Shown here piece by piece: positions 1-64,000 of a stretch of DNA of 64,000 bases. Every line of letters begins with the position of its first letter. The stretch's first letter is position 1. The notes under the pieces were generated by a model. It had not been told where the DNA came from, ran no database searches, and was given only the letters and a program-made list of their open reading frames with translations. Source of the stretch: Nocardioides iriomotensis (lineage in GTDB: Bacteria > Actinomycetota > Actinomycetes > Propionibacteriales > Nocardioidaceae); the NCBI RefSeq assembly GCF_004168035.1, contig NZ_SDPU01000028.1:186001-250000 (forward strand), read 5' to 3'. A program made the position numbers and the translations under genes.

Positions 1-2
1 AC

Positions 3-716
3 GAGATGGTCGGCGCCCCGACCACGTGGGTGCTCAGCAACCACGACGTGGTGCGGCACGCCAGCCGGCTCGGCGCGGCCGAGGAGCCGGGCAGGCACAA
101 CCACAAGGGCCTCGGCCCGCGCGACGAGCAGCCCGACGAGGAGCTCGGTCTGCACCGTGCCCGCGCGGCGTCCGCGCTGATGCTCGCGCTGCCCGGTTCG
201 GCGTACCTCTACCAGGGCGAGGAGCTCGGCCTGCCCGAGCACGGCACGCTCGACGACTCCTACCGTCAGGACCCGTCGTGGTTCCGCCACGGCGGCGAGG
301 TCGTGGGCCGGGACGGTTGCCGGGTGCCGCTGCCGTGGAAGGCCGACGCCCCGGCGTACGGCTTCAACGACACCGGTGAGAGCTGGCTGCCGCAGCCGGC
401 GTCGTTCGCCCGGTACGCCGCCGACGTGCAGGAGGGCGTCGACGGCTCGACGCTCGAGCTGTACCGCACGCTGCTGCGGCTGCGGAAGGAGCTGCTCCTC
501 GGCCGCGGCGACGTCGCCGTCGTGGAGGGGTTCGGCGACGACGTCCTCGCGCTGCAGCGCACCACGCCGGACGACGGCAGGGTGCTCGTGGTCACCAACT
601 TCGGTGACGAGCCGGTCGCGCTGCCCGAGGGCGCGGTGGCGCTCGTCGCGTCGGCCGACCTGGTGGACAACAAGGTCCCGACCGACGTGACGGTGTGGGC
701 CTCGCTGCCGGGCTGA
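3..716 (+). CDS. Alpha-glucosidase, GH13 family (C-terminal part, 5' end outside the window)
   Basis: Only the last ~237 residues are present; the frame is open to the left edge, so the start lies upstream. The visible part has the GH13 region around the transition-state His/Asp (SNHDVVRHASRLG), the 'PGSAYLYQGEELGLPE' segment that follows it in alpha-glucosidases and oligo-1,6-glucosidases, a later GRDGCRVPLPW segment, and a C-terminal beta domain (LVVTNFGDEPVALPEG). Such enzymes hydrolyse the terminal alpha-glucosyl unit of maltose or isomaltose-type oligosaccharides in the cytoplasm. Exact linkage cannot be read from this fragment. It converges with the aldolase gene, and two hairpins fill the gap. 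Confidence 0.9.
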   Translation, partial: EMVGAPTTWVLSNHDVVRHASRLGAAEEPGRHNHKGLGPRDEQPDEELGLHRARAASALMLALPGSAYLYQGEELGLPEHGTLDDSYRQDPSWFRHGGEVVGRDGCRVPLPWKADAPAYGFNDTGESWLPQPASFARYAADVQEGVDGSTLELYRTLLRLRKELLLGRGDVAVVEGFGDDVLALQRTTPDDGRVLVVTNFGDEPVALPEGAVALVASADLVDNKVPTDVTVWASLPG

Positions 717-757
717 GTCCTTCGACTGGGCCTCAAGCACCCCATGGCTGACACTGT

Positions 758-782
758 GCCCCGTGCCTCCACGGCACGGGGC
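758..782. terminator. Hairpin between convergent genes
   Basis: GCCCCGTGCC and GGCACGGGGC form a perfect 10-bp stem with a 5-nt loop (TCCAC), 41 bases after the alpha-glucosidase stop. There is no T-tract, as is common for actinobacterial terminators. Confidence 0.6.
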
Positions 783-788
783 AAAGTC

Positions 789-848
789 GCCGAGAGGTCA
801 GTTCGCGATTCCCCCGCTGCGCTCCTCCTCGCGAACGGACCTCTCGGC
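789..848. terminator. Nested long hairpin between convergent genes
   Basis: Outer arms GCCGAGAGGTC (789-799) and GACCTCTCGGC (838-848) pair perfectly over 11 bp. Inner arms GTTCGCGA (801-808) and TCGCGAAC (829-836) add 8 bp. It lies 37 bases beyond the aldolase stop and probably serves as a bidirectional terminator. A similarly nested hairpin is at 58399-58453. Confidence 0.55.
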
Positions 849-885
849 TAGCGGGGTGTCGCGCGTTCCTCCCGGAATGCGTGGG

Positions 886-1917
886 TCAGCCGAGGCTTGT
901 GCCGGTGCTGCGGAGGTTCTCGCACGCCTCCACCACGCGCGCGGCCATGCCGGCCTCGGCGGCCTTGCCCCACGCGCGCGGGTCGTAGGTCTTCTTGTTG
1001 CCGACCTCGCCGTCGACCTTCAGGACGCCGTCGTAGTTGCTGAACATGTGCCCGGCGACCGGGCGGGTGAAGGCGTACTGGGTGTCGGTGTCGACGTTCA
1101 TCTTCACCACGCCGTAGTCGACGGCCGCGCCGATCTCCTCGGCGGTCGAGCCCGAGCCGCCGTGGAAGACCAGGTGGAACGGCTTGCTGCCGTCCTCGAG
1201 GCCGAACTCCTTGACCACGGCAGCCTGTGCGTCGCGCAGCACGTCGGGGCGGAGCTTGACGTTGCCGGGCTTGTAGACGCCGTGCACGTTGCCGAAGGTG
1301 AGCGCGGTCATGTAGTAGCCGCGGTCGCCGTAGCCGAGCGCCTTGGCGGTGGCGATGGCGTCCTCGGGCGTGGAGTAGAGCTTCTCGTTGATGGCGTTCT
1401 CGACGCCGTCCTCCTCGCCGCCGACGACGCCGACCTCGATCTCGAGGATGATCTTGGCGGCGATGCACTTCTCGAGCAGCTCGCCGGCGATGGAGAGGTT
1501 CTCGTCGAGGGGTACGGCGGAGCCGTCCCACATGTGCGACTGGAACAGCGGCGCCTCGCCCCGCTGCACGCGCTCGGCCGAGATGTCGATCAGCGGCCGG
1601 ACGAACCCGTCGAGCTTGTCCTGGGGGCAGTGGTCGGTGTGCAGCGCGATGTTCACCGGGTAGTTCTTGGCGACCTCGGCGGCGTACGCGGCGAAGGCGA
1701 CCGAGCCGCTGACCATGTTCTTCACCGACGGGCCGGAAAGGTAGTCCGCACCGCCGGTGGACACCTGGATGATGCCGTCGCTGCCGGCGTCGGCGAAGCC
1801 CTTGAGCGCGGCGTTGAGCGTCTGGGAGGAGCTGACGTTGATGGCCGGGTAGGCGAAGGCGTCGCGCTTCGCCTTGTCGAGCATCTCCGCGTACTTCTCG
1901 GGAGTGGCGATGGGCAT
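886..1917 (-). CDS. fbaA: Fructose-bisphosphate aldolase, class II
   Basis: A 343-residue protein, the usual length for the long class II (zinc-dependent) aldolases. It cleaves fructose 1,6-bisphosphate to dihydroxyacetone phosphate and glyceraldehyde 3-phosphate in glycolysis and runs the reverse in gluconeogenesis. It starts MPIATPEKYAEML and keeps the metal-site segment LHTDHCPQDKLDG, the segment NVHGVYKPGNV and the phosphate-binding region FHGGSGSTAEEI. The ATG is preceded by GAGGAG at 7-8 bases. A TACTAGGCT sequence about 40 bases further upstream could be a -10 region. It is encoded alone. Confidence 0.96.
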   Translation of the reverse strand: MPIATPEKYAEMLDKAKRDAFAYPAINVSSSQTLNAALKGFADAGSDGIIQVSTGGADYLSGPSVKNMVSGSVAFAAYAAEVAKNYPVNIALHTDHCPQDKLDGFVRPLIDISAERVQRGEAPLFQSHMWDGSAVPLDENLSIAGELLEKCIAAKIILEIEVGVVGGEEDGVENAINEKLYSTPEDAIATAKALGYGDRGYYMTALTFGNVHGVYKPGNVKLRPDVLRDAQAAVVKEFGLEDGSKPFHLVFHGGSGSTAEEIGAAVDYGVVKMNVDTDTQYAFTRPVAGHMFSNYDGVLKVDGEVGNKKTYDPRAWGKAAEAGMAARVVEACENLRSTGTSLG

Positions 1918-2017
1918 GTTCGTCTCCTCGGTCGTCCTGGCCTGGCCCTACCGAGCCTAGTACCTCGCCCGCCGGCGCCCGCCCGCTCCGCGGCCCCTGG
2001 ACGGGCGCCCAGCGGCG

Positions 2018-2047
2018 TTGTCGAGGACTCGACGATGCTTCGCATCG
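2018..2047. repeat. Two small adjacent inverted repeats in the IIC-fbaA gap
   Basis: The 200-base gap between the end of the PTS IIC gene and the fbaA start holds GTCGAG-GA-CTCGAC and then CGATGC-TTC-GCATCG. Both are perfect but short (6-bp arms). They could form a terminator for the IIC transcript or be an operator for fbaA; nothing in the sequence decides between these. Confidence 0.3.
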
Positions 2048-2119
2048 CCTTCGCCTCTCCGCCTTGCTGGGCATCCCGCCAGTCGCCGCTCGCTCGCGCG
2101 CTCGCCGGCGGGCGCGGCA

Positions 2120-3385
<1,266 letters not shown>

Positions 3386-3417
3386 CTGTGTCTCCCGCCC
3401 GTGGTTGGATCGGGGCC

Positions 3418-3663
3418 ATGCCTTCCGACATGAGCCAAGCCGAGTTGATCGTTGCCGGTCTGGGTGGCAGTGCAAACATCGTAGAGATCGAGGCCTGCAT
3501 CACCCGACTCCGCACCGCCCTCACCGATCCCGCTTTGGTCGACGAGGGTGCGCTCAAGGACGCGGGCGCCCACGGCATCATGCGCGCCGGCACCGTCGTC
3601 CAGGTGGTCGTCGGGCCGGACGCGGACACCATCGCGAGCGCGATCGAGGACCTGCTCGAGTGA
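3418..3663 (+). CDS. PTS glucose-family EIIB component
   Basis: A free-standing EIIB domain of 81 residues. It contains LGGSANIVEIEACITRLR, in which Cys27 of the CITRLR motif is the residue phosphorylated in this family. EIIB passes phosphate from EIIA to the sugar bound in IIC. The ATG at 3418 was chosen (MPSDMSQAEL); the second ATG at 3430 is also possible. The stop overlaps the following EIIA start, so the two are translationally coupled. The IIC gene starts only 32 bp away on the other strand, so the divergent promoters must be packed into or beyond the coding ends. Confidence 0.92.
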   Translation: MPSDMSQAELIVAGLGGSANIVEIEACITRLRTALTDPALVDEGALKDAGAHGIMRAGTVVQVVVGPDADTIASAIEDLLE

Positions 3664-4112
3664 CCCGGGTGCTCTCGCCCGTGGCCGGCGTCCGGCAGGA
3701 CGTCAGCACCACCCCCGACCCGGTGTTCGCCACCGGGCTGGTCGGCCCCGGCGCGGCGATCCTGCCCGCGCCGGGAACCCAGGAGGCGCGTTCCCCGGTC
3801 GACGGCGTGCTCGCGAAGCTCTACCCGCACGCCTTCGTCGTGGTCACCGACAGCGGCCCCGGCGTGCTGGTGCACCTCGGCATGGACACCGTCCGGCTCA
3901 ACGGCGACGGCTTCGAGGTGCTGGCCGCGGAGGGCGACCGGATCAGCGCCGGCGACCCGGTCGTCCGCTGGGACCCGTCGTACGTCGAGCGAGCAGGCCA
4001 CTCCGCGGTCTGCGCGGTCGTCGTGCTCGACTGCCCGTTCCCCGCGCGCTCCCTCGGCGAGCCCGGGTCGACCGTGGCTACGGGGTCACTACTGTTCGAG
4101 GTCGACTGCTGA
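3660..4112 (+). CDS. crr: PTS EIIA glucose-type component (Crr-like)
   Basis: A 150-residue soluble EIIA-Glc family phosphocarrier that takes phosphate from HPr and gives it to EIIB. The GTG start overlaps the EIIB stop (GTGA). The active-site segment VLVHLGMDTVRLNGDGF carries the phosphorylated His72; the second conserved His57 lies in YPHAFVVV. The rest of the beta-sandwich (LPAPGTQEARSPVDGV, GDPVVRWD) is intact. In Streptomyces the matching protein Crr serves the N-acetylglucosamine system. EI and HPr genes are not in the window. Confidence 0.93.
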   Translation: MTRVLSPVAGVRQDVSTTPDPVFATGLVGPGAAILPAPGTQEARSPVDGVLAKLYPHAFVVVTDSGPGVLVHLGMDTVRLNGDGFEVLAAEGDRISAGDPVVRWDPSYVERAGHSAVCAVVVLDCPFPARSLGEPGSTVATGSLLFEVDC

Positions 4113-4134
4113 CCACGCGCCACCCGGGGGACCC

Positions 4135-4479
4135 ATGGACGACCAGAGCACGCTCGACCGCTACCTCACGCCGCAGGTGTCGGCGGTCGTCGCCTTCGTG
4201 GTCGCCCTGCTGGCGCTGATGGGGCAGAACGCCCTGACGATCGCGATCGGGGCGTTCGCCGAGCCGGCCACCGCCGGCACGCTGTCCGGCTTCTACCTCG
4301 GCTTCGGGCTGGGCGTGCTGCTCCAGGTCGTGCTGGCGGTGCTGCTCGCCCGGCGGGCGCTGGCCACCGTCTCGGCCGGCTGGGAGTCGACGGCCGCCAA
4401 GGCCGCGGTGGTCATGTCCGGGCTGGCCGGGATCGCCGGCGTGGTCACGCTGCTCGGCACCGCGGTGGCCAACGGCTGA
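4135..4479 (+). CDS. Small membrane protein, unknown function
   Basis: A 114-residue protein with three clear hydrophobic segments at about residues 14-36, 47-70 and 84-112. I do not recognise a family. It follows the PTS IIA gene by 22 bases with a GGGGGA ribosome-binding site, so it may be co-transcribed with the PTS pair. It ends three bases before the convergent methyltransferase stop. Confidence 0.75.
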   Translation: MDDQSTLDRYLTPQVSAVVAFVVALLALMGQNALTIAIGAFAEPATAGTLSGFYLGFGLGVLLQVVLAVLLARRALATVSAGWESTAAKAAVVMSGLAGIAGVVTLLGTAVANG

Positions 4480-4482
4480 GGT

Positions 4483-5163
4483 CTAGCCCAGCCAGGAGTG
4501 CTCGCCGTCGAGATCGGCGTGCTGGCGGACCCAGGTGTGCATCGCGATGGCCGCGGCGGCCGAGGCGTTGATCGAGCGGGTCGACCCGAACTGCGTGATC
4601 GAGAACGTCCCGTCGCACGCCTCGCGAGCCGCGTCCGACAGCCCCGGCCCCTCCTGGCCGAACAGCAGGCAGACGTCGCGCGGTAGCTTCAGCGTCTCGA
4701 TCGGCCGCGAGCCCGGCAGGTTGTCGATGCCCAGCAGCGTCACGCCGCGGGCGTGCAGGTCGTCGGCGAGCTCGGCGACGCTCGGGTGGTGCCGGACGTG
4801 CTGGTAGCGGTCGGTCACCATCGCGCCGCGGCGGTTCCAGCGCCGGTTGCCGACGATGTGCACCTCGGCGGCGAGGAACGCGTTGGCCGTGCGCACGATG
4901 GTCCCGATGTTGAAGTCGTGCTGCCAGTTCTCGATCGCGACGTGGAAGCCGTGCCGCCGCCGGTCGAGGTCGGCGACGATGGCCTCCATCGTCCAATAGC
5001 GGTAGCGGTCCACGACGTTGCGGCGGTCACCCTCGGCGAGCAGGCGGGCGTCGTACCGCTCACCCTCGGGCCACGGACCCTCCCACGGCCCCACCCCGAC
5101 CTCCGGCTGACCGTGCGGCATCGGGTCGTACGGCGCACGCTGCTCGTCGCTCGGCTCCTGCAC
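4483..5163 (-). CDS. SpoU/TrmH-family RNA 2'-O-methyltransferase
   Basis: A 226-residue SPOUT methyltransferase, which uses S-adenosylmethionine to methylate a ribose 2'-OH in tRNA or rRNA. All three family motifs are visible: motif 1 FNIGTIVRTANAF, motif 2 LLFGQEGPGLSD and motif 3 SINASAAAAIAMH, which form the knot and the methyl-donor pocket. The first ~50 residues are polar (EGERYDARLLAEGDRRNVVDRYRYW). The substrate nucleotide cannot be told from sequence. It diverges from the dedA gene across 35 bases. Confidence 0.88.
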   Translation of the reverse strand: MQEPSDEQRAPYDPMPHGQPEVGVGPWEGPWPEGERYDARLLAEGDRRNVVDRYRYWTMEAIVADLDRRRHGFHVAIENWQHDFNIGTIVRTANAFLAAEVHIVGNRRWNRRGAMVTDRYQHVRHHPSVAELADDLHARGVTLLGIDNLPGSRPIETLKLPRDVCLLFGQEGPGLSDAAREACDGTFSITQFGSTRSINASAAAAIAMHTWVRQHADLDGEHSWLG

Positions 5164-5186
5164 GGGCCGATCGTAGGTCGCCCGGT

Positions 5187-5198
5187 TAGGGTCGTCGC
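5187..5198 (+). promoter_or_regulatory. Leaderless-type -10 box for dedA-like gene
   Basis: TAGGGT (5187-5192) lies six bases before the GTG start at 5199, with no ribosome-binding site between. This is the spacing expected of leaderless actinobacterial transcripts. Confidence 0.5.
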
Positions 5199-5879
5199 GT
5201 GACGGACCTGCTGACCCCGCTGCTCGCCCCCCTGCTGCTGGGCCTGGACTGGATGGACCCCGAGTGGCTCCTGGAGCGGTTCGGCGACCAGATGTTCTGG
5301 GTCAGCGTCGTCATCGTCTTCATCGAGTGCGGACTGCTGTTCCCGATCCTTCCGGGTGACTCGCTGCTGTTCAGCGTGGGTCTCTTCATCCACCGCGCGG
5401 AGGCCGGTGAGGCCGGGATCGACGTCCCGATCGTCACGGCGTGCGTGATCCTCAGCCTGGCGGCGTTCCTCGGGAACGTCGTGGGCTACGAGATCGGGCG
5501 CGCCATCGGGGAGCCGCTCGCGCAGCACGAGGGCCGGTTCATCAAGAAGAAGTACTTCGACCAGACCCACGCCTTCTTCGAGCGGTACGGCGCCCGGGCG
5601 CTGGTGCTGGGCCGCTTCGTGCCGATCGTGCGCACGTTCGTCACTGTCGTGGCGGGCATGGGCAAGATGGACCGCCGGCACTTCTTCACCTGGTCGTTCG
5701 TGGGCGCCGTCCTCTGGGCGACCGGGCTGACCCTGCTCGGCTACTTCCTCGGCGGCATCGAGTTCCTGCAGCACAACATCGAGGCGGCCGTGCTGGTGAT
5801 CGTGTTCGTCTCCGTGCTGCCGATGGTGTTCGAGTACTGGCGCCACCGCGGCAGCGCCAAGGACCGCGACCGCGTCTAG
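5199..5879 (+). CDS. DedA family membrane protein
   Basis: A 226-residue polytopic protein of the DedA/SNARE-associated family, thought to act as a lipid flippase or to maintain envelope physiology. Family marks are ECGLLFPILPGDSLLFSVG near residue 45, GNVVGYEIGRAIG around residue 90, and the G-R-F-(V)-P segment ALVLGRFVPIVRTFVTVVAGMG with its conserved arginines. Four to six hydrophobic helices are visible, and the tail (YWRHRGSAKDRDRV) is basic. The GTG start has a leaderless-type -10 in front. The next gene starts 7 bases after the stop. Confidence 0.9.
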   Translation: MTDLLTPLLAPLLLGLDWMDPEWLLERFGDQMFWVSVVIVFIECGLLFPILPGDSLLFSVGLFIHRAEAGEAGIDVPIVTACVILSLAAFLGNVVGYEIGRAIGEPLAQHEGRFIKKKYFDQTHAFFERYGARALVLGRFVPIVRTFVTVVAGMGKMDRRHFFTWSFVGAVLWATGLTLLGYFLGGIEFLQHNIEAAVLVIVFVSVLPMVFEYWRHRGSAKDRDRV

Positions 5880-5886
5880 GCGCCGG

Positions 5887-6990
5887 GTGGACGCGCAGCA
5901 GAGTCTCGACCGGGCGCTCCAGCGCGGGCGAACCTCGGTCCGCGCGCGGCTCGCGCGTCTCAGGACCAACGGTTGGCACATCGCGCAGTGCTCGGCCGCG
6001 GCCGGCGTCGCCTGGTTCCTCGCCGCGGACGTGCTCGGCCACCCGATGCCCTTCTTCGCGCCGGTCGCCGCCGTGCTCTGCCTGGGCACGTCGTACGGCC
6101 AGCGGCTGCGCCGCGTCGTCGAGGTCACCGTCGGTGTCGCTGTCGGTGTGTTCATCGCCGACCTGTTCGTGCTGCTGTTCGGGTCGGGGGCGTGGCAGCT
6201 GGCCTTCGTGGTCGCCGCCTCGATGTCGGTGGCGTTCCTGCTCGACGCCGGCCGGCTGTTCGTGACGCAGGCCGCCGTGCAGTCGATCGTCGTCACCGCC
6301 CTGGTCGCGGAGCCCGGGGCGGCCTTCATCCGGTGGACCGACGCGCTGGTCGGCGGCGCCGTCGCGATCGTCGCGGCCACCGTCGTGCCTCGGGCGCCGC
6401 TGCGGCGACCCCGCGAACAGGCCGCGGTGGTGGTCCGCAAGATCGCGGCGCTGCTCCGCGGCGCGTCCGAGGTGATGGTCGACGGCGACGTCGACCGCGC
6501 CCTCTCCCTTCTCGCCGACGCCCGCACCACCGACGTGCTGATCCGCGAGCTGCAGGACGCCTCCGACGAGGGCCTGTCGGTGGTCGCGTCGTCGCCGTTC
6601 CGGCTGCGGCACCGAGGCGGGATACGGCGGATGGCGGAGATCGTCGAACCGCTCGACCTCGCGCTGCGCAACACCCGGGTCCTGGTACGGCGGGCCGCGG
6701 TGGCCGCGCACCGGCGGGAGCCGGTGCCCCGGGGGTACTCCATCCTGTGCGCGGACCTGGCCGACGCCGCCGACCTGGTCGCGAAGGAGCTCTCGTCGAA
6801 CCGGATGGCCGTCCACGCGCAGCCGGCCCTGCTGGAGGTCGCCCGCGGCTCGAGCCAGGTCGAGCGCGGCACCGACCTCTCCGGCGAGGTGATCCTGGCC
6901 CAGGTCCGCTCGATCGTGGCCGACCTGCTGCGGATCACCGGCATGGGGGTGATCGAGTCGTCCGACGCGATCCCGCCCGCGCCGCGCTGA
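5887..6990 (+). CDS. FUSC-family (aromatic acid exporter-like) membrane protein
   Basis: A 367-residue protein with an N-terminal half of about six hydrophobic segments (residues ~30-165) and a soluble, helical C-terminal half. The segments GHPMPFFAPVAAVLCLGTSYGQRLRR and VGVAVGVFIADLFV are typical of the FUSC/ArAE superfamily, whose members export aromatic acids or other small organics. The substrate is unknown. The GTG start follows the dedA stop by 7 bases, so the two probably form one operon. The start is chosen on length and coupling only. Confidence 0.75.
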   Translation: MDAQQSLDRALQRGRTSVRARLARLRTNGWHIAQCSAAAGVAWFLAADVLGHPMPFFAPVAAVLCLGTSYGQRLRRVVEVTVGVAVGVFIADLFVLLFGSGAWQLAFVVAASMSVAFLLDAGRLFVTQAAVQSIVVTALVAEPGAAFIRWTDALVGGAVAIVAATVVPRAPLRRPREQAAVVVRKIAALLRGASEVMVDGDVDRALSLLADARTTDVLIRELQDASDEGLSVVASSPFRLRHRGGIRRMAEIVEPLDLALRNTRVLVRRAAVAAHRREPVPRGYSILCADLADAADLVAKELSSNRMAVHAQPALLEVARGSSQVERGTDLSGEVILAQVRSIVADLLRITGMGVIESSDAIPPAPR

Positions 6991-7005
6991 GCGCCCGGCG
7001 GAGCG

Positions 7006-7632
7006 TCAGAACACGACGATCGAGCCGGCCCGCTCCGCCCGGGTCAGGGCACGCGTGACCGCGGCCTGGCCGTGCCGGTCCTCGGCGACGCCGACGAGGA
7101 GGGCGTAGACCGGGCCGGTCACCGACGGCGGGAAGTCCGGGGTCGGCACGTCGAGCCCGGCGCAGAGGTCGTCGGCGTGGACGACCATCTCCATCATCCG
7201 GGTGGTCAGGAAGTCGTCGAGGGTCATCGACCACTGCCAGTGCGGCATCGACGTCGTGGCCGGCGCGTCGACGGGCCACGGAGTGACGGTGGCGAGCGCG
7301 TCCTGCACGCGAGCGACGACGGCGTCGGGACCGGCGGCGGCGCCCGTCGCTGCGCTCTCGCGGATGCCGACGTTGGCCTCGGAGTCGAGGTCGGCGCCGA
7401 CCCAGACCGAGCGGCGGTAGTGCTCGACCAGCGAGACCTGCTCGCCGCGGCCGGCCCAGGCGGCGTCGGTCACGCCGCGGGCGCCGGAGACCACCTGGCC
7501 GCCGAGGTGGTCGGCCAGGGCCCCCACCGACATCTCGGCCAGCGCGCTCGGTTCGTCCCAGCGGGTCGCGACCTCGGGCTCGCGCAGCAGCGCGAGTGTG
7601 ACGGCCGCGGCGTCGAGGAAGCCCTGGCTCAC
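7006..7632 (-). CDS. Maleylpyruvate isomerase N-terminal domain (DinB-like) protein
   Basis: A 208-residue protein with the four-helix DinB/MDMPI fold common in actinobacteria, where many members use mycothiol. Visible features are an N-terminal helix with MSVGALADHLGGQV carrying a metal-type His, and MMEMVVHADDLCAGLDVP with the later His. The true reaction is not known for most members; mycothiol-dependent isomerase or S-transferase activity is possible. It overlaps the pyrE stop by four bases, so it is co-translated with pyrE. Confidence 0.75.
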   Translation of the reverse strand: MSQGFLDAAAVTLALLREPEVATRWDEPSALAEMSVGALADHLGGQVVSGARGVTDAAWAGRGEQVSLVEHYRRSVWVGADLDSEANVGIRESAATGAAAGPDAVVARVQDALATVTPWPVDAPATTSMPHWQWSMTLDDFLTTRMMEMVVHADDLCAGLDVPTPDFPPSVTGPVYALLVGVAEDRHGQAAVTRALTRAERAGSIVVF

Positions 7633-8162
7633 GCGCCGGTCACCGCGTCGAGCTGGGCCTTGGTGAGCACCGGACGGACCTCCAGCTCGACGTCGGCGAG
7701 CGGGTTGGTGCCCTCGGGGCTGCGGTCGATCGCGCAGACCACGACCTCGACGGTCGCGCCGAGGTCGCGCAGCGCGCGCGTGGCGTCGCGGACCGCGCCG
7801 CCGGTGGTGATGACGTCCTCGACCAGGGTGACGCGCCGGCCCGCGACGTCCGGTCCCTCGGCGAGCTTGCAGGTGCCGTACTCCTTGGCCTTCTTGCGCA
7901 CGAACAGCGCGGGCAGCCGCGTCCGGGCGCTCAGCGCCGTGACGATCGGGATGCCGCCGAGCTCCAGCCCGCCGAGCAGCTCGGTGCCCTCGGGGACCAG
8001 CCCGACCATCTCGTCGGCGACCCGGGCCAGCAGGGCGGGGTCGGACTCGAAGAGGTACTTGTCGAAGTACTCGTGGGACACCTGGCCCGACCGCAGCGTG
8101 AACTCCCCGTGCAGGCGGCAGCAGGTGTCGATGTCCCGCGCGAGGGCGGAGAGGTCGCTCAT
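7629..8162 (-). CDS. pyrE: Orotate phosphoribosyltransferase
   Basis: A 177-residue enzyme of UMP synthesis that joins orotate to PRPP. The PRPP-binding motif is clear (RVTLVEDVITTGGAVRDA, near residues 112-129), and the KKAKEYGT segment supplies the catalytic-loop lysines. Length is normal for a bacterial PyrE. A TAGGCT box seven bases upstream of the ATG suggests a leaderless transcript. The four-base overlap with the DinB-like gene downstream indicates an operon. Confidence 0.95.
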   Translation of the reverse strand: MSDLSALARDIDTCCRLHGEFTLRSGQVSHEYFDKYLFESDPALLARVADEMVGLVPEGTELLGGLELGGIPIVTALSARTRLPALFVRKKAKEYGTCKLAEGPDVAGRRVTLVEDVITTGGAVRDATRALRDLGATVEVVVCAIDRSPEGTNPLADVELEVRPVLTKAQLDAVTGA

Positions 8163-8175
8163 GGCGACCAGCCTA
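8163..8175 (-). promoter_or_regulatory. Leaderless-type -10 box for pyrE
   Basis: On the minus strand TAGGCT (8170-8175) lies seven bases before the pyrE ATG. The box overlaps the TAG stop of the sortase gene. Confidence 0.45.
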
Positions 8176-8910
8176 GGAGGCGGCGCCGGTCTTCTCCTCC
8201 GCGGACACCAGGTGGCCGAACGCGATCATCCGGTTGTCGGTGTGGAACAGCTCCGCGCAGGTCGTGAGGGTGATCAGCCGCGGCTCGTCGGCCGGCTCCA
8301 CACCGCCGGCGGGGTTGACCGGCGCGGGGTCGACCACCCAGACGTCGCGGAAGGTGACGACCAGGTCGTTGGGGTCGGTGTCGAGGACGTAGGTGTAGCG
8401 CATGTCGCGGGTCTCCACGAGCACCTCGTCGCCAGGTCGCAGCGACGGCATGTCGCGCAGCGGCTCGCCGTGGGTGACCCGGTGCGCGGCGAGCGCGTAG
8501 TTGCCCTTCTCGCCCGGACCGGCGGAGGTGTCGAAGTGGCCGAAGCCCTGGGCCAGCACGTCGTCGGCGACGCCCTCGAACACCGGCATGACGTAGTCGT
8601 CGCCGAAGCGGGGGATCCGGATCAGCGCGGAGGCGTCGCCGAGCGGCACCGACGCCGGCTCCGCGGCTCCGCGGCCGTCCTGACTCCCGCTCGCGTCGTC
8701 GGGCGCCGGCGCCTCGCGCCACGTCCGCTCCAGCGTCTCGACGGCGTCGCGCTGCTTGCGCTCGGAGACGTAGTTGGTGCCCCACATCTGCCAGCCGACG
8801 TAGCCCAGCATCAGCACGCCCGCGAGGACCATGGCCGTGCCGAGCCAGAACGTCGGCCCCCGCCGCGACGTCCGCCTGTGCTCGTCGGTCTCGACGGCCT
8901 CCCCGCTCAT
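8173..8910 (-). CDS. Class E sortase
   Basis: A 245-residue cysteine transpeptidase that anchors surface proteins to the cell wall. An N-terminal cytoplasmic stretch is followed by one membrane anchor (about residues 21-41), a charged linker, then the sortase barrel. The catalytic residues are visible: His143 (ALAAHRVTHGE), Cys218 (LITLTTCAELFH) and Arg227 (TDNRMIAFGH). The TLTTC form is typical of class E enzymes of high-GC Gram-positives, which often recognise LAXTG-type signals. The ATG of MSGEAVETDE was chosen; MIDAM, 12 bases upstream, is possible. It is divergent from the aminotransferase. No substrate with a sorting signal is encoded nearby. Confidence 0.9.
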   Translation of the reverse strand: MSGEAVETDEHRRTSRRGPTFWLGTAMVLAGVLMLGYVGWQMWGTNYVSERKQRDAVETLERTWREAPAPDDASGSQDGRGAAEPASVPLGDASALIRIPRFGDDYVMPVFEGVADDVLAQGFGHFDTSAGPGEKGNYALAAHRVTHGEPLRDMPSLRPGDEVLVETRDMRYTYVLDTDPNDLVVTFRDVWVVDPAPVNPAGGVEPADEPRLITLTTCAELFHTDNRMIAFGHLVSAEEKTGAAS

Positions 8911-8970
8911 GGCGTCGATCATCCCAAACGGCCGGTTGGCCGGGGTCCGAAGCGGGCAATCCGCCCGCAC

Positions 8971-8983
8971 TACAGTCGAGGCC
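8971..8983 (+). promoter_or_regulatory. Leaderless-type -10 box for aminotransferase
   Basis: TACAGT (8971-8976) sits seven bases before the ATG at 8984, with no ribosome-binding site between. Confidence 0.5.
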
Positions 8984-10168
8984 ATGGTCGACCCCAGTCC
9001 CCGCACCGCCGCTCGGCTCCACGGCATCGAGCCGACCATCTTCGCCGAGATGTCCGCGCTGGCGCTCCGCACCGGTGCGCTCAACCTCGGTCAGGGCTTC
9101 CCCGACGTCGACGGCCCGGCCACCGTGGTCGACGCGGCGGTCGAGGCGATGCGGACCGGCCGCAACCAGTACGCCCCCGGTCCCGGGTTCCCCGAGCTCC
9201 GCGAGGCGGTCGTCGCCCACCAGCAGCGCCACTACGGGCTCGACGTCGACCCCGCGACCCAGGTGGTCGTCACGGCCGGTGCCACCGAGGCGATCGCGGC
9301 GGCGCTGCTCGCCCTGGTCGACCCGGGCGACGAGGTGGTCGTGCTCGAGCCGTTCTACGACTCCTACGTCGCGTGCATCGCGATGGCGGGCGGCGTACGA
9401 CGTGGGGTCACGCTGCGCGCACCGGACTTCCGGCTCGACGCCGACGCGCTGCGCGCGGCGGTCACCGACCGCACCAAGCTGGTCCTGCTGAACACCCCGC
9501 ACAACCCGACCGGCGCGGTGCTCACCCGTGAGGAGCTGCAGGTCGTCGCCGACGTGGCCGTGGAGCACGACCTGCTGGTGGTGACCGACGAGGTCTACGA
9601 GCACCTGCTCTTCGACCGGCGCGAGCACGTGCCGATCTGCACGTTGCCGGGGATGTGGGACCGCACGCTGACGATCTCGAGCGCCGGCAAGACGTTCTCG
9701 TTCACCGGGTGGAAGGTCGGCTGGGTCACCGGTCCGGCCGACCTGGTCGCCAGCGTGTACGCCGCCAAGCAATGGCTGACGTTCAGCAACGCCGCGCCGA
9801 TGCAGCCCGCGGTGGCCGAGGCGCTGGACAAGGAGACGAGCTTCTACGAGGAGCTGGCCCGCGAGCTCGAGGCCAAGCGCGACCTGCTGTGCGAGGGGCT
9901 CGCCGGGCTCGACGTCGACGTGTACGTCCCGGAGGCGACGTACTTCGTCACGACGGACGTGCGCCGCTACGGGTACGACGACTCGCTGGCGTTCTGCCTG
10001 GCCCTGCCCGAGCGGGCCGGCGTGGTCGCCATCCCGTCCCAGGTGTTCTACGACGACCGGGAGGAGGGCCGGCACAAGGTGCGCTGGGCCTTCTGCAAGG
10101 AGCGCGCGGTGATCGAGAAGGGCGTGCGCCGGCTGGCGGCCGCCGACCTCTACCAGACCGGCGGCTGA
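8984..10168 (+). CDS. Class I/II PLP-dependent aminotransferase (DapC / kynurenine aminotransferase type)
   Basis: A 394-residue fold-type I aminotransferase. The PLP lysine is K236 in SSAGKTFSFTGWKVGW; other markers are LNTPHNPTGAVL (the PLP-contacting Asn), VTDEVYEHLLFD (the Asp that binds the pyridine nitrogen) and the C-terminal KVRWAFCKE with the substrate-carboxylate Arg. The GFPDVDGP and YAPGPGFPELREA segments match the kynurenine-oxoglutarate / N-succinyldiaminopimelate aminotransferase group, in which Mycobacterium DapC also falls. Substrate remains uncertain. The ATG at 8984 has a leaderless-type -10 and fits family length. Its 3' end overlaps the convergent membrane-protein gene by 19 bases. 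Confidence 0.9.
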   Translation: MVDPSPRTAARLHGIEPTIFAEMSALALRTGALNLGQGFPDVDGPATVVDAAVEAMRTGRNQYAPGPGFPELREAVVAHQQRHYGLDVDPATQVVVTAGATEAIAAALLALVDPGDEVVVLEPFYDSYVACIAMAGGVRRGVTLRAPDFRLDADALRAAVTDRTKLVLLNTPHNPTGAVLTREELQVVADVAVEHDLLVVTDEVYEHLLFDRREHVPICTLPGMWDRTLTISSAGKTFSFTGWKVGWVTGPADLVASVYAAKQWLTFSNAAPMQPAVAEALDKETSFYEELARELEAKRDLLCEGLAGLDVDVYVPEATYFVTTDVRRYGYDDSLAFCLALPERAGVVAIPSQVFYDDREEGRHKVRWAFCKERAVIEKGVRRLAAADLYQTGG

Positions 10169-11337
10169 CTCCGCGGCGGCTCGGGCTGCTGGGGCTGGCC
10201 CGGCCGGCCCGGCTGGCCCGGGGGAAGCTGGTCGCGCTGCAGGTACCACCGGCGCGCCGGACCGCTCACCAGCAGGCCGGCGGTGAGGGCCGCCGGGATC
10301 CCGACCAGCAGGCCGAACGGGAACGTCACGAACCCGACGAGCGCGCTCATCGCCGCCGAGACGACCAGCAGCACCCAGCCGTAGGTCACCCGGCGCCACG
10401 CCAGCACCGCCAGCACGATCCCGGCGAGCGACCAGAACAGGAAGATGGCGACCGTCACCCAGAACGCCGAGAGCAGGTCGGCCGTCGTGAGTCCGTAGTC
10501 CTGGATGGCGGGGTTCTGCCGGGCCGCGCTGATCAGCGTGTCCTGCGAGAGCAGCAGCATCAGCAGCACGATGCCGAACGCGAACAGCACGGCGCCCGAG
10601 CACAGCCAGGTCATCAGCAGCGCCGCGACCACGGCGCCCGGCCGGCGTGCGCCGGCGCGTGCACCGGGGGCCGCACCCGCCGCGGAGGGTTCCGGGTAGG
10701 GCAGCGTGCCGGTCGTCGGGCGCTGCTCACCGAAGGGGTACGACGCGGGCGCCGGCTGCGACGACGGCGCGGGGGCGTCGTCCCGGTGGGGTACGGCCGG
10801 CGGGGCCCACGAGGGGGACGGCGGAGTCCGTTGCTGCACGGGCTGTGCCGGCTGCCCACGCGGCGTCGGGCTCTCGACCGGGCGCGGGGCCCGGCCGGCG
10901 AACCAGTCGCGCGCGGGCGGGCTCCACATCAGCGCCGCCGCGAAGGCGACCACGATCGTGACCCCGACGAGCACGCTCGGCAGGAACCCGGCGACGATCC
11001 ACATGCCGACCACGAGGAGCCCGGCGGCGATGGTGAAGCCGAGCCGGGCGCCCTGGTGGCGCTGGAAGACGTAGACGCCGAGCACCGCGGCGGCGGCCGC
11101 GAACGCCCCGTTGGCGAGCACCATCACGTGGAGCACGTCGAGGAAACCGCCGGTGCTCACGCCGAGGTCCTGCCCCTGCGGCGAGGCGAGGTAGCGCTCG
11201 ACCTGCTCGCGCACCTCGACGGTGCGCAGGCTGGCGAGGGTGTCGAAGAGCGACAGGATCACCAGGACGCTGCCGGCCACGCCCATCACGCCCGCCGTCG
11301 TCACCTGGCGGGGGCGGGGATGGACGGTGTCGCTCAT
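10150..11337 (-). CDS. Multi-pass membrane protein with Pro-rich central linker, unknown function
   Basis: A 395-residue protein with four hydrophobic segments in the first ~140 residues, a Pro/Ala/Gln-rich disordered linker (about 150-240), then four more hydrophobic segments and a Pro/Gln-rich tail (PGQPGRPGQPQQPEPPRS). Each half resembles the small DUF-type four-helix membrane proteins common in actinobacteria, so it may be an internal duplication or fusion. The start at MSDTVHPRPRQ was preferred to the upstream methionine because of length and position. It is convergent with the aminotransferase and 31 bases from the clpB stop. Confidence 0.7.
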   Translation of the reverse strand: MSDTVHPRPRQVTTAGVMGVAGSVLVILSLFDTLASLRTVEVREQVERYLASPQGQDLGVSTGGFLDVLHVMVLANGAFAAAAAVLGVYVFQRHQGARLGFTIAAGLLVVGMWIVAGFLPSVLVGVTIVVAFAAALMWSPPARDWFAGRAPRPVESPTPRGQPAQPVQQRTPPSPSWAPPAVPHRDDAPAPSSQPAPASYPFGEQRPTTGTLPYPEPSAAGAAPGARAGARRPGAVVAALLMTWLCSGAVLFAFGIVLLMLLLSQDTLISAARQNPAIQDYGLTTADLLSAFWVTVAIFLFWSLAGIVLAVLAWRRVTYGWVLLVVSAAMSALVGFVTFPFGLLVGIPAALTAGLLVSGPARRWYLQRDQLPPGQPGRPGQPQQPEPPRSQPPVW

Positions 11338-11368
11338 GAGCGCAATTCCATCATGCGAGCCCAACCAC

Positions 11369-13981
<2,613 letters not shown>

Positions 13982-14001
13982 GGGCTACTTCCTTCGTCGA
14001 A

Positions 14002-14059
14002 CCCGATTCGTCCGCGATCTTGCGTCCGTCTCACGCGGGGCGGCCGCGGACGAATCGGG
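14002..14059. terminator. Strong inverted repeat between hspR and clpB
   Basis: CCCGATTCGTCCGCG (14002-14016) and CGCGGACGAATCGGG (14045-14059) are perfect 15-bp arms around a 28-base loop. It begins five bases after the hspR stop and ends 20 bases before the clpB start, so it could stop or attenuate readthrough from the dnaK operon into clpB. Confidence 0.5.
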
Positions 14060-14063
14060 GTTG

Positions 14064-14488
14064 TCAGCGGGGGGTACGGCGCCAGACCGTGACGGACTGG
14101 CCGGGGGACGGCCGCACCGCGGGGAGGTTGCGGCCGGCGCGTTCGTCGAGAGTGGCGCGGAGTGCCTGGTGGGCGGCGAGGAGCTCGGACTCGAGCTCGG
14201 CGACGCGGTGCCGGAGCGCGTCGGTCTGGTGCTCGAGCTGCAGGATCCGGCGGACGCCCTCGAGGCCGATGCCGGCCGCGGTCAGCCGGGTGACCTCGCG
14301 GAGCAGCTCGATGTCGCGCCAGGAGTAGCGACGGCCGCCGCCCCCAGTGCGGCCCGGGCTGACCAGCCCGAGCCGGTCGTAGCTGCGCAGGGTCTGCGGG
14401 TGCAGGCCGGTGAGCTCGGCGGCGACGCTGATGACGTAGACGGCGGCCTCGGGAGCCGGCTGTCCGGGGTCGAACGGCGCGCCGGCCA

Positions 14489-14492
<4 letters not shown>
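14064..14492 (-). CDS. hspR: Heat-shock repressor HspR (MerR family)
   Basis: A 142-residue MerR-type repressor. The winged HTH is at about residues 16-60 (YVISVAAELTGLHPQTLRSYDRLGLVSP, then GGGRRYSWRDIELLREV) and is followed by a coiled coil (LEHQTDALRHRVAELESELLAAHQALRATL). In Streptomyces and Mycobacterium HspR binds HAIR operators together with DnaK as co-repressor, switching the dnaK operon and clpB. The GTG at 14492 and ATG at 14489 both overlap the dnaJ stop, so translation is coupled. A HAIR site lies upstream of dnaK. Confidence 0.94.
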
Positions 14493-15661
<1,169 letters not shown>

Positions 15662-15728
15662 GTCCCCTCCTCCCCTCCCGGGTGCTGTGCCTGTCCTGCT
15701 CTGCGGTGATTCTCGACCGTGCGGGCGG

Positions 15729-16340
15729 TCAGGCCTCGGTCGGCGCGCCGCCCGGCTCGCCCGCGGGCTCCGGGTCGACGACCGTGACCTTGGCGGGGCG
15801 TACGACGCGCTCGCCGATCTTGTAGCCGGCGTTGACGATGTGCTGGCACGTCGTCGTGGTGACGTCGGGCGAGTGCGCGTGCATCAGCGCCTCGTGCAGC
15901 CGCGGGTCGAACTCGTCGCCCGGGGCGCCGAACTTCACCAGGCCCTGACCGGCGACGATCCGCTCCAGCGAGTCGGCGACGGCCTTGAAGCCGCCCTCCA
16001 GCTCGCCGTGCTCCCGGGCCCGGTCGAGGTCGTCGAGGACCGGGAGCAGCGAGGAGAGGATGGAGTACCGGGCGTTCTCGAGCACCAGCTCGCGGTCGCG
16101 GTCGACCCGGCGCTTGTAGTTGACGTACTCGGCCTGGAGCCGCTGCAGGTCCGCGGTGAGCCCCAGGACGTCGGCCTGGGCCGCCGCGAGCGGGTCATCG
16201 AGCGGGAACTCCTGCTGCGGCTCCTCGGCGGCCGGGGCCCCGGACGCCTGGACGTCCGGGGACCCCGTCTCGCCGCCGCGGGCATCACCCTCCGTGTCGA
16301 ACGAGGTCATGCCCTCGTCGGGAAAGTGCTGCTCCGTCAC
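15729..16340 (-). CDS. grpE: Nucleotide exchange factor GrpE
   Basis: A 203-residue GrpE, which releases ADP from DnaK. An acidic, disordered N-terminus precedes the long dimerising helix ([24 protein letters not shown]) and the beta domain with the family signature around [20 protein letters not shown] and [11 protein letters not shown]. The ATG overlaps the dnaK stop by four bases, so dnaK and grpE are translationally coupled. Confidence 0.96.
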
Positions 16341-18202
16341 TTGCTGTCACCGTCCGTGCTGTCGTTGTCGTCCTCGACGATCTCGGCGTCGACCACGTCC
16401 TCGTCCGCGTCACCCGTGCCGGTGGTGCCACCGGCGGCGGCCGCGTCGGCCTGGCCGGCGGCGTACATCGCGGCGCCCATCTTCTGGCTGGACTCGTTGA
16501 GCTTGGTGAGCGCGGCCTGGATGGCGGAGGTGGCGTCGTCGTCCTCGCCGGACTTCTCGAGGGCCGCCTTCAGCGCGTCGACGTCGGCGCGGACCTCGGT
16601 CTTGACGTCCTCGGGCACCTTGTCGCCGTTCTCCTCGAGGAACTTCTCGGTGGAGTAGACGACGCCCTCGGCCTGGTTGCGGGTCTCGACGGCCTCCTTG
16701 CGGCGGCGGTCCTCCTCGGCGTACTGCTCGGCGTCCTTGATCATCTTGTCGATCTCGTCCTTGGAGAGGGCCGAGCCGCCGGTGATGGTCATGGACTGCT
16801 CGCGGCCGGTGCCGCGGTCCTTGGCGGAGACGCTGACGATGCCGTTGGCGTCGATGTCGAAGGACACCTCGATCTGCGGGACGCCGCGCGGGGCCGGGGG
16901 CAGGCCGGTCAGCTCGAAGTTGCCGAGCGGCTGGTTCTGCGCGGCCATCTGGCGCTCGCCCTGGTAGACCTGGATCATCACCGACGGCTGGTTGTCGTCG
17001 GCCGTGGTGAAGACCTCGGACCGCTTGGTCGGGATCGTGGTGTTGCGCTCGATGAGGCGCGTCATCACGCCGCCCTTGGTCTCGATGCCGAGGCTCAGGG
17101 GGGTGACGTCGAGGAGCAGGACGTCCTTGACCTCGCCCTTGAGCACGCCGGCCTGGAGCGCGGCGCCGACCGCGACGACCTCGTCGGGGTTCACGCCCTT
17201 GTTGGGCTCCTTGCCGCCGGTCAGCTCCTTGACGACCTCGGCCACCGCGGGCATGCGGGTCGAGCCGCCGACCAGGATGACGTGGTCGATCTTGGCGACG
17301 TCGATGCCGGCGTCCTTGATGACCTGGCGGAACGGCTCCTTGGTCCGGTCGAGCAGGTCCTGCGTCATCCGCTGGAACTCGCCGCGGCTGATCTTCTCCT
17401 CGAAGTGCAGCGGGCCGGACTCGGAGTGCGTGATGTAGGGCAGGTGGATCGTGGTCTCACTCGACGAGGAGAGCTCGATCTTCGCCTTCTCGGCGGCCTC
17501 CTGGAGGCGCTGCTTGGCGATCTTGTCGCTGCCGAGGTCGACGCCGTTGTTGTCCTTGAACTTCTTGACCATCCACTCGACGAGGCGGGTGTCCCAGTCG
17601 TCACCACCGAGGTGGTTGTCGCCGGAGGTCGCCTTGACCTCGACGACGCCCTCGCCGATCTCGAGCAGGGACACGTCGAACGTGCCGCCGCCGAGGTCGA
17701 AGACGAGGATGGTCTGGTCGCTCTCCTTGTCGAGGCCGTAGGCCAGCGCCGCCGCGGTCGGCTCGTTGACGATGCGGCTGACGGTGAGGCCCGCGATCTC
17801 GCCGGCCTCCTTGGTGGCCTGGCGCTGCGCGTCGGAGAAGTACGCCGGGACGGTGATGACCGCGTCGGTCACGGTCTCGCCGAGGTACGCCTCGGCATCG
17901 CGCTTGAGCTTCTGCAGCACGAACGCGGAGATCTGCTGGGGGGTGAACGTCTTGTCGTCGACCTTCTGCTTCCAGTCGGTGCCCATGTGGCGCTTGACCG
18001 ACCGGATGGTGCGGTCGACGTTGGTGACGGCCTGCCGCTTGGCGACCTCACCGACGAGGACCTCGCCGTTCTTGGCGAACGCGACCACCGACGGGGTGGT
18101 GCGCGCGCCCTCGGCGTTGGCGATCACCGTGGGCTCACCGCCCTCGAGGACGGCGACGACGGAGTTGGTGGTACCGAGATCGATGCCGACCGCGCGAGCC
18201 AT
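16337..18202 (-). CDS. dnaK: Hsp70 chaperone DnaK
   Basis: A 621-residue Hsp70. The N-terminal ATPase has all three signatures (GIDLGTTNS at the start, [14 protein letters not shown] near 175, and [12 protein letters not shown] near 310). The substrate domain and lid follow, with the acidic tail ending [14 protein letters not shown] at 18209-18214 (minus strand) is an ideal ribosome-binding site. It is the first gene of dnaK-grpE-dnaJ-hspR, and a HAIR operator lies 74 bases upstream of its start. Confidence 0.98.
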
Positions 18203-18275
18203 GGACTACCTCCTGTTGACGTGCAAGTTCTGGTTCGACGCCGACTCTGCGGCGTCTGCGTCGAGTCTGTCAAAC

Positions 18276-18300
18276 AAGTTGAGTCGCTTCAACTCAACTT
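18276..18300. promoter_or_regulatory. HAIR operator (HspR binding site) upstream of dnaK
   Basis: GTTGAGT-N7-ACTCAAC (18278-18298) is a perfect inverted repeat one base per arm off the published HAIR consensus CTTGAGT-N7-ACTCAAG. The arms extend to 9 bp (AAGTTGAGT / ACTCAACTT, 18276-18300). The position, in the leader region of dnaK, fits HspR autoregulation of the operon. TTGACA nearby on the minus strand (18268-18273) could be a -35, but no good -10 follows. Confidence 0.85.
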
Positions 18301-18389
18301 CTTGTAGCGTCGCTCACGCAGCACAACGAGCCGGTGGTGCCGCAGGATTCCCGGACCCGTGTGTACGACGGGGCGCTGCCCGGGCCGCT

Positions 18390-18470
18390 CCCCTGCAGAA
18401 ACTGGCGCGGCCGGTGCGAAGTTTCGGCCTAGATGCGTCGGTTTCCCAGCAGATGGTGGGAAACCGACGC
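18390..18470. repeat. Two-hairpin dispersed element, copy 1
   Basis: An 81-base element 62/81 identical, without gaps, to 52941-53021. It has a first hairpin with arms GAAACT / AGTTTC and a second with arms GCGTCGGTTTCCCA / TGGGAAACCGACGC (14 bp, loop GCAGATGG). It lies 14 bases after the stop of the upstream membrane-protein gene, so it may also terminate that transcript before the dnaK promoter. Confidence 0.7.
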
Positions 18471-18484
18471 CTCCCCGCGGGCGC

Positions 18485-19045
18485 TCAGCCGATGGTGACG
18501 CGGACGGCGTTCGAGGCCTGCCCGGTGGCCATGTCGACGACCCGGAAGCGCTGCTGGCCGGTGCGGCTGGTCAGCACGTAGGTCTCGAAGGTGCCGCCGC
18601 GGACCGTGGCGGTCACCGGGAAGTTGGTCCAGCCGCCCTCGAAGCGCTGGACCTGCAGGCGGGCGCCCTCGCCGGCGCGGAAGACGCCGGTGAGGTTGAT
18701 CCGCTCCCCCGGCGCCACCGTGGTCGGGTAGCCCTGGAGCGTGATCGGACGGGCCGGCTTCGACGGACTCGGCTCCTCGGTGGGGCTCGGCTCCTCGGTC
18801 GGGGAGTCGGACACCTCCGGCGGGTCGGGGTACGCCTCGGGGCTGGTGCTCGGCTTGCCGGACGGGATGTAGAGGCTCGGCTCCTGCGTCGGACCGTCGG
18901 CCGCCTCGCCGATGCCGGACATCTTCGCGGCGCCGAAGGCGATCGCGCCGACGATCAGGCCGACGAGCAGCGACACCGCCACGAGGGCACCGAGGCCCAT
19001 CAGCAGCGTGCGGCTCCAGGAAGCCTCGTCGTCCAGCCGTGCCAT
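18485..19045 (-). CDS. Single-pass membrane-anchored protein with Ser/Pro/Thr/Glu linker, unknown function
   Basis: A 186-residue protein: a short cytoplasmic N-terminus, one transmembrane segment (about 15-40), a disordered linker rich in Pro, Ser, Thr and Glu (about 50-95, with repeated PTEEPS), and a C-terminal beta-rich domain (GYPTTVAPGERINLTGVFRAGEGARLQVQRF...) resembling bacterial Ig-like folds. The layout suggests an exported surface domain. No enzyme motif is seen. It is 34 bases upstream of the dppF stop and may be independent. Confidence 0.7.
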   Translation of the reverse strand: MARLDDEASWSRTLLMGLGALVAVSLLVGLIVGAIAFGAAKMSGIGEAADGPTQEPSLYIPSGKPSTSPEAYPDPPEVSDSPTEEPSPTEEPSPSKPARPITLQGYPTTVAPGERINLTGVFRAGEGARLQVQRFEGGWTNFPVTATVRGGTFETYVLTSRTGQQRFRVVDMATGQASNAVRVTIG

Positions 19046-19079
19046 GCCCCGATCATCCCCGACGCGACAAGGTGCCGCG

Positions 19080-20174
19080 TCAGCGACTCCCCGGGTCCGC
19101 CGGGGGAACGTCGCCCGACGGGGTGTCCGACGTACCGGCCGGCGCGTTCTCCGGGAAGTGGCAGGCGACCTGGTGCCGCGGCGCCAGCTCGACCAGCGGG
19201 GGCTCCTGCGTCTTGCAGATGTCCTGCGCCTTCCAGCACCGGGTGTGGAAGCGGCAGGCGGGCGGCGGGTTGATCGGCGAGGGCACGTCGCCCTGCAGCC
19301 GGATCCGCTCGCGCTCGTGCCGACGCTTCGTGTCCGGGATCGGTACGGCGGACATCAGCGCGACCGTGTACGGGTGCATCGGCCTCTCGTAGAGCGGGTC
19401 GCGGTCGGCGATCTCGACGATCTTGCCGAGGTACATGACGGCCACCCGGTCCGACACGTGCCGGACCACCGACAGGTCGTGGGCGATCATCACGTAGGTC
19501 AGGTTGAGCTCGTCCTGCAGGTCCTCGAGCAGGTTCACCACCTGCGCCTGGATGGACACGTCGAGCGCCGAGACCGGCTCGTCGGCCACGATCAGCCGCG
19601 GCTTGAGCGCGAGCGTGCGGGCGATGCCGATGCGCTGCCGCTGGCCTCCGGAGAACTCGTGCGGGTAACGGTTGTAGTGCTCGGGGTTGAGCCCGACCAG
19701 CTCCAGCAGGTCCTGGACCGCCTTCTTCACGCCACCCTCGGGCTTGACGTCCTGCAGGTGGAACGGGGCGCTGACGATCTTGCCGACCGTGTGCCGCGGG
19801 TTCAGCGAGGAGTACGGGTCCTGGAAGATCATCTGGATGTCGCGCCGCAGCGGGCGCATCGGCCCGTCCTTGAGGTGCGTGATGTCGCGGTCCTCGAACT
19901 CGATCTTCCCGGCCGTGGGCTCCTCGAGCCGGGTGATCAGCCGGCCGGTGGTGCTCTTGCCGCAGCCGGACTCACCGACCAGCGACAGGGTCTCGCCCTC
20001 ACGGACGGTGAAGTCGAGGCCGTCGACGGCCTGCACCGCCGCGACCTGCTTCTGGAGCAGGCCCTTGCGGATCGGGAAGTGCTTGACCAGCCCGGTGACC
20101 TTCAGCAGCTCCCGCCGCTCGGCGGTGCCGGCCCCCTCGGCGCGTGCGGCGCCGCTCGGGTCGGTGACAGTCAT
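19080..20174 (-). CDS. Oligopeptide/dipeptide ABC transporter ATPase (OppF/DppF type)
   Basis: A 364-residue ATPase, last gene of an ABC importer operon. Walker A is GESGCGKST (67-75), the signature FSGGQRQR, Walker [14 protein letters not shown], switch His in MIAHDLSVV. The C-terminal oligo_HPY domain has four cysteines ([14 protein letters not shown], then CHF), a pattern that in Mycobacterium OppD binds a 4Fe-4S cluster. It energises uptake together with the adjacent DppD, DppB and DppC proteins. The tail is Pro/Gly-rich. Confidence 0.93.
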
Positions 20175-20187
20175 CTCTCTCCTCGAC

Positions 20188-21257
<1,070 letters not shown>

Positions 21258-21261
<4 letters not shown>

Positions 21262-22271
21262 CGGGTCCTCACCCTCGGGTCGACGACGGCGTACAGGATG
21301 TCGACGATCAGGTTGGCCATCACGACGAAGACCGCCGCCAGCAGGGTCACGCCGAGGATCTTGGGCAGGTCGTTGGCGAAGATGCCCTGGACGGCGTAGT
21401 TCCCCAGGCCGTTCAGGGAGAACACCCGCTCGGTGAGCACCGCACCACCGATCAGCAGGCCGAAGTCGAGACCGAAGATGGTGACGATCGGGGTCAGCGC
21501 GCCGCGCAGCCCGTGCTTGACCACCACGCGCTTCTCGACCAGGCCCTTGGCCCGCGCGGTGCGGACGTAGTCCTCGTTCATCGTCTCGAGCATGCCCGCC
21601 CGGGTCAGCCGGGCGTACTGGGCGCTGAACAGCAGCGACAGGGTGATCCACGGCAGCAGCAGGTCGTACGCCCACGCGGCCGGGTTCTGCGTGAAGGGTG
21701 TGTAGGAGCCGCCAGGCGCGGTGATGTTGAACTTGTAGCTGAAGAAGGCCAACGCCATGAGGCCGGTCCAGAAGATCGGCATCGACACTCCCGCCAACGC
21801 GAAGATCATCGCGAAGCGGTCGAAGAAGCTTCCGCGTTTGAGCGCGGAGAGCACGCCGATCGACACCCCGGTGATCAGCCACAGGATCGAGGCGCCGATG
21901 GCCAGCGCGAAGGTGACGGGGGCACGGTCCATCAGCTCCGGGAACACCGCCTGGCGGGTGATGAACGAGTAGCCGAGGCACGGGGCGGGGCACTCGACGT
22001 CCTGGGCGCCCATGTCGTACGTCGTGCCGACCACGACGCCCTTCGCCCAGTTGCCGTACTGCACCCAGATCGGGTCGTAGAACCCGAGCCGTTCAGCGGT
22101 GAGCTCGACCGTCTCCACGTCGGCGGCGCGGCCGACGTAGCGGGTCGCAAGCGACTCCGGCGTCGCACCGGCGAGCCGGGGCACCAGGTAGAAGATCGAG
22201 AAGGTGATGGCGCTGACGACGAACAGCAGCACGATCGCTGCGACGAGTCGCCGGATGATGTAGGTGATCAC
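21258..22271 (-). CDS. ABC transporter permease (OppB/DppB type)
   Basis: A 337-residue inner-membrane permease with the long periplasmic-type loop after TM1 that marks DppB proteins. It starts MITYIIRRLVAAIVLLFVVSAITF. The EAA-like coupling segment is RAKGLVEKRVVVKHGLRGALTPIVTIFG, which contacts the ATPases. Six transmembrane helices are expected. It is separated from the solute-binding protein gene by a gap with a strong hairpin. Confidence 0.93.
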
Positions 22272-22287
22272 GCATTTCTCCGGCCGA

Positions 22288-22324
22288 GGTGCCCGGCCGG
22301 GGAGGGTCTCCCCGGCCGGGCACC
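22288..22324. terminator. Long GC hairpin between solute-binding protein and permease genes
   Basis: GGTGCCCGGCCGGGGA and TCCCCGGCCGGGCACC form a perfect 16-bp stem with a 5-base loop. It lies within the transporter operon just after the solute-binding protein gene, the usual place for a partial terminator or mRNA-stabilising hairpin that keeps the binding protein in excess. A second small repeat, GTGACCC-GA-GGGTCAC, overlaps the binding-protein stop at 22365-22380. Confidence 0.6.
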
Positions 22325-22376
22325 GCGTGCCTCACTCGTGGTGGCTACTGACGAGGGGTGGCAGGTGACCCGAGGG

Positions 22377-24137
22377 TCACTGGACACCCATCGACATGTA
22401 GTCGTACATGCCGAACGAGTCGTTGACGAACACGTTGGTCAGGTCCTGACCGCGGACGAGGACGCTCTTGGCGTAGACACCCGGGTAGACCACGGCCTCC
22501 TCCATGACGCGCTTGTCGATCTCGGCCCAGTCGGCCTCGCGCTTGGCGTCGTCGAGCTCGAGGACCGCCGCGTCGAGCATCTTGTCGACCTCGGGGATCC
22601 GGACGCTCGTGTTCGACGAACCACCGGTCTCACGGATGACCCGGCTGTCCACGATCTGCGACAGGAAGCCGAAGCCGTCGTTCCAGTCGGCGCCCCAGCC
22701 GTTGGTGCACAGACCGAGGTTGTTCTTCACCACGAACGGCGGGAGGCCGCAGTTCTCGGAGAAGTACGTTGCCGCCGGGTAGCCCTTGAGCTCGACCTTG
22801 ATGCCCACGCGGTCCAGCGCCTGCTGGAACGCCTCGGCGGTGGCCTCCTCCTTCGGGCGGTCCGAGCGGAACGCCATGGCGGTCTCGAAGCCGTCCGGCT
22901 GACCGCAGTCCGCCAGCGCCTGCTTGGCCTTGTCCAGGTCACCGGTCTCGCCGGCCTGGAAGAGGTCGAACTTCTCGTAGCCCGGGATCTGCGGGGGCAG
23001 GATCGTCGTGGCCAGGTCGCCGCCGGCGAACTCGCCGCCGTAGGCCGTCTGGTACGACTTGTGGTCCATCGCGTACATGACGGCCTTGCGGCAGTCGATG
23101 TTGTCGAACGGCTTCACGGTCGGGTTGATCGAGGTGTACCAGAGCCGCGCGATGGTCGGGTTGTCGACGTTGGCCTTCTTGGCCGGGTCGGAGAGCACCT
23201 GGCTCATCGCGGCCGGCTGGACGCCGGTGCCGGCCAGGTCGACCTGGAGGTCACCGGTCTGCAGCCGCTGGTCGATGTCGTCGGCGTTGACGTTGAGCTG
23301 CACGTCCCAGCCGTCCGGCAGGGCCTTGCGGTTCGGGTCGGTCGACTGGTCCCACTGGTCGTTGCGGACCAGCTTGAAGCCCTTGCCGGGCTGGAGGTCC
23401 TGGAACTTGTACGGGCCCGTGGAGACGATCTCGTTGCGGTACTCCGCACCGCTGTCCTTGTCCTGCGGGATCGGCATCGTCTGGGTCAGCTGGGCCAGGT
23501 AGTCGAACCCGGCGAACGGCTGCTTGAGGTGGAAGACGATGGTGTAGTCGTCCGGGGTCTCGATCGCCTGGTCGGTGTCCAGGTCCGGCGTCTTGTAGAC
23601 GCTCTCCCAGCCCTTGGGCAGGTCGAGGAACTGCTCGAAGTAGGCCGGGCCGTTCGGGAACGTCTTCTTGTCGGTCGACCGGAGCACGGCGTACTTGACG
23701 TCCGCGGCGGTGACCTCGGTGCCGTCCTCGTACTTCACGCCCTCACGGATCTTGTAGGTCCAGGTCTTGCCGCCGTCGCTCGGCTCGCCGAGGTCCTCGG
23801 CCAGGTCGGGCACGAGCTCGTTGCTCGCGTCGCCCGGGGCGGCCTTGAACATCAGCAGCGAACGGCCGTACAAGCGGGCGAAGTTCCACGAGAAGCCGTA
23901 GTACGTCTCACCCGGGTCGAGCGTGTCCCAGTCGCTCGAGTGGGCTGCCTTGATGATGCCGCCCTTCTTGTCGGACGGGTTGTAGACCTCGCTCAGCGCG
24001 GCGTTGAACTCGGGGGTCGCGGACGAGCCGCTGTCCCCTCCGTCGCCGTCACCGGAATCGCCGCCGCCGCACGCACTCAGCGTGAGTGCGGCGACCGCAG
24101 CGAGAGCACCGAGTGCCCTCCACCGGGTGTTCCTCAT
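22377..24137 (-). CDS. ABC transporter substrate-binding lipoprotein (family 5, Opp/Dpp type)
   Basis: A 586-residue extracellular lipoprotein. The signal peptide ends in a lipobox (ALTLSACGGG, lipidated Cys23), followed by a Gly/Asp/Ser-rich linker. The SBP_bac_5 signatures are present: YSFLTRPLVE-like FARLYGRSLLMFKA, DLAEDLGEPSDGGKTWTYKIREGVKYEDGTEVTAADVKYAV broken across residues ~95-140. It captures a peptide or other oligomer for the permeases; the ligand cannot be read. In front lies a GAAGGGG ribosome-binding site. It is the second gene of the operon, after the DppC-type permease, an unusual order. Confidence 0.93.
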   Translation of the reverse strand: MRNTRWRALGALAAVAALTLSACGGGDSGDGDGGDSGSSATPEFNAALSEVYNPSDKKGGIIKAAHSSDWDTLDPGETYYGFSWNFARLYGRSLLMFKAAPGDASNELVPDLAEDLGEPSDGGKTWTYKIREGVKYEDGTEVTAADVKYAVLRSTDKKTFPNGPAYFEQFLDLPKGWESVYKTPDLDTDQAIETPDDYTIVFHLKQPFAGFDYLAQLTQTMPIPQDKDSGAEYRNEIVSTGPYKFQDLQPGKGFKLVRNDQWDQSTDPNRKALPDGWDVQLNVNADDIDQRLQTGDLQVDLAGTGVQPAAMSQVLSDPAKKANVDNPTIARLWYTSINPTVKPFDNIDCRKAVMYAMDHKSYQTAYGGEFAGGDLATTILPPQIPGYEKFDLFQAGETGDLDKAKQALADCGQPDGFETAMAFRSDRPKEEATAEAFQQALDRVGIKVELKGYPAATYFSENCGLPPFVVKNNLGLCTNGWGADWNDGFGFLSQIVDSRVIRETGGSSNTSVRIPEVDKMLDAAVLELDDAKREADWAEIDKRVMEEAVVYPGVYAKSVLVRGQDLTNVFVNDSFGMYDYMSMGVQ

Positions 24138-24173
24138 CAGTGTTGACCCCTTCTTTGAGGTGTGGTGTTTCCC

Positions 24174-25169
24174 TTAGCGGGTTCGAGGATCGAGCGCGTC
24201 GCGCAGCCCGTCGCCGAACAGGTTGAAGGCCAGGACGGTGGCGAAGATCGCCAGGCCGGGCCAGAGCATGAAGTGCGGGCTCGTGTAGAAGGTCACGGCG
24301 TCCGAGAGCATGCCGCCCCAGGTCGGGGTCGGCGGTCGCACGCCGACGCCGAGGAACGAGAGCGCCGCCTCGAACAGGATGTTGGTCGGGATCAGCAGCG
24401 TCGCGTAGACGAGGATCGGCGCGACCAGGTTCGGCAGCAGCTCGGTGAACAGGATGTACGGCCGCCGTGCGCCGAGGCTGCGCGAGGCGTCGACGAACTC
24501 GCGCTGACGCAGCGACAGCGTCTGGCCGCGGATGATGCGGCCGATGTAGGGCCAGTTGAAGAAGCCGATGATGAAGACCAGCAGCACGATGCGCAGCGTG
24601 TTGCCCTGGATGCCGAAGGCCCGGTCGGGGAAGACACCGGCGAGCGCGATCGCGAAGACCAGCAGGGGGAACGCCAGGAACATGTCCATGAGCCGGCTGA
24701 TGACCGAGTCGACCCAGCCGCCGAAGAAGCCGGCGACGACGCCCATGGTCGTGCCGATCACCACGGAGACCAGCGTCGCGAAGAACGCGATCAGCAGCGA
24801 GATGCGCGCGCCGTAGACGACCCGGCTGAAGATGTCGCGGCCGTTGACCGGCTCCACGCCCATCAGGTGGTCCCAGCTCATGCCGCCGAAGTTCCCGGTC
24901 GGCAGCAGGGTGCCCCCGGCCGTGTCGATGAGGTCCTGGTGGAACTGAGTGGGCGGGTCGCCGAGGAGCTTCACGATCAGCGGCGCGAAGACCGCGACGA
25001 GGATCAGGAAGACCAGGAACACGAAGCCGGCGATCGCGACCTTGTCGCGCTTGAGCCGCCGCCACGCGATCTGCCCGAGCGAGCGACCTTCGATCTTGTC
25101 ACCGCCGGCGAGCGCTGCCTCGTCGGCCGCGACACTGCCGGACGGCCCGAGCTCCAGGGGCGTGCTCAC
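24174..25169 (-). CDS. ABC transporter permease (OppC/DppC type)
   Basis: A 331-residue permease with the N-terminal OppC_N helix (KRDKVAIAGFVFLVFLILVAVFAP), the segment HLMGVEPVNGRDIFSRVVYGARISL and the coupling motif VDASRSLGARRPYILFTELLPNL. The GTG at 25169 (MSTPLELGPSG) was chosen because GGAGGA lies at ribosome-binding distance and the upstream extension is unlike the family. It is the first gene of the operon C-SBP-B-D-F. Confidence 0.92.
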   Translation of the reverse strand: MSTPLELGPSGSVAADEAALAGGDKIEGRSLGQIAWRRLKRDKVAIAGFVFLVFLILVAVFAPLIVKLLGDPPTQFHQDLIDTAGGTLLPTGNFGGMSWDHLMGVEPVNGRDIFSRVVYGARISLLIAFFATLVSVVIGTTMGVVAGFFGGWVDSVISRLMDMFLAFPLLVFAIALAGVFPDRAFGIQGNTLRIVLLVFIIGFFNWPYIGRIIRGQTLSLRQREFVDASRSLGARRPYILFTELLPNLVAPILVYATLLIPTNILFEAALSFLGVGVRPPTPTWGGMLSDAVTFYTSPHFMLWPGLAIFATVLAFNLFGDGLRDALDPRTR

Positions 25170-25337
25170 GCGTGCTCTTCCTCCACAGGCCGGCCTCGAC
25201 GCACCGGGACGGGTACGCCGACAGCCAAACGTCGTCCCTGGGGCACCCGGAGTCAAGGATCGACAGGACCGTGTTGCCCAATCGTGACTCGCAAGTCGCG
25301 AGAGCGTCACCACCACCCCGGTGGCCCGGGGCCGACG
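25170..25337. other. Intergenic region upstream of the Opp-type operon
   Basis: This 168-base gap separates the P450 stop from the operon start. On the minus strand TTGACT could be a -35, but no convincing -10 follows. A small repeat CCACC-CC-GGTGG follows the P450 stop. I see no gene. Confidence 0.3.
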
Positions 25338-26720
25338 TCAGGCGCGTCCGGGCCGGGGCGTGACCGTCACCCGCGCGCCGTGGCGCGGGACGCTGGTGAT
25401 GTTGCGGACGCGGGGGTAGTCGGCCGGGCCGTCGGGCAGCGCGACGTCGTACGCCGCCAGCACCTCGCGCAGCACCGCGACGCCCTCCATGAGGGAGAAG
25501 CCGGCCCCGATGCAGCGCCGGACGCCGCCGCCGAACGGGATCCAGGTGTTGGGCGCCACGTGGCCCTCGGAGAACCTTGCGGGTCGGAAGACCTCCGGGT
25601 CCGCGAAGTTGTCCTCGCGGGCGTGGCTGATGATGATCGACGGCCCGACGTTGGCGCCGCGCGGCAGCTCGCGACCTCCGATGGTCGCCGGCTGCATGAG
25701 GTGCCGCACCACCATCGGGATCACCGGGTGCAGCCTCATGGACTCCTTCAGCACCGCCTCGAGGTGGTCGTCGTCGCCGCTGACGGCGGCATCGCGGGCG
25801 CGGGCGAGGTGACCCGGGTCCTTGCCGAGCTCGTAGAGCGCCCAGGACAGCGCGGTCGCCGTGGTCTCGTGGCCGGCGAGCAGCAGGGTGACGAGCTGGT
25901 CGCGGAGCTCGGCGTCGGAGAGCGGCTCCTCTCCGGCGCCGTCGGTGCCGACCTGGAGCAGCCGGGACAGCACGTCGGTGCGCTCGGCGAGATCGGCCGC
26001 GGCGCGGCGTTCGGCGATCTCGGCGTACATCACCCGGTCGAGCTCGCGCTGGTTGTCGACGGTGCGCTTCCACGGTCCGAACCGCTGCAGCCAGGGGTAG
26101 CCCCAGCCGAGCAGGACCGCGGGATTGATGTCGACGGTGCGGTTGACGAGCGGGCGCAGCTCGGCGAGCCGGGCCTCGTCGGTCACGCCGAAGACCACGC
26201 GGAGGATCACCTCGAGCGTCAGCCGGTTCATCCGATCGAGCGAGCGGAAGGTCTCGCCGGGGCGCCAGGTTGCGACCTCCGCCCGCGCGATGTCGGTGAC
26301 GAGGTCCTGGTAGCCGCGCAGCGCCGCGCCGTTGAACGCCGGCATCAGCAGCCGTCGGGCGCGCTTGTGCTCGGTGGAGTCCTGGAGCAGCAGGGAGTGC
26401 TCGCCCATGATCGGGCCGAGGATCGCGTTGCCCTTGCCGGCGTGGAAGACCTCCGGGTCGCCGGCGAAGATCTCCTTGGCGTGCTCGGGCCGGGTGAACA
26501 GCACCAGCGCGGAGCCCTCGGGCATGAGCCGCACCGTGAACACGTCGCCGTAGCGCCGGTGCATCCGCGGGACGAACCAGTGCCGGAAGCGCACCAGCGC
26601 GATGCTCTGCACGAGCGCGGGCCAGCGCGGACCGGGCGGCAGGGCGCGGCGGTCGAGCCGCGGCGCGGCGTCGCCGGTGAACGGGCGCATCCGTTCGAGT
26701 CGCTCGTCGGTCACGGTCAT
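25338..26720 (-). CDS. Cytochrome P450
   Basis: A 460-residue soluble haem monooxygenase. The I-helix oxygen-binding motif is LLAGHETTATAL, the K-helix ExxR is ESMR, the PERF-like region is FRPARFSEG, and the haem loop is FGGGVRRCIGAGF with the thiolate Cys. The N-terminal PPGPRWPALVQS proline cluster and overall form are those of the bacterial CYP family relatives of fatty-acid/terpene hydroxylases (class I, needing ferredoxin partners, none of which is adjacent). Substrate unknown. Two inverted repeats lie in its 77-base promoter gap. Length is normal. Confidence 0.93.
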   Translation of the reverse strand: MTVTDERLERMRPFTGDAAPRLDRRALPPGPRWPALVQSIALVRFRHWFVPRMHRRYGDVFTVRLMPEGSALVLFTRPEHAKEIFAGDPEVFHAGKGNAILGPIMGEHSLLLQDSTEHKRARRLLMPAFNGAALRGYQDLVTDIARAEVATWRPGETFRSLDRMNRLTLEVILRVVFGVTDEARLAELRPLVNRTVDINPAVLLGWGYPWLQRFGPWKRTVDNQRELDRVMYAEIAERRAAADLAERTDVLSRLLQVGTDGAGEEPLSDAELRDQLVTLLLAGHETTATALSWALYELGKDPGHLARARDAAVSGDDDHLEAVLKESMRLHPVIPMVVRHLMQPATIGGRELPRGANVGPSIIISHAREDNFADPEVFRPARFSEGHVAPNTWIPFGGGVRRCIGAGFSLMEGVAVLREVLAAYDVALPDGPADYPRVRNITSVPRHGARVTVTPRPGRA

Positions 26721-26737
26721 GGCGGGGCTCCCGTCGC

Positions 26738-26751
26738 TGGAACGTGTTCCT
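26738..26751. promoter_or_regulatory. Palindrome with KstR-like core upstream of the P450
   Basis: TGGAACGTGTTCCT contains the perfect palindrome GGAACGTGTTCC (26739-26750) and fits TnnAACnnGTTnn, the core of the mycobacterial KstR site. A second repeat, CATAC-N5-GTATG, is at 26759-26773. Together they fill the P450 promoter region. TetR-type binding is inferred only from shape. Confidence 0.5.
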
Positions 26752-26797
26752 GATTTCGCATACTACGGGTATGTCGCCGCGCTGGACAGGGGCCGGC

Positions 26798-28111
26798 TCA
26801 GGAGACCTCGGGCTGCTCGCCGGAGCCGGCGGCCGCGCGGGCCCGGGCCTCGCGCTCCGCGATCGCGTGCTCGTCGGTGCGGGCGTCGTACGACCAGAAG
26901 TCGCGCAGCCACAGAGCTGTCGCGGTGACGCCGACGACGCAGGCGATGCCTCCGCTGGTGATCGACGCGCGCACCGACCAGGCGTCGGCGACGAGCCCGG
27001 CGCGGACCTGGCCGCCGAGGGGGCCGAGGGAGTACGACAGCATCTCGATGCCGGCGAGGCGGCCGCGCATGTGGTCGGGGATGGTCTGGTTCCAGACGGT
27101 CGAGCGGAAGATGCCGCTGATCATGTCGGCGGCGCCGGCGATCGCGAGGAACAGCGCGGCGGTGACCAGGCTGGGCGCGAGTCCCATCAGCGCGATCGCG
27201 ATGCCGTAGCACGTCGCGGCGATGACGATCGCGCGGCCGTGGTGGTGCACCCGGGCGACCCAGCCCGACGTGGCGGTGGCGACCATGGCGCCGACGGTCT
27301 CCGCCGAGTAGAGCAGCCCGAGCAGCTGGGGCTGCTCGAAGATGTCCTGGACGAGGGCGGGGAACAGCACGACCGGCATCGCGAGCAGCATTGCAGCGAT
27401 GTCGACGAGGTAGGTGCCGAGCAGGTCGCGGCGCCGGGCGGCGTAGACCACGCCCTCCTTGATCGCGCGCAGGCTGGGCGGGGTGGTCTCGCCGGTGTGG
27501 GGGTAGGGGCGCATCAGGAGGAAGAGGAGCGTCGCGGCAACCAGGCCGGCGACGTCGACGACGAAGCACCAGCCGATGCCGACGGTCGCGAGCAGGACGC
27601 CGCCGATGGCGGGACCGGTCAGGAGCCCGATCTGCATGCCGAACGACGACAGCGCGCTCGCCGCGGCGATCTGGTCGTGCGGGACGGTGCGCGGCTCGAG
27701 GGCGTCCTTCGACGGGCGCTGCAGGGCGCCGGCGGTCGCGAGGAGCGCCCCGACGACGTAGATGAGCCAGACGTGCGGGTCGTCGAGGAAGGCGTTCCAG
27801 GCGAGGACGCCGGTGAGCGCGACCTGCGCGAGCGCCGTGCCGATCAGCAGCCTGCGCCGGTCCACGTGGTCGGCCAGCGCTCCGCCGTACAGGCCGAAGA
27901 CGAGCAGCGGGACGAGCTCGGCGATGCCCAGCGCGCCGACGGCGAAGTTGGAGCCGGTCAGGTCGTAGAGCTGGTAGGGGACGGCGACGTACGACACCAT
28001 CCCGCCGAGGTAGAAGACCGTCCCGGCGACGAAGAGGAGACGGAAGTCGCGGTGCTGCCGCAACGGCGTGGTGTCGAGGCGCATCGCCTTGAGCCGGTCC
28101 CGCAGTGTCAC
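26798..28111 (-). CDS. MFS transporter (EntS-like exporter type)
   Basis: A 437-residue protein with about twelve hydrophobic segments. The N-terminus (DTTPLRQHRDFRLLFVAG) and the loop after TM2 (ADHVDRRRLLIGTALAQ) are typical of the enterobactin-exporter-like MFS group that pumps siderophores, antibiotics or lipophilic compounds out of the cell. The GTG at 28111 was chosen because the segment TLRDRLKAM recurs at the start of this family; the ATG at 28084 is the alternative, and neither has a strong ribosome-binding site. The substrate is not known. It lies 44 bases from the ZIP gene stop. Confidence 0.85.
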   Translation of the reverse strand: MTLRDRLKAMRLDTTPLRQHRDFRLLFVAGTVFYLGGMVSYVAVPYQLYDLTGSNFAVGALGIAELVPLLVFGLYGGALADHVDRRRLLIGTALAQVALTGVLAWNAFLDDPHVWLIYVVGALLATAGALQRPSKDALEPRTVPHDQIAAASALSSFGMQIGLLTGPAIGGVLLATVGIGWCFVVDVAGLVAATLLFLLMRPYPHTGETTPPSLRAIKEGVVYAARRRDLLGTYLVDIAAMLLAMPVVLFPALVQDIFEQPQLLGLLYSAETVGAMVATATSGWVARVHHHGRAIVIAATCYGIAIALMGLAPSLVTAALFLAIAGAADMISGIFRSTVWNQTIPDHMRGRLAGIEMLSYSLGPLGGQVRAGLVADAWSVRASITSGGIACVVGVTATALWLRDFWSYDARTDEHAIAEREARARAAAGSGEQPEVS

Positions 28112-28155
28112 GAGCGGGAAGTCTCGCAGGCGGATGTCGGTGGTGCAGCCGGTTT

Positions 28156-28881
28156 TCAGACGACGCTGAGCAGGAAGGCGGAGACGAAGCCGAGCACCGT
28201 CACGAGGCCGACGAGCCGGCCGGCGTGCTCGACCGCCTCGGGCAGCATCGTGTCGGCGAGCATGGTGAGGATCGCGCCGGCGGCGAACGCCTGGGTGGCG
28301 GCGACCCACCGCGGGTCGGCGTCGCCGAGCAGGCCGTAGCCGAGGGCGGCCGCGACCGTGCCGGCGAGGGTGACCAGCGCCCATACGCCGAAGATGTGCC
28401 GACTGCTCTGCCCCGCCTTGCGCATGCCGGCGGAGGACGCCAACGCCTCGGGGACGTTGGAGAGGAAGACCGCGGTGACGACGGCGACGCCGACCCCGCC
28501 GCCGTCGACGAGGCTCAGGCCGATCGCCGCGGACTCCGGGATGCCGTCGAGGAGGGCACCGAGGACGAGCGCGGAGGCGGCCGCGTCGGGCTGGGCGCCG
28601 GCCGGGTTCTTGCGGCGGTGCGCGCCTCGCCGGTCGAGCCACTCGTCGCCGGCGAAGTAGACGAGCGCGCCCGTGAGCAGGCCGAGCGCCACGGGAGGCG
28701 CGCCGGCGGACAGGTAGGCCTCGGCTGTCAGCTCGAACGCGAGCGCGCTGAAGAGCACGCCGGCGCCGAAGCCCATGACCAGGCCGACGATCCGGTGCGG
28801 CACGTCCCAGAGCACGCCGATCGCCGCGCCGAGGAGCAGTGCGGCTCCCCCGACGAACCCCCACCAGGCGGCTTCGAGCAC
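28156..28881 (-). CDS. ZIP-family metal transporter
   Basis: A 241-residue membrane protein with about seven or eight hydrophobic segments. The ZIP core motif is present as LLDGIPESAAIGLSL, followed by FLSNVPEALASSAG in the next helix; these helices line the metal path. The usual His of the first motif is Asp here. The cytoplasmic loop (DRRGAHRRKNPAGAQPD) is short. It probably moves zinc or another divalent cation, direction uncertain. Confidence 0.8.
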   Translation of the reverse strand: MLEAAWWGFVGGAALLLGAAIGVLWDVPHRIVGLVMGFGAGVLFSALAFELTAEAYLSAGAPPVALGLLTGALVYFAGDEWLDRRGAHRRKNPAGAQPDAAASALVLGALLDGIPESAAIGLSLVDGGGVGVAVVTAVFLSNVPEALASSAGMRKAGQSSRHIFGVWALVTLAGTVAAALGYGLLGDADPRWVAATQAFAAGAILTMLADTMLPEAVEHAGRLVGLVTVLGFVSAFLLSVV

Positions 28882-28907
28882 ACGGTCAGGCTAGGCGGCC
28901 CACGCGG

Positions 28908-31900
28908 TCAGGGCAGCAACCCGTCGCGGCGGGCGATGGCGGCCGCCTCGGTGCGCCCGGCGGCACCGAGCTTGGCGAGAATGTTGCTGACGTGCACGCT
29001 GACGGTCTTGGCGCTGATGAACAGCTGCCGCCCGATCTCGCCGTTGCTGCGGCCCTCGGCGACGAGAGACAGGATCTCGGCCTCCCGGGCGGTCAGCTCG
29101 CTGGGCGACTCGGCGCGCGCTCGAGGGCCGCCGGCGCCGCGCAGCTCGGTGAGCAGCGGCTCGGCGTCGAGCCGCTCCGCGGTCGCGCGGGCGGCGTCGA
29201 CCAGCGGCCGCGCCTCGTCGGAGCGGCCCGCGGCGCGCAGGACGGCGGCCAGGCGGGCCTGGGAGCGGGCCGTCTCGAACGCGTTGCCCATCAGGTCGAA
29301 CGCGTCGACGGCTGCCTGCCAGGCCGCGACCAGGTCGTCCTCGGCGGGCGGTTCGACATCGGCGAGCCAGCGCAGCCGGAGGTGCTCGGCATGGGCCCGG
29401 GCGAGCCAGGCGTTGCCCTCGGGACCGAATGGACGCTTGCGCTTCTTGACCCGCTGTCGGGCCCCCTCGACCGCGCCGAGGAGCGGCGGCAGCCGGTCGA
29501 CCAGAGCGGCGCGTTCGGCGGCGGACAGGCGTGGCGCCGCGGACGCGAGCTGGCCGAGCAGGACGGCGACGAAGCGGATGCGGGCCTGGAAGTGCTCGCT
29601 CCACATCGCCGAGAGCGCTGCGACGCCTTCGTCGTGGACGGCGATCGCTGCGTCGAGGTCACCCGCGTCGCCGTGCGCGTCGATGGCGGCCGGGACGGTC
29701 AGGACGGGGATCATGCCGTCCTTCTCCCAGTGCGGTCGGAGCCGGTCGTGCATGAGCCGGCCGTCGGGCTCGCCGCGGCCGGCGGCCACCGTCATGCGGA
29801 CCGCGTCGAGCAGCGCCTCGGCGACCGGCGGGCCCGGGGTGCTGACCCGGTCGGCCGCGGCGAGCGCGTCGTCCCACGCGCCGCGCTGGTAGTGGGTGAG
29901 CGCCTCGAACAGCCGCGAGTCGAAGCCGTACGGCGCCCACGGCCGGCCGGCGGTGCGGGCCACCTGGTCGCCCGCGCGGAAGGACTCGGCCGCCGCCGGA
30001 AGGTCGGCGCGTTCGTGGTGGAGGTGGCCGATCAGGAACTGGCTGCGCATCTCGGTGGCGGTGTCGCGGGTCGCGCGAGCCCGGCTGACGATGCCCTCGA
30101 GGGCCCGGAGCGCGGCGTCCGGGTCGCCGACGCGCTGGTCGACACCCGCGAGGGTCGTGGTCGCGTCGGCGACGACCATGGCCAGGTCGAGCTTCTGGGC
30201 CAGGCCCAGGGCCTCGGTCGCGAACTGGGCGGCGTCCTCGTCGCGGCCGTGGGCGAGCTGGGCCCGGGCGTGGACGGCCAGCAGCTTGCCGCGCAGCGGG
30301 CTGGGCTCGTCGTCGACGAGCGCCATCGCCTCGGTGGTCGCGTCGAGCGCCTGCTCGTCGTCCTCCGTGAGCAGGGTGGCGCCGGCCCACGCCATCAGGA
30401 GACGCGCCCGGTGGTGGGCGGGCGCGTCTCCCGGGAGACGAGACAGCTGGTCGCGCACGAGCTTCTGGGCGCGTTGCGGGTGGCCGGACGCGATCACCGC
30501 GTCGCTGGTGCGCATGACCAGCGAGATCGTGTCGACGTCCTCGGGCAGCGCGCGGCGCGGGTCCGACAGCAGCTCGAGCGCGGCCTCGTAGTGCTGGGCG
30601 GCCTCGTCGGGACCACCGACCGACATCGCGTCGTCGCCGGCCTCGATGCTGGCCCGCAGCGCGGTGTCGAGGTCGTGGGCGGCGCGGGCGTGGCGGGCGA
30701 GCTCGGCGGCGGTGCCGTCGACGGCCTGGCTGCCGATGGCCTCGGCGTACGCCGCGTGCAGCCGGACGCGTTCGCCCGGGAGCAGGTCGTCGTAGACCGC
30801 CTCGGCGAGCAGCGCGTGCCGGAAGGCGTAGCCGTCGGCGCCCACCCGGACCAGCACGTGCGACTCGACGGCGGCGCGGACGGCGCGCTCGAAGGTGTCG
30901 GGGTCGAGGTCGAGGACCACGCTGAGCATCGCGTGCGGGACCCGGCGGCCGGCGACCGAGGCGGCGCGGACCACCCGCCTGCCGTCGTCGTCGAGCCGGT
31001 CGAGCCGGACCAGCAGGAGGTCGGCGAGGTCGTCCGGCAGTCCGTGCGCGCCGAGCTCGGCGGCGACGAGCTCCTCGGCGAAGAACGCGTTGCCCTCGGC
31101 GCGCGTGACGATCGTCAGCAGGTCGGCCTGGGACAGCTCGCCGCCGTGGAGCGTGCGGACGAGTCGCCGTACGTCGGCGTCGGCGAGGGGCGGCAGCGCC
31201 ACCCGCACCACGCCCGGGACGCGCACCCACTCGGCCACCGTCGTACGCAGCGGGTGGCGGCGGTGGAGGTCGTCGGAGCGGTAGGAGACGACGACGGCGA
31301 CGGGGTTGCGGAACGGGCGGGAGAAGAGGAAGGAGAGGAGGTCGCGGGTCGAGCGGTCGGCCCAGTGGGCGTCCTCGACCACGACGAGGAGGGGCGTGTC
31401 GGCGGCGAGCTCGTCGAGCGCGCCGTGGACGGACTCGAACAGGTCGCCGCGGTCGAGGCCCTCGCCGGGACTCGCGGCGGCGCCGGACAGCATGCGGCGG
31501 CCGGGCTGGAGGTGGAGCAGTGCGGGGTGCTGCTCGGTGAGGTGGCGGGTGGCCTCGGCGTCGGAGCGCTCGAGGCGGCCGAACAGCTCGCTGAACGGGA
31601 GGTAGGGCAGGGCGCTGTCGCCGAAGTCGAGGCAGTGGCCGACCGCCGTACGCCAGCCGGCGCTCTCCGCCCGCGCGATCAGCTCGCCGAGGACGCGGGT
31701 CTTGCCGACCCCGGCGTCGCCGGCGAGGAGGACAGCACGCGACCGCGGCTCGTCGTCCAGGCCGATCTGCTCGGCGAGGTGGGCGAGCTCGCGGTCGCGT
31801 CCCAGGATCGGTGCGGCGGCGTCGGTGTCAGGGGCCACGAGCCCCATCATCTCGCCGACGACCGACAGGTGGCGCGCGGTTTTCGCGTCGTCACCCGGGG

Positions 31901-31985
31901 CGTCCTGCTCGGTGTCGCTGGATTCGGTGGTGCCGGTGGTGCCGGTGGTGCCGGCCGGCGCCGCCGCGACCTGCGGGATGCTCAT
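28908..31985 (-). CDS. Large ATP-binding LuxR-family regulator (LAL / MalT-like)
   Basis: A 1025-residue regulator. After a low-complexity N-terminus (GTT repeated three times, from a 9-bp tandem repeat) comes an AAA-type NTPase with Walker A GDAGVGKT (89-96) and Walker B-like LLVVVEDAHWAD. A long helical TPR-like middle follows. The C-terminal LuxR HTH (about 960-1020: LTAREAEILSLVAEGRSNGEIGRQL, then SAKTVSVHVSNIL) binds DNA. LAL regulators act as ATP-dependent activators of nearby or distant operons. The small Arg-rich ORF 31995-32174 precedes it by nine bases, so both are probably on one transcript. Confidence 0.92.
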   Translation of the reverse strand: MSIPQVAAAPAGTTGTTGTTESSDTEQDAPGDDAKTARHLSVVGEMMGLVAPDTDAAAPILGRDRELAHLAEQIGLDDEPRSRAVLLAGDAGVGKTRVLGELIARAESAGWRTAVGHCLDFGDSALPYLPFSELFGRLERSDAEATRHLTEQHPALLHLQPGRRMLSGAAASPGEGLDRGDLFESVHGALDELAADTPLLVVVEDAHWADRSTRDLLSFLFSRPFRNPVAVVVSYRSDDLHRRHPLRTTVAEWVRVPGVVRVALPPLADADVRRLVRTLHGGELSQADLLTIVTRAEGNAFFAEELVAAELGAHGLPDDLADLLLVRLDRLDDDGRRVVRAASVAGRRVPHAMLSVVLDLDPDTFERAVRAAVESHVLVRVGADGYAFRHALLAEAVYDDLLPGERVRLHAAYAEAIGSQAVDGTAAELARHARAAHDLDTALRASIEAGDDAMSVGGPDEAAQHYEAALELLSDPRRALPEDVDTISLVMRTSDAVIASGHPQRAQKLVRDQLSRLPGDAPAHHRARLLMAWAGATLLTEDDEQALDATTEAMALVDDEPSPLRGKLLAVHARAQLAHGRDEDAAQFATEALGLAQKLDLAMVVADATTTLAGVDQRVGDPDAALRALEGIVSRARATRDTATEMRSQFLIGHLHHERADLPAAAESFRAGDQVARTAGRPWAPYGFDSRLFEALTHYQRGAWDDALAAADRVSTPGPPVAEALLDAVRMTVAAGRGEPDGRLMHDRLRPHWEKDGMIPVLTVPAAIDAHGDAGDLDAAIAVHDEGVAALSAMWSEHFQARIRFVAVLLGQLASAAPRLSAAERAALVDRLPPLLGAVEGARQRVKKRKRPFGPEGNAWLARAHAEHLRLRWLADVEPPAEDDLVAAWQAAVDAFDLMGNAFETARSQARLAAVLRAAGRSDEARPLVDAARATAERLDAEPLLTELRGAGGPRARAESPSELTAREAEILSLVAEGRSNGEIGRQLFISAKTVSVHVSNILAKLGAAGRTEAAAIARRDGLLP

Positions 31986-31994
31986 CCCCGCGGG

Positions 31995-32174
31995 TCAGGC
32001 GACGGCGACGGGACGACGGCTCGGCTGGGGCAGCTTCAGCGTCCGCCGGCGGCGGATCCGCAGCCGGCGACGTCCGCCGGAACCCCACTCGCGGGCGGCC
32101 CGCTCGCGCCGGTAGTCGAGCTCGGCGGACCAGAACGGCTCCATCGCAGCGCTGGCGATCTCACTCATCATCAT
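31995..32174 (-). CDS. Small Arg-rich protein upstream of the LAL regulator, unknown function
   Basis: A 59-residue ORF beginning MMMSEIASAAMEPFWSAEL at the first of three consecutive ATG codons, with a GAGGAG ribosome-binding site at the right distance. The second half is strongly basic (GGRRRLRIRRRRTLKL). It ends nine bases before the LAL start. The good ribosome-binding site and tight spacing argue for a real gene, perhaps a leader peptide or small nucleic-acid-binding partner. I recognise no family. Confidence 0.55.
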   Translation of the reverse strand: MMMSEIASAAMEPFWSAELDYRRERAAREWGSGGRRRLRIRRRRTLKLPQPSRRPVAVA

Positions 32175-32268
32175 GACCTCTCCTCGGTTCTCTGATGACG
32201 TCAAAGATGCGCCTCTGAGGTAGCCCCGGACATCGGAAGGAATCCCTATCTCTCGCCGCCTCGGGACC

Positions 32269-32303
32269 GGGGTGCCTTAGGTCTACCGAGGGGGTGCCTT
32301 AGG
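32269..32303. promoter_or_regulatory. Tandem 13-bp direct repeats upstream of the LAL transcript
   Basis: GGGGTGCCTTAGG occurs at 32269-32281 and again at 32291-32303, identical and 22 bp apart (two helical turns). On the minus strand they read CCTAAGGCACCCC, 95-129 bases upstream of the small ORF. This is the geometry of a tandem activator site. Confidence 0.5.
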
Positions 32304-32424
32304 GGCCGGGACCCGGCTGTAACGCGGGGTTATTGACGCTTCACAAGGCGCATTTCGCTGGGGAAGCGTCCACATGCCTGGGGAAGTGCCCCCTGTACGG
32401 CGGTCGGCGCGGCCGGGCGACGAG

Positions 32425-32672
32425 GGGCAAGATGCGCCGACTCGGCGGCGCCAGGAGGGCAAGATGCGCCGACTCGGCACGTCTGAGGGGGCAGGACACG
32501 CCGACTCGAGCTCTCCCGGCGGGAGGTCCGAGCCGGGTCGGCGCCTCACCGCGGGAGGTCCGAGCCGGGTCGGCGCCTCACCGCGGGAGGTTCGAGCCGG
32601 GTCGGCGCCCCACGGCGGGAGGTCCGAGCCGGGTCGGCGCCCCACGGCGGGAGGTTCGAGCCGGGTCGCGGG
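32425..32672. repeat. Tandem 32-bp repeat array (about eight units)
   Basis: Units begin at 32425, 32457, 32489, 32521, 32553, 32585, 32617 and 32649, all exactly 32 bp apart and all starting GGG. The first two share GGGCAAGATGCGCCGACTCGG, minus its last base in wording here, and the third is a diverged form. The next four share GGGAGGTCCGAGCCGGGTCG with C/T variation at one position; units 4 and 5 are identical. The last unit fades out at the MFS stop codon. There are no spacers, and 32 is not a multiple of three, so this is a non-coding minisatellite. The remaining gap (32175-32424) holds the direct repeats above and no gene. Confidence 0.85.
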
Positions 32673-32673
32673 G

Positions 32674-33909
32674 TCAGTGGTCGGGCAGGTCGCGGAGGTG
32701 GCGGACCGGGCTGGCCAGCAGGATCAGCGGCGACAGCACGGTGAGCGCGGCGAGCACGAGCAGCGCGTCCCGGGCACCCAGCCAGGTCGCGAGGGCGCCC
32801 GCGGCGAGGCCGCCGAGCGGGATGGCGCCCCACGAGACGAACCGCACCGTGGCCATCACCCGCGAGAGCATCTCGGGCGGGCTGGCGATCTGGCGGTACG
32901 TGCGGGTGCAGGTCGAGAGCACGACCACGCCGCCGGCGAAGACGACGTTGCCGAGGGCGAACATGAAGTACCCGACGACCCCGCTCCCGACCGGGATCAG
33001 GAACGCCCCGCCGACGGACACGAAGCCCGCGACGACACAGGCCCGGGCGGACCCCACCGCACGGACGACCGAGGGCACGAGGGCGGCGCCGACGAGCGAG
33101 CCGATTCCCTCGGCGGCGAGCAGGAAGCCGACCAGGGCGGCGGGGGCGTCGAGGTCGCGCACGAGGTACAGCGCGAACAGCGCCATCTGGCCGCCGCACA
33201 CGAAGTTCGTCGCGGTCGCGTCCCACATGCAGGGCCCCATGATCGGGTGCCGCGTCACGTACTCCCAGCCCTCGCGGATCATCGCGCGCATCGGCGGCCG
33301 GTCCGGCGACGGCACGTGCCGCTCGGGCAGGCGCCGCAGCAGGACGGCCGAGACGACGTACGACGCGGAGTTCACCAGCAGGGTCGGCACGGCGCCGAGC
33401 AGCGAGACGCACACGCCGCCGAGCGACGGGCCGCCGAGCTGGCTCGCGGCGTGCGTGCCGCTCATCAGCGAGTTGCGGGCCTGCAGCTGCTCCTTGGGTA
33501 CGACGGAGGGCAGGAAGGTCGAGTTGGCCACGTCGAACAGCACGTTGGCGAAGCTGGTGACGAGAGCGACCACGACGAGCTGCGCGACCGACAGCACCCC
33601 CAGCCACCAGGCGACCGGGATCGACGCGACGGCAAGAGCCCGCGCGACGTCCATCCCGACCTGGAGCCTCCGCAGCGGCAACCGCTGGGTGATCACGCCG
33701 GCCGGCAGGCCGATGACGAGCCAGGCGACGTAGGCCGCCGCCGCGATCACGCCCATCTCGAACGCGGTCGCGTCGAGCGCGAGCAGCGCCGTCAGCGGCA
33801 GCGCGACCGCACCGACCGCCGACCCGACCGCGCTGGTCGCGCCGGCCGACCAGTAGGTCCAGAACGCCCGTGTCCCCGACGACTCGCGCTGCTCGCGTGT
33901 AAGTTCCAT
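32674..33909 (-). CDS. MFS transporter divergent from the HxlR-peroxiredoxin regulator
   Basis: A 411-residue protein with about twelve hydrophobic segments, of the same exporter-like MFS group as 26798-28111 (loop VITQRLPLRRLQVGMD; central loop RHVPSPDRPPMRAMIREG). The ATG at 33909 (MELTREQRESSG) was preferred to 33924. A -35/-10 pair (TTGCGG, 18 bp, TATGGT) ends ten bases before 33909, so the transcript would be nearly leaderless, and the start codon lies inside a palindrome. The divergent regulator gene starts 71 bases away. Likely an efflux pump induced by whatever that regulator senses; substrate unknown. Confidence 0.85.
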   Translation of the reverse strand: MELTREQRESSGTRAFWTYWSAGATSAVGSAVGAVALPLTALLALDATAFEMGVIAAAAYVAWLVIGLPAGVITQRLPLRRLQVGMDVARALAVASIPVAWWLGVLSVAQLVVVALVTSFANVLFDVANSTFLPSVVPKEQLQARNSLMSGTHAASQLGGPSLGGVCVSLLGAVPTLLVNSASYVVSAVLLRRLPERHVPSPDRPPMRAMIREGWEYVTRHPIMGPCMWDATATNFVCGGQMALFALYLVRDLDAPAALVGFLLAAEGIGSLVGAALVPSVVRAVGSARACVVAGFVSVGGAFLIPVGSGVVGYFMFALGNVVFAGGVVVLSTCTRTYRQIASPPEMLSRVMATVRFVSWGAIPLGGLAAGALATWLGARDALLVLAALTVLSPLILLASPVRHLRDLPDH

Positions 33910-33918
33910 AATGGAACT
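33902..33918. promoter_or_regulatory. Palindromic operator over the MFS start codon
   Basis: AGTTCCAT-A-ATGGAACT is a perfect inverted repeat with 8-bp arms. It covers the MFS ATG (33907-33909) and the expected transcription start. The nearest regulator gene is the divergent HxlR fusion, the likely ligand. Confidence 0.6.
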
Positions 33919-33919
33919 G

Positions 33920-33949
33920 ACCATAGAGGCTGCCCCGCACCACCCGCAA
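33920..33949 (-). promoter_or_regulatory. Promoter of the MFS gene
   Basis: On the minus strand TTGCGG (33944-33949) and TATGGT (33920-33925) are separated by 18 bp. The -10 ends ten bases before the ATG at 33909, so the leader would be only a few bases. Confidence 0.45.
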
Positions 33950-33980
33950 CCGGGAGGATCGACCTCGTGAGGAGGAACCC

Positions 33981-34859
33981 GTGAGGCGCGACGACCTGAC
34001 CGACGCGACCTGTGGCATCGCCCAGGCGCTGGGCGTCGTCGGCGACTGGTGGACGTTCCTCGTCGTGCGCGAGGTGGCCGGCGGCACGACCCGCTTCGAC
34101 GGCATCCAGGCCGCGCTCGGCATCAGCCGCAGGGCTCTCACCGAGCGGTTGACCCACCTCGTCGAGCACGGCGTCCTCGTGCGCACGCCGTACAGCGAGC
34201 GGCCGCCGCGCCACGACTACCTCCTCACCGCCAAGGGCGAGGGCCTGCTGCCGGTGCTGCTCGCGCTGCAGGAGTTCGGCGACCGGCACGTGCTCGGCGA
34301 CGGCGCCGTGACCGCGACGGCCGCGGCCTCCTCGGCCGAGGCGCAGCGCGTGCACGACCTCGTCGGCCACCGGGTCGCCGACGTCGGCCTGCCCGCGCAC
34401 ACGGGAGACGAGGTGCGGCTCCGGCCGGCCGAAGGGTGGCGCGTCGTCTACTTCTTCCCCGGTGCGTTCGCCCCGGGCGCGCAGGCCTACCCCGCCGGCT
34501 GGGGCGACATCCCCGGCGCGGCCGGCTGCACGCTCGAGTCGACGACGTACGCCACGCACCACGACGAGTTCGTCGCCGCAGGCGCCGAGGTCGTCGGGGT
34601 CAGCTCGCAGCGCACCGACCAGCAGGCGGCGTTCGCCGAGCACGCCGGGCTGCCGTTCCGGCTGCTGTCCGACGTCGACCTCCGGGTGGGTACGGCGATG
34701 CGGCTGCCGGCGTTCCGGGTGGCCGGCACCGACCGCTACAAGCGCCAGACGCTGCTGCTCGATCCCACCGGCACGGTCCGGCACGCGCAGATGCCGATCA
34801 CCGACCCGGCCGGGTCCGTCACCGAGATGTTGAGCGCGGTCCGCGAGCTCGCCGGCTAG
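33981..34859 (+). CDS. HxlR-type transcriptional regulator fused to a peroxiredoxin domain
   Basis: A 292-residue two-domain protein. Residues ~5-105 form an HxlR winged helix ([61 protein letters not shown]). Residues ~128-292 form an AhpC/TSA-Bcp-like peroxiredoxin fold: [21 protein letters not shown] with the presumed peroxidatic Cys183, [16 protein letters not shown], and [12 protein letters not shown]. There are exactly two cysteines: Cys11, at the place where HxlR sensors such as HypR keep their redox Cys, and Cys183. Between the FFP and GCT segments there is a ~15-residue insertion relative to Bcp. GGAGG precedes the GTG start at 7 bases. Divergent to an MFS gene. Probable thiol-redox or peroxide sensor; that role is inferred. 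Confidence 0.85.
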
Positions 34860-36007
34860 ACCCGCCGGCCGCCGACGTACACCTCCCGCACCAGCGGCAC
34901 CCCCGGCCGGTAGGCGAGGTGGATCGCCGACGGCGCCTCCAGCACGACCAGGTCGGCACGGGCCCCGACGCGCAGGTGGCCGACGTCGTCCCGGTCGAGC
35001 GCCTCGGCGCCGCCGAGGGTCGCGGCCCGCACGGCCTCGACCGGCGACATCCCCATCTCCCGCACGGCGAGCGCCACGCACAGCGGCATCGAGGACGTGT
35101 AGCAGGACCCCGGGTTGCAGTCGCTCGCGAGCGCGACGCGGACGCCGGCGTCAAGGAGCCGCCGGGCGTCGGGGTACGGCGAGCGGGTGGAGAATTCCAC
35201 ACCCGGCAGCAGCGTCGCGACCGTGCCGGTGTCGGCGAGGGCGGCGACGTCGGAGTCGTCGAGGTACGTGCAGTGGTCGACCGCGACCAGGCCGAGCTCG
35301 CAGGCGAGCTGCACGCCGGGACCGGGGCCGAGCTGGTTGGCGTGCAGCCGGCCGCGCAGCCCGGCGACCGCCCCGGCGGCGAGCACGGCCCGCGTCTGGT
35401 CGACGTCGAAGGCGCCGCGCTCGCAGAACACGTCCACCCACCGCGCGTGCGGCGCGCAGGCCTCGAGCATCGGACCGGTGACGAGGTCGACGTACTCCTC
35501 CGGCGTCGTCCCCTCCGGCACCACGTGCGCGCCGAGGAACGTCGTCTCCTCGGTGAACTGCCGCGCGACCGCGAGGCTGCGCGCCTCGTCGCGCACGCTC
35601 AGGCCGTAACCGCTCTTCACCTCGACCGTCGTCGTCCCCTGCCGCCGCATCTCGTCCACCAGCCGCGCGACGTTGGCGGTCAGCTGCTCGTCGGTCGCGG
35701 CACGCGTGGCGGCGACGGTGGTGCGGATCCCGCCGGCGGAGTACGGCGTCCCGGTCATCCGGGCCGCGAACTCCTGCGCCCGGTCGCCGGCGAACACCAG
35801 GTGCGAGTGCGAGTCGACGAAGCCCGGGACGACCGCCCGACCACCCACGTCGTACGACGCATCGGCCGCGGGCGCGCTGCGGGCGGAACCGGTCCAGGCG
35901 ACGCGGCCGGACTCGACGACGACCGCGGCGTCGGGCAGCGGGGCGTGCCCGTGCTCCGGGTCGTGCGAGGTCAGCTCGGCGACACCGGTCAGCAGCAGCG
36001 AGGTCAT
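34856..36007 (-). CDS. hutI: Imidazolonepropionase
   Basis: A 383-residue amidohydrolase, third step of histidine breakdown: imidazolone-5-propanoate to N-formimino-L-glutamate. Metal and substrate motifs are visible: [12 protein letters not shown] near residue 70, [21 protein letters not shown] and [15 protein letters not shown]. The ATG at 36007 overlaps the hutF stop by four bases, so the pair is co-translated. Its 3' end converges with the HxlR-peroxiredoxin gene, overlapping by four bases. Confidence 0.95.
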
Positions 36008-37305
36008 GCGTCCCATACCTTCCGGATGACGGCGTCCAGCTCGGCGCCCACGTCGCGCCGGTCGTCGGCCGTGGCGACCACGACGCCGTCGGCGACGACG
36101 TGGACGACGTCGGCGGCGGTCGCGGCGAACACGGCCGTGGCCTCCCCTGCGCCGGTCCCCGCCGTGCGCGGGCTCGTGGTGTCGAGCGTGACCAGGTCGG
36201 CCCGCGCCCCCACCTCGATCCGGCCGGCGTCGGCGAGGCCGAGCGAGCGGTGGCCGACGGACGTGGCGGCCGCGAGCAGCTCGCCGGACGCCCAGTGCCC
36301 GCGCTGCTCGCTGGCGAGCCGCTCGTCGAGCTCGACCGCGCGCATCTCCTCGAACAGGTCGACCACCGCGTGGCTGTCGGAGCCGAGGGTGAGCGGCGCC
36401 CCGGCCTCGTGCAGCTGCCGCGACGGGCCGATCCCGTCGCCGAGGTCCCGCTCGGTGGTCGGGCAGAAGCAGGCGTACGTCCGCGACTCCCCCAGCACCG
36501 CGACGTCGCCGGCGGTCAGGTGGGTGGCGTGCACGGCCGACGTCCGGTCGCCCAGCGCGCCCGCCTCGCCGAGCAGCGCGGTGGGCGTGATGCCGTAGGC
36601 GTCGAGGCACTGGTCGTTCTCGGCGACCTGCTCCGACAGGTGCACGTGCAGCGGCGCCTCGTGCCGAGACGCCCAGGCCGCGACGAGCGGCACCTGCTCG
36701 CGCGGGACCGCGCGGACGGAGTGGACCGCCGCGCCCCGGTGCGGCACGTCGAGCGCCTCGACCCGTTCCGCCCACGCCTCGGCCGTCCCGTCGCTGAACC
36801 GGCGCTGCACGCCCTCGGGCTCCCGACCGATGCCGGCCGCGAGGTAGCAGGTGTCGAGCAGCACGACCCGCACCCCGGCCTGCCGGCCGGCCTCGACGAG
36901 CGCGTGGCCCATCGCGTTCGGGTCGTCGTACGGCGTGCCGTCGGGGCCGTGGTGGAGGTAGTGGAACTCGCCCACGGAGGTGATGCCCGCCAGCGCCATC
37001 TCGCGGTACGTCGCGCGGGCCAGGGCGAGGTAGCCGTCGGGGTCGAGCCGCGCGGCGACGGCGTACATCTGCTCGCGCCAGGTCCAGAACGTGCCGCGGT
37101 CCTCCTGCGTCCGGCCGCGCAGCGCGCGATGGAACGCGTGGCTGTGGCAGTTGGCGAGACCAGGAATCGTCAAGCCGGCAAGGCGTTCCGCGCCGTCGGC
37201 ACCGCCGTGGTTCACCGCGGCGAACCGGCCGTCCTCGACCTCGACCCGCACCCCCTCGACGACCCCGTCGGGCAGCAGCGCACGCTCCAACCACCACCCG
37301 CTCAT
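36004..37305 (-). CDS. hutF: Formimidoylglutamate deiminase
   Basis: A 433-residue amidohydrolase that converts N-formimino-L-glutamate to N-formyl-L-glutamate plus ammonia, the branch that needs a deformylase afterwards. Metal ligands are seen in [38 protein letters not shown] and [10 protein letters not shown]. Length matches the family. It is followed directly by hutI. No hutG-type deformylase is in the window; an M20 amidohydrolase is nearby. Confidence 0.95.
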
Positions 37306-37376
37306 GCGGCCATCCTCCCGTCGGGTGCGCCAGACAGGGGTGGACGGCGCGCCGCGGCAGGGGCACCGTGGGCACC

Positions 37377-37664
37377 ATGACGACCATGAGCCTCCCCCTC
37401 GTCAGCACCTGCAGCGTCGACGGCTGCTCGTACAACCACGACCACGACTGCCACGCCGGAGCGATCACGGTGACCGGCTCGTCGTCGGCGTGCGGGACGT
37501 ACGTCCACACCGATGCCAAGGGCGGCGCGGACAGCACCGCGACGGTGGGGGCGTGCCACCGGACCGACTGCGTGCACAACTCCGCCCTGGAGTGCACCGC
37601 CCACGACGTCGAGGTGGGTCCGGGGGCGGACGTCGCCGACTGCCTGACCTTCAGCGCGCGCTGA
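37377..37664 (+). CDS. DUF1540-containing cysteine-rich small protein (two repeats)
   Basis: A 95-residue protein made of two copies of the DUF1540 Cys motif: [14 protein letters not shown] with a later ACGTY, then [14 protein letters not shown] with a later ADCLTF. The eight cysteines and several His suggest binding of two zinc ions or similar. DUF1540 proteins have no defined role. The start is uncertain among GTG 37368, ATG 37377 and ATG 37386; the middle one is used. It is divergent from hutF and ends in a hairpin shared with the M20 gene. Confidence 0.8.
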
Positions 37665-37674
37665 AGCGCGCGCT
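37653..37674. terminator. Bidirectional hairpin between DUF1540 and M20 genes
   Basis: AGCGCGCGC-TGAA-GCGCGCGCT forms a perfect 9-bp stem with a tetraloop. It overlaps the DUF1540 stop and lies eight bases from the M20 stop. The overlapping palindrome TTCAGCGCGCGCTGAA is at 37650-37665. Confidence 0.55.
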
Positions 37675-37681
37675 GACCCGG

Positions 37682-38881
37682 TCACTGCTCACCGCCTGAC
37701 AGCAGCGCCAGCGTGTCCGCGAGCGCGGTCACGCCGGCCAGGCAGTCCGCGGTCTCGGCGTGCTCGTCGGGGCTGTGCGAGACGCCGGTCGGGTTGCGGA
37801 CGAACAGCATCGCGGTCGGGACGCCCGCCGCGGACAGCACGCCTGCGTCGTGGCCGGCCATGGTCGGGATGACCGGCCAGCGGTGCGGCTCCGCGATCCG
37901 CGCGGCGAGGGCGGGGTCGAACGCCACCTCGGGTGACACCGACTCGGCGGTCACCGTGAGCGACGTGCCGTCCCGGCCGGCGCGTTCTTGCGCCTGCCGC
38001 TCGACGTCGGCGAGCAGCTGCTCCAGCGCGGTCGACGACTCGGCGCGCGCGTCGAGCCACGCGGTCACGTGGGAGGGGACGGCGTTGGTGCCGTTGGGGC
38101 GTACGTCGACCCGTCCGAACGTCGCGCGCTGCCCGGAGACCCGGGCCTGCTTGTTGGCGGCCAGCGCGGTCATCGCATAGCTGAGCATCGGGTCGCGCCG
38201 GTCCTCCATCCGGGTGGTGCCGGCGTGGTTGGCCTCGCCCGCGAAGTCGAACCGGTAGCGCCCGTGCGGCCAGATCGCGCTGGCCACGCCCACCGCCTCG
38301 TCGCGGTCGACAAGGTCGCGGCCCTGCTCGACGTGCAGCTCGACGAACGTCGCGACCCCGTCGAGCCAGGTGCCGCGCGAGCCGTCGAGCCCCTCGTCGG
38401 CCAGCGCGTCCTCGAGCGCGAGACCCTCACGGTCGCGCAGCACCCGGGCCGTCTCCCACGACGTCGCGCCGGTGAGCAGCCGGGAGCCGAGGCAGGCCAG
38501 GCCGAAGCGCGAGCCCTCCTCCTCGACGAACGCGCCGACCGCGACCGGCCGGCGCGGCTCGAACCCGCGACCGCGCAGCACGTCGACGGCGGCCAGCGCC
38601 GACACGACGCCCAGCGGTCCGTCGTACGCACCGCCGTCGAGCACGGAGTCGAGGTGCGACCCGGTGAGCACGGCGTCGGTGCGGCCGGTCCCCCACCAGG
38701 CGACGAGGTTGCCAAGCCCGTCGCGCTCGACGGCGAGCCCGCGCGCCTCGGCCTGCTCGACGAACCACGCCCGCGCCTCCCGTTCCGGGGCCGTCCACGG
38801 CTGCCGGAAGTACCCGCCGCTGCTCGCCGACCGGCCCAGCGGGAGCAGGTCGCGCCACATCTGCTCGAAGTCGTCAGTCAC
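37682..38881 (-). CDS. M20-family amidohydrolase (allantoate amidohydrolase / N-carbamoyl-amino-acid hydrolase type)
   Basis: A 399-residue dinuclear-metal hydrolase. Metal-site segments are clear: TGSHLDSVLDGGAYDGPLG, AFVEEEGSRFG, EANHAGTTRMEDRRDP and AGHDAGVLSAAGVP. The GTG at 38881 was chosen because GGGAG lies five bases upstream; the ATG 12 bases earlier would overlap it. Family members cleave allantoate or N-carbamoyl amino acids. Here it sits within a hut cluster that has HutF but no HutG, so it may release formate from N-formylglutamate; that role is inferred. It starts 10 bp from the divergent nitroreductase. Confidence 0.88.
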   Translation of the reverse strand: MTDDFEQMWRDLLPLGRSASSGGYFRQPWTAPEREARAWFVEQAEARGLAVERDGLGNLVAWWGTGRTDAVLTGSHLDSVLDGGAYDGPLGVVSALAAVDVLRGRGFEPRRPVAVGAFVEEEGSRFGLACLGSRLLTGATSWETARVLRDREGLALEDALADEGLDGSRGTWLDGVATFVELHVEQGRDLVDRDEAVGVASAIWPHGRYRFDFAGEANHAGTTRMEDRRDPMLSYAMTALAANKQARVSGQRATFGRVDVRPNGTNAVPSHVTAWLDARAESSTALEQLLADVERQAQERAGRDGTSLTVTAESVSPEVAFDPALAARIAEPHRWPVIPTMAGHDAGVLSAAGVPTAMLFVRNPTGVSHSPDEHAETADCLAGVTALADTLALLSGGEQ

Positions 38882-38891
38882 GATGGCTCCC

Positions 38892-39527
38892 ATGGAGTTC
38901 CAGGATGTCGTACGTCGTCGTCGGATGGTGCGCAGCTACGACCCCGACCGCCCGGTGGACCCCGCGGTGGTGGAGCGGCTGCTGGACAACGCGGTCCGGG
39001 CGCCGAGCGCGGGGTTCAGCCAGGGCTGGGGGTTCCTCGTGCTGGAGTCTGCCGAGGACCGCGCCCGGTTCTGGGAGGCCACCTCCGACGACGCCGGCGA
39101 CGACGGGGCGCCGGACGGCTGGCTCACCGGGATGATGACGGCGCCGTTGATCGTGGTTCCCCTGTCCTGCAAGGAGATCTACCTCGAGCGCTACGCCCAG
39201 GACGACAAGGGCTGGACCGACAAGGACGAGTCGCGCTGGCCGGTGCCGTACTGGGACATCGACACCGGCATGGCGTCGCTGCTGATCCTGCAGACCGCCG
39301 TCGACGAGGGCCTGGGGGCGTGCTTCTTCGGCGTGCCGCCGGCGAGGATGGAGGCGTTCCGCACGGCGTTCGACGTGCCGGCGGCGTACACCCCGATCGG
39401 CGCGATCACCGTCGGCCACAAGCCGGCCGACCCCGCGCAGACCGGCGCGAAGGGCAGCCCGACGCGACGGGCGCGTCGGGATCCGGGCGAGGTGGTGCAC
39501 CGCGGCCGCTGGACGGCGCGTCCGTAG
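38892..39527 (+). CDS. Nitroreductase family protein
   Basis: A 211-residue flavin (FMN) oxidoreductase of the NfsA/NfnB fold. FMN-binding features are RRRRMVRSYDPDRPVD at the N-terminus, LDNAVRAPSAGFSQGW, and DEGLGACFFGVPP, with the later ITVGHKP. It carries a Trp-rich insertion (GWTDKDESRWPVPYWD, ~residues 110-125). Substrate unknown. Its ATG at 38892 is only 10 bp from the divergent M20 start, so promoters must lie in coding sequence. It lies in the hut region but has no known role in histidine breakdown. Confidence 0.85.
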   Translation: MEFQDVVRRRRMVRSYDPDRPVDPAVVERLLDNAVRAPSAGFSQGWGFLVLESAEDRARFWEATSDDAGDDGAPDGWLTGMMTAPLIVVPLSCKEIYLERYAQDDKGWTDKDESRWPVPYWDIDTGMASLLILQTAVDEGLGACFFGVPPARMEAFRTAFDVPAAYTPIGAITVGHKPADPAQTGAKGSPTRRARRDPGEVVHRGRWTARP

Positions 39528-39548
39528 GATGAGGGCGGGGTGAACGCG

Positions 39549-40159
39549 ATGAGCGACAAGCAGACCAACCGCCTGGCCGAGTGGCAGGACGAGGAACGCC
39601 GGTTGCGCGAGGCAGCCGTGACCAAGGCGATGGGCGCCGCGCCCGAGCCGGAGGTCGAGGCCGCCGACGAGGCCGCCGAGGAGAGCGCCCGCGCCCGCAT
39701 CGACCAGCAGACCGCGTGGGTGGACCGTCAGGTGCGCGCGGCGATCGCGCGCGGGGAGTTCGACAACCTGCCCGGAGCGGGCAAGCCGCTGAAGCTGCCG
39801 GATACGCACGACCCCGACTGGTGGACCAAGCGGCTCATCGAGCGCGAGAAGATCACCGGCATCGCGCCGCCGGCCATCGGCCTGCGCGCCGAGGACGCCG
39901 CGCTCGACGCGGAGCTCGACCGGATGGCGACCGAGGAGCAGGTGCGCGAGGCGCTCGCCGACTTCAACCGCCGTGTCGTCGAGGCGCGCCGCCAGCTCCA
40001 GGGCGGTCCGCCCGTGGTGACGCCCACGCGCAACGTCGAGGACGAGGTCAACGCCTGGCGGCAGCGCCGCGCGGAGCGCCGGGCCGTCGTGCGCGCCGCC
40101 GAGCTGCGCGAGAAGGCCGAGACCCCGCGCCGCCGTTGGTGGCAGCGCCGGGCAACCCA

Positions 40160-40163
<4 letters not shown>
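39549..40163 (+). CDS. DUF1992 (DnaJ homologue C28-like) domain protein
   Basis: A 204-residue soluble protein. The conserved core is [39 protein letters not shown] (split in the family as VDRQI...[13 protein letters not shown]), then [15 protein letters not shown]. This DUF1992 region also occurs in eukaryotic DNAJC28 but there is no J domain here. Function unknown. The ATG at 39549 has GGGCGGGG upstream; GTG 39540 is possible. It converges with hutU, overlapping by four bases. Confidence 0.82.
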
Positions 40164-41871
<1,708 letters not shown>

Positions 41872-41875
<4 letters not shown>

Positions 41876-43467
41876 TGCAGCTCTCCAATCGTCTCCTCGA
41901 CCACGCGGACCAGGGCGCCGGAGACGACGTCCTGGTAGGCGTGCTCGATCTCGGGAGCGAGGTGCCGGTCGGGACCCGGCCCCTCGACGTTGCGGCGCAG
42001 CAGCGCCAGCGCGGCGCCCGTGGCGGGCGACGGGGTCAGCGGCGCGCGCATGTCGAGCGCGCGGGCGGCGGTGAGGTACTCGATCGCGACCACGCGGGCC
42101 AGGCCGTCGACCGACCGGCGCAGCTTGCGCGCGGCCGACCAGCCCATCGACACGTGGTCCTCCTGCATCGCGCTGCTCGGGATCGAGTCGACCGAGGCGG
42201 GCACCGCGAGGCGCTTCATCTCCGAGACGATCGCGGCCTGGGTGTACTGCGCGATCATGTGGCCCGAGTCGACGCCGGGGTCGTCGGCGAGGAACGGGTG
42301 CAGGCCGTGGTTGCGGGCCTTGTCGAGGAACCGGTCGGTGCGGCGCTCGCTGATCGAGGCGACGTCGGCCGCCGCGATCGCGAGGAAGTCGAGCACGTAG
42401 GCGACCGGCGCCCCGTGGAAGTTGCCGTTGCTCTCGACCCGGCCGTCGTCGAGCACCACCGGGTTGTCGACCGCGCTCGTCAGCTCGCGGCCGGCGACGG
42501 TCGCGGCGTGGTCGACCGTGTCGCGCGCGGCGCCGTGCACCTGGGGGGAGCAGCGCAGGGAGTACGCGTCCTGGACCCGGTTGCAGTCCGGCCCGCGGTG
42601 GCTGGCCACGACGCCGGAGTCGGCCAGGAGGAGGCGCAGGTTGGACGCGCTCGCGCCCTGGCCGGGGTGCGGCCGCAGCGCCTGGAGGTCCTCGGCGAAC
42701 ACCCGGTCGGTTGCGAGCTGGGCCTCGACCGACATCGCGGCGGTGACGTCGACGGCCTTGAGCAGGTTGCGCAGGTCGGCGATCGCCATGACGAGCATGC
42801 CGAGCATGCCGTCCGTGCCGTTGATCAGCGCGAGGCCCTCCTTGGCGGCCAGCTCGACCGGGGTCAGGCCGGCCTCGCTGAGCGCGACCGCCGCAGGGCG
42901 CTTCACACCGTCCTTGTCGTGGACGTCGCCCTCGCCCATCAGCGCGAGCGCGCAGTGCGAGAGCGGCGCGAGGTCGCCGGAGCAGCCGAGCGAGCCGTAC
43001 TCGTGCACGACCGGCGTGATCCCGTGGGTCAGCATCCCGGCGAGGGTCTGCGCGGTCCGGAGCCGGACGCCGGTGTGGCCGGTCGCCAGCGTCGAGAGGC
43101 GCAGCAGCATCAGCGCGCGCACCACCTCGCGCTCCACCTCGGGCCCGCTGCCCGCGGCGTGCGAGCGGACCAGCGACCGCTGCAGCTGGGCGCGCAGGTC
43201 GGTCGGGATGTGCCGGGTCGCCAGCGCGCCGAACCCGGTCGAGATGCCGTACGCCGGCGTCGCCGCCGCGGCCAGCGTCTCCACCGCGTCGCGCGCCCGC
43301 CCGATCGCAGCGACCGCGTCCTCGCCGAGCTCGACGGCCGCGCCTCCGCGGGCGACCGCGACGACGTCCTCGAACGACACGGGACCGGTGCCGACGACCA
43401 CGACCCGGGTGGTCGAGCCGTCCCGGGTGGTCGAGCCGTCCCGGGTGATTGAGCTTGTCGAAACCAT
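41872..43467 (-). CDS. hutH: Histidine ammonia-lyase
   Basis: A 531-residue enzyme converting histidine to urocanate and ammonia. The MIO cofactor triad is Cys162-Ser163-Gly164 ([15 protein letters not shown]); Ala is usual at the first position, but Cys is the form in actinobacterial HutH such as that of Streptomyces. Other segments: [63 protein letters not shown]. The first ~21 residues ([19 protein letters not shown]) come from an 18-bp tandem repeat and are not typical; a GTG at 43401 would remove them. It is first in the hutH-hutU operon. Confidence 0.95.
43404..43457. repeat. 18-bp tandem repeat encoding the HutH N-terminus
   Basis: CCCGGGTGGTCGAGCCGT occurs at 43404-43421 and 43422-43439, identical; a diverged third copy is at 43440-43457 (13/18). 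As 18 is a multiple of three, the hutH frame is kept and the protein reads TRDGST twice. The copy at 43450-43463 ends in a TTCGACAAGCTCA-type dispersed repeat. Confidence 0.75.
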
Positions 43468-43520
43468 GACCTCATCCCACCGCAGCCGCGGCCCCGGCAC
43501 CACGCCCGCCGTACGTCCGC

Positions 43521-43538
43521 TGTCTCGGATCCGAGACA
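43521..43538. promoter_or_regulatory. Perfect 18-bp palindrome between hutH and the GNAT-IclR operon
   Basis: TGTCTCGGATCCGAGACA is fully self-complementary and lies 53 bases from the hutH start and 16 from the GNAT start. The IclR regulator in this divergon is the obvious candidate ligand, giving control of hutHU and of itself. Confidence 0.65.
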
Positions 43539-43542
43539 AGGC

Positions 43543-43554
43543 TAGAGTGACGCC
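43543..43554 (+). promoter_or_regulatory. Leaderless-type -10 box for the GNAT gene
   Basis: TAGAGT (43543-43548) lies six bases before the GTG at 43555. The 18-bp palindrome ends five bases upstream of this box, so a bound regulator would touch the promoter. Confidence 0.5.
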
Positions 43555-44424
43555 GTGCAGCTGAGGTTCGCGACCGGAGGCGCCGCCGAGGGGTGGGCGC
43601 AGGTCCAGATGTCCGCCAGCCCGTTCCTGGTCAGCTCGGAGGAGGCGGTGCTCCACGACATGGCGCACCACCCCGCGACGCTGGCGCGCTACGTCGTCGT
43701 CGAGGACGGCCAGGTGCTCGGCCTGACGCGCGTGCGCGACAGCCGGCCGGGCGAGGTGCGCGCGATGATCCAGGTGCACGTCGACCACCGCGGTCGCGGC
43801 GTCGGCACGCTGCTGCTCGCCCAGGTCCTGCGCGTCGCCGGCGACCGCAGCGTCGCGGGCGTGGTGAACGGCGACGACCACTCGGTCGGGGTCAGCGACC
43901 ACTGGGGCTTCGTCCGCGAGCGGTCGCACCGCATCTCCGCGGTCGACCCGCGCGACGCGCCTCCCGCGCCGCCGACCCCCGACGACCTCACCGTCGTCCC
44001 CCTCACCGACGTCGACCCCGCGGGCGTCTGGGCCTGCCTGCAGGAGGTCGCGCTGGACGACCCGTCCGGACTCACCCGGCCGGTCCCCCTCGACGAGTTC
44101 CTGGCCACCGAGTGGGCCGACCCGCTGCACCGGCCCGACCTCGGCCGGGCGGCCGTCACGGCGGACGGCACGCCCGTCGCGTACGCCGAGATCACCGCCG
44201 CCCACGGCCGCGCCTGGAACGCCATGACCGGCACGCTGCCGTCGCACCGCGGCCGCGGCCTCGCCACCCTGGTCAAGGCGCACGCCCTCGCCGCCTGCGC
44301 CGCCGCCGGGATCACCAGCTGCGGCACCGGCAACGACGACGCCAACGCACCGATGCTGGCGGTCAACGACCGGCTCGGCTACCGGCCGTCGGCGGTCACC
44401 TGGAGCGCGCGGCGAGCGGGATGA
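43555..44424 (+). CDS. Double-domain GNAT N-acetyltransferase
   Basis: A 289-residue protein with two GNAT folds. The acetyl-CoA loop of the first is DHRGRGVGTLLLAQ (about residues 80-93); that of the second is SHRGRGLATLVKAHALA (about 228-244), followed by the usual NxxNAPMLAVNDRLGY-like segment. The acceptor is unknown. The GTG start has a leaderless-type promoter. The stop overlaps the IclR start (ATGA), so the two are coupled and share control from the palindrome upstream. Confidence 0.85.
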   Translation: MQLRFATGGAAEGWAQVQMSASPFLVSSEEAVLHDMAHHPATLARYVVVEDGQVLGLTRVRDSRPGEVRAMIQVHVDHRGRGVGTLLLAQVLRVAGDRSVAGVVNGDDHSVGVSDHWGFVRERSHRISAVDPRDAPPAPPTPDDLTVVPLTDVDPAGVWACLQEVALDDPSGLTRPVPLDEFLATEWADPLHRPDLGRAAVTADGTPVAYAEITAAHGRAWNAMTGTLPSHRGRGLATLVKAHALAACAAAGITSCGTGNDDANAPMLAVNDRLGYRPSAVTWSARRAG

Positions 44425-45182
44425 GCAACGTCCCCGCGGCGACCCGCGCGCTGCGGGTGCTGCGCTACCTCGCCAGCCAGCCCGACCCGGTCAGCCTCGA
44501 CCGGCTCGCGTCGGCGGTGGGGCTGCCCCGGTCCACGGCCTACCACCTGATGGCCGCGATGGAGGCCGAGGGCTTCGTCACCCACCTGCCCGACGAGCAC
44601 CGCTACGGCCTCGGCGTCGCGGCCTTCGAGGTCGGCAGCGGCTACAGCCGGCAGGCGCCGCTGCAGCGCATCGCCCGCCGCCCGCTCGCCGCACTCGTCG
44701 ACACGCTCGGCCAGAGCGCGCACCTCGCGGTGCTGCACGGCCGCGACGTGCTGTACGTCGTCGAGGAGCGCGCCCCCGGCCGCCCGCCGCTCGTCACCGA
44801 CGTCGGCGTCCGGCTGCCCGCGCACCTCACCGCCAGCGGGCGCGCGGTGCTCGCGGCGCTGCCGGCCAACCAGGTGCGCGCCCTCTACCCCGACCGGGCC
44901 GCGTTCGTCACCCGCCACGGCTCCGGGCCCGCGTCGCCCAGCGCGCTCCGGGCACTGCTCGCCGAGACCCGCCAGCGCGGCCACGCGGTCGAGGACGGCG
45001 AGGTGACGCCGGGGTTCGCCTCCGTCGCCGCGGCGGTGCTCGACCACAACGGGCACCCCGTCGCCGGGGTCGCGGTCACCTACCCCTCGGCCGAGCAGCC
45101 GGACTTGCCGTCGCTCGCCGGCCACGTCCGCCGTACCGCCGCGGGACTGAGCCGACGGCTCGGCGGCGCACCGGTGACGTAA
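44421..45182 (+). CDS. IclR-family transcriptional regulator (probable hut regulator)
   Basis: A 253-residue IclR protein. The N-terminal winged HTH (ATRALRVLRYLASQ, LPRSTAYHLMAAMEAEGFV) is followed by the effector domain (LTASGRAVLAALP, then the C-terminal ligand region with FASVAAAVLDHNGHPVAGVAVTYP). It is located next to hutH-hutU across an 18-bp palindrome, so control of histidine use is likely; the effector could be urocanate or histidine, which is inferred. Confidence 0.9.
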   Translation: MSNVPAATRALRVLRYLASQPDPVSLDRLASAVGLPRSTAYHLMAAMEAEGFVTHLPDEHRYGLGVAAFEVGSGYSRQAPLQRIARRPLAALVDTLGQSAHLAVLHGRDVLYVVEERAPGRPPLVTDVGVRLPAHLTASGRAVLAALPANQVRALYPDRAAFVTRHGSGPASPSALRALLAETRQRGHAVEDGEVTPGFASVAAAVLDHNGHPVAGVAVTYPSAEQPDLPSLAGHVRRTAAGLSRRLGGAPVT

Positions 45183-45211
45183 CCCCCCGGCGTGGAACTC
45201 GTTCTACCTGC

Positions 45212-47890
45212 ATGGTGACCCCTGCGCCCGACGACCGCGCCCCGCAACGCCGCCGCCTCGTCGCGGCCGCCGTGCTCGCCGCCGGCACGCTGGTGGGCAG
45301 CGCCGTCGTCGTGCCGACGTACGGGATCCCCTTCACCGGTGACGAGTCCGCCACCGAGGCCACGACCAACCGCTGGGCGGGTGACGGCTCCCTCGCCCAG
45401 CGGTACGACGCCGCGGTGCGCGAGACCCGCCGGGCCGACGCGCTCCGCGCCCACGCCGAGGCCGAGGCGAAGGCGCTCGCCGACGCCGGCCTCGACGACG
45501 GGCACGGGCACAGCCACACCGACGCGACCACCAAGAACGCCGTGTCGCGCAGCGCCGACGACGGACCCGCCACCGAGGACCCGACCACGCTCGGTCAACG
45601 GCTCGCCGGGATGCAGGCCGTCGCGCGGCAGCGCGCCGAGAGGGACCCCGAGCTCGTCCCGGTCGCCAAGCGGCCCGACCGGCAGCGCAGCCCCGAGGAC
45701 CGCTACGCGATGGCGGGCGGCTGCTACGCGCTGCGCAGCACCACGACCGGGCAGTGGGTCGCCCGTGCCGGGGCGGGCTACGCCGCGACCGCCGGTGCGA
45801 AGACGCAGGCGGAGCCGTTCCACTTCCAGGCGACCGACCTCGGGACGTACCTCCTGTTCGGGCGCGACAAGACCTTCGCCGCCCGCAAGCCCGGCGTGCC
45901 GCTGCTGCAGCCCACGTCGGTCGCCGCCGCCGCGCAGCCCAGTGCCGACGCCGACTGGACCGCACGAAGGGTCGGCACGACGTACTCCTTCGGCTTCCCG
46001 AGCGGCGACCGCCTGGCCGTCGACGACACCGGCGCGGTCGTGCTCGGCCCCGACGCGGAGCGCTTCGCCCTGCGCACCACGACGGGCTGCGCGCCGTGGG
46101 ACGAGATCACGACCAACGTCCAGGGTCGCCCGTTCCGCGGCGTCTCCGCCATCCAGGAGACCCGCGGCTACGTCGACGCGCACACCCACGGCATGGCCTT
46201 CGAGTTCCTCGGCGGACGCGCCCACTGCGGCAAGCCGTGGGACCCGTACGGCGTGCAGTACGCCCTCGTCGACTGCCCGGACCACAGCGCCACCGGCGGC
46301 TACGGCGCGCTGCTCGAGACCGCGCTGTCCGAGCGCGTCGGCCACGACCCGGTCGGCTGGCCGACGTTCAAGGACTGGCCGGCGCCTGACTCGCTCACCC
46401 ACGAGGGCACCTACTGGAAGTGGATGGAGCGCTCCTGGCGCGGCGGCCTGCGGGTGTTCGTGAACCTGCTCGTCGAGAACAACAAGCTCTGCGAGCTCTA
46501 CCCGCTGAAGAAGAACTCCTGCGACGACATGGACTCGATCCGCCTGCAGGCGCGGCAGATGCGTGCGTTCGAGCGCTACATCGACGCGCAGTACGGCGGC
46601 CCGGGCGAGGGCTGGTACCGCATCGTCACCAACCCGTTCCAGGCACGCCGCGTCGTCAACGAGGGCAAGCTCGCCGTCGTCATGGGGATCGAGACCTCCG
46701 TGCCGTTCACCTGCACGATGAAGGCCGACGTCCCCCAGTGCGACGCCGCCACCATCGACCGGCAGCTCGCCGAGGTGCACAGGATGGGGGTGCGCCAGAT
46801 GGAGCTGGTCAACAAGTTCGACAACGCCCTCTCCGGCGTCGCCGGCGACGAGGGCTCGACCGGGCTGCTGGTCAACAGCGCCAACTTCCTCGAGACCGGC
46901 TCCTACTGGGCGATGGAGCACTGCGCCGGCACCGACGGCAAGCACGACAAGGCCCAGTACGCCGCCCCGGCCGGCATCGACCCGGAGCAGCAGGACGCCC
47001 TGTTCGGCGCGATCGCCGAGGTCAGCGGCGTGCAGCCGGCCCCGCTCTACGGGCCGCCCGAGCACTGCAACCGGCGCGGCCTCACCGACCTGGGCAGGCA
47101 CCTGATCAACCGGCTCGCGCAGCGCGGCATGATCTTCGACCCCGACCACATGTCCGTCGCCGGCCGCGACGCCGCGCTCGACCTGCTCGAGCAGATCGAC
47201 TACCCCGGCGTCGTCTCCAGCCACTCGTGGTCGACGCCCGACGCCTACCCGCGCATCTACCGCCTCGGCGGCACGATCACGCCGTACGCCGGCGACTCCA
47301 CCGGCTTCGTCGAGAAGTGGAAGCGGCACCTGTCGTGGGCCGACCCGCGCTACTACTTCGGCTTCGGGTACGGCGCCGACATGAACGGCCTCGGCGCGCA
47401 GGGTGACCCGCGCGGCGCCGACGTGCCGAACCCGGTCACCTACCCCTTCACCGGCCTCGGCGGCGTGACGGTCGACAGGAACGTCAGCGGCCAGCGGGTC
47501 TACGACGTCAACGTCGACGGCGTCGCGCAGTACGGCCTCTACCCCGACTGGATCGAGGACCTCCGCAAGGTCGCCGACGCGCAGTCGCCGGGCGAGGGCG
47601 CGCAGATCGCCGACGACATGGCGCGCGGCACCGAGGCCTACCTGCAGATGTGGGAGCGGGCGGTCGGTGTCGGCAACGACGCCTGCCGGGACCCCGAGGT
47701 CGCCAAGCACGCCCGAGTGATCCGCAGGCTGCCGGTCGGCTCGCCGGTCCGCCGGGTGCTGCTCACCGCCGGACAGCCGCACGCCCGCCTCGACGACACC
47801 TTCACCTACTGCGCGACCACCAGGTCCGGTGCGACCACGAAGGTCTGGCTGTCCTTCGACGACCGCGGCCGGCTCACCCGGATCCACTAA
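45212..47890 (+). CDS. Large secreted amidohydrolase/membrane-dipeptidase-like protein
   Basis: An 892-residue protein. It begins with a basic stretch and one hydrophobic signal segment (about 15-33, LVAAAVLAAGTLVGSAVVV). An N-terminal acidic/His region (about 85-110, DDGHGHSHTD) and a beta-rich part (residues ~165-300) come first. The metal-dependent hydrolase part starts at YVDAHTHGMAFEFLGG (residue ~325), an amidohydrolase-type HxH. Later GMIFDPDHMSVAGRDAALDLL and GVVSSHSWSTPDAYPRI supply His ligands like those of peptidase M19. Streptomyces relatives are often labelled coagulation factor 5/8 type proteins. The substrate is unknown. It follows the IclR gene by 29 bases. Confidence 0.75.
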   Translation: MVTPAPDDRAPQRRRLVAAAVLAAGTLVGSAVVVPTYGIPFTGDESATEATTNRWAGDGSLAQRYDAAVRETRRADALRAHAEAEAKALADAGLDDGHGHSHTDATTKNAVSRSADDGPATEDPTTLGQRLAGMQAVARQRAERDPELVPVAKRPDRQRSPEDRYAMAGGCYALRSTTTGQWVARAGAGYAATAGAKTQAEPFHFQATDLGTYLLFGRDKTFAARKPGVPLLQPTSVAAAAQPSADADWTARRVGTTYSFGFPSGDRLAVDDTGAVVLGPDAERFALRTTTGCAPWDEITTNVQGRPFRGVSAIQETRGYVDAHTHGMAFEFLGGRAHCGKPWDPYGVQYALVDCPDHSATGGYGALLETALSERVGHDPVGWPTFKDWPAPDSLTHEGTYWKWMERSWRGGLRVFVNLLVENNKLCELYPLKKNSCDDMDSIRLQARQMRAFERYIDAQYGGPGEGWYRIVTNPFQARRVVNEGKLAVVMGIETSVPFTCTMKADVPQCDAATIDRQLAEVHRMGVRQMELVNKFDNALSGVAGDEGSTGLLVNSANFLETGSYWAMEHCAGTDGKHDKAQYAAPAGIDPEQQDALFGAIAEVSGVQPAPLYGPPEHCNRRGLTDLGRHLINRLAQRGMIFDPDHMSVAGRDAALDLLEQIDYPGVVSSHSWSTPDAYPRIYRLGGTITPYAGDSTGFVEKWKRHLSWADPRYYFGFGYGADMNGLGAQGDPRGADVPNPVTYPFTGLGGVTVDRNVSGQRVYDVNVDGVAQYGLYPDWIEDLRKVADAQSPGEGAQIADDMARGTEAYLQMWERAVGVGNDACRDPEVAKHARVIRRLPVGSPVRRVLLTAGQPHARLDDTFTYCATTRSGATTKVWLSFDDRGRLTRIH

Positions 47891-47985
47891 CGGAACTCGC
47901 CGTTCACGGCAACAGGTCCAGTCCGGTTCGCTGGTCCGGCTCCAGGACGGTGACACCGCGCCGCGGCCCGTGGCAGGTTCGACAG

Positions 47986-49311
47986 ATGCACGGGTCCCGT
48001 GCCCTGGTGGCTCGGATCGGATGGTGGGTGGCCTACTTCGCGGTCATCGGCGTCCCGCTCGCCCTCGCGTGGAGGTCGTTGGAGACGGCCCCCACCCTGG
48101 CCACCTGGTACTCCATCGTGACCGGGCTGCTCGCCTTCTCGATGCTGGTCGTCACGGTGGTGCTGATCGCGCGGCTGCCGTTCGTGGTCTCCGCCTTCGG
48201 GATCGAGACCGCGCTGCTGATGCACCGCCTCGCCGCCGTCACGCTGGCGGTGCTCGTCGTCGCCCACATCGCCCTGGTCCTCGGCAGCGACCCGCGGGGG
48301 TTGACGATCCTCGACCTCACCGACACCACCGCGGCGGCCCGGGCGGCGGTCGTCTCCACCCTGACGCTGACGGCCGCCGTGCTGCTCGCGCTGTGGCGCA
48401 AGCGCCGTCAGCCGCGCTACGAGGGATGGCGGTTGGTGCACGTGACCCTGGCCGCGATCACCTTCCTGGCCGCGTTCCTACACATCTGGTGGCTGAACCA
48501 CCTACGCGCGACCACCTCGATCGCGGTCCTCTTCGACGTGCTGGCCATCGTCGTGGTCCTCGTCGGACTTCGCCGCTGGGCCTGGCTGCCGCTGCGTGCG
48601 CGCCGCCGCCAGTACGTCGTCGAGGAGGTGGCTCCGGGTCCGAGCAGCTCGGTCACGTTGGTGCTGCGGGCGCACGGGCACCGCGGCGTGCCCTTCCACG
48701 CCGGCCAGTTCGCCTGGCTCAAGGTGAGTTCCTCGCCGTTCGCCTTCGAGGAGCACCCGTTCTCGATCGCCTCGACCGCGCACACCCCGCACCGCAAGGA
48801 GTTCACGATCAAGGCGCTGGGCGACTTCACCAGCGCGCTCGGCCAGCTGACCCCGGGGCGTCGCGTCTACCTGGACGGCCCCTACGGCGGGTTCACTATC
48901 GACGGCCTGGAGAAGTCACCGGGCTTCGTGTTCATCGCGGGCGGCGTCGGGCTCACCCCGATGCTGAGCATGCTCCGGACGCTGCGTGACCGTGGTGACC
49001 AGCGCCGCCACCATCTCGTCGTCGGCGCCCGCAGCCTCGACGACCTGATGCTGCGCGAGGAGATCGCCGGGCTCACGACCGGGCTCGACGTCCGGGTGAC
49101 CGAGGTGATCGAGTCCCCCGGCGAGAGCTGGGCCGGGGAGACCGGACGGATCGACGGCCGGCTGCTCGACCGGGTCCTGCCCCGCCACGCGCGCCACTAC
49201 GACTACTTCCTCTGCGGTCCGCCGGCCATGGTGGCCGCCGTCGGGCAGCAGCTGCGCGCGCTCCGCATCCCGGCGGGGCGCATCCACACCGAGCGGTTCG
49301 AGGTCGTCTGA
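47986..49311 (+). CDS. Ferric-reductase-like membrane flavoprotein (FAD/NAD(P)H)
   Basis: A 441-residue protein with a six-helix N-terminal half (residues ~8-205), carrying His residues in helices (LLMHRLAAVTLAVLVVAHI, VHVTLAAITFLAAFLHIWWL) as in haem-binding ferric reductase domains, and a cytosolic ferredoxin-reductase half: FAD site HPFSIAS, GPYGG, NAD site FVFIAGGVGLTPMLSM and the terminal CGPPAM. It probably moves electrons from NAD(P)H across the membrane to ferric iron or oxygen. The ATG at 47986 was chosen by helix prediction. Confidence 0.87.
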   Translation: MHGSRALVARIGWWVAYFAVIGVPLALAWRSLETAPTLATWYSIVTGLLAFSMLVVTVVLIARLPFVVSAFGIETALLMHRLAAVTLAVLVVAHIALVLGSDPRGLTILDLTDTTAAARAAVVSTLTLTAAVLLALWRKRRQPRYEGWRLVHVTLAAITFLAAFLHIWWLNHLRATTSIAVLFDVLAIVVVLVGLRRWAWLPLRARRRQYVVEEVAPGPSSSVTLVLRAHGHRGVPFHAGQFAWLKVSSSPFAFEEHPFSIASTAHTPHRKEFTIKALGDFTSALGQLTPGRRVYLDGPYGGFTIDGLEKSPGFVFIAGGVGLTPMLSMLRTLRDRGDQRRHHLVVGARSLDDLMLREEIAGLTTGLDVRVTEVIESPGESWAGETGRIDGRLLDRVLPRHARHYDYFLCGPPAMVAAVGQQLRALRIPAGRIHTERFEVV

Positions 49312-49336
49312 CACACGTGTCGCGATCCCACCCCGC

Positions 49337-49867
49337 TCACGCGGATCTCGTCGCCACCGCCCGGTACTCCTCCTCGGTGGCCGCGATCCTGGCGTCCTCG
49401 AGGTACCCGACCTCACCCGTGTCCAGCAGCTCCTCGAGCATGGCCAGGCAGAGGTGGTAGCCGGCGCCGGACTTGGTGAGGTACTCCTCGCCGGGTTCAC
49501 CGAACCACGTCGACAGCACCAGCCGGGTGCCACCGTCGTGGGGCTCCAGCTCCCAGCGCAGCCGGTCTCCCTCCCAGATCCACTCCAGCAGCGTCGGCTC
49601 CTCCCACGCGACCAGCTCGCCGTGCGTCACCGGCTCGTCGATCTGCCAGCGCTCCACCTGGCGCGGCCAGAACGGCAGCTCCAGCTCGGCCCCGGGCACC
49701 CGCTCGCCGCCCACGACCACCAGGTCGGTCGGGAACCAGTGCACGAGGTGCTCCCCTTCGGTCAGCGCGCGCCACACCTTCGCAGGCTGGTGCTTGAGGT
49801 GCCGCACGAACTGCACACCGCCGTCGGGCAGCAGTCGCCCCAGCCGGGCGTCCTCGGTCGTCGTCAT
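49337..49867 (-). CDS. SRPBCC (AHSA1-type) domain protein
   Basis: A 176-residue protein with the AHSA1/START-like fold that binds small hydrophobic ligands. Typical segments: VRHLKHQPAKVWRALTEGEHLVHWFPTDL, LLEWIWEGDRLRWELEPHDGGTRLVLSTWF. It overlaps the ArsR gene by one codon (ATGA), the common ArsR-SRPBCC pairing in actinobacteria. Ligand unknown. Confidence 0.88.
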   Translation of the reverse strand: MTTTEDARLGRLLPDGGVQFVRHLKHQPAKVWRALTEGEHLVHWFPTDLVVVGGERVPGAELELPFWPRQVERWQIDEPVTHGELVAWEEPTLLEWIWEGDRLRWELEPHDGGTRLVLSTWFGEPGEEYLTKSGAGYHLCLAMLEELLDTGEVGYLEDARIAATEEEYRAVATRSA

Positions 49868-50196
49868 CAGTCCTCACTGCCTTTCATGTCGTCCATGGCA
49901 TCCAGCCGGGCCTCGAGCGCGTCGAGCCGCTCGGCCCAGAACCTGCGGTACGGCGCCAGCCACACGTCGAGCTCGCGGAGCGGCTCCGGCCGCAGCGCGT
50001 ACACCCGCCGCCGACCCTCCGGCCGCGCCCGCACGAGGCCGGCCTCGGTCAGCGCCCGCAGGTGCTTCGACACGTTGGGCTGCGCGACGCCGAGCGCCGC
50101 CACCAGGTCGTTCACCGGCAGCTCGCCCTGCCGCAGCAGGTCGAGGATCCGGCGACGGGTGGTGTCCGCCAGGGCGTCGTACAGCGTGGTGCTCAT
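49867..50196 (-). CDS. ArsR-family transcriptional regulator
   Basis: A 109-residue winged-helix repressor: LADTTRRRILDLLRQGELPVNDLVAALGVAQPNVSKHLRALTEAGLVRARPEGRRRVYALRP split over residues ~9-70. It has no cysteine metal site, so it belongs with the SRPBCC-linked members rather than metal sensors. A perfect inverted repeat lies just before the start, suggesting autoregulation with the co-translated SRPBCC gene. Confidence 0.92.
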   Translation of the reverse strand: MSTTLYDALADTTRRRILDLLRQGELPVNDLVAALGVAQPNVSKHLRALTEAGLVRARPEGRRRVYALRPEPLRELDVWLAPYRRFWAERLDALEARLDAMDDMKGSED

Positions 50197-50206
50197 CGTC
50201 CTGAAA

Positions 50207-50226
50207 ATATGCCTCGGTCGGCATAT
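50207..50226. promoter_or_regulatory. ArsR operator
   Basis: ATATGCC-TCGGTC-GGCATAT is a perfect 7-6-7 inverted repeat 10 bases upstream of the ArsR start. Confidence 0.7.
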
Positions 50227-50370
50227 GTTGGTCAACCCGAGCCACGAGGTTTGCCGAAAGTTACTCGTTGGTAGGCTGCGGGCGCACCGTGTGACTTTCA
50301 CCGCTGACGCGGCCGTCCGCGCGGCACTAGGCTCAGCCGACGCGCGAGCCGTCGCCGCAGAGGAGACTTG

Positions 50371-52932
50371 ATGCAGATCTTCGCCATCGTGGTGTCCCTG
50401 GCCATCACCGCCGTCGGTGTCGCCCTGTTCGTGAAGGCGATCCGGCACATCATCGCGGTGGTCAAGCTGGGCCAGCCGACCGCGTCGCGCACCGGCAACC
50501 CGAAGGCGCGCACGGTGACGCTCCTCAAGGAGTCGCTCGGCCACACCCGGATGCTGCAGTGGACGGCGGTCGGCGTCGGGCACTGGTTCGTGTTCATCGG
50601 CTTCGGGCTGCTGTTCTTCACGCTGCTGACGGCGTTCGGCCAGCTGTTCGACCCGCACTTCGCGCTGCCGCTGATCGGCCATTTCTTCCTCTACGAGTGG
50701 ATCACCGAGCTCTTCACCTGGGCGATGCTCGTCGCGATCGTCGCGTTCATCGGCTACCGGCTGAGCCGGCCCAAGGAGCGCGAGCGCGGCACTACCGGCC
50801 GCTTCTACGGCTCGACGATGTGGCAGGCCTACTTCGTCGAGGCCGTCATCCTCGGCGTCGGGCTCTGCATCGTCACGCTCCGCGGCCTCGAGTACGCCCT
50901 GGTGGCCGACGAGGGCGACGCGTCGGTGTTCCACTTCCCGCTGACCTTCTGGCTCGGCGAGGCGTTCGGCGGCCTGTCCACCACCGGCGTCGAGAACGCC
51001 ATCTACCTCGTCGCGATGCTCAAGATCGTCATCTCGTTCACCTGGATGATCGTCATCTCGCTCAACACCACGATGGGCGTCGCGTGGCACCGGTTCACGG
51101 CGTTCTTCAACATCTTCTTCAAGCGCAAGGACACCGGCGGTACGGCGCTCGGCGGGCTGCAGCCGATGATGGTCAACGGCGAGCCGATCGACTTCGAGAA
51201 CATCGAGGACCTCGACGAGGACGCCGCGATGGGCGTCGGCAACATCGAGGACTTCGCCTGGAAGGGCATCCTCGACTTCACGTCCTGCACCGAGTGCGGC
51301 CGCTGCCAGTCGCAGTGCCCGGCGTGGAACACCGACAAGCCGCTGTCCCCGAAGCTGCTCATCACCAACCTCCGCGACCACGCCTACGCCAAGGCGCCGT
51401 ACCTCCTCGCCGACCCCGACGAGCGCGACGGCCTGCCCGACGAGGTCAAGGCCGCGGCCGAGCGCGAGCTCGTCGGCGCCACCGAGGGCGACCCGACGCT
51501 GCCGAGCGGCGGCGCGGTGATCGACCCCGACGTGCTGTGGTCGTGCACGTCCTGCGGCGCCTGCGTGCAGCAGTGCCCGGTCGACATCGAGCACGTCGAC
51601 CACATCGTCGACATGCGCCGCTACCAGGTGCTGATCGAGTCGAGCTTCCCGTCCGAGCTCAACGGCCTGTTCAAGGGCCTGGAGAACAAGGGCAACCCCT
51701 GGAACATGTCGCCCAACGCGCGGATGGACTGGGCGAAGGACCTCGACTTCGAGGTCAAGCAGGTCGGCGTCGACGTCGAGGACCTCGACGAGGTCGACTG
51801 GCTGTTCTGGGTCGGCTGCGCCGGCGCCTACGAGGACCGCGCCAAGAAGACCACCCGCGCGGTCGCGGAGCTGCTCACCACCGCGGGCGTCTCGTTCGCC
51901 GTGCTCGGCGACGGCGAGACCTGCACCGGCGACCCGGCTCGCCGCGCCGGCAACGAGTTCGTGTTCCAGCAGCTCGCGATGCAGAACGCCGAGGTGTTCA
52001 AGGAGACCAAGGTCAAGAAGGTCGTCTCCACCTGCGCGCACTGCTTCAACACGCTGAAGAACGAGTACTCCCAGTTCGGCGTCGAGCTCGAGGTCGTGCA
52101 CCACACGCAGCTGCTCAACCGGCTCGTCCGCGAGGGAAAGCTGACCCCAGTCGCCGACCGGTCCGCCGGCAACGGCGCGAAGCGGTCCGTCACCTACCAC
52201 GACCCCTGCTACCTGGGCCGGCACAACCAGGTCTACAGCCCGCCGCGCGAGCTGCTCGACGTGATCCCCGACGCGAAGCTCACCGAGATGCCGCGCAACA
52301 GCGAGCGGTCCTTCTGCTGCGGCGCCGGCGGTGCCCGCATGTGGATGGAGGAGAACCTCGGCGAGCGGATCAACCTGAACCGCACGACCGAGGCCCTGGA
52401 GACCGGTGCCGACCAGATCGCCACCGGCTGCCCGTTCTGCCGGGTGATGCTGTCCGACGGGCTCACCGCCAAGCAGGCCGACGGCTCGGCCCGCGAGGAG
52501 GTCGAGGTGCTCGACGTGGCGCAGCTGCTGCTCGCCTCGGTCAAGCGCGCCCCGAAGCCCCAGGCTCCGGCCGAGCCGGCCGCTGCCGAGCCCGAGCCGG
52601 TCGCCGCGGCGACGGCGACCGCGGTGCTCGACCGGCCCGAGGAGACCAGCGAGTCGAGCGGGACCGACGAGGCCGTGAAGGCCGAGCCGGAGCCCGAGGA
52701 CGTCACGCAGACCGAGGACACGGTGACCGAGCCGAGCGAGGTGGGCCCTGCCGCGGAGGCGAGCGAGGAGCCGACCCCGACGCCGGAGGATCCGGCCGCA
52801 GAGACCGAGCCGGCCGATGTCACCGAGCCCGACCCGGCCACGTCCGACGAGCCCGACTCCTCGACCGAGCCCGAGGACGACGCCGCGGTCCAGGCAGACA
52901 AGGACGAGAAGCGGGACGACACCCTCTTCTGA
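50371..52932 (+). CDS. etfD: Membrane Fe-S oxidoreductase, EtfD-like (Rv0338c type)
   Basis: An 853-residue protein. Five or six N-terminal hydrophobic segments (to residue ~250) are followed by a ferredoxin-like part with two 4Fe-4S motifs, CTECGRCQSQCP (~residue 306) and CTSCGACVQQCP (~392), and two CCG-domain cysteine sets (CTGDPARRAGNE, CAHCFNTLKNEY, then HDPCYLGRHN, FCCGAGGARMWMEE, CPFCRVML). This matches mycobacterial EtfD, which takes electrons from electron transfer flavoprotein during fatty-acid beta-oxidation to the quinone pool. The final ~125 residues are an acidic Pro/Glu/Thr-rich tail. The ATG follows AGGAGAC. No etfAB genes are nearby. Confidence 0.9.
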   Translation: MQIFAIVVSLAITAVGVALFVKAIRHIIAVVKLGQPTASRTGNPKARTVTLLKESLGHTRMLQWTAVGVGHWFVFIGFGLLFFTLLTAFGQLFDPHFALPLIGHFFLYEWITELFTWAMLVAIVAFIGYRLSRPKERERGTTGRFYGSTMWQAYFVEAVILGVGLCIVTLRGLEYALVADEGDASVFHFPLTFWLGEAFGGLSTTGVENAIYLVAMLKIVISFTWMIVISLNTTMGVAWHRFTAFFNIFFKRKDTGGTALGGLQPMMVNGEPIDFENIEDLDEDAAMGVGNIEDFAWKGILDFTSCTECGRCQSQCPAWNTDKPLSPKLLITNLRDHAYAKAPYLLADPDERDGLPDEVKAAAERELVGATEGDPTLPSGGAVIDPDVLWSCTSCGACVQQCPVDIEHVDHIVDMRRYQVLIESSFPSELNGLFKGLENKGNPWNMSPNARMDWAKDLDFEVKQVGVDVEDLDEVDWLFWVGCAGAYEDRAKKTTRAVAELLTTAGVSFAVLGDGETCTGDPARRAGNEFVFQQLAMQNAEVFKETKVKKVVSTCAHCFNTLKNEYSQFGVELEVVHHTQLLNRLVREGKLTPVADRSAGNGAKRSVTYHDPCYLGRHNQVYSPPRELLDVIPDAKLTEMPRNSERSFCCGAGGARMWMEENLGERINLNRTTEALETGADQIATGCPFCRVMLSDGLTAKQADGSAREEVEVLDVAQLLLASVKRAPKPQAPAEPAAAEPEPVAAATATAVLDRPEETSESSGTDEAVKAEPEPEDVTQTEDTVTEPSEVGPAAEASEEPTPTPEDPAAETEPADVTEPDPATSDEPDSSTEPEDDAAVQADKDEKRDDTLF

Positions 52933-52940
52933 GGCACGCT

Positions 52941-53021
52941 CCCCACGCGAAACTGCCGCATCCGGTGCGAAGTTTCGCGTGGGGCGCGCTGGTTTCCCAC
53001 CAGATGGTGGGAAACCGACAG
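52941..53021. repeat. Two-hairpin dispersed element, copy 2 (intergenic, convergent genes)
   Basis: Matches 18390-18470 at 62/81 positions without gaps. First hairpin: ACGCGAAACT / AGTTTCGCGT (10 bp). Second: GGTTTCCCACC-AGAT-GGTGGGAAACC (11 bp, tetraloop). It begins nine bases after the etfD stop and ends at the convergent PhyH stop, so it may be the shared terminator. Confidence 0.75.
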
Positions 53022-53022
53022 C

Positions 53023-53793
53023 TCACTCCGCGACGACCTCGCCGCCGTCGAGGAACCTCTCGAACGAGCCCTGCGGCTCGGTGCTGCCCTTGGCCGGGAT
53101 GACCTCGCTGGAGTACTGCGCGAGGTAGACCCGGCGCATCCGGTCGGTCGTGTTCGCGCCGCTCCGGTGGATGACGACCGACGAGAAGCACACGATCGAT
53201 CCGGCCGGCGCGGTCACCGGCATGCCCGGGTCGGAGCCGAAGTAGCAGACCTGGTCGTTGGTCACCGGGTCCGCGACGTGCTTGATGTAGGAGCGGATTC
53301 CCGAGCGGGAGTACGGCAGCAGGTACACCGAGCCGTTCTCCTCGGTGACGTCGTCGAGCGCGATCCAGCAGGTGAGGTACGGCTCGTGGTCCTCGTGGAC
53401 GTACCCCGAGTCCTGGTGCCAGGCGAACGACGTGTCGGGGTCGCCGGCCTTGATGACGTACTGCTCCCAGAACAGGTAGGCGCTGTCGCCGAGCACGGCC
53501 CGGCAGATGTCGGCCATGGTGTCGCCGAACAGGAACCGCCGCAGCTCCGGCCGGTCGTGGTAGATGAAGTTGCTGAAGTAGCGCTTGCCGCGCGCGTTGA
53601 TGCCGATCCGGTCGACGCCGGCCTCGTCCATCGCCGCGTCGAGCTTGTCGATCGAGAACTGCGCGCCGCTGCGCAGCAGCTCGAGCTCCTCCTCGCCGAG
53701 CACGCCGGGCAGCACGAAGTAGCCCTCGGTGCGGTACTGCTCGAGCATCTCCGGCGTCACCAGTGAGGCGCGGGTGTCGGTCGTGGTGGTCAT
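53023..53793 (-). CDS. Phytanoyl-CoA dioxygenase (PhyH) family Fe(II)/2-oxoglutarate oxygenase
   Basis: A 256-residue non-haem iron oxygenase. Iron ligands His126 and Asp128 are in AWHQDSGYVHED; the distal His209 is in SSVVIHRSGAN; Arg220 (TDRMRRVYLA) can bind 2-oxoglutarate. The N-terminal helix YRTEGYFVLPGVLGEEELELL is typical. Substrate unknown. GGAGG stands in front of the ATG. It is divergent from an AraC regulator and next to a glycosidase and transporter locus, so a role in handling a modified sugar or linked compound is possible but unproven. Confidence 0.9.
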   Translation of the reverse strand: MTTTTDTRASLVTPEMLEQYRTEGYFVLPGVLGEEELELLRSGAQFSIDKLDAAMDEAGVDRIGINARGKRYFSNFIYHDRPELRRFLFGDTMADICRAVLGDSAYLFWEQYVIKAGDPDTSFAWHQDSGYVHEDHEPYLTCWIALDDVTEENGSVYLLPYSRSGIRSYIKHVADPVTNDQVCYFGSDPGMPVTAPAGSIVCFSSVVIHRSGANTTDRMRRVYLAQYSSEVIPAKGSTEPQGSFERFLDGGEVVAE

Positions 53794-53907
53794 GGGTCCT
53801 CCGAGACAGGGGCAGTGCTTGAGGTGCTGACGTCCACGACGCTAGGCAGCACGGCGTACGGCGGGGAATGGCGCGATCCGGACCGGACATGAACGTTCTG
53901 GCGCGGC

Positions 53908-53919
53908 TAGGGTCGCGGC
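53908..53919 (+). promoter_or_regulatory. Leaderless-type -10 box for the AraC gene
   Basis: TAGGGT (53908-53913) lies six bases before the ATG at 53920. Confidence 0.5.
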
Positions 53920-54726
53920 ATGCGCAGCGTCGTCGCGGTCTCCGACGGCCCGGTCACCCGGCTCGGCCGGCTCGTGCTGGCCGGCGAGGTGCTCGACGAC
54001 GAGCCGATCATGCCGCGCAGCCTGCGCACGATGGACGCGTGGGTGCTGTCCGTCGTGGTCGACGGCGAGGGGCACTACCGCGACGGCGACGGCCGGGACG
54101 AGGCGCTCGGCCCCGGCGCGCACACCCTGGTGGCGCCGGGGTTCCCGCACACCTACGGCACGACCCCCGGCCGGCGCTGGACCGAGCTCTTCGCCGTGTT
54201 CTCCGGGCCCCTGTTCGACTCCCTGGCGGACCTCGGCCTGCTGTCCGGGACCGGCCCGCGGTACCCCCGGCCGGCGCCACCCGTCGAGGCGCTGCGGCTC
54301 CTGCTGCGCAAGCCCCCTCAGTCCGAGCGCGCCGCCGAGCACCAGCTCCTCGCCCTGGCCGACTGGCTCGTGGACGTGCAGGACGCCGACGCGGCGCCGG
54401 ACGAGCGCGAGCTCACCCCGGAGATCGCGCTCGCCGCCGCACGGCTCACTGACGACCAGACGGCCGCGCTCGACCTGGACGAGCTCGCCGGCGAAGCCGG
54501 GCTGAGCTACGACACGTTCCGCCGCCGGTTCACCGCCCAGGTCGGCCAGCCACCCTCGACGTACCGCACCAGCCGACGCCTGCAGACCGCCGCCACCCTG
54601 CTCCGGCTGACCGACATGACGCACCGCGAGATCGCGCGCACGCTGGGCTTCGCCGACGAGTTCCACCTCTCGCGCCGGTTCCGCGCGATGTACGGCGTGG
54701 CCCCGCGCGACTACCGGCGCGGCTGA
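53920..54726 (+). CDS. AraC-family transcriptional regulator
   Basis: A 268-residue regulator with a cupin-like sensing domain (VLSVVVDGEGHYRDGDG, GPGAHTLVAPGFPHTYG) and a C-terminal double HTH (LDLDELAGEAGLSYDTFRRRFTAQ, then REIARTLGFADEFHLSRRFRAMYGVAPRDYR). It is divergent from the PhyH gene and 102 bases before the GH39 pair, so it may control either or both. A sugar could be the effector. Confidence 0.92.
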   Translation: MRSVVAVSDGPVTRLGRLVLAGEVLDDEPIMPRSLRTMDAWVLSVVVDGEGHYRDGDGRDEALGPGAHTLVAPGFPHTYGTTPGRRWTELFAVFSGPLFDSLADLGLLSGTGPRYPRPAPPVEALRLLLRKPPQSERAAEHQLLALADWLVDVQDADAAPDERELTPEIALAAARLTDDQTAALDLDELAGEAGLSYDTFRRRFTAQVGQPPSTYRTSRRLQTAATLLRLTDMTHREIARTLGFADEFHLSRRFRAMYGVAPRDYRRG

Positions 54727-54772
54727 GCGACCCCGGCCCTTGACACCCCGGCGTCACGGCTGGTGGGGTGTG

Positions 54773-54786
54773 AGAAACCGGTTTCT
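54773..54786. promoter_or_regulatory. LacI-type palindrome upstream of the GH39 pair
   Basis: AGAAACCGGTTTCT is a perfect 14-bp palindrome with the central CG of LacI-family operators. TTGACA (54740-54745) upstream could be the -35, but no clear -10 is seen. No LacI gene is in the window. It is 42 bases before the first GH39 start. Confidence 0.6.
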
Positions 54787-54828
54787 GAATCCGGCCTCGC
54801 CGCACCACCGCCCCTGGAGGACTCCCCC

Positions 54829-56667
54829 ATGACCACCGGCACCGACCGCGAGATCTCGGCCCGCGACGACTGGGAGCAGCGGATCTCGACCCGCTCCGAC
54901 CAGCGCGATGCCACGGCCGTCCCCGACCTGCCGCCGCCGGACGCCCTGTCCGCCACCCCCGGCCAGGGTCACGTGACCCTGCGCTGGGCCGCCGTGCCGG
55001 GCGCCGTCGGCTACCTCGTCCACCGCGCCCCCGCCGGCTCCCCGCGCGACGCCTTCGTCCCCGTCGACCACCGGGGCGGGGACGTGCTGTCGGTGCCGGA
55101 CACCTGGTACGTCGACACGACGGGCGAGCCCGGCACGGCGTACGACTACGCCGTCGCGTCGGTACCCACCGTCAACGAGTGCGGCGTCCTCGGCGACCCG
55201 GTCACCGCCACCGCGCTCCCCGGCGACGGCTCGGTGCCCGAGGTGCGCGTCGCCGTCGACACCACCGCGGAGGGCACCCCGCTCCCGCGGCCGTGGCAGC
55301 CGATGATCGGCAGCGAGCGGCTGAGCCAGCTGCTCTGCGAGGACCTCTCCGGCGGCCGGGTGATCGGCACCGAGCTGCGCGCGGCGCTCGCCCGCGTGCA
55401 CGACGAGGTCGGCGTCGCGACCGTGCGCGCGCACTCGATCCTGCACGACGACCTCGGCGTGTACCGCGAGGTCGACGGCGAGCCGGTGCACGACTTCACG
55501 CTGGTCGACCGGGTCTACGACACGATCCTCGACATCGGGCTGCGGCCGTGCGTCGAGCTCGGCTTCATGCCGCGCGACCTGGCCAGCGACCCCGACAAGA
55601 AGGTCTTCGAGTACGGCGGGATCATCTCGCCGCCCAAGGACTACGACCGCTGGGCGGACCTGGTCAGCGCGCTGGTGCGGCACCTGATCGACCGCTACGG
55701 CGAGGACGAGGTGCTGGGCTGGGACTTCGAGGTCTGGAACGAAGCGAACCTCACCGTCTTCTGGTCCTCCACCCGACCCGAGTGGATGAAGCTGTACGAC
55801 GTCACCGCCGCCGCCGTGAAGTCCGTCGACGAACGTCTCGCCGTCGGTGGCCCGTCGTCCGCGGCGGCCGGCTGGGTCGACGAGCTGCTGGAGCACACCA
55901 GCCGGTCCGGCTCGCCGGTCGACTTCGTCACGACGCACACCTACGGCAACGCGCCGCTCGACGTACGCCCGACGCTGGAGCGGTACGGCAGCGACGCCCG
56001 CATCGTCTGGACCGAGTGGGGCGTCACGCCGACCCACTTCAACCCGGTGAACGACACCGTGTCGTCGGCGACGTTCCTGCTGCACGGCATGAAGTCGTCG
56101 GCGGGGCGGCTCGACGCGCTGTCCTACTGGGTGGCCAGCGACCACTTCGAGGAGCTCGGCCGCCCGCCGCGCTTCCTGCACGGCGGCTTCGGGCTGATCA
56201 CGGTCGGTGGCATCGCCAAGTCGCGCTACCACGCGCTGCACCTGCTCGCCCACCTCGGCGAGACCGAGCTGCCGGTGAGCGCGGACGGCGACGGCGCCGA
56301 CGGCCTCGTGCAGACCTGGGCCTCGCGGCACGACGACGGCAGCCTCACCCTGCTGCTCTGGAACCACACCCTCGACCAGGGCAAGGCCGAGGGCGACCCC
56401 GCGCTCGCGCGCACGGTCCGGCTCGAGCTCGACGGTGTGGCGTCCGGCGCCGACGTCACGGCCACCCGGCTCGACGCCGACCACGGTGACGTCACCACGC
56501 TGGCCGCGGGGCTCGGCGTCGGCGACTGGCCGACCGACGAGCAGTGGGAGCAGCTGAAGGCCGCGGACTCGCTCACCGCCGAGCCGGCGACGCTCGACGG
56601 GAACGTCCTCGAGGTCGCCCTGGCCCAGCCGTCCGCCGTGCTGGTCCGCATCGCCGCCCCGGCGTGA
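54829..56667 (+). CDS. GH39-family glycosidase (beta-xylosidase type), first of tandem pair
   Basis: A 612-residue cytoplasmic protein with no signal peptide. An N-terminal FnIII-like part (residues ~38-130, SATPGQGHVTLRWAAVPGAVGYLVHR) precedes the GH39 barrel. The acid/base Glu305 lies in FEVWNEANL and the nucleophile Glu396 in WTEWG. These catalytic motifs fit retaining GH39 enzymes that release xylose or related sugars. A C-terminal beta domain follows. The ATG has GGAGG at 8 bases. The stop overlaps the next start (GTGA), coupling the two paralogues. Confidence 0.88.
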   Translation: MTTGTDREISARDDWEQRISTRSDQRDATAVPDLPPPDALSATPGQGHVTLRWAAVPGAVGYLVHRAPAGSPRDAFVPVDHRGGDVLSVPDTWYVDTTGEPGTAYDYAVASVPTVNECGVLGDPVTATALPGDGSVPEVRVAVDTTAEGTPLPRPWQPMIGSERLSQLLCEDLSGGRVIGTELRAALARVHDEVGVATVRAHSILHDDLGVYREVDGEPVHDFTLVDRVYDTILDIGLRPCVELGFMPRDLASDPDKKVFEYGGIISPPKDYDRWADLVSALVRHLIDRYGEDEVLGWDFEVWNEANLTVFWSSTRPEWMKLYDVTAAAVKSVDERLAVGGPSSAAAGWVDELLEHTSRSGSPVDFVTTHTYGNAPLDVRPTLERYGSDARIVWTEWGVTPTHFNPVNDTVSSATFLLHGMKSSAGRLDALSYWVASDHFEELGRPPRFLHGGFGLITVGGIAKSRYHALHLLAHLGETELPVSADGDGADGLVQTWASRHDDGSLTLLLWNHTLDQGKAEGDPALARTVRLELDGVASGADVTATRLDADHGDVTTLAAGLGVGDWPTDEQWEQLKAADSLTAEPATLDGNVLEVALAQPSAVLVRIAAPA

Positions 56668-58400
56668 GCTCGCTGCGCGCCGAGGCGGGGGTCGGCCAGG
56701 TCACGCTGACCTGGCCGGCCGTCGCCGACGCGGTCGGGTACGTCGTGCACCACGGCGCCGGTCCCGACTCGCTGGCGCCGCTCGACCACGGCGGCGGCGA
56801 CCTGCTCGTCGTCCCGTGCGCGCCGTACGCCGACACCCGGCGGGAGGCCGGCGGCTGGTACGCCGTGGCCCCCGTGCGCAGCGTCGAGGACGCTCCGGGC
56901 ACGCCCGGGAGCCCGGTGCACGCGGAGCCGCTCCCGGCCGACGCCGTCCCGGAGGTCGCGGTCCGCGTCGACGTCGCCGACCGCCGCGGACGGCTGCCCC
57001 GCCCGTGGCGCACCTGCATCGGGAGCGAGCACCTCAGCCACCTGCTCTCCACCGACGAGTGCGGCGGCCGGCCGATCGGTGCCGAGTCGGTCGCGGCGCT
57101 GGCCCGCGTGCACGCCGAGCTCGGCGTCGAGCGGGTCCGTGCGCACGGCACGCTCGGCGACGACCTGGGCGTCGTCACCACCGGTGTCGACGGCGCTCCC
57201 CTGCATGACTTCTCCCGGCTCGACGCGGTCCTCGACACCGCGCTCGGCACCGGCGTACGACCGGTGCTGGAGCTCGGCTGGACCCCGCGGGCCCTCGCCC
57301 CTGACGAGCCGTGGCACGAGATCACCCCGGCCGGGCTCGCCGACCCGCCCCGCGACCTGTCCGCCTGGGCGGACCTGGTCGAGGCGTTCGTCCGCCACCT
57401 GCGCGAGCGGTACGGCGACGACGAGCTCGCCCGCGGCTGGGCGCTCGAGGTCTGGAACGAGCCCAACCTCGGCTGCTTCTGGACCGGCGACCAGCAGGAC
57501 TACCTCGACCTCTACGACGCCAGCGTCGCCGCCATCCGGCGCGCGCACCCGACCCTCCCGGTGGCCGGACCCGCGACCGCCGCGGTCGGCTGGCTCGACG
57601 CGTTCCTGAAGCACGCCGGCGGCCTCGACATCCTCACCCCGCACGCCTACGGCATCCCGCCGCTCGACCTCCGGCCGGTGCTCGCCCGGCACGGCCGCGA
57701 GGACGTCGCCGTGTGGTGGACCGAGTGGGGCCCGACGCCGACGCACTTCCACCCGGTCAACGACCACCCCTGGGTCGCGTCCTTCACCGCCCGCGGCATG
57801 CTCGCCGCCGCTCGCGCCGACGCCGCCGTGGCGTGCTGGGTGTCCAGCGACCACTTCGAGGAGCTCGGCCGCCCGCCACGGCTGGTGCACGGCGGCTTCG
57901 GCCTGCTCAGCGTCGGCAACCTCGCCAAGCCACGGTTCTGGGCGCTGCGCGCCCTGGAGCTGCTCGGCGACGAGGAGGTCGGCACCTCGGTCTCCGGCGA
58001 CGGCGCCGAGTCACTCGTCCAGGCCTGGGCCGGCGTCGACCCCGACCGAGTCGCGGTCACGGTGTGGAACGGCAGCCTCCAGCAGCACGACTGGGCCGAG
58101 CCGCGCGACGACCTGCGCCGCACGGTCCGGCTCGACGTCGCCGGCCTCGCGTCGGGGCGGTACGCCGTACGGCACCGGCGGGTCGACGCCGACCACTCCC
58201 ACCTCGCGAAGCATGCCGCGGACCTCGGCGTCGCCGGCTGGCCCGACGAGGACCAGTGGCACACGCTCCGCGGCCTCGACGTGCTCGCCGACCTGCCGGC
58301 CGGTCCGGTAGACGTGGGCGCCGACGGGACCGCCACGCTGATGCTGGACCTGCCGACCAGCGCGCTCAGCCTGGTGGAGCTGACCCCCGCATCTCAGTAA
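56664..58400 (+). CDS. GH39-family glycosidase, second of tandem pair
   Basis: A 578-residue paralogue of the preceding protein, in the same order: FnIII-like part (VGQVTLTWPAVADAVGYVVHH), GH39 barrel with acid/base Glu266 (LEVWNEPNL) and nucleophile Glu354 (WWTEWGPTP), then a C-terminal beta domain. The GTG start overlaps the first gene's stop by four bases, so it is translationally coupled. It lacks the first gene's ~40-residue N-terminal extension. The presence of two paralogues suggests different linkages or chain lengths. It is convergent with the ABC importer genes. Confidence 0.87.
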   Translation: MSSLRAEAGVGQVTLTWPAVADAVGYVVHHGAGPDSLAPLDHGGGDLLVVPCAPYADTRREAGGWYAVAPVRSVEDAPGTPGSPVHAEPLPADAVPEVAVRVDVADRRGRLPRPWRTCIGSEHLSHLLSTDECGGRPIGAESVAALARVHAELGVERVRAHGTLGDDLGVVTTGVDGAPLHDFSRLDAVLDTALGTGVRPVLELGWTPRALAPDEPWHEITPAGLADPPRDLSAWADLVEAFVRHLRERYGDDELARGWALEVWNEPNLGCFWTGDQQDYLDLYDASVAAIRRAHPTLPVAGPATAAVGWLDAFLKHAGGLDILTPHAYGIPPLDLRPVLARHGREDVAVWWTEWGPTPTHFHPVNDHPWVASFTARGMLAAARADAAVACWVSSDHFEELGRPPRLVHGGFGLLSVGNLAKPRFWALRALELLGDEEVGTSVSGDGAESLVQAWAGVDPDRVAVTVWNGSLQQHDWAEPRDDLRRTVRLDVAGLASGRYAVRHRRVDADHSHLAKHAADLGVAGWPDEDQWHTLRGLDVLADLPAGPVDVGADGTATLMLDLPTSALSLVELTPASQ

Positions 58401-58453
58401 CGGGTCACGAACGACAAGCCGCGGCCCGCGTGTCGTGTCGCTCGTGACCCGTT
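58399..58453. terminator. Nested long hairpin between convergent genes
   Basis: Outer arms AACGGGTCACGA (58399-58410) and TCGTGACCCGTT (58442-58453) form 12 bp; inner arms ACGACA and TGTCGT add 6. It sits exactly between the GH39 stop and the convergent ABC ATPase stop and resembles 789-848 in design. Confidence 0.6.
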
Positions 58454-58475
58454 TCTCGTCGGCCTGTCGATCTCC

Positions 58476-60380
58476 TCATGGGAGCGCCGGCGTTGCGACC
58501 TCGGCCGGCCCCGCGGTCTGGGCACCGCCGGGCCGCGGCGCTCCCGGGTGCGGGATCGCGGCGAGGAGCTTGCGCGTGTAGGGGTCGCGGGCCTCGCGGA
58601 TGACCTCCATCGTCGGCCCGTGCTCGACCATCTCGCCCTGGTTCAGCACCATGACCTCGTCGGCGAGCAGCCGGGCACTGAGCAGGTCGTGGGTGATGTA
58701 GAGCATCGCGATGCCGCGCTCGCGCACGAGCCGGTCGAGCAGCGCGACGATCTCGGCGCGGATCGACACGTCGAGCATCGAGATCGGCTCGTCGGCGACG
58801 AGCACCTCGGGCTCGCTCGCCAGCGCGCGGGCGATCACGACGCGCTGCCGCTGACCACCGGAGAGCTGGTGCGGCAGCTTGTCGAGGTACTGCGCGGCCG
58901 GGCTCAGCCCGACCGTCTCGAGCAGCTCGCCGGCGCGCGCCCGCGCGTCCTGCTTGCCCAGGCCGAGGTGGTTGCGCAGCGGCCGCGAGATCGCGTAGGC
59001 GACGGTGCGGGTCGGGTTCAGCGCGGAGAACGGGTCCTGGAACACCAGCTGCACGTGCCGGCGGTAGCCCCGCAGCGCGCGGCGGCCCAGCGAGCCGACG
59101 TCGGTGCTCCCGAACCTGACCGTGCCATCACTGGGACGCTCGACCCCGGTGATCATCCGGGCGATCGTGGTCTTGCCGGACCCGCTCTGCCCGACGAGCG
59201 CGGTGACCCGGCCCGGTCGCAGCGCGAACGACACGTCGTGCACGGCGCGGACGCTCGTGCTCTTCCCGCCGCGGCGCACCTTGTACGTCTTGCCGGCCCC
59301 GTCGACGACCAGCACCGGCTCGCCGTCGGCCGCCCCGCGCGGGCTGGCGTCGGCGGCGAAGACGGCGTCGAGCTGGTCGACCGGGGCGGCCTTGCGCGCG
59401 GGTACGCCGTCGGCGACCGCCCACTCGACGAGCAGGCAGCGCGCCTCGCCGCGGCCCGCGGGCAGCAGCTCGGGGTGCTCGCTCTCGCAGGCGTCGACGG
59501 CGACCGGGCAGCGCGGCGCGAAGAGGCAGCCCTCATGGCTGCGCGACAGGTCCGGCGGCCGGCCGGGGATGAACGCCACCTCGACGTGCTCGTCGCGCGG
59601 GTCGGCGTAGGAGCCCATCAGGCCGGCGGTGTACGGGTGCAGGTGGTCGTGCACGATCGCGTCAGCCGGCTGGTCCTCGACCAGCTCCCCGCCGTACATC
59701 ACCAGCACGCGGTCGGCCATCTCGACGACGGTCCCGAGGTCGTGGCTGATGAACAGCACCGCGAAGCCGAGCTCCTCGCGCAGCTCGGCCAGCCGGTCGA
59801 GGATCTCGCGCTGCACGACCACGTCGAGACCGGTCGTCGGCTCGTCGAGGAGCACGAACTTCGGACGCAGCGCGAGGGCGAGGGCGAGGGCGACCCGCTG
59901 CTTCATGCCGCCGGAGAGCTCGTGCGGGTAGCGCCGGAGCACGTCGCGCGGCAGCGACACCATCTCCAGCAGCTCGCCGGCGCGCTCGTCGACGTCGAGG
60001 CCGCGGCCGGCCGCCTCCTCGTGCGCGGCGAAGCAGTCGGCGAACTGCTCGCGCACGGTGATGACCGGGTTGAGGGAGTTCATGCTCGACTGGAAGACGG
60101 TGGACAGGTCGACCCAGCGCAGCGGGCGCAGCTCGTCCTCGCTCGCCTCGGTGATGTCGCGGCCGTCGAAGACGATCCGGCCGCCGCTGATCGCCGCCGG
60201 CTTCTCCAGCAGCCGCAGTACGGCGTTGCCGAGCGTCGACTTGCCGCAGCCGGACTCGCCGAGCAGGCCGACGAACTCGCCTTCCTCGACCGAGAAGGTG
60301 ACGCCGTCGACGGCACGGACCTGGGCGGAGTCGCGCGGGGAGTAGGTGACGGACAGGTCGGTGACCTCGAGCAGAGCCAT
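58476..60380 (-). CDS. Fused double ABC ATPase (OppD-OppF type)
   Basis: A 634-residue protein made of two ATPases. Module 1 (residues ~1-330): Walker [10 protein letters not shown] (41-49), signature LSGGMKQRVAL, Walker B FVLLDEPTTGLD, and an oligo_HPY region (CLFAPRCPVAVDAC). Module 2 (~370-610): Walker A GQSGSGKTT, signature LSGGQRQRVVI, Walker B VLVADEPISMLD. The single chain replaces the separate D and F subunits of the first transporter in this window. It powers the permeases encoded just upstream. The ATG (MALLEVTDLS) is five bases after the permease stop. Confidence 0.92.
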   Translation of the reverse strand: MALLEVTDLSVTYSPRDSAQVRAVDGVTFSVEEGEFVGLLGESGCGKSTLGNAVLRLLEKPAAISGGRIVFDGRDITEASEDELRPLRWVDLSTVFQSSMNSLNPVITVREQFADCFAAHEEAAGRGLDVDERAGELLEMVSLPRDVLRRYPHELSGGMKQRVALALALALRPKFVLLDEPTTGLDVVVQREILDRLAELREELGFAVLFISHDLGTVVEMADRVLVMYGGELVEDQPADAIVHDHLHPYTAGLMGSYADPRDEHVEVAFIPGRPPDLSRSHEGCLFAPRCPVAVDACESEHPELLPAGRGEARCLLVEWAVADGVPARKAAPVDQLDAVFAADASPRGAADGEPVLVVDGAGKTYKVRRGGKSTSVRAVHDVSFALRPGRVTALVGQSGSGKTTIARMITGVERPSDGTVRFGSTDVGSLGRRALRGYRRHVQLVFQDPFSALNPTRTVAYAISRPLRNHLGLGKQDARARAGELLETVGLSPAAQYLDKLPHQLSGGQRQRVVIARALASEPEVLVADEPISMLDVSIRAEIVALLDRLVRERGIAMLYITHDLLSARLLADEVMVLNQGEMVEHGPTMEVIREARDPYTRKLLAAIPHPGAPRPGGAQTAGPAEVATPALP

Positions 60381-60385
60381 GGCGC

Positions 60386-61324
60386 TCAGTCCTCCCGGAG
60401 GTGCGGGTTGCTCAGCGCGTCGACGCCGAAGTTGATCAGGGTGAACGACGTGATCAGGCCGGCCAGCACCACGCCCGGCGCGACCAGCCACGCCCACTGC
60501 CCGGTGAGCAGGGCGCCGCCGGCGCTGGCCTGGTTGAGCATCGTGCCCCAGCTGATCGTCTGCGGGTCGCCGAGACCGAGGAACGACAGGCCCGCCTCCG
60601 CGCCGATCGCGCCGAGGGCCGAGCCCATGAAGCCGACGACGATGAGCGAGGTCATGTTGGGCGCGATCTCGTAGAAGATGATCCGCATCGTGCCGTCGCC
60701 GGAGAACTTGGCCGCGGTCACGTAGTCGCGGGTGCGCAGCGTGATGATCTGGGCGCGCTTGATCCGGGCGCCGAACGCCCAGCCGGTCACCGCGATCACG
60801 ATGATGACGAGCCCCAGACCCTTCACCGGCGCGTAGGCGCTCAGCGTGATCATCAGCGGCAGGACCGGTACGACGAGGCCGAGGTTGATCAGGAACGACA
60901 GCACCTCGTCGACCACGCCTTGCAGGTAGCCGGCGGTGAGGCCGATGACGAGCGCGATCACTGTCGACAGCACGCCGGCCACGATGCCGACGATCAGCGA
61001 CGTCCGGGCGCCGTACACGAGCTGGGAGAAGACGTCCTGGCCGCGGGCGGTGGTGCCGAGCCAGTGCGCAGCCGACGGGCCTTCGGAGAGACCGAAGTCG
61101 TCGACGCGCGGGCCGTACGGCGTGACGAGGGGCGCGGCGACGGCGACCACCACGAAGCCGGCCAGCATGACCAGCCCGAGGCGGCACTTGCCGTTGCGCC
61201 ACAGGATCACGAACCAGCCGGGGACCCGGCCACTGCGGCCCGCCTCGACCGCGGCGACACCGGCGAGCTCGGTGTCCCCGGCGCCGGTGGTGGCGGCGGC
61301 GGGGACGTTGCTGGTGCTGCTCAT
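60386..61324 (-). CDS. ABC transporter permease (OppC/DppC type)
   Basis: A 312-residue permease. Segments HWLGTTARGQDVFSQLVYGARTSLI and the coupling segment VTAAKFSGDGTMRIIFYEIAPNM are typical of DppC. An N-terminal polar stretch of ~40 residues precedes TM1. The ATG overlaps the upstream DppB-type stop by four bases. Confidence 0.92.
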   Translation of the reverse strand: MSSTSNVPAAATTGAGDTELAGVAAVEAGRSGRVPGWFVILWRNGKCRLGLVMLAGFVVVAVAAPLVTPYGPRVDDFGLSEGPSAAHWLGTTARGQDVFSQLVYGARTSLIVGIVAGVLSTVIALVIGLTAGYLQGVVDEVLSFLINLGLVVPVLPLMITLSAYAPVKGLGLVIIVIAVTGWAFGARIKRAQIITLRTRDYVTAAKFSGDGTMRIIFYEIAPNMTSLIVVGFMGSALGAIGAEAGLSFLGLGDPQTISWGTMLNQASAGGALLTGQWAWLVAPGVVLAGLITSFTLINFGVDALSNPHLRED

Positions 61325-62316
61325 GCCGCCTCCGTCCGGCGGACGCGCGGGTCGAGCACGCCGTACAGCAGGTCGGCGACGAAGTTCGCGACGAGCACAC
61401 CGATGGTCGTGAAGAGGAACAGTGCCTGCATCAGGGGGAAGTCCTTGTTGGACACCGACTCGAGCAGGAGACGCCCGAGGCCGGGGTAGTTGAAGATCGT
61501 CTCGACGAGCACCGTGCCGCCGAGGATGCTGCCGAGCGCGATCGCGAAGCCGGTGACGTTCGGCAGGATCGCGATCCGCGCGCCGTAGGTGAGCGCGATC
61601 CGGCGCTGCGGCAGGCCCTTGGCGCGGGCCAGCCGCGCGTAGTCCTGGCCGAGCTCCTGCACCATGTTGTTGCGCATCCCGATGATCCAGCCGATCGGGC
61701 CGGTGATCAGCAGCGACAGTGCCGGCAGCACGCTGTGCTGGAAGGCGTCGGAGAAGAACAGCCAGCTCCAGCCGGGCGTGCTGCCACCGCCGTAGCCGCC
61801 GCCGTCGGGGAACCACTGCAGCGTGATCGCGAAGACGTAGATCAGGAGCAGCGCGATCCAGAAGAACGGCAGCGTGCCGACGAACGTCGAGCCGAGCGTG
61901 ATGACCGAGTCGACGCGGGAGTTGCGGCGGTACGCCGCCCACGCGCCGAGCAGCGTGCCGATCACGAACGACAGGATCTGGGTGACGCCGACCAGGACCA
62001 CCGTCCAGAGCGCGGCGTCCCCGATCACCTCGGTGACGGTGTAGGGGAAGTAGGTGTAGGACAGCCCGAAGTTCCCGTGGACAAGCTCGCCGAGGTAGTC
62101 CCAGTACTGCGTGAGCAGACTTCCGTCCGGCGTACCGAGCAGTCTCCGGATCGCCTCCACCTGGCGCGGGTCGACGGCCTCGGACTTCCCGGTCAAGCGG
62201 CTGACGATGGCCTCGGCGGGGTCGCCGGGCTGCAGCCGCGGGATCAGGAAGTTGAGGGTGACCGCGGCCCAGAGGGTGGCGACGAAGAAGCCGGTACGCC
62301 GGAGGAAGTAGCCCAT
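61321..62316 (-). CDS. ABC transporter permease (OppB/DppB type)
   Basis: A 331-residue permease starting [24 protein letters not shown]. It has the long external loop after TM1 (RLTGKSEAVDPRQVEAIRRLLG) and the coupling segment RLARAKGLPQRRIALTYGARIAIL. It follows the binding-protein gene by three bases and is part of one operon. Confidence 0.92.
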   Translation of the reverse strand: MGYFLRRTGFFVATLWAAVTLNFLIPRLQPGDPAEAIVSRLTGKSEAVDPRQVEAIRRLLGTPDGSLLTQYWDYLGELVHGNFGLSYTYFPYTVTEVIGDAALWTVVLVGVTQILSFVIGTLLGAWAAYRRNSRVDSVITLGSTFVGTLPFFWIALLLIYVFAITLQWFPDGGGYGGGSTPGWSWLFFSDAFQHSVLPALSLLITGPIGWIIGMRNNMVQELGQDYARLARAKGLPQRRIALTYGARIAILPNVTGFAIALGSILGGTVLVETIFNYPGLGRLLLESVSNKDFPLMQALFLFTTIGVLVANFVADLLYGVLDPRVRRTEAA

Positions 62317-62319
62317 GGG

Positions 62320-64000
62320 TCAGCCCTCGTCCCCGGAGTCCTCAGCCGGACGCAGGTGCATCAGCATCGGCAGGAAGTCGTTGCTGCCGGCGTACGGGTC
62401 GTCCTCGTTGGGCCAGCCCACGGCGTTCTTGGTGCTGTACTGGAACCACTTGGCGCCGTACCAGATCGGGATGTTCGGCACCTCGTCCATCATGATCTCG
62501 GCCAGCCCGGCGACGGCCTCCTGCTGCTCCGACTCGTCGGTCGCGACCTTGAGGTCGGCGAGGAGGGCGTCGGTCTCCGGGTCCTGCCACCGCGTCTCGT
62601 TGGAGAGCGCCGGCTTGCCGACCGGTGCCGTGCGGGAGCTGTCGAGCGGGTCCGCGAAGTTGCGGTACATGTCGCAGGTGCCGCCGTAGACGCCGAAGAT
62701 CATGTCGTAGTTGCCGGTCTTGCGGTCCTCGTCGTGCGTGGCCGGCTGCGGCGTCTCCTGGTCCACCTCGAAGCCGAGGTCCTGCAGGTTCTCGATCAGG
62801 ATGTCCGACGCGGCGACCCAGTCGAGGTACTCGCCCGGGACCTTGAAGCTGAACGAGATCGGGTTGCCGTCCTTGTCGAGACGGTTGCCGTCGGCGTCCG
62901 TCTTGTAGCCCGCGTCGGTCAGCGCCTGGTCGGCCGCCTCGGCGTCGTACGGCATCTTGCCCTCGTTCTCGAGACCCTCCGGCAGCCAGTCCTCCTGGCC
63001 GGGGATGACCAGGCCGGTCTGGCTGGCCTGCTCGACGTAGCCGAGCTGGGCCTTCTCGACGACCTCGTCGTAGTTGAAGGCGGTCGTCAGCGCACGCCGG
63101 AACTCGACGTCGTCGAACGGCTTCTCGGTCAGGTTCATGTACACGGAGATGACGCCACCGGGCGCGTACCAGTAGTGGTTGTGCTCGGGGTCGCGCTCGA
63201 CGTACGTCTTCTCGATGTCGGGGACGTACATGCCCTGGGTGTCGTACTCGCCGCGGCTGAGCTTGAGCTGCTCGACCTGGCCGCCGGAGTCGACCTTGTG
63301 GAACTTGATCTCCTTGACCTTCAGGTCGTCGGCCTGCCAGTAGTCGGGGTTGCGCTCGATCGTCAGCTCGCGCGGGTTGAACGACTTGATCGTCATCGGG
63401 CCGGTGCCGACGGGGTCCTTCGCGTTCGTGAACGTCGTCGGGTCGTCGACCTGCGACCAGACGTGCTCCGGCACGATCGGGACGCCGTTGATCATCTGGA
63501 ACGCCGAACCGCCGGGCTCCTTGAACGTGAACGTGACCTGGCTGTCGCCGGTCGCCTCGACGGCGTCGAGGTACTGCCAGACGCCGGCAGTGTCGAGGAC
63601 GTCGTTCTCCTTGATCAGGTTGAACGTGTAGGCGACGTCCTCGTTGGTGAAGTCCTCACCGTCGTTCCACTTCACGCCGTCGCGGATGTCGAAGACGAGG
63701 GTCTTGTCGTCGGTCCAGTCGTAGCCGGTGGCCAGCCACGGGATCTCCTGGCAGGAGTAGGTCTCGACGATCATCAGCCGCTCGTAGAGGTACTCGGTGG
63801 CGCTGAGCTTGGTGGCGAGGAGGAACGGGTTGTAGTTCTCCTTCGGCATCTCGCCGCCGCCGAAGTCGCCGTAGTTCAGGACGGGGATCAGGCCGTCCTC
63901 GGTGGGAGCGGCGCTGGTGCTCTCGGTGCCGGTGCAGCCGGCGAGGGTGAGGCTTGCTGTGGTCGCGACCGCCACGAGGGCAGCACGGAACCGTCGGGGT
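62320..64000 (-). CDS. ABC transporter substrate-binding lipoprotein (family 5), 5' end outside the window
   Basis: At least 560 residues; the frame stays open to the right edge, and a signal peptide with basic residues (PRRFRAALVAVATTAS) and lipobox (LTLAGC) is still in view, so only a few residues are missing. SBP_bac_5 segments follow (LVFDIRDGVKWNDGEDFTNEDVAY, GTGPMTIKSF). Members bind peptides or, in some bacteria, oligosaccharides. The adjacent GH39 pair suggests a xylo-oligosaccharide-type ligand, by inference. Confidence 0.9.
   Translation of the reverse strand, partial: PRRFRAALVAVATTASLTLAGCTGTESTSAAPTEDGLIPVLNYGDFGGGEMPKENYNPFLLATKLSATEYLYERLMIVETYSCQEIPWLATGYDWTDDKTLVFDIRDGVKWNDGEDFTNEDVAYTFNLIKENDVLDTAGVWQYLDAVEATGDSQVTFTFKEPGGSAFQMINGVPIVPEHVWSQVDDPTTFTNAKDPVGTGPMTIKSFNPRELTIERNPDYWQADDLKVKEIKFHKVDSGGQVEQLKLSRGEYDTQGMYVPDIEKTYVERDPEHNHYWYAPGGVISVYMNLTEKPFDDVEFRRALTTAFNYDEVVEKAQLGYVEQASQTGLVIPGQEDWLPEGLENEGKMPYDAEAADQALTDAGYKTDADGNRLDKDGNPISFSFKVPGEYLDWVAASDILIENLQDLGFEVDQETPQPATHDEDRKTGNYDMIFGVYGGTCDMYRNFADPLDSSRTAPVGKPALSNETRWQDPETDALLADLKVATDESEQQEAVAGLAEIMMDEVPNIPIWYGAKWFQYSTKNAVGWPNEDDPYAGSNDFLPMLMHLRPAEDSGDEG

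Follow-up and report, generated by a model that had tools for sequence, protein, structure and literature searches.

In yeasts and animals, redox relays in which a peroxidase signals to a transcription factor are known as systems of two proteins, and the locus described here raises the question of whether both partners could be contained in a single bacterial polypeptide. In the window (the whole 64-kb stretch of DNA that was analysed), the first-pass annotation had recognised a gene encoding an HxlR regulator joined to a peroxiredoxin (Prx), and had proposed that peroxide oxidises Cys183 in the Prx part, which then forms a disulfide with Cys11 in the HxlR part and changes DNA binding. The features concerned are:

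32674..33924, minus strand: MFS transporter gene, divergent, with two candidate ATG start codons (33924 or 33909), Pfam MFS_3/MFS_1
33902..33918, no strand assigned: operator-like palindrome AGTTCCATAATGGAACT, perfect, with one central base and weaker outer arms reaching ~33897-33923
33981..34859, plus strand: gene of the HxlR-peroxiredoxin fusion (292 aa), a single open frame from a GTG start to a TAG stop
34011..34013, plus strand: codon of Cys11, the N-terminal cysteine of the HxlR part
34035..34289, plus strand: HxlR winged-helix domain, residues 19-103, Pfam PF01638 (E 5.7e-20)
34347..34856, plus strand: PrxQ/BcpB-like peroxiredoxin-fold domain, residues ~123-292, Pfam PF00578/PF08534 and AlphaFold2 model compared with 5epf
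34527..34529, plus strand: codon of Cys183, at the peroxidatic-cysteine position in the first helix turns

Architecture and distribution of the fusion

That one 292-residue protein combines the two domains was borne out by the open frame, the Pfam matches and the codon-position G+C. The HxlR domain (residues 19-103) scores 71.4 bits against a curated cut-off of 20.8, and the C-terminal part matches AhpC-TSA (residues 181-268, E 4e-19) as well as Redoxin (residues 129-272, E 9.7e-10). Third-position G+C is 0.96-1.0 in each of the HxlR, linker and Prx segments of the frame, which shows the join to be real coding sequence. A profile of the fusion family matches solved HxlR-type structures (4gcv with E 6.8e-32), and it is on such sequence profiles that the HxlR assignment is based, since the comparison with solved structures spans mainly residues 122-292. 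The best NCBIfam match of the protein is RrpB, which stays below the cut-off (48.8/175 bits). Translation yields exactly two cysteines, Cys11 and Cys183, as annotated, and a second redox cysteine is hence absent from the HxlR domain, the other cysteine being that of the Prx domain. The 3' end of the gene overlaps the convergent hutI by 4 bases.

From the search for the HxlR plus AhpC/TSA architecture, 117 intact fusions were assembled, the window included, with identical domain order. Alignment of these proteins shows both Cys11 and Cys183 to be invariant (117/117 each), and as 117 intact members keep the domain order and both cysteines, the fusion is more than a chance event. Both HxlR and AhpC-TSA were found in 26/26 members that were scanned singly. 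The first 40 fusions had been located by cysteine-containing motifs, a restriction that cost none of these 40 candidates, and the remaining 77 by profile. The counts leave out a copy that lacks residues 1-65 and the operator (L198), a plasmid remnant with the Prx part alone (L188), and L094 and L149-L155, which are not HxlR fusions, and they include L059, which runs off the end of its contig; full-length matches outside the counts are G046, G066, G057 and G020 in the order of the window, and G765, G802 and G740 in the genus g58.

The fusion is an actinobacterial family with a widespread but patchy distribution. With each species represented by a single genome, scanning turned up 10 full-length relatives of 58-67% identity, from Nonomuraea, Amorphoplanes, Janibacter, Knoellia, Isoptericola, Agromyces, Mangrovihabitans and Krasilnikoviella. 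Among 293 genomes of the window's order, at least 41 matches, the window's own included, span from residue 10 or earlier to residue 280 or later, and the genus g58, whose genomes are large, contributes at least 59 full-length matches in at least 58 of 199 genomes. In the class sample, 13 of 296 genomes match at E <= 1e-60 (window included, one being a broken copy), and in the phylum sample 4/396 do so at E <= 1e-45 (window included, one in the Prx part only).

The peroxiredoxin domain and its cysteines

A C-terminal domain of some other fold, which the first-pass annotation had named as speaking against its proposal, did not emerge from structure modelling. AlphaFold2 monomer models, built with 26 or 71 aligned members, reached a mean pLDDT of 80.8 and 86.9 and a pTM of 0.73 and 0.83, respectively, and the 26-member model superimposes 152 residues on Mycobacterium tuberculosis BcpB (5epf) at an rmsd of 2.1 and Z 21.6, other PrxQ/BCP and AhpE structures ranking close behind. 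Cys183 falls within the opening turns of a helix (residues 183-192 in the 26-member and 180-192 in the 71-member model), and residues 11-20, Cys11 included, form a low-confidence block in the 71-member model (pLDDT 56). The fusion shares with PrxQ/BCP proteins such as BcpB the fold, the cysteine where the active-site helix begins, the Glu at C+3 (Glu186, 117/117 fusions) and an Arg: Arg255, present in 116/117 fusions with a gap in the remaining one, would be the conserved active-site Arg of PrxQ/BCP, its catalytic identity being read from its position in the sequence. Pro160, 23 residues ahead of Cys183, is invariant in the 117 fusions.

The active-site motif of PrxQ/BCP is PxxxT/SxxC, and here the window's protein differs, since its residues 176-183 read DIPGAAGC, with Asp at C-7 and Ala180 at C-3. 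Across the 117 fusions, C-7 is Pro in 7, and C-3 is Ala in 77, Thr in 33, Gly in 4 and Ser in 3. Compared with ordinary BCP proteins in the alignment, 16 extra residues separate Pro160 from Cys183, and this loop has low confidence in both AlphaFold2 models. In the GCTLES segment, Cys183 occupies the peroxidatic position at the start of a helix, and the canonical Pro and Thr/Ser ahead of it are absent. With this departure from PxxxT/SxxC and the enlarged, low-confidence loop, peroxidase activity of the Prx domain is plausible, not assured.

A further difference from PrxQ/BCP concerns the resolving cysteine, which in this Prx branch stands at C+5, the arrangement of alpha-type PrxQ. This position is Thr188 in the window's protein, so the PrxQ resolving cysteine is missing. 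Its absence is patchy among the 117 fusions, of which 33 have C188 (C+5), 4 have C187 (C+4) and 80 have neither; the 37 with a Cys at C+4 or C+5 could resolve Cys183 locally. Cys158 is present in 27 of the 80, and 43/117 fusions contain no cysteine besides 11 and 183. In a non-redundant set of HxlR fusions (<88% identity, n=64), C+5 is Cys in 15, C+4 in 3 and neither in 46, i.e., the C+5 Cys is missing from 49/64. It is present in all four sampled stand-alone members of the Prx branch (L060, L061, L062 and L094) and in 7/7 MerR fusions sampled (see below). The C+5 state was scored for all 77 rows of an IQ-TREE phylogeny, which requires five changes of state, all forced by well-supported branches; four fall within this Prx branch and one between two ordinary BCP rows. 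By parsimony, and with the deepest forks open, these changes appear to be losses rather than gains, and with the same forks open the tree speaks neither for nor against a common origin of the HxlR fusions. L094 and L061 sit on long branches. Loss of the C+5 Cys is not linked to HxlR fusion alone, as the ordinary BCP protein L064 lacks it although it is unfused.

The same Prx branch also occurs in the genus g58 fused in-frame to a MerR/CueR-like DNA-binding part (L149-L155). The two parts lie in one frame in 7/7 fetched loci, of at least 18 candidates, and both MerR-Prx fusions that were scanned (n=2) gave Pfam matches to MerR and to Redoxin/AhpC-TSA. These proteins are like the HxlR-Prx fusions in placing a regulator and the same Prx branch in one frame, but differ in their DNA-binding part and in having kept the C(P)-x4-C pair. 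Their branches are interspersed among those of stand-alone Prx proteins in a group of the tree (support 100/98) without HxlR fusions, and they apparently represent a separate fusion event, which suggests that the joining of a regulator to a Prx arose more than once. As two regulator families have apparently captured the same Prx branch, the Prx domain may work as a sensor. Upstream of L149 and L150, a palindrome of the MerR-promoter kind was recognised by eye.

The joint conservation of Cys11 and Cys183, whose failure in homologues had been named as a possible refutation of the relay, withstood the comparison, but it does not discriminate. The position of Cys11 is also Cys in 20/20 stand-alone HxlR proteins close to the HxlR part of the fusion, and in 11 of 12 further stand-alone HxlR proteins, the exception (L024) being probably a wrong reading frame. 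Because Cys11 is conserved without a Prx, joint conservation cannot separate a relay from an HxlR protein with an appended Prx, and was rejected as proof of the relay. Cys11 is a conserved residue in HxlR, its counterparts elsewhere in the family having been reported as sensors of electrophiles or oxidants, and B. subtilis HxlR is described as a formaldehyde sensor that acts by a Cys11-Lys13 crosslink (PMC7835342). The family and the helix-1 cysteine are common to that protein and the fusion, but the Lys13 crosslink is unavailable to the latter: position 13 is Ile in 97 (the window's Ile13 included), Val in 7 and Lys in none of 104 fusions, and formaldehyde sensing through Cys11-Lys13 was rejected.

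The predicted operator and the divergent gene

The palindrome annotated at 33902-33918 is present and perfect, and comparison strongly supports its role as an operator. Allowing one mismatch, its core, GTTCC-N5-GGAAC, occurs only once in the 64-kb window, and the exact motif occurs four times in the 4.7-Mb genome, the palindrome core being one of these. Within 150 bases upstream of 104 fusion loci, the best site is exact in 77 and has a single mismatch in 20; another 4 loci show two mismatches and the last 3 more than two, so that 97/104 fusions, the window included, have a site with at most one mismatch, compared with 9 of 2080 shuffled upstream sequences (single-base shuffles; exact 0, one mismatch 9). 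The consensus over the fusion loci is AGTnAGTTCC-N5-GGAACtnACT, and 10 of a further 13 intact members found later have at most one mismatch to the site. At this threshold, the site is also found upstream of 12/20 close stand-alone HxlR genes, which makes the palindrome the type of site characteristic of this HxlR branch; none of the four other HxlR genes of the window's genome has it. That the fusion protein binds the palindrome at its own promoter is a well-supported prediction from this comparison. One of the other exact genomic sites lies upstream of a gene recognised by eye as PadR-like, and outer arms were not seen by eye in the flanks of any of the three. A wider regulon was considered, and no clear further target was evident among the four exact sites of the genome.

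The palindrome overlaps the 5' end of the divergent gene, whose annotation as MFS agrees with the Pfam matches (its match to TIGR00900 stays below the cut-off), and this gene is a probable co-target. The divergent neighbour was classed in the 104 fusion loci with eight query proteins taken from these loci, families being assigned by Pfam: it is MFS in 79, enolase-like in 8, DapD-like in 5, an ABC-2 permease in 5, an O-methyltransferase in 4 and none of these in 3. The usual neighbour of the fusion is thus a transporter, not an antioxidant gene. A transporter in this position fits a response to an oxidant and a response to an exported compound alike.

Proposed mechanism and alternatives

The reading that we favour, with moderate confidence, is that of an autoregulatory, redox-responsive HxlR-type transcription factor that has a built-in thiol-peroxidase-like sensor and controls a transporter. 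An HxlR dimer would occupy AGTTCC-N5-GGAACT, in the region that separates the fusion gene from the divergent MFS gene, most likely repressing both genes; the conserved site and neighbour come from the comparison of loci, and binding and repression at the predicted operator are what we infer. Peroxide, another oxidant or an electrophile would react with Cys183 of the Prx-fold domain, as suggested by the fold and by the conserved Cys183, Glu186 and Arg255. The oxidised Prx domain may then alter the DNA-binding dimer so that the promoter is released, a direction of response that we infer, and the coupling could be either a Cys11-Cys183 disulfide or a conformational change following a mixed disulfide. 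Since the PrxQ resolving cysteine is absent from members such as the window's, the partners remaining for a Cys183 sulfenate would be Cys11 of the same or the other subunit, the Cys183 of the partner, a small thiol (mycothiol, for example) or a different protein.

In its boldest form, the redox-responsive reading becomes a one-polypeptide peroxide relay, in which a disulfide from Cys183 to Cys11, within or across the dimer, switches the operator shared by regulator and transporter. Such a disulfide is proposed as the most economical coupling of the two domains, and the absence of the C+5 Cys is the best argument for Cys11 resolving Cys183; it would be explained equally well by mycothiol or a partner Cys183, and we regard the relay as a tentative proposal, open to considerable doubt. 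If it holds, the loss of C+5 in most HxlR fusions would be an evolutionary trace of Cys11 having taken over the resolving role. Counted against a sensor or relay are the conservation of Cys11 without a Prx, the cysteines at 188 (33/117), 187 (4/117) and 158 (27/80 of the others), the departure from PxxxT/SxxC, the enlarged loop, the transporter as neighbour, the state of L064 and the site in 0/4 other HxlR genes.

Cys11 could be merely the usual HxlR cysteine, forming no disulfide with Cys183, and the latter would then serve as a one-Cys sensor likened to mycobacterial AhpE: once oxidised, it would pair with mycothiol, or with a partner of the thioredoxin/mycoredoxin type, in a mixed disulfide that by itself switches the DNA-binding domain. 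Actinobacteria use mycothiol, AhpE (a 1-Cys peroxiredoxin according to its PDB entries, one of them after mycothiol exposure) is among the close fold matches, most HxlR fusions lack the C+5 Cys, and Cys11 is conserved with or without the fusion. We consider this possible but somewhat unlikely, the 37/117 fusions with a Cys at C+4 or C+5 needing no small thiol. The Prx fold might instead bind or react with the exported compound (an electrophile, quinone, epoxide or antibiotic) and not act as a peroxidase, Cys183 being alkylated or contributing to binding, and the protein would then be an ordinary compound-responsive regulator with its own exporter. The divergent MFS (79/104) and ABC-2 permease (5/104) genes, the O-methyltransferase (4) and enolase-family (8) genes at other loci, and the enlarged loop and missing canonical Pro and Thr/Ser in the window are all in keeping with this. 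Invariant Cys183, Glu186 and Pro160 and a nearly invariant Arg255 (n=117) are, however, as expected of a reactive thiolate, and a compound pocket seems unlikely.

Quite improbable, in our view, is that regulator and peroxidase are joined without any redox coupling, the fusion fixing only their stoichiometry. In 33/117 fusions, a C(P)-x4-C pair could permit turnover as in an ordinary enzyme, but the C+5 Cys is missing from most HxlR fusions, MerR regulators separately captured the same Prx branch, and an autoregulated regulator, presumably scarce, would be a poor place for a scavenging enzyme.

Redox-sensing HxlR regulators, PrxQ enzymes and two-protein relays are already known, and the fusion is a variant of the first of these. 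An HxlR winged helix with an N-terminal Cys is common to the fusion, to YodB, CatR and HypR of B. subtilis, and to QsrR and RrpA/RrpB, whose hosts are S. aureus and Streptococcus. The N-terminal cysteines of the redox HxlR regulators are given as HypR Cys14, CatR Cys7 and YodB Cys6, and in contrast to YodB, for which Cys101 is given as the second cysteine, the fusion has no second cysteine in the HxlR domain but a complete C-terminal Prx-fold domain instead (PMC6943732). The yeast Orp1-Yap1 and Tpx1-Pap1 systems, outlined as relays between a peroxidase and a transcription factor, resemble the fusion in that a thiol of a peroxidase and one of a regulator could join in a signalling disulfide; they consist of two separate proteins, whereas the fusion, known here from sequence and models, is one polypeptide (PMC5339411). 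In a bacterial family in which 43/117 members have just two cysteines, relay chemistry would become addressable in a single small protein for which a DNA site is predicted.

Among the open-licence papers listed in literature searches, titles and abstract openings describe no HxlR-Prx or MerR-Prx fusion, a weak absence given the restriction to open-licence papers; the regulator presented in PMC12724145 was ruled out as such a fusion, as it is of the XRE type. Five plasmid records cover at least 80% of the query, three of them with no gene listed there, and the two that do list a gene name the HxlR-Prx fusion only as a 'winged helix-turn-helix transcriptional regulator'.

MerR-type fusions

The peroxiredoxin (Prx) branch of the HxlR-Prx fusions is also joined in frame to a MerR/CueR-like regulator, as seen in 7/7 fetched loci (L149-L155, genus g58, whose genomes are large), and these MerR-Prx fusions retain the C-x4-C pair of peroxidatic Cys and resolving Cys.

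Divergent partners and operator-like sites

In eight g58 loci (L140-L144, L146-L148), the divergent neighbour of the HxlR-Prx fusion is an enolase-family gene, with the operator-like site sitting between the two, and this gene may encode an alternative enolase that is redox-controlled. The divergent partner is an O-methyltransferase in four loci (L135, L136, L138, L139) and tetrahydrodipicolinate N-succinyltransferase-like in five (L092, L095, L107, L113, L137). Judged by eye, two tandem GTTCC-N5-GGAAC-like sites seem to lie 5' of the stand-alone HxlR genes L163-L168.

Other window genes and broken copies

Three genes are convergent to the HxlR-Prx fusion gene, the 3' end of which shares four bases with hutI, and a regulator gene also lies in the window:

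34856-36025 (-), hutI, histidine utilisation, convergent
36004-37305 (-), hutF, histidine utilisation, convergent
37682-38893 (-), allantoate-amidohydrolase-like gene, convergent
28908-31985 (-), LuxR-type regulator of 1025 residues with an AAA_16 domain

Among the relatives, two HxlR-Prx copies are broken: L198 has lost residues 1-65 and the operator, while L188 (plasmid NZ_CP108366.1) keeps only the Prx end, within an unrelated frame.
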